Below are positions 1-64,000 of a DNA stretch of 64,000 nucleotides, one piece after another (position 1 is the stretch's first letter; each line of letters starts with the position of its first letter). Source of the stretch: Betaproteobacteria bacterium HGW-Betaproteobacteria-16 (lineage in GTDB: Bacteria > Pseudomonadota > Gammaproteobacteria > Burkholderiales > Burkholderiaceae_C); contig PHCQ01000014.1 in assembly GCA_002840835.1 (NCBI GenBank), positions 1 to 64,000 on the forward strand, read 5' to 3'. The position numbers were made by a program, and so were the translations under genes. The notes below the pieces were generated by a model. The model worked only from the letters and a program-made list of their open reading frames with translations, ran no database searches and was not told where the DNA came from.

Positions 1-1261
<1,261 letters not shown>

Positions 1262-1389
1262 TCACGCTTGTGATGTAGGGAAGTCCGACACGGGGGCTCG
1301 TGCGACCAGACCGGCGCGTCGTGGTGGGTCGTCTAGATGTCCTTGCAGACAGCAGGCGACGCACAGTGCGTCAACAGCTTGCGGACGTG

Positions 1390-2598
1390 TCAGGAAAAGA
1401 GTCGACGCGCCTGTGGGGAACCCGCTGAAAGATCGCGACTGTCCAGCGCATCGTAGAGGCTCTCCAGGTCGGCACCGATGCTGTCCATGGTTTCGACCGA
1501 AAGCAGCTGGCCGGCGTCATCGGTGATCACACCGTCCATGGCCTGGGCCAACGCGATGGCCGCCTGGCGCATGCGCTGGAACGGCTGTTCGCTGCGCGGC
1601 ACGTGGGTCACTTCCAGCGCCAGCGCTACTTCACGCAGCGCGGTCTGTTCCGGGTCCTCGGCCATGGCCGCCTGCGAGTCGAACGTCAGGCTCAGAATGG
1701 GCGCCTTGCCGCCCTGACTGCCCGGCAGCACCATGCGACCAGGCAGCACTCCCGCCACGAATCCAAGCTGGGCCGCGTTTTGCGTCAGGTAACCAGGGCT
1801 CCAGGCGGCCCGGCGGGCGCGCAGGGTGAATCCGAGCTGCGCATCGTGCCCGCTGGCGAAGGCGTCGAGTTCGCGTGCGCGGGCCACCTCGGCAAGCATG
1901 TCGGGAAAGTCCGGCGTGGCACCCACAGCGTCCGCATAGGCTTGGGCCTTCACCACGAACTCGGAGAACTCGATGTCGTTGAGTGGGCCGGCCCGGTTGG
2001 CCAGTTGCACACCGGCCTGCAAGACGCGGTAGCGCTGCCCCGGCCGCGGCGTCTCCCATTCGCCGGTCTCTTCGCACTGGGCTTCCACTGCGAAGGGTTT
2101 GCTTCCCACGCGGCGGGTGCCTGGCATCGCAGCCAGCAGCGCATCACCGGAAACCTGGCTTTCCAGCAGCAGCGGCGTGATGACATCGATCAATGCGTCA
2201 AGTCCGGGCCGCTTTTCCGGTGCGGTGATCACGTGGCTGAGCGTCACAGGCACGGCTGGCGGAACCGCTGATACAGGTGCGACAGCTGGGACGGGCGCCA
2301 CAGGCGTCAGTTGTATATCGGGCGCGGCGTCAGACAGCCCGTCGACTGCACCCCCTTCATCCACCATGGGCGCATCGTCCAGCACAGGTTCGATCCGTTG
2401 GGCCAGCCTGTCCTCGGGCAAATCGGTATCGTCAAACGCGCGCGCACCTTGTTGGCCCGTCTCGGCGCCCGGCGCATCCTGCGGCCACTCGCGAGCCGTG
2501 CGAGGCGCGCTCTTGCTGGTCATCCAGGCGTTGTAGGCCACCACCCCCGCCAGCACGAGGCCGCCAATGATGGCCAGACTGATTTGAAGTGAACTCAT
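1390..2598 (-). CDS. zipA: Cell division protein ZipA-like
   Basis: N-terminal TM anchor (MSSLQISLAIIGGLVLAGVVAYNAW), variable linker, ZipA C-terminal-like domain; lies between smc and ligA as in Burkholderiales. Confidence 0.8.
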   Translation of the reverse strand: MSSLQISLAIIGGLVLAGVVAYNAWMTSKSAPRTAREWPQDAPGAETGQQGARAFDDTDLPEDRLAQRIEPVLDDAPMVDEGGAVDGLSDAAPDIQLTPVAPVPAVAPVSAVPPAVPVTLSHVITAPEKRPGLDALIDVITPLLLESQVSGDALLAAMPGTRRVGSKPFAVEAQCEETGEWETPRPGQRYRVLQAGVQLANRAGPLNDIEFSEFVVKAQAYADAVGATPDFPDMLAEVARARELDAFASGHDAQLGFTLRARRAAWSPGYLTQNAAQLGFVAGVLPGRMVLPGSQGGKAPILSLTFDSQAAMAEDPEQTALREVALALEVTHVPRSEQPFQRMRQAAIALAQAMDGVITDDAGQLLSVETMDSIGADLESLYDALDSRDLSAGSPQARRLFS

Positions 2599-2616
2599 GG
2601 TGTTCTCGACCCGTGC

Positions 2617-5600
2617 TCAGGTGGATTCCAGCATGCCGGCGGCGGACTCCATGTCCACCGCCACGATGCGCGAAACGCCCTGCTCCTGCATGGTCACACC
2701 AATCAGCTGCTCGGCCATCTCCATGGCGATCTTGTTGTGGCTGATGAACAGGAACTGCGTCTCCTTCGACATCGCGGTCACCAGTTTCGCATAGCGTTCG
2801 GTGTTGGCGTCGTCCAGCGGCGCGTCCACCTCGTCGAGCAGACAGAACGGGGCGGGGTTGAGCTGGAAGATGGCGAAGACCAGGGCGATGGCGGTCAGCG
2901 CCTTTTCACCACCCGACAGCAGGTGAATGGTCTGGTTCTTTTTGCCCGGGGGCTGTGCCATCACCTGCACGCCAGCGTCCAGAATCTCCTCGCCCGTCAT
3001 CACCAGTCTGGCGTTGCCGCCGCCGAACAGCTCGGGGAACATCCTGCCAAAGTGGGTGTTGACCGTGGCGAACGTGCTGCCCAGCAAATCGCGGGTTTCG
3101 TTGTCGATCTTCTTGATGGCGTCTTCCAGTGTGGTCATGGCCTCGTTGAGGTCGGCACACTGCGCGTCCAGGAACACCTTGCGCTCGCTCGCCGCCGTGA
3201 GTTCATCCAGCGCCGCCAGGTTCACCGCACCCAGCGCCTGAATTTCGCGGTGGATGCGGTCGATCTCGCCCTGCATGCCGGCCAGGCGCACATTGCCTTC
3301 CTGCACGCTCTGCGCCACGGCGGCCAGGTCGGCCTGGGCTTCTTCCAGCAACTGGCTGTACTGCTCCACACCCAGCCGGGCGGCCTGCTCCTTGAGCTGG
3401 AAATCGGTGATGCGGGAGCGCAGGGGCTCCAGTTCCCGCTCAAGCTGAAGGCGGCGTTCGTCACTGGCTCGCAGCTTCAAGGTAAGGTCGTCGTACTGGC
3501 TGCGCAGCGCACCCAGTTCCTGCTCACGCTCGAGCTTCATGGCCAGCGCGTTTTGCAGCCCGGCCTGCGCGGCGGCGTCGTTGAGGCGACCGAGCTCTTC
3601 GGCAGCGCGTTGCTCTTCATCGGCAAGCGATTTTTCCTGCGAGGCAGCCGTTTCCAGCGAGCGCTGCAGCTCGGCTTGGCGAGCCTGCAGGCTGCGCAGC
3701 GCAAAGGTGGCCTCTTGCGCGGTGCGCTCCAGGGACCGCTGCTGTTCGCGCGCCTGATTCAGGGCGCGTTCGGCTGCAATCACGGTGTCGTCCAGCTGGG
3801 CGTGACGCTCCTGGCTGTCCGCCAGCTGCATGTCGAGTTCTTCGAAACGCGCTTCAGCGGTCACGCGCCGCTCCTGCAACTCGTCGAGCTGGGCGTCCAC
3901 CTCGGCCAGGTCGGCATTGATCTGCTCGCTGCGTGCGCGGGTCTGTTCGGCCAGCTGTGTCAGGCGCAGGGCCTCCACCTGCAATTCGTGCGCCCGGCTG
4001 CGCGCTTCGGCGGCGTCACGCCGGGCGCTCACCAGCCGCTGGGAGGCATCGGTGTAGGCGGCCTCGGCGCGCACCAGGCTGGAGCGTGCCTGCTCGTTGA
4101 TCAGCACCTGGGCCTTGAGCTGCTTCTCGATGTTTTCGATTTCCTGGGCCCGCGCCAGCAGGCCGGCCTGTTCACTGTCAGGGGCGTAAAAGCTGACGCT
4201 GTGCGCCGTGACCGCATGACCGCTGGCGACAAAAATCACCTCGCCAGGCCGCAGCTGTTCGCGCTGCGCCATCGCCTCTTCCAGGCTGGGCGCGGTCAGG
4301 CAACCATGCAACCACTCGCCCAGCAAGGCCTGTTGGCCCGCATCGTTCAGACGCAGCCAGGCGGCCAGCGGCTTGAGCCCCGTGGTGGACCCCGGCGCAG
4401 CACCACCTGCAGGTGGGCTGTAGAAGGCCAGCTTGGCCGGCGGTGCGTCGGCGCCGAAGGCGCGCACCATGTCCAGGCGCGAGACTTCAAGTGCCCCCAG
4501 GCGTTCGCGCAGTGCGGCCTCCAGGGCGTTTTCCCAACCGGTCTCGATGTGAATGCGGCTCCACAGGCCTTGCAGGCTGTCGAGCCCGTGCTTGGCCAGC
4601 CAGGGCTTCAGTTTGCCGTCGGTCTTGACCTTCTCCTGCAGCGCCTTGAGCGCCTCCATGCGGGCCGAAAGATCGGCCTGTCTGGCGGATTCCTGATTCA
4701 CCGATTGCTGCGCCGACCGCCGCGCTTCGTCCAACTGGGGCACGCTGTCCTGCAGCTCGTGCAGCACGGCGTCGTTCAATTCGGCCGCTTCCTGTGCGCT
4801 TGCAAACTGGCTTTGCGCGTCCAGCAACCGCGCCTCGTCAGGTGCAGCAAGCGCGTTTCGGTCGGCGATCAGCTTTTCACGTCGCTGGTTGAGCGAACGG
4901 CTCTGCTCTTCGATGTTGCGCTGCTCGGCGGCCAGCACCTGGATCTGTTGCTGCACCTGCGAGACGCTGGCGCGCTGCTCGTTGGCACGGGCCTGGGCCT
5001 GGCGCAGGCTGTCTTCCAGCGCGGGCAAGGCACCTGATTGCTCTTCGCCCTGCGCCGCCAGAACGACCGACTGGTCCTCCGCAGCCACCATGGTTTCGGC
5101 CAGCTGCTCCAGCTCTGTGGCCGCATCTTCGCTGCGTGTGGACCACGAAGCGATCTGCTCTTTCAACTGCACGAGGCGCTGTTCGACCCGAGTGCGCCCT
5201 TCCACCACGAAGCGGATCTCGGCTTCGAGCTTGCCCACCTCGGCACTGGCTTCATACAGCCTGCCTTGCGCCTGGTTGACCTGGTCGCCGGCTGCGTAGT
5301 GCGCCTGGCGGATGGTTTCCAGCTCGGACTCGATGCGTCGCAGATCGGCGGTGCGCGATTCCAGGTCGTTGACCGCCTGAGCCGCATCGTTCTTCACCTT
5401 GACCTGATCGGCCTCGGCCTCGCTGCGCTTCAGGAACCACAGTTGGTGCTGCTTGAGCGTGACGCTGGCTTGCAGCTGGTTGTACTTGGCCGCGACCTCG
5501 GCCTGCTTTTCCAGCTTGTCCAGGTTGGCATTGAGCTCGCGCAGAATGTCTTCGACCCGGGTGAGGTTCTCGCGCGTGTCGGTCAGCCGGTGCGCGGTCT

Positions 5601-6135
5601 CACGACGGCGCTCCTTGTATTTGGAGACACCAGCAGCTTCTTCCAGAAACAGCCGCAGTTCTTCGGGCTTGCTCTCGATGATGCGGCTGATGGTGCCCTG
5701 GCCGATGATGGCGTAGGCGCGCGGTCCCAGGCCGGTGCCCAGGAACACGTCCTGCACGTCGCGGCGGCGCACCGGCTGGTTGTTGATGTAGTAGCTGCTG
5801 GTGCCGTCACGCGTGAGCACGCGCTTGACGGCAATTTCGCCAAATTGACCCCATTGGCCGCCGGCGCGATGGTCGCTGTTGTCGAACACCAGTTCCACGC
5901 TGGAACGGCTGGCCGGCTTGCGCGTGTTGGTGCCGTTGAAGATCACGTCCTGCATCGACTCGCCGCGCAGTTCGCTGGCCTTGGACTCGCCCAGCACCCA
6001 GCGCACCGCGTCCATGATGTTGGACTTGCCACAACCATTGGGTCCCACCACGCCCACCAGTTGGCCCGGCAGCATGAAGTTGGTGGGTTCGGCGAAAGAC
6101 TTGAAGCCTGAGAGCTTGATGGAGTTGAGACGCAC
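2617..6135 (-). CDS. smc: Chromosome segregation protein SMC
   Basis: Walker A GPNGCGKSNIMDAVRWVLGE, coiled coils, hinge, signature LLSGGEKALTAIALVFA, Walker B CLLDEVDAPLDDANTERY. GTG start at 6135 (VRLNSIKLSGFKSF) preferred over the track ATG at 6228. Confidence 0.95.
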   Translation of the reverse strand: MRLNSIKLSGFKSFAEPTNFMLPGQLVGVVGPNGCGKSNIMDAVRWVLGESKASELRGESMQDVIFNGTNTRKPASRSSVELVFDNSDHRAGGQWGQFGEIAVKRVLTRDGTSSYYINNQPVRRRDVQDVFLGTGLGPRAYAIIGQGTISRIIESKPEELRLFLEEAAGVSKYKERRRETAHRLTDTRENLTRVEDILRELNANLDKLEKQAEVAAKYNQLQASVTLKQHQLWFLKRSEAEADQVKVKNDAAQAVNDLESRTADLRRIESELETIRQAHYAAGDQVNQAQGRLYEASAEVGKLEAEIRFVVEGRTRVEQRLVQLKEQIASWSTRSEDAATELEQLAETMVAAEDQSVVLAAQGEEQSGALPALEDSLRQAQARANEQRASVSQVQQQIQVLAAEQRNIEEQSRSLNQRREKLIADRNALAAPDEARLLDAQSQFASAQEAAELNDAVLHELQDSVPQLDEARRSAQQSVNQESARQADLSARMEALKALQEKVKTDGKLKPWLAKHGLDSLQGLWSRIHIETGWENALEAALRERLGALEVSRLDMVRAFGADAPPAKLAFYSPPAGGAAPGSTTGLKPLAAWLRLNDAGQQALLGEWLHGCLTAPSLEEAMAQREQLRPGEVIFVASGHAVTAHSVSFYAPDSEQAGLLARAQEIENIEKQLKAQVLINEQARSSLVRAEAAYTDASQRLVSARRDAAEARSRAHELQVEALRLTQLAEQTRARSEQINADLAEVDAQLDELQERRVTAEARFEELDMQLADSQERHAQLDDTVIAAERALNQAREQQRSLERTAQEATFALRSLQARQAELQRSLETAASQEKSLADEEQRAAEELGRLNDAAAQAGLQNALAMKLEREQELGALRSQYDDLTLKLRASDERRLQLERELEPLRSRITDFQLKEQAARLGVEQYSQLLEEAQADLAAVAQSVQEGNVRLAGMQGEIDRIHREIQALGAVNLAALDELTAASERKVFLDAQCADLNEAMTTLEDAIKKIDNETRDLLGSTFATVNTHFGRMFPELFGGGNARLVMTGEEILDAGVQVMAQPPGKKNQTIHLLSGGEKALTAIALVFAIFQLNPAPFCLLDEVDAPLDDANTERYAKLVTAMSKETQFLFISHNKIAMEMAEQLIGVTMQEQGVSRIVAVDMESAAGMLEST

Positions 6136-6287
6136 GACGCTGCTTGGATTCGATAAGAAGGGAAGCACCCGCCGGAGCTGGCACAGCGGGGAAATGATAC
6201 CCCGCGACAGCAGGCTGAAAGTACACACTTCGATACCCCGGCATGAGGATTGCCGCGAGCCGGGCCCACCCCACGGATAATTGCGGG

Positions 6288-7511
6288 ATGAATCCGCTTC
6301 TCTCCCGCCTTCAGCCCTACCCTTTTGAGCGTCTGCGCAAGCTTTTTGAGGGTGTCACGCCCAACCCTGCGTTCGAACCCATCAGCCTGGGCATCGGTGA
6401 GCCCAAGCACGCGGCACCTGAATTCCTCAAAAAATCGCTGTCCGCTGCGCTGGACACCGGCCTGAGCAACTACCCCGCCACCGCTGGGCAGCCTGCCCTG
6501 AAACAGGCCTGTGCCGACTGGCTGAGGCGGCGCTACGGCGTGAGCGTGGACCCGTCGACACAGGTGCTACCGGTGAATGGCTCCCGGGAAGCCCTGTTTG
6601 CCTTTGCTCAGACCGTGCTGGACCCCACACAACCCGGCGCCACGGTCGTGTTTCCCAATCCGTTCTATCAAATCTACGAAGGTGCCGCGCTGCTGGGCGG
6701 TGCGCAGCCCCACTATGTGGCGAGCGACCCCGAGCGCAATTTCGCAGCCGACTGGGCCAGCGTTCCAGAAGCTGTCTGGGCGCGAACGCAGTTGGTTTAC
6801 GTGTGCTCACCGGGCAATCCGGCGGGTGCCGTGATGCCCCTGGACGAATGGCGCACGCTGTTTGAACTCAGCGACCGCCACGGGTTCGTGATCGCGTCCG
6901 ACGAGTGTTACAGCGAAATCTACTTTCGCGACGAGCCCCCGCTGGGTGGCCTTGAAGCAGCCAAGCTGCTTGGACGCACCGGCTTCGATCGCCTCATGTG
7001 TTTCACCAGCCTGTCCAAACGCAGCAACGTGCCCGGCCTGCGCAGCGGCTTTGTCGCAGGTGACGCGGCGCTCATCAAGCCGTTCCTGCTGTACCGCACC
7101 TACCACGGCGGTGCCATGTGCCCGGCCGTGCAGACCGCCAGCGCCGCTGCATGGGCTGACGAGATACATGTGGAAGACAACCGCCGCCAGTACCGGGAAA
7201 AATTCGCCCAGGTCACACCCGTGCTGGCGGAAGTGCTGGACGTTGCGCTACCGGACGCCTCCTTCTATCTCTGGGCCGGCGTCCCCTCATCGTTTGAACA
7301 CCGCCTGCCCGGATTGAGTGCGGATGAGGCCTTTTCCCAATCCCTGCTGGCTCAATACAATGTCACCGTTCTGCCCGGCAGCTACCTTGCCCGTGAATTT
7401 GGTGGCGTCAACCCGGGCAAAGGGCGCGTTCGCTTGGCCCTGGTGGCCGAATCCGCGGAATGTCTCGAAGCCGCCCGCCGCATCGCCGAATTCGTCACCC
7501 GCAACGCCTGA
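6288..7511 (+). CDS. dapC: Succinyldiaminopimelate transaminase
   Basis: PLP aminotransferase fold ([15 protein letters not shown]), followed by dapD and dapE; start [16 protein letters not shown]. Confidence 0.9.
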
Positions 7512-7552
7512 GACCCGCAGGTCGACTTTTTTTCACCCTCTGCAAAAGCCTT

Positions 7553-8377
7553 ATGACTCAACAACTGCAATCACTGATCGACAACGCCTGGGACAACCGA
7601 GCCGAACTCTCCCCAGCCACGGCACCCAAGGAAGTCATGGACGCCGTGGAACACGTCATTGCCGAACTCAACTCGGGAAAGCTGCGCGTGGCCACCCGGG
7701 AAGCGGTGGGCCAGTGGACGGTGCACCAATGGGTCAAGAAGGCGGTGCTGCTGTCCTTCCGCCTGAAGGACAACGAAATCATGCGCAGTGGCGACCTGGC
7801 CTTCTACGACAAGGTGTCCACCAAGTTCGCCCACCTGTCTGACGCTGAAATGAAGGCCACTGGCGTGCGGGTGGTGCCGCCTGCGGTCGCACGCCGCGGC
7901 AGTTTCATCGGCAAAGGCGCCATCCTGATGCCCAGCTACGTGAACATTGGCGCTTATGTGGATGAAGGCTCCATGGTCGACACATGGGCCACGGTGGGTT
8001 CGTGCGCCCAGGTGGGCAAGAACGTGCACCTGTCTGGCGGCGTCGGTCTGGGTGGTGTGCTGGAACCCTTGCAGGCCAACCCAACCATCATTGAAGACAA
8101 CTGTTTCATCGGCGCACGCTCCGAGGTGGTCGAAGGCGTGATCGTGGAAGAAAACTCGGTGATCTCCATGGGCGTGTATATCGGGCAGAGCACACCGATC
8201 TACGACCGGGCCACCGGCGAAATCAGCTACGGCCGCATTCCGGCGGGCTCGGTCGTCATCAGCGGCAGCCTGCCCAAGGACGGCGGAAAGTACAGCCTGT
8301 ATGCTGCGATCATCGTCAAACGCGTCGACGCCCAGACCCGCGCCAAGACCAGCCTGAACGATCTCCTGCGACCCTAA
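7553..8377 (+). CDS. dapD: 2,3,4,5-tetrahydropyridine-2,6-dicarboxylate N-succinyltransferase
   Basis: Left-handed beta-helix repeats ([77 protein letters not shown]). Confidence 0.96.
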
Positions 8378-8413
8378 AGACAGACCGTTTTCCAGTTTCC
8401 TGAAAGGCAACAC

Positions 8414-9574
8414 ATGAGCAGCGGAACGATGGAGCGCATCCTGCGCCTGATGGCTGAAAAGAAGGCGTCCGACGTCTATCTGTCGGCGCACGCACCGGCG
8501 ATGATCAAGATCAACGGGCAGACCATCCCCATCAACAGCCAGGTGCTGCCGCCGGAAGCGCCCCGCAATCTGCTGGCAGAAATCGTCCCGCCCACCCGCA
8601 TTGAAGAGCTGCAGGAAACCGGCGAACTCAACATGGCCGTGCCGCTGGACGGCGTGGGCAACTTCCGGGTCAGCGCCTTCCGCCAGCGCAACAACTACGC
8701 CGTGGTGATGCGTTTCGTGCCCAGCGAAATCCCTTCGCTTGATTCGCTCAACGTCGCGCCGGTGCTCGCCGAACTTGTCATGGAAAAGCGGGGTCTGGTG
8801 CTGATGGTGGGCGCCACGGGTGCGGGCAAAAGCACGACCCTGGCCGCCATGATCGATCACCGCAACGAGCGATCGACCGGGCACATCCTCACCGTCGAGG
8901 ACCCGATCGAATACATGTACCGGAACAAGAAGTCGGTGGTGAATCAGCGCGAGGTCGGTTCCGACACCGCGTCCTTGCAGGTCGCGCTCAAGAACGCCCT
9001 GCGGCAAGCCCCCGATGTGATCCTGATCGGCGAAATCCGCGACCGGGAAACCATGTCGGCCGCGATTGCCTACGCCCAGTCTGGTCACCTGTGCCTGGCC
9101 ACCATGCACGCCAACAACAGCTACCAGGCCCTCAACCGCATCTTGAGCTTCTACCCTGTCGAGGTGCGCCCCACCATGCTGGGTGATCTCGCTGCTGCCT
9201 TGCGTTCGGTGATTTCCCAGCGCCTGTTGCGCACCCACACCGGCGGTCGCGTGCCGGCCATGGAAGTCATGCTCAACACCGCATTGATTGCCGATCTGAT
9301 CCAGAAGGCTGATTTTTCAGGTGTGCGTGAAGCGATGGAAAAGTCCCTGGCCGAAGGCTCACAAAGCTTCGAACAGGACATCGCCCGTCTGGTGAACGAT
9401 GGCGTGATCGCGCGCAACGAAGGCCTCGCCCACGCCGACTCGCCCAACAACCTCATGTGGCGCCTGCAAAACGACTTCAACGCCAGCAAGTCCAATCTGT
9501 CCGCCACGCCCACCGAAGAAGAGCACAGCGACAGCGCGACCTTTACCGAGTTCACGCTCGACGTCAAATTCTGA
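8414..9574 (+). CDS. PilT/PilU-family twitching ATPase
   Basis: Walker [20 protein letters not shown], Asp box [22 protein letters not shown], Walker [36 protein letters not shown]. Confidence 0.9.
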
Positions 9575-10746
9575 TGACCGCCACCCTGCGACTGACCGAA
9601 CAACTCATCTCACGACCTTCCGTCACACCGCAGGACGAGGGCTGTCAGGCCGTGATCGCAGAGCGCCTGTCCGCGCTGGGCTTCACCTGCGAAACCATCG
9701 AGAGCGGCCCACCCGAGTTCCGGGTGACCAACCTCTGGGCGCGCCTGGGTCAGGGCAAGAACCCCACCCTCGTATTCGCTGGACACACCGACGTGGTGCC
9801 CACAGGCCCGCAAGACCAGTGGAGCAGCCCGCCATTCACCCCATCGCACCGCGACGGCAAGCTCTACGGCAGAGGCGCCAGCGACATGAAGACCTCGCTG
9901 GCGGCCATGGTGGTCGCCTGCGAGGAGTTCCTTGCAGAGAACGCCAGTCCTTCCATCGACATCGCCTTCCTCCTGACCAGTGACGAAGAGGGCCCTGCGC
10001 TGGATGGCACGGTGATCGTTTGCCGCGAACTGCAGAAGCGACGTGAACGCCTGGACTGGTGCATCGTGGGTGAACCCACGTCGGTGGAACGCACGGGCGA
10101 CATGATCAAGAACGGGCGCCGCGGCACCATGAGCGGCAAGCTCACCATCAAGGGTGTGCAGGGACACATCGCCTACCCCCATCTCGCGCGCAACCCCATT
10201 CACATGGTGGCACCGGCGCTTGCTGAGCTCACCGCCACCGAATGGGACCGGGGCAATGCCTACTTTCCGCCCACCAGCTGGCAAGTGAGCAACATCCATG
10301 GTGGCACCGGCGCCAGCAACGTGATTCCCGGCACCGTGGTGATCGATTTCAATTTCCGCTTCTGCACCGAGTCCACGCCAGAAGACTTGCAACAACGCAC
10401 GGCCGCCTTGCTTCACCGGCATGGCCTCAAGGCCGAGGTCGACTACGACCTGCAATGGACGGTGGGCGGCCTGCCCTTTCTGACGCCGCCGGGCGATCTG
10501 GTGGACGCGGTGCGCCTGGCCATCGAACTCGAGACCGGCTTCAGCACCCAGCTTTCCACCACAGGCGGTACCAGCGATGGACGCTTCATCGCGCAGGTCT
10601 GCCCTCAGGTGATCGAAGTTGGCCCGCCGAATGCCACCATCCACAAGATCGACGAACACGTGGCGCTGGCCGACATCGAGCCCTTGAAGAACATCTACCG
10701 ACGCACGCTGGAGAATCTGGCTGCCGGTACCGATGACAGGCGCTGA
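9574..10746 (+). CDS. dapE: Succinyl-diaminopimelate desuccinylase
   Basis: M20 metallopeptidase family: [41 protein letters not shown]; start overlaps the preceding stop (TGATG). Confidence 0.95.
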
Positions 10747-10752
10747 ACGCTC

Positions 10753-11619
10753 ATGATCCTGAAAGACCTCATTTCGTGGGCGCATACGCAGCTTGACGAG
10801 GCCAGCTTGTCCTACGGTCACGGCACCGACAACGCGCGCGACGAAGCCGTGTGGCTGGTGCTCTGGCAACTGGGGCTTCCTCTCGACACGGATCTCGATG
10901 AGCATGCCCACCTGACAGTGGGCCCCGAATCGGCACTGGCCGCAGAGGCGCTGATCAGAAAGCGTGTCGAAACCCGAAAACCGGCGGCTTACCTCACCCG
11001 TGAAGCCTGGCTGCAGGGCGTGCCGTTCTATGTGGATGAGCGGGCCATTGTTCCTCGCAGCTTCATCGCCGAACTGATCGCCGACGGCGGCATCGACCCG
11101 TTCCTGGGAGCGCACACCCAATCAGTGCTTGATCTGTGCACGGGCAATGGCAGCCTGGCCGTTCTGGCGGCCATGGCCTGGCCTGAAGTGCTTGTGACCG
11201 CTGCCGATCTCTCGCCCGAAGCCTTGGAGGTCGCACGCATCAACGTCGAAAAGCACCACATGGAGGACCGCATTCAGCTGGTGCTTTCCAACGGTCTTTC
11301 CGAATGCCCCGGGCCGTACGACCTCATCCTGTGCAACCCACCCTACGTCAACACACAGAGCATGAAGTCGCTGCCGGCCGAGTTCCGAGCTGAACCCGAG
11401 CTCGCGCTGGCTGGTGGCGAAGACGGCATGGATTTCGTTCGGCAGCTGCTGGCGGACGCGCCGGCTCGCATGAGCCCCAAAGGTGTGCTCGTGCTGGAGA
11501 TCGGCCATGAGCGTGTTCATTTTGAGGCCGCCTTTCCTGGGCTGGAAGCCATCTGGCTCAGCACCAGCGCAGGCGACGACCAGGTGCTGCTGCTCACCCG
11601 GGACGACCTGCTGCCATGA
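10753..11619 (+). CDS. prmB: Protein-(glutamine-N5) methyltransferase, PrmB-type
   Basis: SAM motif VLDLCTGNGSLAVLAAMAWPEV and NPPYVNTQSM motif of HemK/PrmB family. Confidence 0.85.
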   Translation: MILKDLISWAHTQLDEASLSYGHGTDNARDEAVWLVLWQLGLPLDTDLDEHAHLTVGPESALAAEALIRKRVETRKPAAYLTREAWLQGVPFYVDERAIVPRSFIAELIADGGIDPFLGAHTQSVLDLCTGNGSLAVLAAMAWPEVLVTAADLSPEALEVARINVEKHHMEDRIQLVLSNGLSECPGPYDLILCNPPYVNTQSMKSLPAEFRAEPELALAGGEDGMDFVRQLLADAPARMSPKGVLVLEIGHERVHFEAAFPGLEAIWLSTSAGDDQVLLLTRDDLLP

Positions 11620-11734
11620 CCTTGTGGCTTCAGTGCAGCACCGTGCAATGATTCCGGGCCAACACGCCATTTCTTGACCGGCACCGCCCTGCGCCGCGAG
11701 GACGCGGCCAACTCCCTATTGCTTTCCCTTTGTC

Positions 11735-13741
11735 ATGATCACCCTTAAAAATGTTGTACTTCGCCGCGGTGTGAAGGTCCTGCTCGATGGCGCTTCCTGC
11801 GTCATCAACCCCGGCGAAAAAGTCGGTCTGGTCGGTCGCAACGGTGCGGGCAAGTCCAGCCTGTTCGGGCTGCTCAACCACACCCTGCACGAAGACAAGG
11901 GCGACTTCTACGTGCCACCGCAATGGCGCATGGCCCAGGTGGCCCAGGACATGCCGGAGACCGACCAGACGGCCACACAGTTCGTCATTGAGGGCGACGT
12001 GACCCTGCTCGCCGCACAGCAGGAAGTGACCGCATCGGAAGAAAGCGGCGATGGTGAACGCATGGCCCACGCCTACATGGCCCTGCACGACGCAGGTGCG
12101 CACGATGCGCCGGCCCGGGCACAGTCACTGATTCTGGGACTCGGTTTTCGCACCGACGAGCTCGAGCGCCCGGTGAACAGCTTTTCCGGTGGCTGGCGCA
12201 TGCGCCTGCAGCTGGCGCGAGCGCTCATGTGCCCCAGCGAGCTTCTGCTGCTCGACGAACCGACCAACCACCTGGATCTGGATGCCCTGGTCTGGCTGGA
12301 AGCCTGGCTCAAGCGCTACGAGGGCACGATGCTCGTGATCAGCCACGACCGCGAATTTCTGGATGCCGTCACCAATGTCACGGTGCACATTCACAGCGCC
12401 CAACTGACGCGCTACGGTGGCAACTACAGCCGCTTTGAAGACATGCGGGCCGAACAGATGGCCTTGCAGCAATCGGCCTTTGCCAAGCAGCAGGAAAAGA
12501 TGGCCCACCTGCAGAAGTTCATCGACCGCTTCAAGGCCAAGGCCAGCAAGGCCAAACAGGCGCAAAGCCGCGTCAAGGCGCTGGAGCGGATGGAGAAGAT
12601 CGGGCCCGTGCTCGCCGATGCCGAGTTCACTTTCGAATTTGCCGAGCCTCAGAACCTGCCCAATCCGATGCTGGCCATGAGCGATGCCAGCTTCGGCTAC
12701 CCACCGCCCGACGAAGGCAGTGAACCCACCGTCATCGTGCGCAACATCAGCCGCTCGGTGCTGGCGGGCCAGCGCATCGGCATTCTCGGTGCCAACGGGC
12801 AAGGCAAGTCCACTGTGGTGAAGACCATCGCCCGCGACCTGCACCCGCTTGCCGGGCAGATCACCGAAGGCAAGGGCCTCAACATCGGCTATTTCGCGCA
12901 GCAGGAACTGGACGTGCTGCGTCCCGCCGACACGCCGCTGGAACACATGATCCGGCTCGTTCGCGAGTGCACCGCAGAGGGACGCCTGAGCGGCCAGCCC
13001 ACCCGCGAGCAGGACCTGCGCAGCTTCCTTGGCAACTTCAATTTCACAGGCGACCAGGTCAAGCAATCGGTAGGCAGCATGAGCGGCGGTGAAAAAGCGC
13101 GACTGGTGCTGTGCATGATCGTCTGGCAGCGCCCCAACCTGCTGCTGCTGGACGAACCCACCAATCACCTGGACCTGGCCACCCGAGAGGCCCTCTCGGT
13201 GGCCCTCAATGAGTTCGAAGGCACCGTGATGCTGGTGAGCCACGACCGTGCCCTGCTGCGCGCGGTGTGCGACGAATTCTGGCTGGTGTCGCGAGGCGGC
13301 ATCGAGCCTTTCGACGGCGACCTGGACGACTACCAGCGCTACCTGCTCGACATGGCCAAACAATCACGGGAAGCGCAGCGCCAGGAGCAGCGCGGTGCAC
13401 AACGCACAGCGGCCCCCACCGAAACACCGGCCCCGGCACCAAGCAAAAAGGCCTCGGAGCCCGGCAGAACGCCTGAACAGAAGCGCGCAGACGCCCAGCG
13501 GCGCCAGCAACTGGCCGAAAAGACCAAGCCCTTGAAGAAGGAACTTGATCAAAACGAAAAACGCATGACCCAACTGGCGCAGGAAAAGGCCGCACTGGAA
13601 GCGGCCATGGCGCAACCCGTCGGTCAGGGCGACATTGCAGACATGGGGCGGCGCCTGAAGGCCTTGAGCGATGAAACCGAAACGCTCGAAGCGCGCTGGC
13701 TCGAATTGCACGAAGCCATTGAAGAATTGAGCCGCACCTGA
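11735..13741 (+). CDS. ABC-F family ATP-binding protein
   Basis: Two ABC domains (GRNGAGKSS; GANGQGKST), two LSGG-like signatures (SFSGGWRMR; SMSGGEKAR), two LLLDEPTNHLDL motifs, charged C-terminal extension. Confidence 0.92.
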   Translation: MITLKNVVLRRGVKVLLDGASCVINPGEKVGLVGRNGAGKSSLFGLLNHTLHEDKGDFYVPPQWRMAQVAQDMPETDQTATQFVIEGDVTLLAAQQEVTASEESGDGERMAHAYMALHDAGAHDAPARAQSLILGLGFRTDELERPVNSFSGGWRMRLQLARALMCPSELLLLDEPTNHLDLDALVWLEAWLKRYEGTMLVISHDREFLDAVTNVTVHIHSAQLTRYGGNYSRFEDMRAEQMALQQSAFAKQQEKMAHLQKFIDRFKAKASKAKQAQSRVKALERMEKIGPVLADAEFTFEFAEPQNLPNPMLAMSDASFGYPPPDEGSEPTVIVRNISRSVLAGQRIGILGANGQGKSTVVKTIARDLHPLAGQITEGKGLNIGYFAQQELDVLRPADTPLEHMIRLVRECTAEGRLSGQPTREQDLRSFLGNFNFTGDQVKQSVGSMSGGEKARLVLCMIVWQRPNLLLLDEPTNHLDLATREALSVALNEFEGTVMLVSHDRALLRAVCDEFWLVSRGGIEPFDGDLDDYQRYLLDMAKQSREAQRQEQRGAQRTAAPTETPAPAPSKKASEPGRTPEQKRADAQRRQQLAEKTKPLKKELDQNEKRMTQLAQEKAALEAAMAQPVGQGDIADMGRRLKALSDETETLEARWLELHEAIEELSRT

Positions 13742-13821
13742 TGGCTTGACATGTTGCTGCGATATCCTGAGCGGATTGTCAATCGGGCGCCACGCCCCTC
13801 TGCAAACCAAGGAAGCACCTC

Positions 13822-14070
13822 ATGATGTCCATTCTCGGCACCTTGTTCATCGGCCTGATCGCAGGTTTCATTGCACGAGCACTCAAACCTGGTGATGACG
13901 GCATGGGCTGGATCATGACCGCCTTGCTGGGCGTGGCCGGTTCGTTCTTCGCCAGCTACCTGGGCGCTGCACTGGGCCTGTACCAGCCTGGCCAACCCGC
14001 AGGCCTTGTGGCCTCGGTGATCGGGGCCATCCTGCTGTTGGTCATCTACGGATTCGTCAGAAAAAAGTAG
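13822..14070 (+). CDS. GlsB/YeaQ/YmgE family (transglycosylase-associated) small membrane protein
   Basis: 82 aa, three hydrophobic segments, GLIAGFIARALKPGDDGMGWIMTALLGVAGSFF. Confidence 0.85.
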   Translation: MMSILGTLFIGLIAGFIARALKPGDDGMGWIMTALLGVAGSFFASYLGAALGLYQPGQPAGLVASVIGAILLLVIYGFVRKK

Positions 14071-14089
14071 CTCACGATCGGCTGGCAGG

Positions 14090-15529
14090 TCAATAGTCGC
14101 TGCCGCCCCCCATACCGCCGCCCGCCAGGCTTTCAAAGCGGGTGAGCATGTTCAGGAACGCCAGCTTCACGGTTCCGGTGGGGCCATTGCGCTGCTTGCC
14201 GATGATGATCTCCGCCACGCCGGGCTCCTTGCACGCATCCTTGGTGTAGTACTCGTCGCGGTAAATGAACATGATGATGTCCGCGTCCTGCTCGATAGCG
14301 CCAGATTCGCGCAGATCGCTCATCATCGGTCGCTTGTCTGTGCGGGTTTCCACGCTTCGGTTGAGCTGAGAAAGCGCAATCACCGGACACTGCAACTCCT
14401 TGGCCAGCATCTTCAGACCCCGCGAAATCTCACCCAGTTCAGAGGCCCGGTTGTCACCATCCGAGCCACTGCCGCTCATGAGCTGCAGGTAGTCGACCAC
14501 GATCAGGCCGAGCTTGCCGCACTGGCGTGAAAGGCGCCTGGCGTTGGCACGCAGCACGCTGGGCGTCAGGCCGGGTGTTTCATCGATGTGCAAGGACACA
14601 TTGCGCAGCTTCTCGATCGCCTCAGTCAGGCGCGGCCACTCGTCGTCCGTCAGCTTGCCGTTGCGCAAATGGCTCTGGTTGATGCGCCCGATGGAGCCGA
14701 CGATACGCACCGCCAGCTGGGACGCACCCATTTCCATCGAGAACACAGCGACCGGCAGGCCTTCGTTCAGCGCCACGTGCTCCGCAATGTTGATTGCAAA
14801 TGCTGTCTTGCCCATGGAAGGGCGCGCGGCCAGCACCACAAGGTCACCGGCCTGCAGCCCGGACGTCATGCGATCGAGGTCAATGAACCCGGTTGGCACA
14901 CCGGTGATGTCGTTGGGGTTGTCGGCCATTTCCTGCACACGGTCGAGCAGGTCAACGACCAGCGTGTCCATGCCTTGGAAGCCCTCCTTCATGCGCGAGC
15001 CCTCTTCCCCGATGTGGAAGATCTTTTGCTCGGCTTCGTCCAGAATCTTGTCCACCGGACGACCCTGGGTATTGAAAGCCGCAGTGGCAATTTCGTCGCT
15101 GGCCGCTACCAGCTTGCGCAAAATGGCGCGCTCGCGCACGATCTCGGCGTAGCGGCGGATGTTGGCTGCGCTGGGCACGTACTGAGCCAGCGAGTTGAGG
15201 TAGGCCAGTCCGCCCGCTTCTTCCGCTTTGCCCAGGTTCTGCAAGTGCTCAAACACCGTGACCACGTCAGCGGGCTTGCTGGCGTTGACCAGGGCAGCGA
15301 TGGCCGAGTAGGCCAGGCGATGCTCGTACCGGTAAAAGTCGGAATCGTTGACCAGATCGGCCACCCGGTCCCAGGCGCCGTTGTCGAGCAGCAGACCGCC
15401 CAGCACGCTGGACTCGGCCTCAATCGAATGAGGTGGCACACGCAGCTGGGCAATCTGGCGATCACCCAGTGAAGGGTCATCAAGACCCGAATCGAATGGT
15501 GGAAACGGACTGGAAAAAACGGCGGACAT
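14090..15529 (-). CDS. dnaB: Replicative DNA helicase DnaB
   Basis: RVPPHSIEAESSVLGGLLLDN N-terminus; Walker A AARPSMGKTAFAINIAEHVA; adjacent to rplI. Confidence 0.96.
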   Translation of the reverse strand: MSAVFSSPFPPFDSGLDDPSLGDRQIAQLRVPPHSIEAESSVLGGLLLDNGAWDRVADLVNDSDFYRYEHRLAYSAIAALVNASKPADVVTVFEHLQNLGKAEEAGGLAYLNSLAQYVPSAANIRRYAEIVRERAILRKLVAASDEIATAAFNTQGRPVDKILDEAEQKIFHIGEEGSRMKEGFQGMDTLVVDLLDRVQEMADNPNDITGVPTGFIDLDRMTSGLQAGDLVVLAARPSMGKTAFAINIAEHVALNEGLPVAVFSMEMGASQLAVRIVGSIGRINQSHLRNGKLTDDEWPRLTEAIEKLRNVSLHIDETPGLTPSVLRANARRLSRQCGKLGLIVVDYLQLMSGSGSDGDNRASELGEISRGLKMLAKELQCPVIALSQLNRSVETRTDKRPMMSDLRESGAIEQDADIIMFIYRDEYYTKDACKEPGVAEIIIGKQRNGPTGTVKLAFLNMLTRFESLAGGGMGGGSDY

Positions 15530-15681
15530 GGGCTCTCTTTGGTCAGTCGACGATGGTACGCGTTGAGGCGCCGGAAGTCATGGGACAACCCTGTGGACAA
15601 CCGGTGCAGTGTCGGTGGACTGCGTGGGAATAACGGCATGCCGACGAGCGGTCTGGTGCACGATCCACCCACTCAAGAAAA

Positions 15682-15712
15682 AAAGCCGCCACCCTTTTGG
15701 GGTGGCGGCTTT
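15682..15712 (-). terminator. Rho-independent terminator-like hairpin after rplI
   Basis: aagccgccacc-cttttg-gggtggcggctt with A/T runs, directly 3' of rplI. Confidence 0.75.
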
Positions 15713-15745
15713 TGGTGCGGCACCTGTGGGCGCCAGCAAAAAGGA

Positions 15746-16198
15746 TCAGGCCGACTCGCCGAGCACGGTCACAGCCACTTCCACGGTCACGTCGGTGTGC
15801 AGGTTCACGCTCACCGTGTAGTCGCCCACATTCTTCAGGGGACCGTTGGGCATGCGCACTTGCGATTTGGCGACCTTGAAGCCCTGCTTGTTGAGCTCTT
15901 CGGACACATCGTGGTTGGTGACGGAGCCGAACAGGCGACCGTCCACACCGGCTTTTTGCGACAGCTTGACCGTCACAGCAGCCAGTTTCTCACCCAGGGC
16001 TTGCGCTTCGGCGAGCTTGGCGGCGGCCACTTTTTCGAGTTCGGCGCGGCGGGCTTCGAATTCAGCGATGGCGCCTTGGGTGGCGCGACGGGCGCGGCCG
16101 GAAGGGATCAGGAAGTTGCGGGCGTAGCCGTCCTTGACCTTGACCACGTCGCCGAGCGCGCCGAGATTGACAACTTTGTCGAGCAGAATGATTTGCAT
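15746..16198 (-). CDS. rplI: 50S ribosomal protein L9
   Basis: [40 protein letters not shown]. Confidence 0.97.
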
Positions 16199-16211
16199 GT
16201 CAGGCTCTCTT

Positions 16212-16493
16212 TCAGACGCGATGCTGGTCGCTGTAGGGCAGCATGGCCAGGAAGCGTGCACGCTTGATGGCGGTGTTGACCTGGCGCTGGTAGAAGGCAC
16301 GCGTGCCGGTCAGGCGTGCGGGAATGATCTTGCCGTTCTCGGCGATGAAGTCGCGCAGGACGTCCACGTCCTTGTAGTCGACTTCTTCGACATTGGCCAC
16401 AGTGAAGCGGCAGAAGCGCTTGCGCTTGAACAGCAGCGACTGGGTGTTGCGCTTGGGGCGCTTGTCTTTGTTGAAACGTTTGGGTGCAGCCAT
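16212..16493 (-). CDS. rpsR: 30S ribosomal protein S18
   Basis: [68 protein letters not shown]. Confidence 0.97.
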
Positions 16494-16504
16494 GATGGGC
16501 CTTC

Positions 16505-16792
16505 CTATGTTTTGCTGAAATCTTGGATATGGAACACAACGCCTTTGCCGTTGCGTGCACTCGCCATGAAGCCGTGAAACTCACAGACCGCGTCAAGTCC
16601 CTGGCGGGACAACACTTCGGCCTGGGCACCAAAGGCAATCGCCTTCAGTTGCAGCTTCACCTGCCGCGGAGTATCCAACTCGACGATCTGGGACTCGTGT
16701 TCAAGCACCAGATTGACCGCCGGTATGCCTGCCGGGGTGTAGCGCATGCTCTGCACTTGCACCACCAAGGCGGACAACTGGAGTTGGTTCAC
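16505..16792 (-). CDS. priB: Primosomal replication protein N (PriB)
   Basis: Small OB-fold protein between rpsF and rps[35 protein letters not shown]. Confidence 0.9.
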
Positions 16793-16817
16793 CCGCTGAC
16801 GATGTCACGCAGCCGCA

Positions 16818-17192
16818 TCAAGCAGCGGCCTGTTCCTGCGGTTGTTGCTGGGACTTGCGGGCCTCTTCGCGCTCGACCGACTTCATCATGGACGAAGGGC
16901 CGGTTTCGGCTTTTTTCTTCAGCACCGTCAGGTGACGCAGCACCGCATCGTTGAACTTGAACGCGTGTTCGAGTTCGGCCATCACGGCCTGGTCAGCCTC
17001 GATGTTGACGCAGATGTAATGAGCCTTCGACAGCTTGCTGATCTGGTACGCCAATTGACGGCGACCCCAGTCTTCAACGCGATGGATCTGACCGCCGCCG
17101 GCGGTGATCATGCCCTTGTAGCGTTCCAGCATGGCCGGAACCTGTTCGCTTTGATCCGGGTGGATCAGCAAAACGATTTCATAGTGACGCAT
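16818..17192 (-). CDS. rpsF: 30S ribosomal protein S6
   Basis: [51 protein letters not shown]. Confidence 0.97.
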
Positions 17193-17300
17193 AGACTCTC
17201 CTTGTGGATTCGCCCACCGACTTCAGCGGCGGGACTGGATGAAAGCTACCCCCAGCGTCGATTGGGGTGCAGCAAGGCAAGCCCGCGATTCTAACAAAAA

Positions 17301-17330
17301 AACCCGGCCAGTCGCAAGACTGGCCGGGTT
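17301..17330 (-). terminator. Terminator-like perfect hairpin
   Basis: aacccggccagtc-gcaa-gactggccgggtt (13-bp perfect stem), A-run on the 5' side of the + strand; 3' side of the symporter gene and upstream of rpsF. Confidence 0.7.
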
Positions 17331-17392
17331 ACTGAGCATCAACCTGCGCCGGGGCGCCGGTCGGATCCAAGCAGAAGGGGCGACGCCAGGCG

Positions 17393-19510
17393 TCAGGCCG
17401 CCTTCAGGCTGGGGTAACGCACATGCTCCACCAGCTCTTGAACCTTGCGGCTGGGCGCGGGGGTGACCAGGCTGAGCACGATGATCACGGCAAAGCCCAA
17501 AGGCACACCAAAGACCCCGGCGGAGATCGGCTGGATGCCCCACCACAGCTCCACCGGCGATGTCACACCAAACAGGCCGCGCATCCAGGGCTGGGTCGTC
17601 ACCATGTAATAGAAGGTGGTACCCAATCCGGCGATCATCCCGATGGAAGCCGCGATGCCTGTGGCGCGTTTCCAGAAGATGCCGAGCACCAGTGCCGGGA
17701 AAAACGCCGCTGCCGCGAACGAGAACGCCGCCGATACCAGGAACAGAATGTCCGCCGGTTTCTGCGCCGCCACGTAAGCCGCCGCCAAGGCCACGATCAG
17801 CAGCAACATCTTGGAGATGGTGACGCGACGGGCTGTGGAGGCGTTCGGATCGATCATCTTGTAGTACAGGTCGTGCGACAGCGCATTGGCAATCGTCAGC
17901 AGCAGGCCATCAGCGGTTGACAGTGCAGCGGCCAGTCCACCAGCGGCCACCAGGCCAGAGATCACATACGGCAACCCCCCGATCTCAGCGGTGGCCAGCA
18001 CGATGATGTCGCCACCGATGGTCATCTCGTTGAGCTGCAGGATGCCGTCCTTGTTGATGTCCGTGATCGACATCAGCGACGGGTCCACCTTGTTCCACGA
18101 TGCCACCCAGGCAGGTAGCTGGTCAAACGGCGTCCCGACGACCACGTTGAACACCTCGTATTTCACCAGCACGGCCAAGGCCGGCGCAGTGAAGTACAGC
18201 AGGAAGATGAAGAACAGCGACCAGGTCACCGACTGCCGGGCTTCCTTCACGCTGGGCACCGTGTAATAGCGCATCAGGATGTGAGGCAGCGCTGCAGTAC
18301 CGATCATCAGGCAGAAGATGAGCGCCAGGAAGTTCCGCCGCGAGGTGTCGTAAGCCGCCACCGCGGTCGCATCACCGTTCGGGTCACCCGCGAACTGCTG
18401 TGCATGAGGCGGCATGCCGTTGAGTGGCTTTGACTTGGTGTCTGCCGCAGCCTTTCCCCGGGTCCAGGCGGCTTTGGCGGCCGCTTCGTCCTTGGGCAGG
18501 TCTGCAATCGCCTTTTCCGCCGCAGCGATGTCGCTGGATGGCGCATTGGTGGCACGCAGTTCGGTCAGCCTGGCTTCCGCAGCGGCCTTGTCGGCCACGA
18601 GTGCAGCCGCCGGGTCCTTGAGCTTTTCGGCCAGCGCTTCGGAACGCGCCTTGAAGATACCTCGGACCTCCAGCTCCTTGGGATCTTCGGTCAGCAGTTT
18701 TTCCTTCGCCGACACCTTCTCCAGCTGGAAGCCGTAGATGGCCTGAGGGACGGGTACGCTGGTCTGCTTCACGGACAGCCACACCACCGGGATCATGTAG
18801 GCCACGATCAGGATGATGTACTGCGCCACCTGCGTCCAGGTCACCGCACGCATGCCGCCCAGGAAAGAGCACACCAGAATGCCGCCCAGCCCCAGGAACA
18901 CACCAAGCTCGAACGCCACACCGGTCAGGCGCGACGTGATCAGACCCACGCCGTAGATCTGCGCCACCACATAGGTGAACGAACACAGAATGGCAGCAAA
19001 GATGCCAATGAAGCGCGGCAGGTTGCCGCCATAACGCTCACCCAGAAAGTCGGGAATGGTGAACTGGCCGAACTTGCGCAGGTAAGGCGCCAGGAACAGC
19101 GCCACCAGGCAGTAGCCACCGGTCCAGCCCATGATGAAGGCCAGGCCGCTGTAGCCGGTGAGGTAGAGGGTACCCGCCATGCCGATGAACGAGGCAGCCG
19201 ACATCCAGTCGGCGCCCGTGGCCATGCCGTTGTAGACCGCCGGGACCCGTCGACCCGCCACGTAGTACTCGGCCGCGTCGGTGGTGCGGCTCATGATGCC
19301 GATGCCAGCGTACAGGCCGATGGTGGCGAGCAGGAAGATGAAGCCGATCCACTCGCGGGAGAGGCCCATTTGTTCCAAGATGGCAAGCACGACCACGAAG
19401 AGGAAGAAGCCCCCCGTGTACCACTTGTAGACCTTGTTGAGTTGTTGCTTGAATGCGCGATTGGAGTCTCCGGCACTCATGCCGGCTTTGGTTTCGAACA
19501 TGCCAGCCAT
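17393..19510 (-). CDS. Sodium:solute symporter (SSS; ActP/VC_2705-like) with long hydrophilic insert
   Basis: Multiple TM helices, SSS motifs (YYVAGRRVPAVYNGMATGADWMSAASFIGMAGTLYLTGYSGLAFIMGWTGGY; GLAAALSTADGLLLTIANALSHDLYYK); follows a DUF4212 gene. Confidence 0.9.
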   Translation of the reverse strand: MAGMFETKAGMSAGDSNRAFKQQLNKVYKWYTGGFFLFVVVLAILEQMGLSREWIGFIFLLATIGLYAGIGIMSRTTDAAEYYVAGRRVPAVYNGMATGADWMSAASFIGMAGTLYLTGYSGLAFIMGWTGGYCLVALFLAPYLRKFGQFTIPDFLGERYGGNLPRFIGIFAAILCSFTYVVAQIYGVGLITSRLTGVAFELGVFLGLGGILVCSFLGGMRAVTWTQVAQYIILIVAYMIPVVWLSVKQTSVPVPQAIYGFQLEKVSAKEKLLTEDPKELEVRGIFKARSEALAEKLKDPAAALVADKAAAEARLTELRATNAPSSDIAAAEKAIADLPKDEAAAKAAWTRGKAAADTKSKPLNGMPPHAQQFAGDPNGDATAVAAYDTSRRNFLALIFCLMIGTAALPHILMRYYTVPSVKEARQSVTWSLFFIFLLYFTAPALAVLVKYEVFNVVVGTPFDQLPAWVASWNKVDPSLMSITDINKDGILQLNEMTIGGDIIVLATAEIGGLPYVISGLVAAGGLAAALSTADGLLLTIANALSHDLYYKMIDPNASTARRVTISKMLLLIVALAAAYVAAQKPADILFLVSAAFSFAAAAFFPALVLGIFWKRATGIAASIGMIAGLGTTFYYMVTTQPWMRGLFGVTSPVELWWGIQPISAGVFGVPLGFAVIIVLSLVTPAPSRKVQELVEHVRYPSLKAA

Positions 19511-19514
19511 GGTG

Positions 19515-19775
19515 TTATTCCTCGGTCTCTTCGACACCGTGTTCGATGTCGAGTTTGTTCATGTACCAGGCGTAGTACCCAATGATCACGCAGTACACCA
19601 CCAAGGCGCCCTGGGCACCCATCCAGAAACTGAACGGCCAACCAAAAAAGTTGAAGCTCAGCTCACGGGCGAAATAGCTCACGACGAACGTCACCACAAA
19701 CCAGATTGCTAGCAATATGGCCGTGATGTTGAGGTTTTTCCGCCAGTAGCGGCGGTGCTTGTCAGTCAGTTCCAT
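19515..19775 (-). CDS. DUF4212 family small membrane protein (putative symporter small subunit)
   Basis: 86 aa: HRRYWRKNLNITAILLAIWFVVTFVVSYFARELSFNFFGWPFSFWMGAQGALVVYCVIIGYYAWYMNKLD; immediately upstream of the SSS gene. Confidence 0.88.
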   Translation of the reverse strand: MELTDKHRRYWRKNLNITAILLAIWFVVTFVVSYFARELSFNFFGWPFSFWMGAQGALVVYCVIIGYYAWYMNKLDIEHGVEETEE

Positions 19776-19923
19776 GTGATCGACCTCCAGTCATCAACAC
19801 CCTTTCGGGCAAGTCACGGACGCTGCCAATGTCCCCCGGGCAGCCATGCAACCCGTCCGCGTTTCTCGGGAACCTGCTTGCGCCGGCTCCCCCTTTTGAT
19901 GGCTGCCCAGCGGCAGCGCGGCC

Positions 19924-20505
19924 TCAGGCCTGGGCTTGCCCCAGTCCGGTTTCGCGCTCCAGTTGTGCCGCCACTTTGGGCTCGAACTTTCTGAGGTGGC
20001 GAATGATCTTCGCCGCCTCGTCGGGCTCTTGCCGATCCACATGAACCCGGGCCAGTTGGTACCAGCCATAAGGACTCATGGGTTGCAGTTCGGTGTTCTT
20101 GCGCAGGGCTTCCATGGCATCGTCGAAGCGGCGCTGACGGATGAGGCTCAGACCCAGGCCGTACCAGGCCCGGTCGAGTTTGGGGTCAAGTTCGGTCGCA
20201 CGGCGAAAGGCGGCTTCGGCCTCCTCCAATTGACCCATTTCTTCGCAGAGGTAGCCCAGGTTGAACCACGCCGCAGGCTGGTCGGGCTGGGCCGCCACCA
20301 ACCTTCGCAGGTTCTGCTGCGCCCCGGCCTTGTCGCCCATTTCGGCCAGAAGATGGGCGCGGGTGGCAAGCGCATGCGGGTCTGAAGCATTGAGATCGAG
20401 CAATTCGTCCACTTTGCCCAGGGCGCGCTGCCGCTGCCCAAGCAGCACCAGGGCGCGAACCTGGAGCTGGATGAAGCGTCGATGAAGGGAATAGGCTATT
20501 GGCAC
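19924..20505 (-). CDS. Tetratricopeptide repeat protein
   Basis: TPR repeats e.g. AAWFNLGYLCEEMGQLEEAEAAFRRATELDPKLDRAWYGLGLSLIRQRRFDDAMEAL; overlaps the upstream ORF by 10 bp. Confidence 0.85.
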   Translation of the reverse strand: MPIAYSLHRRFIQLQVRALVLLGQRQRALGKVDELLDLNASDPHALATRAHLLAEMGDKAGAQQNLRRLVAAQPDQPAAWFNLGYLCEEMGQLEEAEAAFRRATELDPKLDRAWYGLGLSLIRQRRFDDAMEALRKNTELQPMSPYGWYQLARVHVDRQEPDEAAKIIRHLRKFEPKVAAQLERETGLGQAQA

Positions 20506-20792
20506 AGCGCCACCCCGATCTTGAGACAGTGATTGATCTTGGCAAAAGTGACGCCAAGCCAGACGAAGCCCAGAACAAGAAACGCCACCAGAGGATGGTG
20601 GCGTTCAAGTACAAATTTGGGGGTGACCAGTCTGGCCAGTTGCACAAAGGGTTTTCCCACTTGTTGCAGCAACTGGTAGAACAGATTCTCGTTCTTGCGT
20701 TGCCCAGCAAGCAAACCCAGCACCCACTGGCCAAACAGTGCCAGCAGTGCAATTTCGGCAATCAACTTGACCGATGAGATGAAGAAGAGCAT
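20496..20792 (-). CDS. Small conserved-type membrane protein, function unknown
   Basis: Two hydrophobic segments (KLIAEIALLALFGQWVLGLLAG; HPLVAFLVLGFVWLGVTFA); coupled to the TPR gene. Confidence 0.65.
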   Translation of the reverse strand: MLFFISSVKLIAEIALLALFGQWVLGLLAGQRKNENLFYQLLQQVGKPFVQLARLVTPKFVLERHHPLVAFLVLGFVWLGVTFAKINHCLKIGVALCQ

Positions 20793-20965
20793 GCAGCCCT
20801 CACATGAATTGGAGCCATTCTGGATTCGCACCTTACCGTGTTCTTACAAATTGTCCCAACTCGGCCCTGACACAGGTCAAACCCTCTCAGTATTTACCCT
20901 CAGTCCAAAATGGGCGCAAGGGTTAGGATGAAGCACCCTTCCGAGCGCCCGATTTCATCTTCCTG

Positions 20966-22459
20966 ATGTCCAGTCACCTCCTCGACCCCTCCTCTTCGCC
21001 CGCCACGCCACCCAGCGAAGTCGCGGGGCCGGCAAACGATCCGGCGCTCACCCTCATGACCACACCGATCAGGGCGCTTGTGAAGCGGGCGCCCATTTCG
21101 CTGCCACCCCACACCACCATCCGCGAGGCAGCGCAGATGATGAGCGAGCAGCGGGTCTCATCCATTCTCATCGTCGAGCAAGGTCTGCTCTTCGGGTTGA
21201 TCACCGATCGGGATCTGCGCAACCGCGTCATCGCAGCCGGGCTGGACACATCGCGACCGATCCTGGACATTGCCACGCTGGCGCCGCTCTCCGTTGGCGT
21301 GGACGACCCGGCATTCAGCGCGCTGCTGCTGATGGCACGTCACAACATCCACCACGTGCCCGTGCTCGATGGTCAGCAAGTCGTCGGCATGATCACTGCC
21401 ACCGACCTCACCGAACAACACAGCACCTCGGCCGTTTTTCTGGCGGGGGACATCTACAAGCAATCTTCGGTAGAGGGCCTGCAACGGGCGAGTACCAAAG
21501 TCAAGGCGCTGCAACAGAGTCTGGCTGCGGCCGATGCGTCAGCCTACAGCACCGGCCACATCATCACCGCCATCACCGACGCCATCACCAGTCGGCTGCT
21601 CCAACTGGGTGAGGCTCAACTGGGCCCCGCCCCGGTGGACTATGTCTGGGTGGCGGCAGGTTCGCAGGCCCGCAATGAACAATCGGCCAAGTCGGACCAG
21701 GACAACTGCATGGTGCTGGACGACAGCTTCGACGAAAAGGCCCACGGGGCGTACTTCAAGGCCCTGTCGCAGTTCGTTTGCGACGGACTGGACGCCTGCG
21801 GCTACATCTACTGCCCTGGCGAGATGATGGCGATGACCGACACGTGGCGCCAGCCGATGCGCCGATGGGCCGAGTATTTCGCCCGCTGGACCGGGCAACC
21901 CGATCCCAAGGCGCTGATGCTGACGTGCGTGTTCTTCGATCTGAGGGCCATCTACGGTCGATCAGAGCTGCTTGACCAGTTGCGCCAGGATGTGTTGCGG
22001 CGCACCAAGGGCAATACCCTTTTTCTGGCGCACATGGTGGGCAATGCCCTCACCCACTTTCCACCTTTGAGCGTGTTCAACCGCATTTCGCTCATTCGCA
22101 GCGGTGAGCACAAAGGCACGATCGATCTCAAACACGGCGGCATCGTGCCCATCGTTGATCTGGCGCGTGTCCACGCGCTTTCCAGCGGCGACGAAGCCGT
22201 GAACACCCACGACCGCCTCACCAACAGCGTGCCCGGTGCCGCCATCGGAGAACAAAGCGCCAGGGACCTGCGCGACGCACTGGAATTCCTGGCCTTCATG
22301 CGTATCCAGCACCAGACCCGCCAGATCAGCGCCGGCCAGCCACCGGACAACCACATGCGACTGGAAGAGATCTCCAACTTCGAACGAACGCAGCTCAAGG
22401 ACGCATTCACCGTGGTGCAGTCGATGCAGAGCGTGCTGGGTCAGCGATACAGGTTTTGA
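20966..22459 (+). CDS. CBS-pair / DUF294 putative nucleotidyltransferase
   Basis: Two CBS repeats (ITDRDLRN...; MITATDLTEQ) then NTase-like motif GSQARNEQSAKSDQDNCMVL and a DUF294 C-terminal-like region. Confidence 0.88.
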   Translation: MSSHLLDPSSSPATPPSEVAGPANDPALTLMTTPIRALVKRAPISLPPHTTIREAAQMMSEQRVSSILIVEQGLLFGLITDRDLRNRVIAAGLDTSRPILDIATLAPLSVGVDDPAFSALLLMARHNIHHVPVLDGQQVVGMITATDLTEQHSTSAVFLAGDIYKQSSVEGLQRASTKVKALQQSLAAADASAYSTGHIITAITDAITSRLLQLGEAQLGPAPVDYVWVAAGSQARNEQSAKSDQDNCMVLDDSFDEKAHGAYFKALSQFVCDGLDACGYIYCPGEMMAMTDTWRQPMRRWAEYFARWTGQPDPKALMLTCVFFDLRAIYGRSELLDQLRQDVLRRTKGNTLFLAHMVGNALTHFPPLSVFNRISLIRSGEHKGTIDLKHGGIVPIVDLARVHALSSGDEAVNTHDRLTNSVPGAAIGEQSARDLRDALEFLAFMRIQHQTRQISAGQPPDNHMRLEEISNFERTQLKDAFTVVQSMQSVLGQRYRF

Positions 22460-22472
22460 CCCCCGGGATGAT

Positions 22473-22556
22473 CCCCCCCGCGCCGGCCTGCGGCCGTCAC
22501 CCCCCCCCAAGGGGCGGCACTGGCGGCTTGGCAAAGCCGGTTCCGCGGTGCCCTGG
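22473..22556 (+). repeat. 3'-of-stop GC-rich dyad repeat, copy 1
   Basis: cccccccgcgccggcctgcggccgtcaccccccccc..ggggcggc..ggcaaagccggttccgcggtgccctgg; starts shortly after the DUF294 gene stop, sense orientation. Confidence 0.8.
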
Positions 22557-22626
22557 AACGGCTCCCCCTCTGACCCACCATCGCTTCTGATTCCAGCAGC
22601 GCAATTTCCGGAGCGCGGCCCCCAAA

Positions 22627-22708
22627 TCCAGGATGCGGTGGAACTGGCTTTGCCAGGCCACTCGCATCGCCCCCTGGGGGGTGACGGCCGCAGGCCGGCG
22701 CGGGGGGT
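22627..22708 (-). repeat. 3'-of-stop GC-rich dyad repeat, copy 2 (inverted relative to copy 1)
   Basis: Reverse complement reads ccccccgcgccggcctgcggccgtcaccccccagggggcgatgcgagtggcctggcaaagccagttccaccgcatcctgg, directly 3' of the exonuclease gene. Confidence 0.8.
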
Positions 22709-22709
22709 G

Positions 22710-24944
22710 TCAATACTTGAGTCGGGCGTAGAAAGTCCGCTGCGCCGCTTCGCGGGCCTGTCCCAGCGTGTGAATGCCCTTCTCAGCCAGCAAGGGGATC
22801 AGCTTCAGGAACACCTCGGCCGTGACCATGGCATCGCCAATGGCGGTATGGCGCCCGATGACGGTCACATTCAGGCGCTCTGCAATCGCTTCCAGCCGAT
22901 GGGAGTCCTGCTGCGGGTGGATGAGTGCAGAAAGCAGCAGGGTGTCCAGCACCGGCTGATCGAAGACCACACCGGTCTGGCGCTCCTTGATCTGCAAGAA
23001 CCGCATGTCGAAGGCCGCGTTGTGTGCCACCAATACGGTGTCATGAGCAAACGTGTAAAAGGCGGGCAACACCACATCTATGGTGGGCTGGCCTTTCACC
23101 ATTTCTGGTCGAATGCCGTGAATGGGGATCGACGCGGCCGGGATGTTTCGGCGTGGATCCACGAGCTGATCAAAACATTCCTGCCGCAACAGCTTGCCAT
23201 TCACGATGCGCGTGGCGCCCACCTGAATGATCTCGTCTCCTTCCAGGGGATTCAGACCCGTGGTCTCGGTGTCAAACACGGTGTAGACCAGATCCGTCAA
23301 CTTGCGGTCGTCCAGCGAGCGCGTGAATTCGGATGTCTGGAACAGGTCGAAGTCGTAGTACTCTGGCCGCCCCTGGTTGCGCACAATGGTGGCCACATCC
23401 AGCTGCTCCTGCGGATTGGCCAGGGGCAGGAGGAATCGGAAGAACGCCTGATTGCGCACCCGCTCGCGTTCAAACCAGAAGGCACCGCCGTGGCGCTCCA
23501 CCACATCGCGCACCGAAAGACGGGTGGCTTCAGACCCGACCTTCATGGCGTCCATCTCCCAGCTCATCACAGTTTCGGTGCTCATCGCCCCACCGGACCA
23601 GATGAGGTCCAGCTGTCCTTTGCCGGGGCTGGCAGTGGCCGCAGTCAGGCGCAGTTGCACGAACCGCGCCGAAAACTCGTCTGCCAACCGCCCCGACAGG
23701 TAGACCAGTGCCTGAAGCAGCGAAAAGCTCTCCACCTTGAGCCATAGCGACGCATCCACCTCTATGGATGAGGCCTGCAGGCCCGTCACCGTCTCGATGC
23801 GGCGAAGCCCCGCCTGCAGCAGGTCGGTGCCCAGCATGTCCTCGAGTGGCCAGCGCGTCTTGATGTGAGCGATGGTGCCTGCTTCCGCGTCCGCGATGCG
23901 GCGGGTGAGCATTTGCGTTTCCTCTCGGATCACCCGGAGGAATCGCTCACGGGTGGCGGTGTCCAGATCGGGGAAATCCAGCATGTCGACAGCGGCCTGC
24001 ATGTTGGCCAGCGCCGAGCGGCTGCCTTCGGTCAGGGCATGCAGCACCTGGTCGCGCGCAGAGTCTGACTCATAGTCCTGAGTGATGTTCTCCAGCATCA
24101 GGACAAAACCGGTCAGTTCGGCCCGGTCTGCGGGTGATTCCGCAGTTTGTGCCTGTATGGAACGCACCGGCGCCATTTGCACGCGCAGCAATTGCCCGGC
24201 GGTGGTGCTGGTGACGAACTGTGCCGATGGCTGGTCCGCACCCCGCAGCATGCGCTGCTGGATGTTCTCCAGCGCGTGCGTCACCAGCTTGCGATCGAAC
24301 ACGCTGTAGATGGAGCGCCCCAACCCGATCAGTTCGGCCCCTCCGGCGACCACGGGTGTGGAAGACAACGCGCGAAACTGGAAGCGTGCCCGGTTGTTGT
24401 ACAGAATGACGCGCCCATCCAGATTGCACACGACCACGCTTTGTGTGAGCTCCGACATGAGCGCCGCCAGACGGCTCTTTTCCAGCTCGATGTTCTGGCT
24501 CGCCTCTTTCACGCGCTCGTCCATCTCGCGTCGCAGTTTTCCGCGCTGTTCGACCAACAGATTGATCACCCGCGCCAGCGCCCGGTTTTCAGTACTGCCC
24601 CGCTCCGGCAGATCGCGCGCCACATCCGCACGCGCCACCGCACCACTTTCTTCGGCCAGTTGGGCGGCCGGCGCCAGGAAATGCTGCATCAGCGCATGGA
24701 GCGCAAAACCGCAGACCCCGACGAAGGCCAGGCCCATCATCACAATCAGGGCCATCGCCGAAAAGCCCCACTCGCCCCAGACTTGTAAAAGCAGTCCGCG
24801 CTGGCCGGCGTTCAGCGTGGACCACAGCAGGCCCGCAGTGGCCAGCAGCCACGCCACGAGGGCTGCCACCATCAGGGCGCTGCCCCACAGCAGGCGCCGG
24901 TCCAGTGGGCGACGGCTCACTGGACCACCCTCCGTGCGGCGCAC
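22710..24944 (-). CDS. Membrane-anchored degenerate histidine-kinase-like protein fused to DnaQ-type 3'-5' exonuclease
   Basis: Two N-terminal TM segments, PAS-like region (LSELTQSVVVCNLDGRVILYNNRARFQF), HisKA/HATPase-like region lacking usual catalytic residues but ending RLSVRDVVERHGGAFWFERERVRNQAFFRFLLPLA, then exonuclease motifs VFDTETTGLNP, HNAAFDMRFL, HTAIGDAMVTAEVF. Confidence 0.85.
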   Translation of the reverse strand: MRRTEGGPVSRRPLDRRLLWGSALMVAALVAWLLATAGLLWSTLNAGQRGLLLQVWGEWGFSAMALIVMMGLAFVGVCGFALHALMQHFLAPAAQLAEESGAVARADVARDLPERGSTENRALARVINLLVEQRGKLRREMDERVKEASQNIELEKSRLAALMSELTQSVVVCNLDGRVILYNNRARFQFRALSSTPVVAGGAELIGLGRSIYSVFDRKLVTHALENIQQRMLRGADQPSAQFVTSTTAGQLLRVQMAPVRSIQAQTAESPADRAELTGFVLMLENITQDYESDSARDQVLHALTEGSRSALANMQAAVDMLDFPDLDTATRERFLRVIREETQMLTRRIADAEAGTIAHIKTRWPLEDMLGTDLLQAGLRRIETVTGLQASSIEVDASLWLKVESFSLLQALVYLSGRLADEFSARFVQLRLTAATASPGKGQLDLIWSGGAMSTETVMSWEMDAMKVGSEATRLSVRDVVERHGGAFWFERERVRNQAFFRFLLPLANPQEQLDVATIVRNQGRPEYYDFDLFQTSEFTRSLDDRKLTDLVYTVFDTETTGLNPLEGDEIIQVGATRIVNGKLLRQECFDQLVDPRRNIPAASIPIHGIRPEMVKGQPTIDVVLPAFYTFAHDTVLVAHNAAFDMRFLQIKERQTGVVFDQPVLDTLLLSALIHPQQDSHRLEAIAERLNVTVIGRHTAIGDAMVTAEVFLKLIPLLAEKGIHTLGQAREAAQRTFYARLKY

Positions 24945-24993
24945 TGCAGGATGGAGTGCCTTCGGAACCGTCGTGGGTTTGAGACAGGGTGTC

Positions 24994-25368
24994 TCATGGC
25001 GTCTGCCCCAGCATTTCCCGCACCTTCTGCACCAGCTCCTTCGTGGAAAACGGCTTGGTCATGTAGGCGTTGGCGCCCAGGGCCAGACCTTTTGCCACAT
25101 CCGTGTCGCGACCCTTGGCGGTGAGCATCAGTATGGGTGTGTCCCGGAGGGTTTCGCTGGCGCGCACCTCGTGGCAGACATCGAAGCCCGTCTTGATCGG
25201 CATCATCACGTCTAGCAGCACCAGCGCCGGGCGCTCACGTTCGATGGCGTCGATGGCCTCCTGGCCGTCACGGGCCACCACCACTTCATAGCCCTCGCGC
25301 TTCATCAGAAACTCCAGCGAGATCAGGATGTTGGGCTCGTCGTCTGCAATCAGGATCTTCTGGCTCAT
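24994..25368 (-). CDS. Single-domain response regulator (receiver only)
   Basis: 124 aa: ILIADDEPNILISLEFLMKREGYEV...PALVLLDVMMPIKTGFDVC...PILMLTAKG...GANAYMTKPFS; no output domain. Overlaps the sensor kinase ORF by 4 bp. Confidence 0.93.
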   Translation of the reverse strand: MSQKILIADDEPNILISLEFLMKREGYEVVVARDGQEAIDAIERERPALVLLDVMMPIKTGFDVCHEVRASETLRDTPILMLTAKGRDTDVAKGLALGANAYMTKPFSTKELVQKVREMLGQTP

Positions 25369-28136
25369 GTCTCACTGCTCCGGTTCATGGGTTCATCTTG
25401 TTCGTCAGGCGCTTCGCGATGCCAGGGGAGGAAAAACCCGAAACAGGCACCATGCCCGACCTCCGAGCGCAGCCACATGCGACCGCCAAAGTACGCCACG
25501 ATCTGTCGGCTGATCGGCAAGCCGAGCCCGGTTCCGCCGGGGCGGTAATGCTCGTCCCCTTCCACTTGCCGGAACTTCTCGAACACCATGCCTTGCTGGT
25601 CGTCCGGAATGCCCGGCCCGTTGTCCTGCACCTCCACCGTGACGCCCTCTTCATCTTCGCTCAAGGTCAGCACCACCTGGCCACCGCCGCGCGGTGCGTA
25701 CTTGGCCGCATTCGACAGCAGGTTCAAGACCACCTGGGTGATGCGGTCGGCATCGACCCGAAGGGTGCGCACCTTGTCGGGCAGGCGCATCGTGAGTGTG
25801 ATGCCCCTTTCCCGGTAGAACTCGGCCATGCTGCCAAAGGCCTTGGCCAGCAGGTCACGCATGTCCACATCGGTATGGTGCCAGTCGGCATGGCCCGCTT
25901 CCAGCTTGGCCATGTCGAGCACCTGGTTCACAAGCCGGCTGAGGCGCTCGGCCTCGGTCACGATGATGTCCAGAAATTTCTGGCGCTGCGCCAGTGGCAT
26001 GTTGTCATCATCGCGCATGAGTTCGGACAATGCCCTGATCGAAGTCAAGGGCGTGCGCAACTCGTGGGTCACCGACGACATGAAATCGTCCTTCATGCGG
26101 TCCAGGCTCTTGAGCTTCTGGTTGGCCTTTCGAAGCTCGGACGTGGCCCGTTCCAGCGAGCGTGATTTGTCTTCCAGCGCATGGGAATAGGCGCGCAGGT
26201 GCGAGGCCTCCTCCAGGATGCGCATGACGTCGTCGAGATCGAGCGCCTCTTCCTCCACCACCGAGGCCACCATCACGCGCGCAGACGCACTACCAATGGC
26301 CCCCGCGAGCTGGGTTTCCACGAACTGCACCAGCCGGGCATCGGCCGAGATGTCCTCGATGCGGCCCACACCCACGCGCCGGGCATAGTCCTCAAAGAGC
26401 CGCTGTGCAGGTTCCGCCCCCAGGAAACGCCCCACCAGGGGCAGCAACGCCGAGACCTGCGCCTTGCCTTGCCAGAACACCGGATGGGACGCCGCCGTGC
26501 GGTGGAACACGTCAACGAACAACAAGGCCTGGCTCGTTTCAACCGCAGTGGGCGAACGCCAGAGGGACAGCCCGGCGTACGCAGCAATGTTGGCCAGCAG
26601 GCTCCAGAACAGCGAATGCGTGAGGTTGTCCAGGCCGGTCAGGCCCAGAAAGGCCTCAGGCTTGAGCAGCTCGATGCCCAGCAAACCGCGATCGAGAAAG
26701 GCCGAAGGCAGCCACCCTGACTTGGCCAGCGAAGGCAGCATCAAGGTGTACGCCCAGAACGCAAACCCCAGCATCAGACCAGCCAGGGCCCCGCGCCGGG
26801 TGCCGCCTTTCCAGTACATGCCACCCAGCATGGCCGGTGCAAACTGGGCCACCGCCGCAAAGCTGATCAGGCCGATGCTGACCAGGGCATAAGCCTCGCC
26901 GGCGAGGTGAAAGTAGAGGTAGCCAAGCAGCAGGATGCCCAGGATGGCCAGGCGCCGGATACCCAGCAGCAAGCCGGTGAGATCGCCACTGGCGCGGGCG
27001 CCAAACCGGCGCATGCGCAGCAGGATGGGCATCACCAGATCGTTGCAGACCATCGTGGACACGGCGATCGCCTCCACGATCACCATGCCGGTGGCAGCAG
27101 ACAGCCCGCCCACAAAGACAAACAGCGCCAGCCACGCGTACCCCTGCGACAGGGGCAGAGACAACACGAAGGTTTCAGGGTCCATCACACCGGGCCCAAA
27201 ATGCAGCAGGCCCCCGATCGCGATCGGCAAGACGAACAGATTGATCAGAAACAGGTACAGAGGAAAAGCCCACACCGCCCGGCGCAGGTGCTGCTCGTCC
27301 ACGTTTTCCACCACCATCACCTGGAACTGGCGCGGCAGGAAGATCACCGACAACATGGCCAGCAAGGTCAGGCCCAGCCACTGGGCGTAAGCAAATGGCT
27401 GGCCTTGTCCGAACTGCAGGAGCTCGCGAAGTGCAGGCACGGCGCGGGCCTGCTCGAACAAGGCCGCCGGGCTTGAGAACAGCCAGAAGCTGACGAACAG
27501 ACCCACTGCCATGAAAGCCATCAGCTTCACCACAGACTCGAAGGCGATGGCGGCCACCATGCCTTCATGTCGCTCGGTGCTGTCGAGGTGTCGCGCACCG
27601 AACACGATCGTGAACCCGGCCAGCGCCAGCGCCACATACAAGGTGCTGTCACTCCACCATTGCGCGCTCTGCACCGCCGGCTGGCCCAGTGGCGATGTGA
27701 GCACTGCATAGCCGCTGGCGATGGCCTTCAGCTGCAGTGCAATGTAGGGCACGATGCCCACCACGGTGATGAGCGTGACCAGACCGGCCAGCGTGGGACT
27801 TTTACCGTAGCGGCTCGCGATGAAATCGGCGATGGAGGTGATGCGGTAGGTCTTGGCGATGCGGATCATCTTGCGCACCACCATCCAGGCCATGATCATC
27901 GCCAGCATGGGTCCCAGGTAGATCGGCAGAAACCACACCCCGGAATTGGCTGCTCTGCCCACGCTGCCGAAATAGGTCCAGGCGGTGCAATAGACCGCCA
28001 TGGACAAGGCATAGACCCAGGGGCTGGCGATGACGGACCGCCCCTGGGCCGCACGCCAATCGCCCCAATAAGCCACCGCGAACAGCACCAGCAGGTACGC
28101 GAATGAAACGCCGATGACCAGTGACCCGGACAGCAT
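25365..28136 (-). CDS. SSS-domain sensor histidine kinase (CbrA/CrbS-like)
   Basis: N-terminal SSS-like multi-TM region; intact H-box [19 protein letters not shown]; HATPase N-box [42 protein letters not shown]. Confidence 0.92.
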
Positions 28137-28302
28137 CTTCAGCTGGCTTTGATGTCAGGGCATTGCACGAACCCGTGCCGGTAGCCCGCGGCAACAGGCC
28201 GGCGACGTGCGCCCGGCACGACCGCAGCACACGCCCAGGCGCGCATGTGCCATGGCGATGGGATGGTGTGATGTGCAGGCATGGGCATGGCCAACTCGAA
28301 GC

Positions 28303-28536
28303 TCACTCCCCCAGCGCTGCCGAGGTCGCCCGCCTTTCGCGCCAGGCGCTGCGCTCCATCACCCAGGCCAGCGCGGCGATCAGCAACGCCCACACCACAA
28401 ACAAAGCAAGGGGAAACAGTGGCAGCCCGAACACGACTGCGTCGTGCTCCCAGAGGGCCAACAACGGAAAATTGAACAGGGCCCAGCCTGCCAGAAACAG
28501 GGCCACCAGCCGTTGTGCGTCCAGGCCTTGAAACAT
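28303..28536 (-). CDS. Small membrane protein upstream of the sensor kinase
   Basis: MFQGLDAQRLVALFLAGWALFNFPLLALWEHDAVVFGLPLFPLALFVVWALLIAALAWVMERSAWRERR: two TM segments, same strand as the kinase. Confidence 0.65.
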   Translation of the reverse strand: MFQGLDAQRLVALFLAGWALFNFPLLALWEHDAVVFGLPLFPLALFVVWALLIAALAWVMERSAWRERRATSAALGE

Positions 28537-28636
28537 GTGTGTCTCCTCATTCGACAGGTCCCGGTACATTGCCGTCGCCCTGTCCGTTCATTGTGCCCCA
28601 GGCACTGACCCAGTGCTTACGCAGGCGGGCACAAAA

Positions 28637-28660
28637 AAGGCGAGGTCATGGCCTCGCCTT
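28637..28660 (-). terminator. Terminator-like hairpin after ppsA
   Basis: aaggcgaggtcatggcctcgcctt flanked by an A-run; directly 3' of ppsA. Confidence 0.7.
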
Positions 28661-28691
28661 CTTCCAGGGCTTCGTCAGTCCTGCGCGGGCA

Positions 28692-31112
<2,421 letters not shown>

Positions 31113-31362
31113 GGATAGACTCCGCTCAAGTTAAAAAACCGGGGGCTCCATGCGCGAGGCTCGTGACCTGTGGTTGTGTTGTGGGTCGGGCGCCGGGCAA
31201 CGGGGCGGAAATCGGGGCAGGCAGAACCAGGATAATGGGTTCGCGCCAAGCCGCTGATTGTAGTGGGCAGGCCCATTTCAAAAGCCTGACGGATGGCCTC
31301 ACTGTAAATAAGCACAGCCTGGTCGATCGTCCCCCTGTCACCTGTCCCGGTCAGAGCCACAC

Positions 31363-32184
31363 ATGTCCAACAGAACGGTTTATTTCATTTCCGATGGCAC
31401 CGGCATCACCGCCGAGACATTTGGCAACGCCCTGCTGGCCCAGTTCGAAACCACGGTTCGTCGTGTGCGCCTGCCGTTTCTGGACAGTGTGGACAAGGCG
31501 CACCAGGCGGTGCGGCAGATCAACCACACCGCTGTGGTGGAAGGCAAACGCCCGCTGGTCTTCACCACGGTGGTGAACATGGATGTGCTCTCGGTGTTCA
31601 CCAACCACTGCCAGGGCATGATGCTGGACATGTTCGGCACCTTCGTCGAACCGATGGAGCAGGAACTGGGCATCAAATCGAATCACCGCGTCGGCCGGTT
31701 TTCGGATGCCTCCAAGAGCAAGTCGTACAACGATCGCATCGAGGCCATCAACTTTTCACTGGCCCACGATGATGGGCAAAGCCACCGCGATCTGGAAGGT
31801 TCCGACGTGATCCTGGTGGGCGTGAGTCGCAGCGGAAAGACGCCCACCTCGCTTTACCTCGCCATGCAGTACGGGCTCAAGGCGTCCAACTACCCGCTCA
31901 TCCCGGAAGATTTTGAACGGCGCAAGCTGCCACCTGCCTTGGCACCACACAAGAAGAAGATCTTTGGCCTGACGATCGCGCCCGAGCGCCTGAGCGAGAT
32001 CCGCAACGAGCGACGGCCCAATTCGCGCTACGCCAACCTGGACAACTGCCGGATGGAAGTCAGCGAGGCTGAGGGCATGATGCGCCGCGAGGGCATTCGC
32101 TGGTTGTCGACCACCACCAAGTCGATTGAAGAAATCGCCACCACGATCCTTCAGGAAATCAGGCCGGAACGGCTGGAGTATTGA
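31363..32184 (+). CDS. ppsR: PEP synthase regulatory protein (bifunctional kinase/pyrophosphorylase)
   Basis: MSNRTVYFISDGTGITAETFGNALLAQFE; P-loop GVSRSGKTPTSLYLA; divergent from ppsA. Confidence 0.95.
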   Translation: MSNRTVYFISDGTGITAETFGNALLAQFETTVRRVRLPFLDSVDKAHQAVRQINHTAVVEGKRPLVFTTVVNMDVLSVFTNHCQGMMLDMFGTFVEPMEQELGIKSNHRVGRFSDASKSKSYNDRIEAINFSLAHDDGQSHRDLEGSDVILVGVSRSGKTPTSLYLAMQYGLKASNYPLIPEDFERRKLPPALAPHKKKIFGLTIAPERLSEIRNERRPNSRYANLDNCRMEVSEAEGMMRREGIRWLSTTTKSIEEIATTILQEIRPERLEY

Positions 32185-32280
32185 CTCCCCCCTGCGCCGC
32201 TCACGCGGCTTCCCCCCAGAGGGGGGACGCACCCTGAGGCCCGGCAAAGCCGGTTCCTCGGGTACCCGCCCTGGCCGGGG
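32185..32280 (+). repeat. 3'-of-stop GC-rich dyad repeat, copy 3
   Basis: ctcccccctgcgccgctcacgcggcttccccccagaggggggacg..ggcccggcaaagccggttcctcgggtaccc; begins at the ppsR stop. Confidence 0.8.
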
Positions 32281-32310
32281 GCACTTCTTTTCTCGAAGGG
32301 GAATGGAGAC

Positions 32311-32400
32311 GCCCCATGTGCCGCTGCGCGGCCCCTCAAGGGACCACACCGGTGGCCCGGCAGAGCCGGTTCCTCGGGTGCCCTGGACGGAGGCACTTTT
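32311..32400 (+). repeat. 3'-of-stop GC-rich dyad repeat, copy 4 (tandem with copy 3)
   Basis: gccccatgtgccgctgcgcggcccctcaagggaccacaccggtggcccggcagagccggttcctcgggtgccctgg. Confidence 0.7.
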
Positions 32401-32447
32401 TCGTCGTGGAAAACGAATGCTCGCGCTGCGCGCTCACACAGAGGTGT

Positions 32448-32810
32448 TCAGCTGCTTTGTTTCTTCTTGGGTCCTAGCCCATGGGCCTGACGGCTGAGTG
32501 CAAACGAGGCAAACAGTTTGCACCACAAGGTCACACCCGCAACAGCGATCCAGTCGTCTGATGCCAGTGCCTGGAAGCCGAGCACGGCCACCAGCAAACA
32601 GACCATCACGACCCCACCCACCAGATTGATCGCCATCTCGTAGGGGGCGTACTTTTCCACATTGGGCGGCGGCACGCCCTTCTTCAACGCCACCTCGGAA
32701 TAGTCTCGCTTCACGAGAATGCGGTAGGCGCGTCGCAGCCAGAAAAAAGCCACCGGAAACAACGCAAGCAAAAAAATCCAGTTCAGGATGAAAACACTGG
32801 GCAAAGGCAT
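32448..32810 (-). CDS. Hypothetical small membrane protein
   Basis: 120 aa with several hydrophobic segments (NWIFLLALFPVAFFWLRRAY; MAINLVGGVVMVCLLVAVLGFQ). Confidence 0.6.
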   Translation of the reverse strand: MPLPSVFILNWIFLLALFPVAFFWLRRAYRILVKRDYSEVALKKGVPPPNVEKYAPYEMAINLVGGVVMVCLLVAVLGFQALASDDWIAVAGVTLWCKLFASFALSRQAHGLGPKKKQSS

Positions 32811-33029
32811 TCGATCGGTCCTTGGGAAAACAGTTTTCAGTCAACGTCGATGAACAGACTCTGCAAAGCCCGCGTCAATCACGGCCATTGCAGAACCCAC
32901 GCAACGGGCAACACCCATGGCGCGATTGTGCGCCTGGAGCACCAGAAACAACAAAGCCCCGCCGGCGAACCGACGGGGCCGTGTTCAGCATGGCGCCGAC
33001 GTCGCCGCCGGCGTCAGCAGTGTCAGACC

Positions 33030-34886
33030 TCAGTGGCCGCCAGTGGCCACACCAGCGCCCTTGGGCACGCGGACCGACTCCACCAGTTCCTGGATGTGCT
33101 TCGGTGCAGGTGCCGTCATCTTGTTCACCAAGAAGGCCACCACGAAGTTGGTGATGGCACCCACGGTACCGAAGGCTTCAGGCGTGATGGTGAAGAAGCC
33201 GTTCACGCCACCCACCATCTCCACATAGCCGGTGCCCGGGATGAAGAAGATGCCCTTGTGTGCGAACACGTAGAACAGGGTCACGAACAGGCCCGCCAGC
33301 ATGCCGGCAACAGCACCCTTGTCGCTCATGGTGCGGCTGAAGATGCCCATCATCAACGCTGGGAAGATGGTGGAAGCCGCAATACCGAACGCCAAAGCCA
33401 CCGTACCTGCCGCGAAACCGGGCGGGTTCAAGCCCAGCCAGCCCGCCACAAAAATGGCAACCGCCATGGCGATCTTGCCGGCCATGAGCTCGCCCTTCTC
33501 GCTGATGTCAGGCTTGATGGCGCCCTTGATCAGGTCGTGCGAAATGGCAGACGAAATGGCCAGCAGCAGACCAGCAGCAGTGGACAGCGCGGCGGCCAGG
33601 CCACCTGCAGCCACCAGCGCGATCACCCAGTTGGGCAGCAGCGCAATTTCCGGGTTCGCCAGCACGATGATGTCGGCGTTCACGGTCAGTTCGTTACCCT
33701 TCCAGCCAGCCGCTTCGGCCTTGCCTTTGGCGACTTCGTTCTTGGTCTTGTCGTTGTAGTACTGGATACGGCCATCGGCGTTCTTGTCTTCCCACTTCAG
33801 CAGGCCGGTCTTTTCCCAACGCTTCATCCATTCTGGCCGGCTCTCGTAGACCAGGCTGGCTTCGGTGGCGTACACGTCTGCATTGGCCTTGACTGCCTCT
33901 GGGTTCACACCCAGGCGGCCGTCAGCGTCACGCACCAGGCCCACAGCGGAGTTCACCGTGCCATGCAGGTTCAACTTGGCCATGGCGCCCACTGCGGGTG
34001 CGGTGGTGTAGAGCAGTGCGATGAACACCAGCGCCCAGCCGGCAGATGCGCGTGCATCGGCCACTTTCGGCACGGTGAAGAAGCGCACGATCACGTGGGG
34101 CAGACCAGCGGTACCGATCATCAGCGAGATCGTGTAGAACAGCATGTTCAGCGTGGAACCGGCAGCCGTGGTGGTGTACTGGCCAAAGCCGAGGTCGGTC
34201 ACCACCTGATCCAGCTTGGTCAGCAGCGACACATCGGTACCCGCGATGGAAGAGCCCAGGCCCAGTTGTGGCAGGAAGTTGCCGGTCAGGTTCAACGAGA
34301 TGAAGAATGCCGGCACCAGGTAGGCCAGGATCAGCACGATGTACTGAGCCACCTGCGTGTAGGTGATGCCTTTCATGCCACCGAACACGGCGTAGGCAAA
34401 CACGATTGCCATGCCGATGTAGATGCCCTGCTCGCTGGTTACACCCAGGAAGCGCGCAAAGGTCACGCCCACGCCAGTCATCTGACCGATGATGTAGGTG
34501 AGCGAGGCCACCAGCAGACACAGTACGGCCACATTGCGTGCGGACTTCGAATAGAAGCGGTCACCGATGAACTCCGGCACGGTGAACTTGCCGAACTTGC
34601 GCAGGTACGGTGCCAGCAGCATGGCCAGCAGCACGTAGCCGCCCGTCCAGCCCATCAGGAACACGGCGCCGCCGTAGCCCATGTTGGAAATCAGGCCGGC
34701 CATCGAGATGAACGAGGCTGCCGACATCCAGTCGGCCGCCGTTGCCATGCCGTTGGTCACGGGATGCACGCCGCCGCCGGCCACATAAAACTCGGAGGTG
34801 CTGCCAGCGCGGGCCCACACGGCGATGCCGATGTAGATCGCGAAGGTGATGCCCACCACCACGTAGGTCAGGGTTTGAAGGTCCAT
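33030..34886 (-). CDS. Sodium:solute symporter (ActP/VC_2705-like), second paralogue
   Basis: SSS motifs (EFYVAGGGVHPVTNGMATAADWMSAASFISMAGLISNMGYGGAVFLMGWTGGY; LAAALSTAAGLLLAISSAISHDLIKG); follows a DUF4212 gene. Confidence 0.92.
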   Translation of the reverse strand: MDLQTLTYVVVGITFAIYIGIAVWARAGSTSEFYVAGGGVHPVTNGMATAADWMSAASFISMAGLISNMGYGGAVFLMGWTGGYVLLAMLLAPYLRKFGKFTVPEFIGDRFYSKSARNVAVLCLLVASLTYIIGQMTGVGVTFARFLGVTSEQGIYIGMAIVFAYAVFGGMKGITYTQVAQYIVLILAYLVPAFFISLNLTGNFLPQLGLGSSIAGTDVSLLTKLDQVVTDLGFGQYTTTAAGSTLNMLFYTISLMIGTAGLPHVIVRFFTVPKVADARASAGWALVFIALLYTTAPAVGAMAKLNLHGTVNSAVGLVRDADGRLGVNPEAVKANADVYATEASLVYESRPEWMKRWEKTGLLKWEDKNADGRIQYYNDKTKNEVAKGKAEAAGWKGNELTVNADIIVLANPEIALLPNWVIALVAAGGLAAALSTAAGLLLAISSAISHDLIKGAIKPDISEKGELMAGKIAMAVAIFVAGWLGLNPPGFAAGTVALAFGIAASTIFPALMMGIFSRTMSDKGAVAGMLAGLFVTLFYVFAHKGIFFIPGTGYVEMVGGVNGFFTITPEAFGTVGAITNFVVAFLVNKMTAPAPKHIQELVESVRVPKGAGVATGGH

Positions 34887-34902
34887 TTTTTATTCCTCTT
34901 GA

Positions 34903-35163
34903 TCAGTCTTCTTGCATGCCGAACTTGCGGTCGATCTGGCCCATCTTGTGCGCGTACCAGAAGATCAGCGCGATGAACACGTAGATGGAACCTTGCTGTG
35001 CAAACCAGAAGCCCAGCGGGTAGCCGCCGAGACTGATGTTGTTGAGCAAGGGGGCAAACAGAATGCCGGCTCCATAAGAGACCAGGGCCCAGATGACCAG
35101 AACTTTGGTCAACAGCCCCAGCGTTGCAGACCAATAGGCCTTTGCGTTGCTATCGCTACTCAT
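34903..35163 (-). CDS. DUF4212-family small membrane protein, second paralogue
   Basis: MSSDSNAKAYWSATLGLLTKVLVIWALVSYGAGILFAPLLNNISLGGYPLGFWFAQQGSIYVFIALIFWYAHKMGQIDRKF. Confidence 0.88.
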   Translation of the reverse strand: MSSDSNAKAYWSATLGLLTKVLVIWALVSYGAGILFAPLLNNISLGGYPLGFWFAQQGSIYVFIALIFWYAHKMGQIDRKFGMQED

Positions 35164-35395
35164 GAAAGATGTCTCCTCGATGGAAGGTTGTCCCACGAAC
35201 CGGCGTTCAAACTGGTTCGACTTGCATGGCGTGAACTCACGGTTCATGCCATTACGAGGCCAATGTCGTGAGGCTGGCTTACGCGAAAATTGCGCAGCGG
35301 CCCTTGAGGGGCCTCATCAAGGGTAATCCCCTAAGAACGAAATCAAAATCTGACGCTCAGCTGTCAAAGTGATAGCAAGGTTCACGCAAGGAATG

Positions 35396-35427
35396 AAAAA
35401 AGGCGACCCCGAAGGGTCGCCTTTTTT
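35396..35427 (-). terminator. Terminator hairpin after ahpF
   Basis: aaaaaaggcgaccc-cgaa-gggtcgcctttttt, perfect stem with A/T tracts. Confidence 0.85.
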
Positions 35428-35464
35428 GGTGCCTGCCAGAGGCAATGCCTGGATGAAGTCTGCG

Positions 35465-37048
35465 TCAGGCAGCAACGGCCTCGGCCTGTGTCACAGGTTG
35501 GCGGATCAGGTAGTCAAAGGCGCTCAAGGCGGCCTTTGAACCTTCGCCTGCCGCAATCACGATCTGTTTGTAAGGCACCGTCGTGCAATCGCCGGCAGCG
35601 AACACGCCAGGCACATTGGTGTGTCCCTTGGCATCCACCACGATCTCGCCGAAGCGGCTGAGCTCAACCGTGCCCTTGAGAAACTCCGTGTTGGGCACAA
35701 GCCCAATCTGCACGAACACACCTTCAAGGTCGATGTGATGCACATCACCGCTGATGCGGTCCTTGTACGACAGGCCATTGACCTTGCCTTCAGCACCTGT
35801 GATTTCCGTGGTCTGTGCGTTCACATGAACGGTCACATTGGGCAGGCTCTTGAGCTTGCTCACCAGCACGGCGTCTGCCTTGAGTTCGTCAGCGAACTCG
35901 ATCAAGGTGACATGCTGCACGATACCGGCCAGATCGATCGCGGCCTCAACGCCCGAGTTGCCTCCACCGATGACAGACACGCGCTTGCCTTTGAACAAAG
36001 GACCATCGCAATGCGGGCAATACGCCACGCCCTTGTTCTTGTATTCCTGTTCGCCGGGGACATTCACGTTGCGCCAGCGCGCACCGGTGGACAGGATCAC
36101 ACTTCGCGCCTGCAGTACGCCGCCATTGGCCATCTGGACCTGAACCAGACCACCCGCCTCTTCAGCAGGAATCAGTTTCTCGGCACGCTGCAGGTTCATG
36201 ATGTCCACTTCGTAGTGGCGCACCTGGGCTTCCAGGGCCGCAGCGAACCTGGGGCCGTCGGTTTCCAGCACCGAAATGTAATTTTCGATTGCCATGGTGT
36301 CGTTCACCTGGCCACCAAAACGTTCGGCTGCCACGCCCACCCGGATGCCTTTGCGTGCGGCATACACCGCCGCCGCAGCGCCAGCGGGACCGCCGCCCAC
36401 GATGAGCACATCAAACGGGTCTTTGGCGTTGAGCTTCGCAGCATCGCGATCGCCAGCGTTGGTGTCGAGCCTGGCGACGATTTCTTCCACCGTCATGCGG
36501 CCGGAACCGAAAACCTCCCCGTTCAGGAACACCATGGGCACGGCCATGATCTCGCGCTCGGTCACCTCCTGCTGAAAGGCGCCACCTTCGATCACCACGG
36601 TCTTCACCTTGGGATTGAAGATGGCCATGAGCGACAAGGCCTGCACCACGTCAGGACAGTTGTGGCACGTCAGGGACATGTAGACCTCAAAATTGAAATC
36701 ACCGTCCAGCGCCCTGATCGGATCGATCACATCCGCCTCCACCTTGGGAGGGTGGCCACCGGTCCACAACAGGGCCAGCACCAGCGAAGTGAACTCGTGA
36801 CCCAGCGGCAAGCCGGCAAAGCGCACGCCAGTGCTCTCCCCGGATCGTGCGACCACGAATGATGGTTTGCGACTGTCATTGCCTGAGGTGTCCAGCGTCA
36901 CCTTGTCGGACAGGCTGACGATGTCCTCCAGCAGGCCGCGCATCTCTACCCCGGTCGCGCTTTCGTCGAGCGAGGCAATGAGGTGAATGGGCTGGCGCAA
37001 CATGCCCAGGTAGGTCTGAAGCTGCGATTTGAGGGTGGCGTCAAGCAT
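35465..37048 (-). CDS. ahpF: Alkyl hydroperoxide reductase subunit F
   Basis: [33 protein letters not shown] motif [22 protein letters not shown]; redox CPHC; NADPH motif [15 protein letters not shown]. Confidence 0.95.
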
Positions 37049-37180
37049 GGCGGACTCCTGAAGAATGAAAGGTGTGTGCACTGAAGGACTCAGTGCCGCT
37101 GTTGGATGGGCCTGCGAACAAGCCCATCGGGCAGCGGAACTGCCAATCAAGGGAGCGGTCCCGGAGCGAGCTGCTCCATT

Positions 37181-37268
37181 CCAGAGATACCGTGGAACCG
37201 GCTTTGCCGGGCCACTGGTATCGCCCCCTTGAGGGGGTGACGCGCCGCAGGCGCGGCGCGGGGGTGGG
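37181..37268 (-). repeat. 3'-of-stop GC-rich dyad repeat, copy 5
   Basis: Reverse complement: cccacccccgcgccgcgcctgcggcgcgtcacccccctcaagggggcgataccagtggcccggcaaagccggttccacggtatctctgg; directly 3' of ahpC. Confidence 0.8.
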
Positions 37269-37269
37269 C

Positions 37270-37851
37270 TTAAATTTTGCCGACCAGATCCAGCGAAGGC
37301 GTCAGGGTCTTCTCGCCCTCGTTCCATTTGGCAGGGCAGACCTGGCCTGGGTTCTTGGCCACGTACTGGGCAGCCTTGAGCTTGCGCAGGGTTTCCTTCA
37401 CGTCACGGGCGATGGCGTTGTCGTGCACTTCCATCGTCTTGATTTCGCCTTCGGGGTTGATGATGAAGGTGCCGCGCAGCGCCAGGCCCTCTTCTTCGAT
37501 GTGCACACCAAAGCCGCGAGTCAGTTGGTGGGTAGGGTCACCCACCAGCGGGAACTGGGCCTTGCCCACGGCAGGCGAGGTCTCGTGCCACACCTTGTGA
37601 GAGAAGTGGGTGTCGGTGGTCACGATGTAAACCTCGGCACCGGCCTTCTGGAATTCGGCGTAGTTGTCCGCGGCATCTTCCACTTCGGTGGGGCAGTTGA
37701 AGGTGAACGCGGCGGGCATGAAGATCAGCACCGACCACTTGCCTTGCAGGTCCTTGTCGGTCACTTCGATGAACTTGCCTTGCTTGAAGGCCTGGGCCTT
37801 GAATGGCTGAACTTTGGTGTTGATCAGGGAAATGGGGTTGATCATGGTCAT
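37270..37851 (-). CDS. ahpC: Alkyl hydroperoxide reductase subunit C (peroxiredoxin)
   Basis: [63 protein letters not shown]. Confidence 0.96.
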
Positions 37852-38106
37852 GGAGTTTCCTGGATGGTTGGTTGGATGAAAGAGAGAAGGTTCGTCAGAT
37901 GCGACCCACGAATCATAGTCGACAGCTATCAAATATACGAATTGATAGTTGCTATGAAGTGCATAGCTTTTGTTGCCATGCAGCATTCAAGAGCAATCGT
38001 AATGGTTTTCGTTTTTGGCTGAAACCGCAAAGGCGGCTCATCAGCTTCAAGGAACGCTGCGACTGAAGCTTGAACCGTCACGGAAGACGGCATATTTTTG
38101 TTTATA

Positions 38107-38125
38107 CAAGTCATTCTCATTTGCA
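38107..38125. promoter_or_regulatory. Fur-box-like sequence upstream of the TonB-dependent receptor
   Basis: caagtcattctcatttgca (reverse complement tgcaaatgagaatgacttg) resembles the AATGAGAATGATT core; just upstream of an iron-type receptor. Confidence 0.6.
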
Positions 38126-38149
38126 ATAGAATCGCTTGCCCAGCCAGCC

Positions 38150-40561
38150 ATGGCGCGCAAATTGATGCGCCGCAGCCAGCCGACAACCCCTTTGCCTGCG
38201 AACTGCGCTCCCATGTCTGCAACCCCTTTCACCCCTGCTTCCCGCCCTGCCCTTGCCGGTCCCGCCATTGGCGCCGACGCCGCCAGCCCCCTCTGCTCTT
38301 CAGCCGCCCTGCTGCCCCTGGGAGCCATGCTGCTGGCCGGCACCATGAATGCCATGGCGCAAAGCGCACCGCCCCCGGCCGAAGCCTCTCTGTCCACCGT
38401 GGTGGTGCGTGAAACAGTCGAGGCGCCAGAGGGCAAGGACGCCCTGCGCGCCACTGAAACCCGCATCGGCAAAGGCAATCAGCAGTTGCGCGACATTCCC
38501 CAGTCGGTCACGGTCGTCACCGAAAAACTCATTGACGACCGCAACCTCGACACCGTCAAGGAAGCGTTGAAGAACACCGCTGGCATCACCTTCCTTGCAG
38601 CCGAAGGCGGTGAAGAAGACATCCGCCTTCGCGGTTTCTCGTTGCAGGCCACCGGTGACCTGTTCATCGACGGCATGCGCGATCCGGCCATCTACGACCG
38701 CGACACCTTCAACCTGGACCGCATGGAAGTGCTGCGTGGTTCGGCCTCCATGCTGTTCGGTCGCGGCTCCACCGGCGGTGCGGTCAATCAGGTCAGCAAG
38801 ACGCCCCGCCTGATCGACGAACACCAGGTCGACCTGACCCTGGGCAGCCACAAGTACGTGCGCGCCACTGGCGACTTCAACATCAAGACGGGTGAAAGCT
38901 CGGCCCTGCGACTCAATGCCATGGCCACCAAGGCCGACAACAATGGCGCAGGCTCCAGCCTGGACAAGCGCGGCGCAGCCATCGCCTACCGAAGCGGCAT
39001 CGGTGAGAAGAACGAGTTCCTCGCCAGCCTCTACCACCTGGACAACAACAACGGCATCAACTACGGCATGCCGTACATCGCCCCCACCGCTGACGCGACT
39101 GACCGGGTTCTTCCGCCGCTGAGCCCCGATGCCTACTACGGTGCCGCCAGCGATTACAGCGACAGTGGCGGCACCATCGCGACCTTCGGCCACACCTACC
39201 GCTTCAGCCGCGAAAGCGAGCTCAGGACCATGGTGCGCGTGGGCAAGTTCGAACGCGACCAGCGTTCTGGTGCCATCCGCCTTTGCACCTCGAACACCAA
39301 CCCGACCACTGGCATGGTCAACAACCCGCAGTGCCCGAGCGCCAACAGCCTGGGCAACTTCGGCGCCGGCACGGTGTTCACGCGAGGCACCCACCTGAAG
39401 ATTCAGGACATGGAAAACATCCATGCCCAGACCGACTACAACACCAAGTTTGAAGGTCTGGGGCTCAAGCACGAGTTGATCGCTGGCGCCGACGTGTCAC
39501 GGGAGAAGCGAACGGTGTTTGCGGCTCGCTCTGCCGAGCAAGGCGGCGTCACGATCACGAAGCCGACCACCACCGTTGGCACACCCAACGATGGCGCATG
39601 GGTCGATGAGTCCTCGCGCGTTCTTCGGGTGAACAATCAGTACGTGGCGCAAGGTTTCGGTGCCTACGTGCAGGACACGGTTCACGTCGCACCGCATTGG
39701 AAACTGGTGGGTGGTCTGCGTTATGACCACCTGACCGGCGACTACGACACCTACAACCTGCCGAATGGAGCCGCCGGTCCGTTGACCGCCGAGAGCTACC
39801 GCATGAAGGTCTCCGAAGTGAGCCAGCGTGTGGGCGTGCTGTTCCAGCCCACGGCCCTGCACTCGTTCCACGCTTCGGCCGGAACCTCCTTCAACACCTC
39901 GGGCGACGCCTATTCGCTCGGTGCAGACAACGTGGACACGCCGCCCGAGAAGAGCATCAACCTCGAGATCGGCGCCAAGCTGGATTCGGCTGACAAGCGC
40001 TTCACCACCCGTCTGGCGGTGTTCCGCTCCACCAAGCTCAACGAGCGCAACACCGACCCCGACCGCCCCGTGGTCACGTTGACCGGACGCCGCCATGTGG
40101 CCGGTTTCGAGACCGACATCACGGGGCGCCTCAGCCCCGAGTGGGAAGTCTACGGCTCCTACATGTGGATTCCGGTGGCCAGGGTGGACAACGCCGCTCC
40201 TTGCCCGGCCGCGGGCCGTTGTGCCCAGAGCACCCCCGGCGAACGTGTCGGCGACCGGCCATCACTCACGCCTGAGCACAGCGGCACCGTGTGGACCACC
40301 TACCAGCTCACCTCCCGGTTGCGCGTGGGCGCTGGTCTGAATTTCCGCAGCAAACAAAAGCCCACCCGCGTCGACTGGAACGTGCCCTCCTACGTGACCA
40401 CGGACCTGATGGCCGAATACAAGTTCGACTTCGACCGCCTCACGCTCAAGGCCAACCTCACCAACGTCACCGACAAGCTGTACGCCGACCAGCTCTACCC
40501 CGGGCACTACATCCCGGGTGCTGGTCGCACCTTGCAGGTGACCGCCAGCCTGAGGTTCTGA
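38150..40561 (+). CDS. TonB-dependent (catecholate) siderophore receptor, Fiu-like
   Basis: Plug motif QQLRDIPQSVTVVTEKLIDDRNLDTVKEALKNTAGI, LRGFSLQATGDLFIDGMRDPAIYDRDTFNLDRMEVLRGSASMLFGRGSTGGAVNQVSK; C-terminal ...GRTLQVTASLRF. Confidence 0.92.
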   Translation: MARKLMRRSQPTTPLPANCAPMSATPFTPASRPALAGPAIGADAASPLCSSAALLPLGAMLLAGTMNAMAQSAPPPAEASLSTVVVRETVEAPEGKDALRATETRIGKGNQQLRDIPQSVTVVTEKLIDDRNLDTVKEALKNTAGITFLAAEGGEEDIRLRGFSLQATGDLFIDGMRDPAIYDRDTFNLDRMEVLRGSASMLFGRGSTGGAVNQVSKTPRLIDEHQVDLTLGSHKYVRATGDFNIKTGESSALRLNAMATKADNNGAGSSLDKRGAAIAYRSGIGEKNEFLASLYHLDNNNGINYGMPYIAPTADATDRVLPPLSPDAYYGAASDYSDSGGTIATFGHTYRFSRESELRTMVRVGKFERDQRSGAIRLCTSNTNPTTGMVNNPQCPSANSLGNFGAGTVFTRGTHLKIQDMENIHAQTDYNTKFEGLGLKHELIAGADVSREKRTVFAARSAEQGGVTITKPTTTVGTPNDGAWVDESSRVLRVNNQYVAQGFGAYVQDTVHVAPHWKLVGGLRYDHLTGDYDTYNLPNGAAGPLTAESYRMKVSEVSQRVGVLFQPTALHSFHASAGTSFNTSGDAYSLGADNVDTPPEKSINLEIGAKLDSADKRFTTRLAVFRSTKLNERNTDPDRPVVTLTGRRHVAGFETDITGRLSPEWEVYGSYMWIPVARVDNAAPCPAAGRCAQSTPGERVGDRPSLTPEHSGTVWTTYQLTSRLRVGAGLNFRSKQKPTRVDWNVPSYVTTDLMAEYKFDFDRLTLKANLTNVTDKLYADQLYPGHYIPGAGRTLQVTASLRF

Positions 40562-40667
40562 AAGCGCACAACCGCCAGGATTTTGTCTCCAAGGTTTGCC
40601 GCCCCTGCTGCGCAGCGGGGCGGCTTTTTGCCTTTTTTGAATACCGTTCCTCTCACCAGAAGCCCCC

Positions 40668-41351
40668 ATGCTGCTCAAACTGCCCGACATCCTGACTGCA
40701 AAAGACCTGGCCGAGATCCAGGTGATGTTGGCCGACGCGCCCTGGGCAAACGGGCGCGACAGTGCAGGCCCGCAGGCCCGGACCGTGAAGAACAACCAGC
40801 AACTGCCCCACGACTGCGCGGCGGCGCAGCGCATCCGCCACCTCGTGCTCAGCGGACTGGACCGTTCGGCCCTGTTTTTTTCGGCCGCATTGCCACTGCG
40901 AATATTCACGCCGCGCATCAACCGTTACGGTGGCGACGCCAACACCTATGGCAACCACATCGACAACAGCATCCGCATCAAGGCCGACACAGGTGAGCGC
41001 GTGCGCACAGACGTGTCGTGCACCGTGTTCCTCAATGACCCCGACACCTATGACGGCGGTGAGCTTGTCGTGGCCGACACCTTCGGCACGCGTGGCGTGA
41101 AGCTCCCCGCAGGCCACGCCGTGCTCTACCCTGGCACCAGCCTGCACCAGGTGACACCTGTGACGCGCGGGCAGCGCATGGCCTGCTTCTTCTGGGTGCA
41201 GAGCATGGTGCGCAGCGACGAACAGCGTCGCCTGTTACACGAGCTGGACATGAACCTGCTGGCCTTACGCCAGCAGCATGGCGAAACCGACGAGACCACG
41301 GCGCTGACGGGTACGTATCACAACTTGCTGCGCATGTGGGCGGAAGTATGA
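40668..41351 (+). CDS. piuC: Fe(II)/2-oxoglutarate-dependent PKHD-type hydroxylase, PiuC-like
   Basis: Fe-binding pattern YGNHIDN...; [44 protein letters not shown]; adjacent to a Fiu-like receptor. Confidence 0.92.
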
Positions 41352-42494
41352 CTGGAGAAGGCCCCCACGCTCCACCGCCGCGCGGGTCGCTTCACCCCGA
41401 GGGGGCTGACCTTGCTTGGGGTGGCCCGGCACCGGATCGCAAAGCACCTGAGGTTGAGCCGCTGCGCACGACATTACCCGAGGGGCTGGTCAACCTCGCC
41501 GACCATGAGGCTTATGCCCGGACCGTGCTCTCCCCTCAGGCTGACGCCTACTTCAATGGTGGCGCTGCCAACGAATTCACGTTGCGCGAGAACGTGCTGG
41601 CCTGGCAGCGAATTGCGCTGCTGCCCCGTGTGCTGCAACCCATGGCAGGCGCGCACACGCGGGTCGACTTGCTGGGGCGCACGCTGGCACACCCCATCCT
41701 CGTGGCTCCCATGGCCTATCAGCGCCTGGCCCATCCCCACGGCGAAATGGCCACGGCGCTGGCCGCGGCCGTGCTGGGCACGGGGCTGGTCCTGAGCACC
41801 CAGGCCAGCACGCCGCTGGAAGATGTGGCGCGTCTGGTGCTGGCCGAGAGTGCCCGGGGGCCGCTGTGGTTCCAGCTCTACCTGCAGGCCGACCGGGGCT
41901 TCACGCGCGAATTGGTGCAGCGCGCCGAGACGGCGGGATACGAGGCGCTGATGCTCACGGTGGACGCGCCTGTCAACGGAGCACGCGATCGCGAACGACG
42001 CGCCGGCTTCACACTTCCGCCCGGCATCTCGGCCATCAACCTTCGGGGGCTGCGCGAGCCCGACCCGGTGGCCTTGCGGCCCGGTCAGAGCGCCCTGTTC
42101 GACGACCTGATGACCCACGCCCCCACCTGGGACGACGTGGCCTGGCTGCGATCCATCACCCGGCTGCCCGTGCTGCTCAAAGGCATCACCCACCCCGCCG
42201 ACGCACGCCTCGCCGTGGACGCCGGCGCGGCCGGCCTGATCGTGTCCAACCACGGCGGGCGCACGCTCGACACGGTGCCCCGGAACCGACATTCTGAAAG
42301 CCCTGGGCCTGGGCGCCACTGCGGTGATGGTGGGTCGTCCCGTCCTGCATGGGTTGACGAATGCGGGTGCCGTCGGCGTCGCGCATGTGTTGCGACTCCT
42401 GCGTGACGAACTGGAGATGGCCATGGCGCTCACAGGATGTTCGTCGCTGGCCTCCGCCAGCGACACACTCGTCAGGCAGCCACCGCCCCCATGA
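41348..42494 (+). pseudogene. FMN-dependent alpha-hydroxy-acid oxidase (LldD/GOX family), internal deletion plus frameshift
   Basis: Frame 1 carries family sequence to GLIVSNHGGRTLDTVP (about 42280), then goes out of frame; another frame resumes at TDILKALGLGATAVMVGRPVLHGLTNAGAVGVAHVLRLLRDELEMAMALTG and stops at 42494. The expected linker with [12 protein letters not shown] is missing. Confidence 0.8.
41355..41445 (+). repeat. 3'-of-stop GC-rich dyad repeat, copy 6 (divergent), inside the N-terminal coding region of the next ORF
   Basis: ggcccccacgctccaccgccgcgcgggtcgcttcaccccgagggggctgaccttgcttggggtggcccggcaccgg after the piuC stop. Confidence 0.6.
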
Positions 42495-42548
42495 GGCCCC
42501 TGCTGCTGAAGGGAAATCTCGACGGCTTTCAAATACGTATATAAATAC

Positions 42549-42567
42549 GACGCATTCTCGTTTATAC
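42549..42567. promoter_or_regulatory. Possible Fur box upstream of the smORF/tonB
   Basis: gacgcattctcgtttatac, partial match to the same gcattctc-like core as at 38107; AT-rich surroundings in an otherwise GC-rich region. Confidence 0.4.
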
Positions 42568-42613
42568 TCAAACCAGAAAACGCCATTCGGCACTGTTCAA
42601 GAAGGGAACCACC

Positions 42614-42691
42614 ATGGTCATGGGAGTCACAATGTTGGGCCTCAGCCTCGCTGCCGTGCTCGCCGCGCTCTGGTGGGTGTTTCGCTCCTGA
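42614..42691 (+). CDS. Candidate 25-aa single-TM microprotein
   Basis: ATG...TGA encodes MVMGVTMLGLSLAAVLAALWWVFRS; purine-rich gaaggga about 8 nt upstream; between the putative Fur box and tonB. Confidence 0.45.
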   Translation: MVMGVTMLGLSLAAVLAALWWVFRS

Positions 42692-42747
42692 ACGAAGAGC
42701 CTGTTCCTGATACACACCCCGCTTGCCTGCCTGCGACGCTGACCCTC

Positions 42748-43476
42748 ATGATTGCTTCTCCATTGGCGCCCGCACTGACCCTGCCCTTCATGTCATCCAC
42801 TTCATCTACCCGCATTTCCAAACGGCTGGCCGTTGTCGGCACCGTGATCGGACTGCATGTCGTGGGCCTCTGGGCCATGCAAAGTGGCTTGATCGCTCGC
42901 GTGGTGGAGATCGTGGTGCCCGTGCAGGTAATGGCGGAAATGATCGAGGCCCCGCAGCCCGAGATCCCGCCTGCGCCGCCACCGCCGGCACCCAAACCCC
43001 AGCCCGTCGTCAACAAGCCTCGCCCCATGCCGAAGCCCGTGCCACGGCCCGTTCCCGTGGCGGAGCCCCTTCCGCAGGCGGTGGAGCCTGCCACGATCAG
43101 TGCGCCGCCACCAGAGCCCCCGGTCGCTCAGGCACCTGCTGCAGCGCCCACTGCGGTACAGACCGAAGCCATTGCGCAACCTGCCCCGCCCAAAATTGAG
43201 CTGCCTTCCAGCGACGCCGACTACCTCAACAACCCCCGACCCGCCTACCCCGCACTCTCCAGGCGACTCGGTGAACAGGGCAAGGTCGTCGTGCGGGTGT
43301 TCATCGACGCGAATGGCACTGCCACACGCGCCGAAATCCGCACCTCCAGTGGCTACGAACGCCTCGATCAGACCGCACTGCAAACCGTACAGAGGTGGCG
43401 CTATGTGCCCGGCAAGCGCAATGGCGTTGCCGAAGCCATGTGGTTCAACGTGCCCATCAATTTTGTTCTTGAATAA
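42748..43476 (+). CDS. tonB: Energy transducer TonB
   Basis: N-terminal TM, Pro-rich PEIPPAPPPPAPKPQPVVNKPRPMPKPVPRPVPVAEP, C-terminal NNPRPAYPALSRRLGEQGKVVVRVFIDANG...VQRWRYVPGKRNG. Confidence 0.93.
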   Translation: MIASPLAPALTLPFMSSTSSTRISKRLAVVGTVIGLHVVGLWAMQSGLIARVVEIVVPVQVMAEMIEAPQPEIPPAPPPPAPKPQPVVNKPRPMPKPVPRPVPVAEPLPQAVEPATISAPPPEPPVAQAPAAAPTAVQTEAIAQPAPPKIELPSSDADYLNNPRPAYPALSRRLGEQGKVVVRVFIDANGTATRAEIRTSSGYERLDQTALQTVQRWRYVPGKRNGVAEAMWFNVPINFVLE

Positions 43477-43498
43477 CCGTCTTTGAGGAGCTTCCCCC

Positions 43499-44233
43499 AT
43501 GGATTCACAAATCGCCACATCAGGATTGGCGCAAGTCTGGCTGCAGGGTGACTGGGTCACGCGCTCAGTCGCACTGGTGCTGCTGACCATGTCGCTGGCC
43601 ACCTGGATCATCATTCTCTGGAAAGCACTGGACCAGCGCGCGCAGCGCGCACAGGCCAAAGGCATCGAGGGCTTCTGGCACAGCGCAGATTTCGCCGAAG
43701 GCCTCGACAAGCTGGGCTCAACGGAGAGCAATCCTTTCCGTGCCGTGGCACTGGAAGGCCGCGAGGCCACCCGGCACATCCTGCACAAAGATGGCCGCAC
43801 CGGAACCCAGCTGCACGACACGCTGGACGTGAGCGACTGGGTCGAGCGTTCATTGCGCAAAAGTGTGGATGACTTCCAGGCGCGCGCGCAGGGTGGACTT
43901 TCGGTTCTCGCTTCGGTCGCCTCCACCGCACCATTCGTGGGGCTGTTTGGCACGGTCTGGGGCATCTACCACGCCCTGATCGGTATTGGCGCTGCGGGCC
44001 AGGTGAGCATCGATCAGGTCGCCGGCCCCATTGGCGAGGCACTGATCATGACCGCACTCGGACTGGTGGTGGCCATCCCCGCGGTACTGGGCTACAACGC
44101 CCTGCTGCGTGGCAACAAGGGCGTGATTCACCAGCTCAACCGTTTTGCACACGACCTGCATGCCTACTTCGTGACCGGCGCACGCGTCACGGCCAGTGGC
44201 GACGGCAAAGTCCTTCCGATGAAGAAGGCCTGA
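43499..44233 (+). CDS. exbB: Biopolymer transport protein ExbB (MotA/TolQ/ExbB family)
   Basis: ASVASTAPFVGLFGTVWGIYHALIGIG...VAGPIGEALIMTALGLVVAIPAVLGYNALLR. Confidence 0.93.
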   Translation: MDSQIATSGLAQVWLQGDWVTRSVALVLLTMSLATWIIILWKALDQRAQRAQAKGIEGFWHSADFAEGLDKLGSTESNPFRAVALEGREATRHILHKDGRTGTQLHDTLDVSDWVERSLRKSVDDFQARAQGGLSVLASVASTAPFVGLFGTVWGIYHALIGIGAAGQVSIDQVAGPIGEALIMTALGLVVAIPAVLGYNALLRGNKGVIHQLNRFAHDLHAYFVTGARVTASGDGKVLPMKKA

Positions 44234-44239
44234 GATGAA

Positions 44240-44320
44240 ACACCCCCGCCGCGCTGCACGCGACCCCCTCGAGGGGGCGGCACTGGCCGTCCGGCAAAGC
44301 CGGCCCGGCGGCGCCCTGGG
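44240..44320 (+). repeat. 3'-of-stop GC-rich dyad repeat, copy 7 (between exbB and exbD)
   Basis: cacccccgccgcgctgcacgcgaccccctcgagggggcggcactggccgtccggcaaagccggcccggcggcgccctgg. Confidence 0.8.
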
Positions 44321-44391
44321 CTTGTACCGCTTCATACATCGGGTTAGCGCTTCGGCTCATCGAAGTCTTCACGCATAAAGGAAAACCGCTC

Positions 44392-44805
44392 ATGGCCATA
44401 GGAACCCAGGAAGACAGCGACACCATGATGGGCGAGATCAACATGATCCCGTTCATTGACGTGATGCTGGTGCTCTTGATCATCTTCATCATCACTGTCC
44501 CCGTGATCAAACACGCGGTCAACATCGACCTCCCGCGCGCCAGCAACGAGAAGGTGCTGGACAAGCCAGAGAACATCCGGCTTGCCGTGGATGCAGACGG
44601 GGTCTACTTCTGGAACGACGCACGGATCGAAGACGCCGAATTCGAGGCTCGACTGGCGGTGACGGCCGCACAGGAGCCACAACCGGAACTGCACATTCGC
44701 GGCGACAAGGCGGTGCGCTACGAGCGGGTGGCCCAGGTAATGGCTGCCGCCCAGCGGGCCGGCGTTCGCAAGATTGGTTTCATCACCGAACCTGCTGCGC
44801 AGTGA
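44392..44805 (+). CDS. exbD: Biopolymer transport protein ExbD
   Basis: MMGEINMIPFIDVMLVLLIIFIITVPVIKHAVNIDLPRA. Confidence 0.93.
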   Translation: MAIGTQEDSDTMMGEINMIPFIDVMLVLLIIFIITVPVIKHAVNIDLPRASNEKVLDKPENIRLAVDADGVYFWNDARIEDAEFEARLAVTAAQEPQPELHIRGDKAVRYERVAQVMAAAQRAGVRKIGFITEPAAQ

Positions 44806-44835
44806 TTGCGCCACTCAGCATTCAGGGACATTGCC

Positions 44836-45042
44836 ATGAAAACATCACAACCAGCCGCTGACATCGACACGCGGAACCCGTCCTGGGCGCGCGAAATGCC
44901 GCCGGGCGAGCCGTCGGAAGCCTCCCAGGTATGGCCCAGCGCCAGCCTGCTGCGAGGGCAGAAGACGGTGGCCATTGAACACAACGGCGCGCTCTACCGC
45001 TTGCAAAGCACCCGGGCAGGCAAGCTCATCCTCACCAAGTAG
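44836..45042 (+). CDS. hemP: Hemin uptake protein HemP-like
   Basis: C-terminal SASLLRGQKTVAIEHNGALYRLQSTRAGKLILTK. Confidence 0.85.
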   Translation: MKTSQPAADIDTRNPSWAREMPPGEPSEASQVWPSASLLRGQKTVAIEHNGALYRLQSTRAGKLILTK

Positions 45043-45180
45043 GCCTTCTACCGCCGGAATCAGCATCTGTTTCATCGTGGGGCGACCCGGGGATCTCACC
45101 CTCCCCGACGTCGTTTTTAGCCAGCCAGGGAAGCCCTCAAAGCGTCCGATAGCCAGGCATTTTTTTGAAGCAGAACGCGG

Positions 45181-45588
45181 TCAAAGCCCAATCGCAGCGA
45201 TGCCGGCGCGGGCAATCTGCGCATCTTCGGTGGATTTCACACCGCTCACGCCCACGGCGCCAATGGTCTGCCCGTCCTTCATGATGGGCACCCCGCCCTC
45301 CAGCATGCCAGACACGGCAGGCGCACTCAGAAACGACACGCGCCCCTGATTGATCACGTCTTCATAGACCTTGCTTTCACGGCGGCCCAGCGCTGCCGTG
45401 TGGGCCTTGGCTGGGGCAATGTGGGCAGAAATCGCCGGGGCTCCGTCCAGGCGTTGCAGCCACAGCAGGTGTCCACCGTCGTCAACAATCGCAATCGTCA
45501 CGGCCCAGTTGTTCTGCAGGGCCTCTGCTTCAGCAGCTGCGGCAATGGCCTTGAGATCGGCGAGTTCGAGAACGGCTTTGTTTTTCAT
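45181..45588 (-). CDS. GlcG/HbpS-family heme-binding-like protein
   Basis: MKNKAVLELADLKAIAAAAEAEALQNNWAVTIAIVDDGGHLLWLQRLDGAPAISAHIAPAKAHTAA...GGVPIMKDGQTIGAVGVSGVKSTEDAQIARAG. Confidence 0.88.
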   Translation of the reverse strand: MKNKAVLELADLKAIAAAAEAEALQNNWAVTIAIVDDGGHLLWLQRLDGAPAISAHIAPAKAHTAALGRRESKVYEDVINQGRVSFLSAPAVSGMLEGGVPIMKDGQTIGAVGVSGVKSTEDAQIARAGIAAIGL

Positions 45589-45816
45589 GAACTTTTCCTT
45601 GGTGAAATGGTCAGAGAACGGACACGACAGACGGCCCATGGGGTGCATGAACGCCAATGCCGGAGGCCCGGTGCGGTGAACGGAGCATACCCAATAGGTG
45701 CTTGCATTTGCCCGGGCACGCGTTGAACCCCAGCCGTCTACAATGCCCTTTCGACAATCCTGTGCTCCAAGCACTTGATTGCCCACCTGAGTCAGATATT
45801 GAAGGAGTTCACCACC

Positions 45817-46512
45817 ATGTCCGACCACATCCAAACCAGCGGCCGTTTCGGCACTGCTGTTTCGACCTCTGCCGAGCGCAACAAGGTCATGCGCAACACC
45901 TACTGGTTGCTGGCCTTGTCCATGGTCCCCACCGTGCTGGGTGCGTGGATCGGTGTGCAGACCGGCATCACAGCGGGACTCACCGGCGGCCTGGGACTGA
46001 TCGTGTTCCTTGGCGGCGCTTTCGGCTTCATGTTCGCGATTGAGAAGACCAAGAATTCTGCAGCAGGCGTCCCCGTTCTGCTGGGATTCACGTTCTTCAT
46101 GGGCCTCATGCTCTCCCGCCTGCTGGGCGCCGTGCTCGGCCTGAGCAACGGATCGAGCCTGATCATGACCGCCTTTGGTGGCACAGCAGCCGTCTTCTTC
46201 GTGATGGCCAACCTGTCCACCATCATCAAGCGCGATCTGTCTGGCATGGGCAAGTGGCTGTTCGCAGGTGCACTTGCGATCATGGTCGGCGCCATCATCA
46301 ACGTGTTCGTTGGCAGCACGGCCGGCATGGCCGCGATCGCCACGCTCGCGATTCTGGTGTTCAGCATGTACCTGCTCTACGACCTCAAGCGCATCGTGGA
46401 CGGCGGCGAAACCAACTACATCACGGCGACCCTTGGGCTGTACCTGAGCTTGTTCAACATCTTCCAGAGCCTGCTGGCACTCCTGGGCATCTTTGGCGGC
46501 GAGCGCGACTGA
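45817..46512 (+). CDS. Bax inhibitor-1/YccA family membrane protein
   Basis: MSDHIQTSGRFGTAVSTSAERNKVMRNTYWLLALSMVPTVLGAWIGV; C-terminal SMYLLYDLKRIVDGGETNYITATLGLYLSLFNIFQSLLALLGI. Confidence 0.93.
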   Translation: MSDHIQTSGRFGTAVSTSAERNKVMRNTYWLLALSMVPTVLGAWIGVQTGITAGLTGGLGLIVFLGGAFGFMFAIEKTKNSAAGVPVLLGFTFFMGLMLSRLLGAVLGLSNGSSLIMTAFGGTAAVFFVMANLSTIIKRDLSGMGKWLFAGALAIMVGAIINVFVGSTAGMAAIATLAILVFSMYLLYDLKRIVDGGETNYITATLGLYLSLFNIFQSLLALLGIFGGERD

Positions 46513-46547
46513 CCTTCGCTGCTCCTGTTGGCCCTTGAGGCGCAAAG

Positions 46548-46573
46548 AAAAAAGGACCTTCGGGTCCTTTTTT
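46548..46573 (+). terminator. Rho-independent terminator
   Basis: aaaaaaggacc-ttcg-ggtcctttttt, 3' of the YccA-family gene. Confidence 0.85.
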
Positions 46574-46661
46574 TGTGCAGCGAGGGGTGTGTCGCTTCTG
46601 CAAAAAGCATCAAGTTGCGCACGGAAATGCCGAAAGAACTCCCAACAAGCCCTTCCACACC

Positions 46662-47021
46662 ATGCGACACCCCGTCATCACTCTTTGTCTGGTCAGCGCA
46701 GCGAGCCTGCTCGCTGGGTGCGAAGCCCTGGGCATCGAGACCGCCACCCAGATTGCAGCCAAGAAAGAAGCCGAGGCCAAGGCCATTGGCAGCGCCTGTC
46801 GTCACGCGGTGCGCAGCATCGAAGACTGTTTTGAAGGCAACCCCAGGGCCGGCAAAGCCGCTGTGTTCGCGGGCTGGCGCGAGATGGACGAGTACATGCG
46901 CGAAAACGCCATCGTCGGCATGCCGGCGGTGAGCCCGACCAGCGGCTCGGACCCATCCAGCACCCAGGAATCCGTTTCGCCCGATCCGTCGAAGACTGGC
47001 CAGGGCTCGCGCAGCTCCTGA
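46662..47021 (+). CDS. Small putative lipoprotein, function unknown
   Basis: MRHPVITLCLVSAASLLAGCEALG signal peptide with lipobox (LLAGC). Confidence 0.65.
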   Translation: MRHPVITLCLVSAASLLAGCEALGIETATQIAAKKEAEAKAIGSACRHAVRSIEDCFEGNPRAGKAAVFAGWREMDEYMRENAIVGMPAVSPTSGSDPSSTQESVSPDPSKTGQGSRSS

Positions 47022-47066
47022 ACAAGGCGTGCCAACCAAAGAGCTGGCGCACCCCTCCTGCATCAA

Positions 47067-48512
47067 TCAGTCGTCCAGATCAAAAACCGCCATGCTCTCC
47101 ACATGCGCCGTGTGGGAGAACATGTTGACCACCCCGGCAAACGTACAGCGGTAGCCCGCCTGGTGCACCAGGAGGCCAGCGTCGCGGGCCAGGGTGGCCG
47201 GGTTGCAGCTGACGTAGACAATGCGCCTGGGTGGCGTCCAGTCGCCGCGCAGATCGGGTTGCTGATGCAGATCGGCCATGGCTTTTGCCAGGGCGAATGC
47301 CCCCTCGCGCGGCGGATCCACCAGCCATTTGTCGGCAATCCCGTCGTTCACCAGCATCTCCGGCGTCATCTCGAACAGGTTGCGCGCCACAAAAGCCGTC
47401 TGACTCAATGGCGCCAACCGGTTGGCCTGATTGAGTTCAAAGTTCTCGCGTGACCGGGCGACCAGGGTTTCACTCCCCTCGATGCCCAGCACCTCGCCCG
47501 CGAGCGTGGCAATCGGCAGCGTGAAATTGCCAAGTCCACAGAACCAGTCGATCACACGTTCATTTTTCTGGGGATCCAGCAACCTGATGGCCCGGGAAAC
47601 CAGCACCCGGTTGACATACGGATTCACTTGCGTGAAATCGGTTGGCTTGAACGGCATGGAGATGTCGAATTCCGGCAGGCCATAGGAGAGCACGGGGCCG
47701 CCCTCATCGAGCCGTTTCACGGTTTCAGGACCTTTGGACTGCAACCACCACTGCACGCCATGCTGCGCTCCAAAGGCACGAAGTCGGGCCACATCGTCTT
47801 CCGACAGGGGCTCCAGATGCCGCAACACCAGGGCCGTCACCTCGTCGCCGCTGGCGAGTTCGATCTGGGGGCAGGTTTCGCGGGCGTCCATGCCGAACAT
47901 CAGCTCCCGCAGCGGAATCAGCATGGCACTGACATGGGGTGGCAATACGGGACACACGGCCATGTCGGCGACATAGCGGCTCTTGCGCTCGTGGAACCCG
48001 ATCAGCACCACCCCCTTCTTGTGCACATGGCGTACCGAGAGCCTGGCCCGGTAGCGATAGCCCCAGGAAGGCCCCTCGATGGGGCGCAACATGGTTTCGG
48101 CTTTCACTTTGCCCAGGTGCCAGAGGTTGTCTTCCAGCACCCGCTGTTTGATCGCCACCTGGGCCGACGCATGGAGATGCTGCATCTTGCAGCCGCCGCA
48201 GGCGCCGGCATGCAGACCGAAATGCGGGCAGCCCGGGCGCACCCGCTGCGGGGACTCGCGATGGATCGCCGTGACGACGCCCGCTTCCCAGTTGTTCTTC
48301 TTGCGGTGCACGCTGGTGCTGACCACTTCAAAAGGCAATGCGCCTTCGATGAAGACGACCTTGCCGTCCGGGCGGCGGGCAATGCCCTGGGCATCGATGT
48401 CGAGAGATTCCACCGCCAGCCAGCCGTCAGGCAAAGAGGCTTCAGATGCGGCGGGCGCGTCGTCACGCGCGGTGGTGAGCAGGCTGTTTTCGTGGGCTAG
48501 AGGTGCAGTCAT
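47067..48512 (-). CDS. rlmD: 23S rRNA (uracil(1939)-C(5))-methyltransferase RlmD
   Basis: TRAM-like N-terminus, [19 protein letters not shown] Fe-S cysteines, [35 protein letters not shown]. Confidence 0.94.
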
Positions 48513-48573
48513 CCCCCGATTGTCTCAGGACGCGAGTGGCGGTCCGGCCACGCGGTCAACCGCCGTCCCGGTT

Positions 48574-49359
48574 TCAGACCCAGGCCTTGAGGTACTCGCC
48601 CCAGTGGCTCTCGGTGGGTGCGAGATTGCCCAGGGTTTCCTTGACGTAGGCGATCTCCTGCTCATACTCGGCTTCGGTGAATCCGCCGCGCATCTTCTGG
48701 AATCGACAGTACACCAGATAGGTGTTCATCACGTCGGTTTCGCAGTAGCGACGGATGTCTTCCAGCTGGCCAGCGAGGTACTGTGCGTAAACCTGCGAAC
48801 CGTCCATGCCCAGCTTGCCCGGAAAGCCGCAGAGCTTGGCCAGTGCATCCAGTGGCGCATTGTTTTTGGGCGAATACATCGCCAGCAGATCCATCAGGTC
48901 GAGGTGACGCATGTGGTAGCGGCTGATGTAGTTGTTCCACTTGAACTCGCGATCGTCTTCGCCCAGGTCCCAGTACTTGCCGGCTTCCACGCCATGGCGC
49001 AGACCCCGGTAGTGCAGCACCGGCAAATCGAAGCCGCTGCCATTCCAGCTCACGAGTTGCGGGGTGTGCTTCTCGATCGCATTGAAGAAGGTCTGGACAA
49101 CCTTGCCTTCACTCTGGCCGTCGCGGTCCACAAACGAGTGGATGCGCAGCCCCTCTGCGTTGCGAAACACCACGCTGATGACCAGAATGCGCTGCAGATG
49201 CAAGGGCATGAAGTCGCTCTGCCCCTTTTCCTTGCGCCCTGCCAGCCAGGTTTCATACACCTGCGCATCGGTCAGCTCGGGCGGGGTGGCATGCAAGGCT
49301 CTGAGGCCATCGACATCGGGAATCGACTCGATGTCAAACACCATGACGGGCCAGGTCAT
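48574..49359 (-). CDS. 3'-5' exonuclease (PolB-like RNase H-fold)
   Basis: MVFDIESIPD, LVSWNGSGFDLPVLHYR, YCETDVMNTYLVYCRF exonuclease motifs. Confidence 0.85.
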   Translation of the reverse strand: MTWPVMVFDIESIPDVDGLRALHATPPELTDAQVYETWLAGRKEKGQSDFMPLHLQRILVISVVFRNAEGLRIHSFVDRDGQSEGKVVQTFFNAIEKHTPQLVSWNGSGFDLPVLHYRGLRHGVEAGKYWDLGEDDREFKWNNYISRYHMRHLDLMDLLAMYSPKNNAPLDALAKLCGFPGKLGMDGSQVYAQYLAGQLEDIRRYCETDVMNTYLVYCRFQKMRGGFTEAEYEQEIAYVKETLGNLAPTESHWGEYLKAWV

Positions 49360-49393
49360 GCTGTTCCGCGCCTATGCCAGTGTGGCGTCAGAC

Positions 49394-50323
49394 TCAACGC
49401 CGGGGCAGGTGGTTGAGTGGATCGACCGGCTTGCCCTGACGGCGGACCTCAAAATGGAGCTTCACGCGATCGGTGTCGCTGCTGCCCATCTCGGCGATCT
49501 TCTGCCCCTGACGAACGGCCTGATCCTCACGCACCAGAAGGGCCTGGTTGTGTGCGTAGGCCGTGAGGTAGGTGTTGTTGTGTTTCAGAATGACGAGGTT
49601 GCCATAGCCACGCAAGCCAGCGCCTGCATAGACCACCCGACCATCTGCTGCCGCAATGACGGGATCGCCCACGCGACCGGCAATGGACACACCCTTGTTC
49701 TTGGCTTCATCAAAGCCGGCGATCACCGTACCCTGCGCAGGCCATACAAAGTTCAGTTCATCAGCGCCGGCAGAATCCGTGCTCGGCGGCACGGCTGGGG
49801 TCGCCGGGGTGGTTGCAGACGGTGTTGCAGGGGCCAGTGGCACTGGCTCGGTCGAAGAAAGCGGGCGCGACACCACACCGGAAGGCGCCACAGGCGTGAC
49901 AGCAGCGGTACCAGGCGCACCAGCGGGTGGGCTTACCGCCGCCACCGTGGGTGGCGTGGCACCCGGTGGCTGTACGCGCAAGACCTGGCCCACTTCCAGA
50001 ATGTTCGGATTGGTCAGGTTGTTCCAGGCCTGAACGTCGCGCCAGCTTTGCCCGCTGTCCAGCGCAATCCGGAACAAGGTGTCGCCCGGCTTGACGGTGT
50101 AGAAACCGGCCTTGCCTGCGTTTTCAGCGCCAGGCAATGGCTTGACATCTGTCGCAGCGCCGATGGTGCGGTCCTCCACGGGCGCGGGCGACGAGGCGCG
50201 ACGGGTTGCGCAGCCCGCAGAAAGCAGCATCACGGCCATCAGGCCCACCACTGCAGCCCCCTGCCAAGAAGGCCGTCCCGGATGGACCGCGGAGTCCGCC
50301 GCAAGGAAATCGCGCTTGATCAT
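49394..50323 (-). CDS. LysM + M23 peptidase-family lipoprotein, NlpD-like
   Basis: Lipobox LLSAGCAT; LysM YTVKPGDTLFRIALDSGQSWRDVQAWNNLTNPNILEVGQVLRV; M23-like YGNLVILKHNNTYLTAYAHN. Confidence 0.9.
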   Translation of the reverse strand: MIKRDFLAADSAVHPGRPSWQGAAVVGLMAVMLLSAGCATRRASSPAPVEDRTIGAATDVKPLPGAENAGKAGFYTVKPGDTLFRIALDSGQSWRDVQAWNNLTNPNILEVGQVLRVQPPGATPPTVAAVSPPAGAPGTAAVTPVAPSGVVSRPLSSTEPVPLAPATPSATTPATPAVPPSTDSAGADELNFVWPAQGTVIAGFDEAKNKGVSIAGRVGDPVIAAADGRVVYAGAGLRGYGNLVILKHNNTYLTAYAHNQALLVREDQAVRQGQKIAEMGSSDTDRVKLHFEVRRQGKPVDPLNHLPRR

Positions 50324-50418
50324 GAAAACTCCCACCAATTGCACCTTTATGCGCAAGCACCGACCAAATGACGGTGCTCAAAAAAAAATATGTTCGATCA
50401 CCCATGAAGCACAGGGTT

Positions 50419-51297
50419 TCACCCGATGCCCGATTTTAGTGGCACGAAGTGCACCGCTTCCAACTCGGTCCTGACCAGGCCTCTGGCGGTCTTGTCCACC
50501 ATCACCAGATTCTGCTGCCCGGTCGCCGTCACCGTCGGTGCCACCAGTCGCCCACCCACGGCAAGCTGGTCCAGCCACGCTTGAGGGATGTCATTGCCTC
50601 CTGCGGCCGCGATGATGGCCGCATAGGGCGCCCCCTTGGCAAACCCCAACATGCCGTCACCCATCAAAAGATGAAGATTGGGCAGGCGCAACAGGCGCAG
50701 GTTCTCGCGTGCCCGCTCGTGCAATCCGCGCAATCGCTCCATGCTGTAGACCTCGGTCGCCACCACACTCAGAACGGCGGCCTGGTAGCCACAGCCTGTG
50801 CCAATCTCCAGGACACGCCCCAGCTTTTCAGGCCGGGCGTGGCACAGCAGTTCGATCATGCGTGCCACCACGCTCGGTTTTGAAATGGTCTGCCCGAGGC
50901 CAATGGGCAGACTGGTGTCTTCATAGGCTTGATTGGCCAGCGCCGAATCCACGAAGCGGTGTCGTTCAACCTGACGCATGGCGGCAAGCACCGCCGCATG
51001 CCGAATGCCGTGGACCTCCAGCTTTCGAACCATGGCGAAACGAGCCGCCTGCGACTCTGTCCCGTTGGCCATGCGCTCCGGAGGTTTCGGTCGCTGAATC
51101 CCCGCGTGGACAGGCGCAGACGCAGCAGGTTTGCCTACCGCCGGCGCGCGAGGGCCCTGACCGGGCGCCCCTACCTGGCTGCGGCCCTGGGGTGCTTGTT
51201 GTGCGGTCGTCAGCTTGACAGGAAACGAGGGCCGGGGCCGCGCTTCCGCACCGGCGACCGAAGGCCTGACCAACTTGTCGATGGCTTCCCGTTTCAA
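50419..51297 (-). CDS. pcm: Protein-L-isoaspartate O-methyltransferase with N-terminal extension
   Basis: RVLEIGTGCGYQAAVLSVVATEVYSMERL; PLPIGLGQTISKPSVVARM; next to surE. Confidence 0.93.
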   Translation of the reverse strand: MKREAIDKLVRPSVAGAEARPRPSFPVKLTTAQQAPQGRSQVGAPGQGPRAPAVGKPAASAPVHAGIQRPKPPERMANGTESQAARFAMVRKLEVHGIRHAAVLAAMRQVERHRFVDSALANQAYEDTSLPIGLGQTISKPSVVARMIELLCHARPEKLGRVLEIGTGCGYQAAVLSVVATEVYSMERLRGLHERARENLRLLRLPNLHLLMGDGMLGFAKGAPYAAIIAAAGGNDIPQAWLDQLAVGGRLVAPTVTATGQQNLVMVDKTARGLVRTELEAVHFVPLKSGIG

Positions 51298-51341
51298 AAA
51301 GCATCTCCTGCGTCTGTCGCCATGTGGGCCTCTGTAGACAG

Positions 51342-52127
51342 TTACGTCGTCAACGGCGACGCTTGCGAAAGCTGGGCCGCCGCCGGTGCCCAGTAAGGCA
51401 GTCTATCGTGGTCGGTCAGATCCACTTGCAGGGGTGTGATCGTGGCGTAGCCTTGGGCAGCCGCGTGAAAGTCGGTTCCTTCGGCATCGTCTTTCGCAGG
51501 CCCGGCGTTCCCGATCCAGTACATGGTGTCCCCCCGGGGATTGGTCTGCGAAATGACCTGTTCGGCCGCATGGCGCCGCCCCAGGCGCGCCACCTTGAAG
51601 CCCTTGATGTCTTGCAGCGGCCGATTGGGGATATTCACATTGAGTAACCAGGGCTCCGCCCGCTGTGCCGCCTCGCTCAAGGAGGGCAACAACTGAGCCA
51701 CCAGTTGACTGGCCTTGCTGGCTGCCGCATCCAGGTGAGCCCAGCCCTTTTCGGTCTGGGAAAACGCGATGGCCGGAATGCCAAACAGGTAGCCTTCCAT
51801 GGCCGCACCAACGGTGCCGGAATAAATGGTGTCATCCCCCATGTTGGCACCGTTGTTGATGCCTGACACCACCAGGTCGGGCCGGTAACCCAGCAGACCG
51901 GTCAAGGCGATGTGCACACAGTCGGCTGGGGTGCCATTGACGTAACGAAATCCGTTGGGTGCCGTGTGAACATACAGTGGCGAATGCAGGGTAAGCGCAT
52001 TGGACTTGGCGCTGTTGTTGTGTTCCGGCGCAACCACTTCCACCTCGGCGAGTCCCTTGAGCGCTTCGTACAGGGCCACGATGCCCGGCGCCTGGTAACC
52101 GTCGTCATTGGAGATGAGGATTTTCAT
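51342..52127 (-). CDS. surE: 5'/3'-nucleotidase SurE
   Basis: [47 protein letters not shown]. Confidence 0.96.
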
Positions 52128-52400
52128 TAATCGGATTCTAGGTGCAATGGCCTCGCCGATCGGGTTCGCCTCCTGGCGGCACATGGGTCACACCCGGGAC
52201 AAATGGTGGACTTACCCTGTTGTTGCGGGCCTTACTCTGTCTCTATCATGGTCAGCTTTGATTCTGGTCCTGCCATTCGGATGCTTCCATGCATGAACAG
52301 GCGTCTTCGCCCAGATGACGCCGCCGCGAATGCTCGCAGTTTCACCGCTCATCGCTGCCGTTCAAGCCCGAATGCTGTGCCCTCAACATAGGAAATCCCC

Positions 52401-53387
52401 ATGCAAGCCTGGCTGTGCGAGAACCCGGTGGGCGTCGACGCCCTGGTCTGGAAAGAAATGCCGACCCCTGTGCCAAAAAAAGGCGAGGTGCTGATCGAGA
52501 TCCAGGCCGCGAGCCTGAATTTCCCTGATCTCCTGATTGTTCAAAACAAGTACCAGATGAAGCCCGCCCTGCCCTTTGTGCCGGGATCGGAGTACGCCGG
52601 GGTGGTCCAGGCCCTGGGCGAGGGCGTCACCCATCTCCAGGTGGGTCAGCCTGTGGCCTGTCTCAGCGGCACAGGCGGCTTCGGTACCCACACCCTGGCG
52701 CCTGCTGCGCTGTGCATGCCGCTGCCTCCCGGCTTTCCTCCGGTGGATGCAGCGGCTTTCATCATGATCTACGCTACCTCGTGGCATGCGCTGATGGACC
52801 GGGCCGCACTCAAGGCCGGCGAGACGGTGCTGATACTCGGTGCCGCCGGAGGCGTGGGAACCGCAGCGATCCAGATTGCCAAAGCAGCAGGCGCCCGGGT
52901 GATTGCCGCTGCATCCAGCGAAGAGAAGTGCGAGCTGTGCAAGCAGCTGGGCGCCGACGCCACCATCAACTACAGCGAGCACACGCCAGCCAAGGGGCTT
53001 CGCGACGCGATCAAGCAGTTGACCGATGGCAAGGGTCCAGACGTGATCTACGACCCCGTGGGCGGCGAATTCGCCGAACCGGCCTTCCGGTCCATTGCCT
53101 GGAGAGGTCGCTACCTCGTGGTGGGCTTTGCCAGTGGCCCGATTCCCTCATTGCCTTTGAACCTGACTTTGCTCAAGGGCGCAAGCATCGTGGGCGTGTT
53201 CTGGGGCGACTTCGCGCGCCGCGAACCCAAGGCCAACGCCGAGATGATGCAGAAGCTGGCCAGCATGTACGCCAAAGGCCAGGTGAAGCCCGTGATCGAC
53301 CAGACCCTGCCCATGAGCGAGTTGCACAAGGCCTACGAAATCATGGGCTCACGATCGGTCAAAGGCAAGCTGGTGCTGGTGAACTGA
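52401..53387 (+). CDS. NADPH:quinone oxidoreductase family (zinc-less MDR) protein
   Basis: LNFPDLLIVQNKYQMKPALPFVPGSEYAGVV; ILGAAGGVGTAAIQIAKAAGARVIAAASS. Confidence 0.92.
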   Translation: MQAWLCENPVGVDALVWKEMPTPVPKKGEVLIEIQAASLNFPDLLIVQNKYQMKPALPFVPGSEYAGVVQALGEGVTHLQVGQPVACLSGTGGFGTHTLAPAALCMPLPPGFPPVDAAAFIMIYATSWHALMDRAALKAGETVLILGAAGGVGTAAIQIAKAAGARVIAAASSEEKCELCKQLGADATINYSEHTPAKGLRDAIKQLTDGKGPDVIYDPVGGEFAEPAFRSIAWRGRYLVVGFASGPIPSLPLNLTLLKGASIVGVFWGDFARREPKANAEMMQKLASMYAKGQVKPVIDQTLPMSELHKAYEIMGSRSVKGKLVLVN

Positions 53388-53494
53388 GCCGGCAGGCTGC
53401 CACTGCCCGGTGGGCCGAATCACCGCAGAAATGCGTTGATGTCTGCCAGCGGTGTGCGCCGGCTCGGTAGAGCATGCGCCCCTATCCCTGCGCT

Positions 53495-53647
53495 CTATCG
53501 CAAGTTGAAACTGCCCCCCAGCAAGCCGACCAGACCGATGATGATCAGGTAGATCGCAACGATGTAGTTCAGCATGCGGGGCATGATCAGGATCAGGATG
53601 CCGGCGATCAGTGCGATCAGTGGGCCAATGCTCAAATTCAGGTTCAT
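53495..53647 (-). CDS. DUF3096-type small membrane protein
   Basis: MNLNLSIGPLIALIAGILILIMPRMLNYIVAIYLIIIGLVGLLGGSFNLR. Confidence 0.75.
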   Translation of the reverse strand: MNLNLSIGPLIALIAGILILIMPRMLNYIVAIYLIIIGLVGLLGGSFNLR

Positions 53648-53887
53648 GGTTTCTCCGTCGGTGGAACTGGGGTGGTGGCGCGGCCTACGCAGAAGCATCA
53701 GGGCAGACGAACCATTTTGTATGGGTTCGGCCAGCCGTCTGTGCGCTATCTAACGCAGACTTTGAACAAGCGAGCCTGGTAGCTGTCACCCGACTAGTTG
53801 ATGCTGGTCTGTCAGGGGTTCCGCCTTCCATAGAACTTGTCATCCGGGAATGCGATCGCAAATCGCTCAAGCGTTCAAACCACAAAC

Positions 53888-53919
53888 AAAAAAGCCCGGT
53901 ATTTGAAACCGGGCTTTTT
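53888..53919 (-). terminator. Terminator after tRNA-His
   Basis: aaaaagcccggt-atttgaa-accgggcttttt. Confidence 0.8.
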
Positions 53920-53927
53920 ACATTCGA

Positions 53928-54003
53928 TGGGGTGGCTGATGGGGCTCGAACCCACGACAACAGGAATCACAATCCTGGACTCTACCAACTGAGCTACAGC
54001 CAC
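53928..54003 (-). tRNA. tRNA-His (GTG)
   Basis: Reverse complement GTGGCTGTAGCTCAGTTGGTAGAGTCCAGGATTGTGATTCCTGTTGTCGTGGGTTCGAGCCCCATCAGCCACCCCA folds as cloverleaf; anticodon GTG; CCA encoded. Confidence 0.95.
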
Positions 54004-54066
54004 CGCAAGCGTCGAATTATAGCTCGAAGTCCCCCGACTTTTCAGCTGGATGCCAGGTGATGTCGA

Positions 54067-55986
54067 TCAACGCGGTGCGACCGTAGCAGCAGTGGGTTCC
54101 GGCACCAGGATGCGGACCTTGAATCGCTCCTTGAGCATGTCGTAGTAGGCCACGCCTTCGGCGGCGGACCACCACTGTGTGTACTGCTGCACCTCTTGCG
54201 CCAGCCGCTGTGCGTCGCCCGGTTCGCGGGGCAGCACCTTGTCTACCCTGACCACCGCGTACCCTTGCCCGCCCAGGTTCACGCCGACCCAGGCCGGCAG
54301 CGCTTTGGGGTCTGCACTGAGCGCTGCTGTGAGCACCTGGGGCAGGACGCCCTGCGGGTTGTCACGGGAAACCGTGACCGCTGCAGCAAGCCCTGCGGCG
54401 TCGCCACCCGCTTTCCATGCGGCCAGCTTTTTCTCTCCCTCTTCACGCGCCAGTTCAGCAGAGCGCTGCGCCACCAGTCTTTGCCGCACGCTCTCGCGGA
54501 CATCGGCCAGTGGCAGGGTGCGCGCTGGCAAGTGCTGGACCACGCGAGCCGAGGTCAATTGACCAGAGCCGGTTTCAACGGCTTCCGTGTTGCGCTTTCG
54601 CTCGATGGATTCGGGCGAGAAGATCGCTTCCAGCAGCGCAGGGTTGGCCAGGACGCCGGCATCTTGCTGAGGCTGGCGGGTCAGGCCTTTCGCCTCCTGT
54701 ATGTCGAGTTTGAAACGCTCTGCTGCAGGCTGAAGGGAATCGGGTTGTTCGTACACCAGGTTGCTGAAGGCTTCGGCGGAGTCCGCAAACAAGCGCTGTG
54801 CCTGCTGTCTCTTCAAATCCTTCTCGATCTCGGCACGCATCTCTTCGAAGCTCTTCAGTGGAGGCGCCTTGATGTCGGTGAGCTGAATGATGTGAAAACC
54901 GAACTCGGTTTCCACCAGATCGGAAATGTCGTTTTTTTGCATCGCGTAGACCGCATCTTCAAAAGGCTTGACCATGGAACCGCGGGCAAAGAAATCGAGA
55001 TCGCCTCCATTGGGTGCCGAGCCGGGATCCTGCGATTGTGATTTCGCCACTTCGGCAAAGGTCTGGGGAGCACCCTTGACTTGTGCAAGCAGCGCAGCAG
55101 CGCGCTCACGAACAGCAGCCTTGTCAGCATCAGAAGCGCCCTGGGGCACGGTCAGCAGGATGTGGCTGGCGCGACGCTCTTCGGAGCCTGACAAGCGGGC
55201 AGCGTTCTGTTCGTAGTAGGCCCGCACATCGGCCTCTGCCAGCACGACCGACTTTTCAAGCGCCGCTGCGTCGAGCACCAGGTACTCGATGTCGGCCTGC
55301 TCGGGGGCTTGGAACAGCGCGGCGTTGCTGTTGTAAAACGCTTCGATCTCGGCCTCGGTCGGCTTCACGCTCGCAGCAAAGTCTGTTGCCAGAAACTGCG
55401 CCACCCGGATTTCGCGCCGTTCAAAAAAGGCGTTCAACGACACATTCGCCAGTGCTTCGGTGGCGAAGCTGGTGCCCTGAATGGCTTGTGCCACTTGCCG
55501 CTGCGAAAGATCGGCCCGCACCCTCGCCTCGTACATCTCGGGCGTCAAACCCTGGCGACCCAGCAACACACGGTACGCGTCCACATCAAGCGTGCCGTCC
55601 GGACGGCGCAATGAGGCGATGGTTTCATTGGCCTGCAGATCCTGCGCAAGCCGGCGATCGCTGGTGTAGAGGTTGAGCTTCTGGGCCGCGGTGGCCAGAA
55701 CCCGTTGGCGCACCAGACGCTCCAGGGTGGCGTAGCGCGCCTCTTCGCTGTCGAGCATGCGCGCGTCCAGAGAAGGCATGGCTTCACGCAGGCGTTGCGA
55801 TTCGGTCTGGTGCGCCTGATCCCATTCCAGCTTGTTGATTTCTTGCCCGTCGACGGTGGCCACTGGTTCGCCGCCTTCGTTGAAGCGGCTGTAACCCTCG
55901 ACGCCGAACAGCACGAACGCAGGAATGATCAGGATCATCAAGAAGCCCATGAGGTACTTCTTGTGATTGCGGATGGAATCGAACAT
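54067..55986 (-). CDS. ppiD: Peptidylprolyl isomerase, PpiD/SurA-N type, membrane-anchored
   Basis: MFDSIRNHKKYLMGFLMILIIPAFVLFGVEGYSRF; rotamase RRASHILLTVPQGA...FAEVAKSQSQDPGSAPNGGDLDFFARGSMVKPFEDAV. Confidence 0.92.
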   Translation of the reverse strand: MFDSIRNHKKYLMGFLMILIIPAFVLFGVEGYSRFNEGGEPVATVDGQEINKLEWDQAHQTESQRLREAMPSLDARMLDSEEARYATLERLVRQRVLATAAQKLNLYTSDRRLAQDLQANETIASLRRPDGTLDVDAYRVLLGRQGLTPEMYEARVRADLSQRQVAQAIQGTSFATEALANVSLNAFFERREIRVAQFLATDFAASVKPTEAEIEAFYNSNAALFQAPEQADIEYLVLDAAALEKSVVLAEADVRAYYEQNAARLSGSEERRASHILLTVPQGASDADKAAVRERAAALLAQVKGAPQTFAEVAKSQSQDPGSAPNGGDLDFFARGSMVKPFEDAVYAMQKNDISDLVETEFGFHIIQLTDIKAPPLKSFEEMRAEIEKDLKRQQAQRLFADSAEAFSNLVYEQPDSLQPAAERFKLDIQEAKGLTRQPQQDAGVLANPALLEAIFSPESIERKRNTEAVETGSGQLTSARVVQHLPARTLPLADVRESVRQRLVAQRSAELAREEGEKKLAAWKAGGDAAGLAAAVTVSRDNPQGVLPQVLTAALSADPKALPAWVGVNLGGQGYAVVRVDKVLPREPGDAQRLAQEVQQYTQWWSAAEGVAYYDMLKERFKVRILVPEPTAATVAPR

Positions 55987-56043
55987 GCCTTGATACCCTG
56001 AAACAAAATACCGGAGCCACCCACTTGGGGCTGCGGCAACATA

Positions 56044-56071
56044 AAAAAAGGCGAACCCGGGTTCGCCTTTT
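56044..56071 (-). terminator. Terminator after tRNA-Val
   Basis: aaaaaggcgaaccc-gggttcgcctttt. Confidence 0.75.
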
Positions 56072-56077
56072 CAGTGG

Positions 56078-56153
56078 TGGTGGGTGCTGACGGGGTCGAA
56101 CCGCCGACCTACGCCTTGTAAGGGCGCCGCTCTACCAACTGAGCTAAGCACCC
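56078..56153 (-). tRNA. tRNA-Val (TAC)
   Basis: Reverse complement GGGTGCTTAGCTCAGTTGGTAGAGCGGCGCCCTTACAAGGCGTAGGTCGGCGGTTCGACCCCGTCAGCACCCACCA; anticodon TAC; CCA encoded. Confidence 0.95.
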
Positions 56154-56175
56154 CACCGGAAACCTGCAGATCGCA

Positions 56176-56448
56176 TCAGTTCAGCGCGTCCTTGAGGGCC
56201 TTGCCCGGGCGGAACTTCGGGACCTTGGCGGCCTTGATTTTAATCTCAGCACCCGTGCGTGGGTTGCGCCCTTTGCGGGCTGGGCGTTTCGTCACGGCAA
56301 ACGAACCAAAACCCACCAGCGAAACGGTACCGCCCTTTTTGAGCGTGGTACGAATGGCGGTGATGGTTGAGTCCAGCGCTCGCGCAGCTGCCGCCTTGGA
56401 GATGTCGGCGTGCTTGGCGATGTGTTCGACGAGTTCGGTTTTATTCAC
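56176..56448 (-). CDS. hupB: DNA-binding protein HU (GTG start)
   Basis: (V)[89 protein letters not shown]. Confidence 0.95.
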
Positions 56449-56742
56449 AAATAGCCCCTCTTGAATTGATTGAAAGAATCCGTGTGGAAAGGTGCGGGCC
56501 GACGGCACTGTTCGTACCGCGGGCAAACCCTGTGAGCTCCGATGGGCACCTGCGCAACCCTTCGGGCCACGCCAGAGCGCCGGGTGATTAGACCCACGGG
56601 CCGCCACCGCTGTCAATACGCGTGCGGCATTGGAGCCCGCCAGACATCACGAAACGCGAGATTCTAGTCGCTTTCGCAACGGGTCCTGGCGGGCCAGGCC
56701 CGTCACAAGGCGCCAGCGGCGCAAGGTGGGCACTTTCTGCGA

Positions 56743-57837
56743 TCAGGCACCCAACAGCGCCTGCTCGATGGCCGTGCCAACGTCACTGGTCTGGGCAGAG
56801 CCCCCGAGGTCGGGTGTGCGGGGTGCCCCGCTGCCCGGCGCCAGGACCGTCTCGATGGCCTGCATCACGGCGTCATGTGCTGCTCGATGCCCCAGAAAAT
56901 CGAGCATCATGGCGCCGCACCAGATCTGCCCGATCGGGTTGGCGATCTGCCGCCCGGCGATGTCGGGTGCCGAACCATGCACCGGTTCGAACAGCGACGG
57001 GTGCGTGCGGTCCGGGTTGAGGTTGGCACTGGGCGCGATGCCAATGGTGCCGGTGCATGCCGGGCCCAAGTCGGAGAGGATGTCGCCAAACAGGTTGCTG
57101 CCCACCACCACGTCAAAAAAATCGGGGCGCTGGACGAAGTGGGCGGTGAGGATGTCGATGTGAAATTTGTCGACCCTGACATCCGGATATTGTTTGGCCA
57201 TCTCCGCCACGCGTTCGTCCCAGTAAGGCATGGTGATCGCAATGCCGTTGGACTTGGTGGCGCTGGTCAGGTGCTTCTTCGGGCGCGAGCGCGCCACCTC
57301 GAAAGCGTAGCGCAACACCCGGTCCACGCCGATGCGTGACATCACTGTCTCCTGCACCACGATCTCCCGCTCGGTACCGGGGTACATGCGCCCGCCAATG
57401 CTGGAGTATTCACCTTCGGTGTTTTCGCGCACGATCACCATGTCAATCTCGCCGGCCACGCGTGGACTGCCGTCGCGACGCACCACCGGCGCCGTCACAC
57501 CCGGCATGAGCTTGGCGGGCCGGATGTTCACGTACTGATCGAACTCGCGTCGGAACAGCAGCAACGAGCCCCACAGCGAAATGTGATCAGGCACTTTGTC
57601 CGGCCAGCCCACCGCGCCGAAATAGATGGCCTCGTGGCCACCGATCTGGTCCTTCCAGTCGTCGGGCAGCATCTTGCCGTGCCGCTCGAAATAGTCGCAG
57701 CTCGAGAAATCAAAGTGGTCGAAATGCAGATCAATGTTGAAACGGGAAGCCGCCGCCTCCAGCACACGAAGCCCTTCGGGCATGACTTCCTGACCGATAC
57801 CGTCCCCGGCAATGACAGCGACACGGTGTTTGCTCAT
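56743..57837 (-). CDS. Tartrate/D-malate dehydrogenase-type isopropylmalate-dehydrogenase-family enzyme
   Basis: VAVIAGDGIGQEVMPEGLRVLEAAASRF; NLFGDILSDLGPACTGTIGIAPSANLNP; HGSAPDIAGRQIANPIG. Confidence 0.92.
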   Translation of the reverse strand: MSKHRVAVIAGDGIGQEVMPEGLRVLEAAASRFNIDLHFDHFDFSSCDYFERHGKMLPDDWKDQIGGHEAIYFGAVGWPDKVPDHISLWGSLLLFRREFDQYVNIRPAKLMPGVTAPVVRRDGSPRVAGEIDMVIVRENTEGEYSSIGGRMYPGTEREIVVQETVMSRIGVDRVLRYAFEVARSRPKKHLTSATKSNGIAITMPYWDERVAEMAKQYPDVRVDKFHIDILTAHFVQRPDFFDVVVGSNLFGDILSDLGPACTGTIGIAPSANLNPDRTHPSLFEPVHGSAPDIAGRQIANPIGQIWCGAMMLDFLGHRAAHDAVMQAIETVLAPGSGAPRTPDLGGSAQTSDVGTAIEQALLGA

Positions 57838-58052
57838 GGTGTTCTCCTAAGGTTGAAATCACTCGAAAAAATCTGAAGACCTGGCCAACAAAGGCATGGT
57901 GCAGCTCGACAGCAATGTGGAGGCGGCAGACGCACAGCCCGTGCATCGCGCAGGCACATGCTTGCCACGACGCGCCAAGGCGATGGGTTCGACGAACTGA
58001 CCACGACCGCGTTGAAGCATGGGCTTCAGCATAGTCGCCACATGGGCAACAA

Positions 58053-59057
58053 TTGGCGAATCAATCATTTCCTCAAGAGAAACAATTGGAACGATCCGAT
58101 CTGGAACTGGTCACTGCTGTGCGCCAGCATGGAAGCCTCGTCATGGTGGCCAAGGCGCTGCACGTCGCACCGTCTGCCATCACGAAGCGACTGGCCGCGC
58201 TGGAAGCAGAACTTGGCTTGCGCCTGTTTCAGCGCACGACGCGGCGCGTGAGTCCGACCGCCGAAGGCGACGTGTTGTGTGAGCGCGCGAGCCGGATACT
58301 GAGCGCCTTTGACGAACTGGAATCCGAGCTGAGGGAACGCCAGGCCGAGCCCGCCGGTCCGATCCGCCTGGCAGCGACCTTCGGTTTCGGCCGGCTCTGG
58401 GTGGGACCTGCCCTGGCCGACTTTCGGCACCGGTACCCCAGGGTCGAGATCGACCTGCAGCTCACCGAGCGCCTGCCTGATCTGGCGGTGGAGGGCTTTG
58501 ACGGTGCGATCTGGCTGTGGAACGCACCTGGCGAACGCGCGGCCGAGTGGGTGTCCAGACGGCTGGCACCCAATCAGCGCGTGCTGGTGGCCGCGCCCGC
58601 CTACCTCCATGCGCATGGCACACCTCGAACGCCGCAAGACCTCGCCACCCACAACTGCCTTTTCGTGCGCGAGAACAGCAGTGCCGCCGATCGACTCTTT
58701 GACCATTGGCGACTTCAGCGTGGCGACGAGCCGCAGGTGCTGCATATACCGGCGCGCGGCAGCATGTCCTGCAACTCGGGCGAGATGGTGCGCGACTGGT
58801 GTCTGGCTGGACAGGGGATCATGCTGCGCAGCCTGTGGGACATCGGACCACAGCTGGCGAGCGGGCAGTTGGTGCGCGTTCTGCCTGAATACTCAATGAC
58901 AGATGCAGATATTCACTGGTTGGCACCCTACCGACCGCAAAGCCCCAAACGCATTCGCCTGCTGGTGGATTTTCTGGCCGAACGCTTCCGCGAGGAACCC
59001 TGGAAAGTCAGGCCGCCTTTGCCGGTCTCACGACCAGGCTCACGCCGAAAGCGGTGA
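58053..59057 (+). CDS. LysR-family transcriptional regulator
   Basis: HTH region LELVTAVRQHGSLVMVAKALHVAPSAITKRLAALEAELGLRLFQRTTRRVSPTAEG; divergent from the dehydrogenase. Confidence 0.92.
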   Translation: MANQSFPQEKQLERSDLELVTAVRQHGSLVMVAKALHVAPSAITKRLAALEAELGLRLFQRTTRRVSPTAEGDVLCERASRILSAFDELESELRERQAEPAGPIRLAATFGFGRLWVGPALADFRHRYPRVEIDLQLTERLPDLAVEGFDGAIWLWNAPGERAAEWVSRRLAPNQRVLVAAPAYLHAHGTPRTPQDLATHNCLFVRENSSAADRLFDHWRLQRGDEPQVLHIPARGSMSCNSGEMVRDWCLAGQGIMLRSLWDIGPQLASGQLVRVLPEYSMTDADIHWLAPYRPQSPKRIRLLVDFLAERFREEPWKVRPPLPVSRPGSRRKR

Positions 59058-59925
59058 GCGCAATGCCAGCCACCGTCACCAGCGTGATGGGTTCGTCGAA
59101 CAGCGTCCATGCAATCAACGCGGTACACGGTGGAACCAGGTACATCAGGCTGGTGACCGAGGCCGCTGCCCCCCGCTGAATGAGCATGTAGAGCAGCGAG
59201 CTGCCACCCAGGGTAAGGCCCAGCACCGACCAGGCCATGGCTCCGGTCAGCTCCCAGTTCACGCCGCCGTCGCCGTGCGTCCAGCGCATGGCCTCAAACT
59301 CCAGCAGCGCCAGCGGCAGCGTGACCAGAAGCGCCGCAAGCAACTGCACGGCATTGGCGGAGCGCACATCGCAAGCCGCCACATAGCGCTTCTGGTACAG
59401 CGTGCCCACAGTGATGGCAAAAAGCGCCATCACGGCAAACGACAGATTGAGCCAGTTCGCCTGATCGCCCGGCCCGCCTGCGCCGAACTTGCGCGAGACC
59501 ACCAGCACCAGGCCAGCAAAGCCCAGCAGCAGACCCGCCCACTGGCGCCTGGAGACCTTGGCACCTGTGCCCGAGAGCCAGATGGCCGTGAGCACCGGCT
59601 GAATGCCCACGATCAGCGCAGACAGGCCTGAGCCCATACCAGCCTTGATGGCGGCCCAGACACCGCCCAGGTAGCCTGCGTGCATGAGAACCCCGGTTAC
59701 CGACAGGTGCAGCCACTGCTTGCGACTGGACGGCCACTTGACACCCGAGAACCAGATCCACGGCAGAAAGCACAGAATGGACAGGGCGTACCGCACGGCC
59801 AGGAACTTCATGGGCGGTGCGTGCGGCATGCCGTAACGCGCCACGATGAAGCCCGTGCTCCAGATCAGCACGAACACCCAGGGCATGGCACGCAGCCACG
59901 CGTTGTCCTTGGTTGTGCTCACCAT
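59008..59925 (-). CDS. DMT-family (EamA) transporter
   Basis: About ten TM segments, WSTGFIVARYGMPHAPPMKFLAVRYALSILCFLPW; 3' end overlaps the LysR gene 3' end convergently. Confidence 0.9.
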   Translation of the reverse strand: MVSTTKDNAWLRAMPWVFVLIWSTGFIVARYGMPHAPPMKFLAVRYALSILCFLPWIWFSGVKWPSSRKQWLHLSVTGVLMHAGYLGGVWAAIKAGMGSGLSALIVGIQPVLTAIWLSGTGAKVSRRQWAGLLLGFAGLVLVVSRKFGAGGPGDQANWLNLSFAVMALFAITVGTLYQKRYVAACDVRSANAVQLLAALLVTLPLALLEFEAMRWTHGDGGVNWELTGAMAWSVLGLTLGGSSLLYMLIQRGAAASVTSLMYLVPPCTALIAWTLFDEPITLVTVAGIALTAFGVSLVVRPAKAA

Positions 59926-59944
59926 GTTCGCATCGGGCAGCGGA

Positions 59945-60514
59945 TCAGCGCGCGCGGGCGCGAATTTCCGGCAAGGCTTTTTGCAGGTAATACACCATGG
60001 ACCAGACAGTGAGCACCGCAGAGGCCCAGATCAGCCAGGTGCCCCAGAGGTGGGTATCGATCACCCCGAACACACTGCCATTGAACAGCAGGAAAGGAAT
60101 GGCCACCATCTGCACCGTGGTCTTGACCTTGCCCAGCATGTGCACGGCCACGCTCTTGGTGGCGCCAATGATCGCCATCCACTCCCGGAGCGACGAGATG
60201 GCGATTTCCCGGCCGATGATGATGAGGGCAACGAACACATCGGCCCGATCCAGGTGCACCAGCACAAGCAGACTGGCGCAAACAAGGAACTTGTCGGCCA
60301 CCGGGTCCAGGAAGGCGCCGAAGGCTGAGGTCTGGTTGAGCTTGCGGGCCAGGTAGCCGTCGGCCCAGTCGGTGGCCGCGAACACCACGAACATGACCGT
60401 GGCGATCAGGTTCTTCTGCGCCATGCTCATGCCTTCCAGATAGAACACCCCGATGATCAGGGGAATCGCGACAATGCGGGCCCAGGTCAGCAGGGTAGGA
60501 AGGTTGAAGAACAT
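59945..60514 (-). CDS. pgsA: CDP-diacylglycerol--glycerol-3-phosphate 3-phosphatidyltransferase
   Basis: CDP-alcohol motif ATDWADGYLARKLNQTSAFGAFLDPVADKFLV. Confidence 0.95.
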   Translation of the reverse strand: MFFNLPTLLTWARIVAIPLIIGVFYLEGMSMAQKNLIATVMFVVFAATDWADGYLARKLNQTSAFGAFLDPVADKFLVCASLLVLVHLDRADVFVALIIIGREIAISSLREWMAIIGATKSVAVHMLGKVKTTVQMVAIPFLLFNGSVFGVIDTHLWGTWLIWASAVLTVWSMVYYLQKALPEIRARAR

Positions 60515-60633
60515 GACGCGATTATGCGTTGGCGCCGTCCGGGCGTTTCAACCATGTGGTTTTGCGGAAAAACAGCAGGAGGCGGCAGCGGCGAAACGCC
60601 CTCTCGCAGGTCACGGCCCTCGCATCGCCGCTT

Positions 60634-62709
60634 TCAGTGAAGCGCGCGGTAGATAGCATCGGCCAGTTCGGCCGAAATGCCGTCCACGGTGCAAAGATCT
60701 TCCACGCTGGCCGATGCCACACCACGCACGCCGCCAAAGCGCTGCAACAGCCGTGCACGCTTTTTGGGGCCAACGCCGGGAATGTCCTCGAGCCGACTGC
60801 CCCCGGTTCGCACCTTCGCCCGCTGGGCGCGCATGCCGGTAATGGCAAAGCGATGAGCCTCGTCGCGGATCTGCGCCACCAGCATCAGCGCGGCGGAATC
60901 GTGCCCCAGGTAGACCTTGTCGCGCCTGTCGGCAAACACCAGCTCCTCCAGACCGACCTTGCGGCCCTCCCCCTTCTCTACCCCCACGATAAGCGAAAGA
61001 TCCAGCCCCAGTTGCTCAAAAACCTCGCGCGCCATGCTCACCTGACCCTTGCCGCCATCAATGAGCACGAGGTCAGGCATGCGAGGACCGGCGATGGCTT
61101 CCACGGTCGGCTCGGGCAGGGCGGCGTCGGCCGAATCTGCTTCGGCGAGTGACTCGGCAGGCGCGGGCTGCGGCACAGCTTCTGCATCGGGTACCTCCAG
61201 CGCCTCGCCAATGTCTTCCTTCATCGCCTCGGCAATCTTGCCGTAACGGCGCAGCAGCACCTGGCGCATGGCGGCGTAGTCATCGCCCGGTGTGATGCCT
61301 TCGATCTTGTAGCGCCGGTACTGGCTGTTCTGCATCTTGTGACCTTCAAACACCACACAAGACGCCTGTGTCGACTCCCCCGCCGTGTGCGAGATGTCGA
61401 AGCACTCGATCCTCAGCGCGTCCAGCTGGTCGTCGGGCAGATTGAGCGCATCGGCCAATGCGCGGGTGCGGGCCTGCTGGGACCCCTCTTCGGCGAGCAG
61501 CCGCGCCAGTGCGATCTCGGCGTTTTTCTGGGCCATTTCCAGCCAGATGCGACGGTGCTCTCGCGGCTGGTGCACGGCGTTGACTTTGGCACCTGTCTGC
61601 TCGGAGAGCGCGTCGAGCAGCGGCTTGCCCACGGGGTGGCTGGTCACCAGCGTGTGCGGCATGGCAACGCCCAGGTAGTGCTGGGCGATGAAAGCTTCCA
61701 GGACCTGCCTGGCCACGCGCTCACCGGGTTCTCCTGCCTGGGGAGCCTCATCGTCGGGCAGCGCGCCTTCGATGGCCGACGCGTCTTCCACATGGGCAGG
61801 GAAATATGGCCGGTCCCCCAGGTGGCGACCGCCCCTGATCATGGCCAGGTTCACACAGGCGCGACCGCCCTGCACCTTCACAGCCAGCACATCCACGTCC
61901 TTGTCTGACACGGTGTCCATGGCCTGCTGGTGCAACACCCGGGACAGCGCCGACATCTGGTTGCGGATCTCTGCCGCCTGTTCGAATTCCAGCCTTTCTG
62001 CGTGGCCCATCATGCGTTGCTCCAAAGCGTCGAGCACGGCCTGGGTCTCGCCGCGCAGAAAACGCTCGGCATCAGCCACATCGCGCGCATAGGCTTCGCT
62101 GTCCACCAGGTCCACGCAGGGGCCACTGCATCGCTTGATCTGGTACAGCAGGCATGGGCGCGTGCGGTTGGCGAACACCGTGTCTTCGCAGGTGCGCAGG
62201 CGAAACACCTTCTGCAGCAAGGTGATCGACTCCTTCACCGCCCAGGCGCTGGGGTAAGGGCCGTAATAACTGTGGCGCCGGTCCACCGCGCCACGGTAGT
62301 AAGCCATGCGCGGGAATGCAATGGAGGGTGACGGCAGGCGCGGCGCCGTGCGAAAGGTTTCGCGGGTGCCGGTGATCTTCAGGTAGGGGTAGCTCTTGTC
62401 GTCCCTGAACAGGATGTTGAAGCGTGGATTCAACGTCTTGATCAGGTTGTTTTCCAGCAGCAGCGCTTCGGCCTCGGAGCGCACGACCGTGGTCTCCATC
62501 CGCGCGATCTTGCTTACCATGTGCCCGATGCGGGTGCCATCGTGGTTCTTCTGGAAATAGCTGGCCACCCGCTTTTTCAGGTTGCGCGCCTTGCCCACGT
62601 AGAGCAGCTGTCCCTGGACATCGAAATAACGGTACACGCCTGGCAGTCCCGGCAAGGCGGCGACTTCACTCAGCAGTTGTTCGGAATGGGTCTCTGACAT
62701 GGGCGACAT
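60634..62709 (-). CDS. uvrC: Excinuclease ABC subunit C
   Basis: GIY-YIG region [50 protein letters not shown]; Hh[29 protein letters not shown]. Track ORF to 63195 over-extends. Confidence 0.95.
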
Positions 62710-62775
62710 TGTGAACTGACCAGCAACGGCCGCCATGGCGGGCAAGCCCGTTCGAAATGCGGCAAGATCGCGGCC

Positions 62776-63930
62776 ATGGTTCACCCCACCGGGATCACAC
62801 TTGCCAACAACGACCGTCCCTTGTGGGATGTGTTCTGCCACGTGGTGGACAACCTGGGAGACATCGGTGTGTGCTGGCGCCTGGCCGCCAATCTTGCCGC
62901 CAGGGGTCAACAGGTTCGTCTCTGGATCGACCAGCCCGAGCCGCTGCGCTGGATGGCGCCTGGCGCACTGGAAGGCACACACCCCTGGATCGAGGTGATT
63001 CCGTGGACCACGCCGCTGCCGCCTGGTTTTTGTGAAACGCTGGCGCCCGCCCAGGTCTGGGTGGAGACATTCGGATGCCACCCACCCGAAGAGGCACAGG
63101 CGGCCTTGGCGGCCCAGCTTGCAGTGGGCGCAGCGCCGCCAGTCTGGATCAACCTCGAATACCTCAGCGCCGAGTCGTATGTGGAGCGCTCCCACGGCCT
63201 GCCTTCACCGGTGATGAGCGGAGCGCTGAAGGGTTTGGGCAAATGGTTTTTCTTTCCCGGGTTCACGGCCGCCACAGGTGGGCTGTTGCGCGAGCCCGAT
63301 CTGGAGGCGAGACGCGGGTCGTTCAGCGCAGCAGCATGGCGCGCGCGCATGCAGATTCCATTGGATGCGCTGGCAGTCAGCCTGTTTTGTTATGAACCTC
63401 AGGCGCTTGAAAGGGCGCTGCTTCAGTCAGCACATCGGCACCCGCCAGTGCACTGGTTGATCACGCCTGGCCGCGCAGCAGCAGCCGTGCAAACCCTGTG
63501 CATGCAAGACGCATCCGCAGCTTGGGCATCAGGCGAACACATGCACCACCTGCCCCTGCAGGATCAGGCCGGGTTCGATGAGCTCCTGTGGGCATGCGAC
63601 CTGAATTTCGTGCGCGGCGAAGATTCACTGGTGCGCGCCCTGTGGGCCGGCAAACCCTTTGTCTGGCAGTTGTATCCGCAAGAAGACGGTGCCCACCTGA
63701 ACAAGCTAAGGGCCTTTTTGGATTGGCTGCAGGCGCCAGACGATCTGCGGCAATTCCATTTTGTCTGGAACGGCGCAGCGCCCGCCGAAAGGTTGCTCTG
63801 GCCTGATGCCACCCGTCTGGCAGAGTGGCAGGCGACGGTCGAGTCGGCGCGGGCACGGCTGTTGGGCCTTCCCTCATTGCCGGAACAACTGTTGAGATTC
63901 GTGGAGCAGGCAGCCATGCACAAGAGCTGA
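62776..63930 (+). CDS. earP: EF-P arginine rhamnosyltransferase EarP
   Basis: [81 protein letters not shown]. Confidence 0.93.
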
Positions 63931-63948
63931 AGAACTTCTCACCCGGGC

Positions 63949-63979
63949 AAGTGCGGAGATGCAGACATCCTCCGCACTT
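63949..63979 (+). other. Perfect 10-bp inverted repeat after earP (terminator-like, no clear T-run)
   Basis: aagtgcggag-atgcagacatc-ctccgcactt. Confidence 0.45.
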
Positions 63980-64000
63980 CTAGGCACGGCACGACCAGAG

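Follow-up and report, generated by a model that had tools for sequence, protein, structure and literature searches.

A gene in the window (the whole stretch of DNA that was analysed, 64,000 nucleotides long) probably encodes the effector of a two-component pathway with a non-transcriptional output. The effector would be a membrane-anchored pseudo-histidine kinase that is gated by a response regulator (RR) and carries an exonuclease, which would act together with a CBS-DUF294 nucleotidyltransferase; the probability given to this reading is about 0.55. In the proposed mechanism, a transporter-type histidine kinase (25365-28136) would phosphorylate a single-domain RR (24994-25368), and the phosphorylated form (RR~P) would bind the membrane-anchored protein at its pseudo-DHp hairpin, in the way that DivK~P docks on DivL. 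The pseudokinase, unable to autophosphorylate, would instead read the RR, and its dead DHp-CA module would combine with input from the transmembrane (TM) and PAS parts to alter the activity or the access of the C-terminal exonuclease. The exonuclease would share a process with the neighbouring nucleotidyltransferase in a context of acetate or monocarboxylate uptake, and the likeliest relation is that it would strip from RNA ends or from a protein the nucleotides that the transferase puts there. What the sequences show is the fold, the loss of the kinase residues, the intact exonuclease residues, the intact RR and kinase, the gene linkage, the joint loss of RR and DHp, and the pairing and fusions with DUF294; docking, the direction of gating, the substrate and the writer/eraser relation are proposals. 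An initial annotation of the gene omitted the linked RR, the transporter-type kinase and the CBS-DUF294 partnership. A literature search that covered few subscription papers found no description of a pseudokinase-DnaQ fusion, and no function described for the pair of DUF294 protein and exonuclease.

The gene and its kinase-like middle region

The open reading frame at 22710-24944 on the minus strand runs without interruption over 744 codons, as had been annotated. An in-frame GTG at 24920 is preceded by a ggagg Shine-Dalgarno sequence and is a better start than 24944; because this ggagg stands just before it, a protein of 736 aa was adopted as more likely the true length, and residue numbers count from this GTG unless stated otherwise (Table 1). 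The predicted order of domains is two TM helices, PAS, DHp/CA and a DEDDh exonuclease. The two N-terminal TM segments noticed earlier are found as hydrophobic helices at residues 9-36 and 49-79. For the PAS-like region the Pfam match of the window protein is weak and sub-threshold (PAS_4, E 0.03), and the domain holds many of the invariant columns that lie outside the exonuclease. An assembly artefact as the source of the fused architecture was ruled out, as 80 loci of other genomes match the protein at 53-92% identity, nearly all of them over the full length. The family is widespread, with members in alpha-, beta- and gammaproteobacteria.

Table 1. Positions in the window of the pseudokinase-exonuclease gene, its predicted domains and its neighbours
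Feature	Position	Strand	Basis or remark
Sodium:solute symporter (VC_2705 family, ActP-like)	17393..19537	(-)	TIGR03648 806 bits, above cutoff; recurrent neighbour
CBS-CBS-DUF294 nucleotidyltransferase	20966..22459	(+)	Convergent with the exonuclease gene; conserved neighbour
Pseudokinase-exonuclease gene	22710..24920	(-)	736 aa from GTG 24920; 744 aa if GTG 24944
Predicted DEDDh (DnaQ/RNase T) 3'-5' exonuclease domain	22710..23285	(-)	RNase_T E 3.3e-34; Asp550, Glu552, Asp638, His691, Asp696
CA/HATPase-like domain, degenerate, N-box and G-boxes lost	23421..23843	(-)	Residues 360-500; alignment, hhalign, model, Foldseek
Pseudo-DHp helical hairpin	23862..24086	(-)	Residues 279-353; hhalign, model pLDDT 89, Foldseek
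Glu298 codon, at the phospho-acceptor His position	24027..24029	(-)	Profile alignment with the neighbour kinase
PAS-like domain	24069..24485	(-)	About residues 146-284; PAS_4 E 0.03; PAS found in relative
Two transmembrane helices	24684..24896	(-)	Residues 9-36 and 49-79; hydropathy; helices also in structure model
Single-domain (CheY-like) response regulator	24994..25368	(-)	Response_reg E 5e-28; all phosphorylation residues present
Transporter-type histidine kinase, intact HisKA and HATPase	25365..28136	(-)	Overlaps the RR gene by 4 nt

In the window protein, neither HisKA nor HATPase was called by Pfam, but HisKA was called in the middle segments of 9 of 111 relatives (best 7.6e-5). When a profile of 165 full-length relatives was aligned by hhalign with one built for the kinase domain of the gene two places upstream, the two matched with 97.6% probability (E 2.7e-12, 203 columns), and the same alignment put the Glu of the pseudokinase on the phospho-His of the neighbour kinase. 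The controls, three column-shuffled kinase profiles and the exonuclease domain, reached at most 1.4%. An AlphaFold2 model of the pseudokinase segment, made from an alignment of 111 diverse relatives, has a mean pLDDT of 89.4; its Foldseek matches in the PDB are kinases or proteins that resemble kinases, among them the HK853-RR468 complex (9e-11) and DivL, a pseudokinase (4q20, 3.3e-10), and a full-length structure model matches WalK (2e-18). A kinase-like fold was thus found by profile as well as by structure, and hhalign, AlphaFold2 and Foldseek agree on DHp plus CA, which upholds the HisKA- and HATPase-like region of the initial annotation. The middle region has the DHp and CA fold of a histidine kinase without the catalytic features, and so is not filed as a histidine kinase.

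The residues that would make it a kinase are gone throughout the family. In the column of the phospho-accepting His, the 165 full-length relatives have E (117), D (33), Q (4), P (4), A (3), T (2), M (1) or a gap (1), so that it is never His and is Glu or Asp in 150. The window protein reads TEGSRSAL at the H-box site and WSGGAM where DxGxG is expected, and the N-box and G-boxes are missing in every group of relatives, which read LQALxYLAxRL and WxGxx and have no GxGxG. All three absences had been reported from the window protein, and the view of a pseudo-histidine kinase that is tethered to the membrane and fused to an exonuclease with intact catalytic residues stands. The label "degenerate" for this kinase module is misleading, since the Glu/Asp at the His site is strongly conserved and so is the Arg three residues behind it (H+3; 162/165). 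For that reason the middle region is a maintained, conserved pseudokinase and not a decaying one. Measured against the closest relative only, dN/dS is 0.04 for the DHp and 0.009 for the exonuclease, and judged by this comparison purifying selection acts on the DHp. That a kinase gene is simply decaying was ruled out on the grounds that the pseudokinase state is common to three classes, that the replacement residues are conserved and that dN/dS is low. A phosphorylatable His elsewhere in the DHp was rejected as well: the candidate, H302 (744-aa numbering), lies four residues before the acceptor site and is not general, as 72% of the beta/gamma sequences have His in its column but less than half of the wider set do.

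Response regulator, proposed docking hairpin and DivL

On the same strand, the transporter-type kinase is followed by the RR and, after a gap of 73 nt, by the pseudokinase-exonuclease. The linked RR is a receiver-only protein of 124 aa, and a linked DNA-binding CrbR is absent at the locus. Among linked RR orthologues, Asp53 and Lys104 are present in 176/176, and 174/176 are without an output domain. At 49 long beta/gamma loci the kinase is found in 44 and the RR in 47. The RR lies upstream of the exonuclease at the alpha MAG loci, and in the other gamma group the gene order is mostly RR-exonuclease-kinase. No adjacent transporter-type kinase was found at the Rhodobacteraceae loci, where the kinase must therefore be elsewhere. 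The N-terminal half of the window's kinase has at least 11 TM segments and matches PDB entry 10ed, a "histidine kinase" (E 1.8e-71, residues 7-472); compared with ActP symporters, it does not reach Pfam SSF and gives 12% in hhalign, and homology to them is not established. Two side observations concern membrane proteins of these loci. Both SSF symporters of the window, at 17393-19537 and 33030-34886, have charged insertions that contain stretches resembling EF-hands (DINKDGILQLNE; EDKNADGRIQYYND), and in Rhodobacteraceae (L115, L116, L123-L131) a conserved small membrane protein of about 175 aa, which begins like MFWTLIAAIFGGLAGAG, is encoded between the DUF294 gene and the RR/exonuclease genes.

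The family is present in 141 of 299 Rhodobacteraceae genomes, and 140 loci could be scored for both RR and DHp. A full DHp together with an upstream RR is found at 49 of these, neither RR nor full DHp at 88, and a full DHp only at 3; an RR without DHp occurs at 0/140. Among the 88 loci without both, the entire pseudokinase is gone in 77 and the DHp is shortened in 11, and none has the RR. The 11 intermediate loci (including L124-L127, L204, L205, L226, L236 and L250) keep the CA domain, have a shortened DHp hairpin and have lost the RRPAANLQ-like motif. From these forms, which keep CA but not the hairpin, the CA domain may be able to act without the DHp. Mapped on the exonuclease tree, the DHp changes about 7 times and the RR about 10 times, and a Pagel-type likelihood test favours dependent evolution of the two (LR 33.1, 4 d.f., p 1.2e-6). 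Counting well-supported branches alone leaves 3-4 independent co-losses, which are too few for a sign test (not significant). Residue covariation between RR and DHp gives p 0.05, a value at which 15% of slid position sets are equally good and clade differences dominate. A relocated RR in the RR-less genomes was ruled out, as the best remaining RRs are other paralogues: of those from 17 such genomes, 15 group with unlinked paralogues in a single clade with strong support, and 2 lie elsewhere. This clade is also present in genomes that have the linked RR, and it stands apart from the linked Rhodobacteraceae RRs.

The simplest reading of the joint loss is that the hairpin exists for docking of the RR, and because the hairpin is lost together with the adjacent RR, the earlier suggestion that the pseudokinase gates the nuclease gains support. 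Other observations count on the other side. Three loci have a full-length DHp but no RR beside it, which speaks against docking, and the RR-less forms keep the catalytic residues, which speaks against gating; since these forms are catalytically intact, the exonuclease as such can do without the RR. The DHp-CA module could also be a dimerisation scaffold, or a relic that relays the TM-PAS signal, with the RR serving some other target and the joint loss being a reduction of the locus. The TM and PAS parts do persist where the pseudokinase is lost, the PAS ranks with the best-conserved regions, and kinase and RR are merely adjacent, all of which would fit such a scaffold. It would not lead one to expect that the 11 intermediate loci, all without RR, shorten the DHp hairpin specifically and keep CA, nor that no locus with an RR is without the hairpin, and the conserved acid at the His site and Arg at H+3 are not needed by a plain scaffold. 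We consider this explanation unlikely.

The textbook example of a histidine kinase that has become a reader of a response regulator is DivL. Like DivL of Caulobacter crescentus, the window family has a PAS-DHp-CA pseudokinase in which the phospho-His is replaced and the Arg at H+3 is kept, and which is tied genetically to a single-domain, phosphorylatable RR; as in DivL, the His is lost and the putative docking surface of the DHp is kept, the hairpin being retained where the RR is retained. In DivL this Arg is R553, and the R553A exchange disrupts binding of DivK~P (PMC4211667). The two families differ in that the His has become Tyr in DivL and Glu or Asp here, and that the CA domain is far more degenerate here. 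The output of DivL is control of the kinase CckA, whereas that of the window family would be the covalently attached exonuclease, and orthology is not claimed. We infer that the window pseudokinase works like DivL.

Histidine kinases can retain RR phosphatase activity without kinase activity. The conserved Glu/Asp at the phospho-His position could accordingly belong to a DHp that acts on the RR, as a phosphatase or a sink for RR~P, with the exonuclease as a separate output of the same chain. The sites at H+1 and H+4, which form the ExxT/N motif in HisKA kinases, are however not conserved as E and T/N, and DivL, the closest functional analogue, is without phosphatase activity (PMC4211667), which makes this explanation quite improbable.

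Exonuclease and CBS-DUF294 nucleotidyltransferase

The C-terminal domain is a predicted DEDDh 3'-5' exonuclease. It scores 119 bits against Pfam RNase_T (PF00929; cutoff 24, E 3e-34), and its motifs are DTE (ExoI), HNAAFD (ExoII) and RHTAIGD (ExoIII). These motifs had been described as intact, which agrees with the invariance of the five catalytic residues (D/E/D/H/D) in 165/165 full-length relatives and 77/77 relatives without the pseudokinase. Among solved sequences, it comes nearest to the PolC exonuclease (2p1j, E 4e-32) and DnaQ epsilon. With the DEDDh family, which includes the PolC exonuclease, DnaQ epsilon and RNase T (PF00929), the domain shares all five catalytic residues; the window protein differs in being membrane-anchored behind a PAS-pseudokinase, in standing outside any polymerase and in being paired with CBS-DUF294.

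This pairing is close to constant. The CBS-DUF294 gene is found at 130/132 Rhodobacteraceae loci and 36/49 beta/gamma loci. The association was also examined from the other side, in a sample of 31 DUF294 genes made up of the best-scoring genes of a 120-genome survey and both genes in the window's genome: all 31 have a DnaQ-type neighbour, which in 22 cases is an ORF within 1.5 kb and in 9 cases a long exonuclease 0.9-2.6 kb off. In the survey (L306-L334, L135, L136) the partner is mostly a short soluble exonuclease encoded directly downstream. The short soluble partner in the window's own genome is of the NF006602 type; there, on another contig (C76, L003 1-2106), a second CBS-DUF294 gene abuts the gene of this 250-aa exonuclease. 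In two genomes the partners form a single chain, RNase_T-CBS-CBS-DUF294-DUF294_C, of about 704-712 aa and alphaproteobacterial type (L133 in G244, L134 in G012). Because of the pairing counts and these fusions, the exonuclease core is the constant partner of DUF294, and TM, PAS, pseudokinase and RR are a regulatory layer on one branch. From gene association only, an antagonistic writer/eraser relation between exonuclease and CBS-DUF294 is plausible.

Physiological data exist for a related pair. In Pseudomonas putida, MxtR/ErdR (CrbS/R) targets PP_0354 (CBS) and PP_0353 (RNase_T), which form one operon; deletion of PP_0353 slows growth on pyruvate and not on acetate, the authors suggest mRNA decay as its role, and added DNA made no difference in growth between the strains (PMC9927547). 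CrbS/R of P. fluorescens also controls a CBS-nucleotidyltransferase gene (PMC5715377). The PP_0354-PP_0353 operon resembles the short-type pair on contig C76. The window locus itself is like the CrbS/CrbR (MxtR/ErdR) system in having genes for a transporter-type kinase, an ActP-like symporter, CBS-DUF294 and RNase_T, the last two kinds being MxtR/ErdR targets in Pseudomonas (PMC9927547, PMC5715377). It differs in that CrbR is published as a DNA-binding regulator, whereas the window's kinase gene precedes those of a receiver-only RR and a pseudokinase-exonuclease.

As for the substrate, the protein could be an ordinary nucleic-acid exonuclease placed at the membrane, working in mRNA turnover or DNA processing and chemically unrelated to the nucleotidyltransferase, and gated either as proposed or by the PAS alone. 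This explanation concerns the substrate and is compatible with RR docking. That the closest structures are proofreading exonucleases (PolC, DnaQ) would fit it, as would the mRNA decay suggested for PP_0353 and the slower growth of its deletion strain on pyruvate (PMC9927547). Against it, the near-constant pairing with CBS-DUF294 and the occasional fusion point to a joint reaction or target, and the P. putida strains grew alike with added DNA (PMC9927547). It is a serious possibility, to which we give less than even odds. A more far-reaching version of the preferred, RR-gated reading is that the transporter-type kinase, the receiver-only RR and the DivL-like pseudokinase switch a membrane exonuclease that erases nucleotides written by CBS-DUF294, the target being RNA or a protein, for example the monocarboxylate symporter. 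This version is speculative and rather unlikely to hold in full; if true, it would be a complete phospho-signalling route with an enzymatic, non-transcriptional output.

Implications for two-component signalling

In eukaryotes, RNase L and IRE1 have a (pseudo)kinase module that controls a fused nuclease, the same general logic as proposed for the window family. Their Ser/Thr-kinase fold and KEN nuclease are unrelated to the domains found here, and they have no response regulator. In bacterial two-component signalling, a nuclease output would be unusual. The window family would be a second, widespread DivL-like family with a different, enzymatic output, and two small proteins suffice to put the idea of an RR-gated nuclease to a direct test. 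The joint vanishing of the RR and of the hairpin on which it presumably docks amounts to a natural evolutionary experiment, and the near-constant DnaQ-type neighbour of the uncharacterised CBS-DUF294 proteins is a strong handle on the functions of both.
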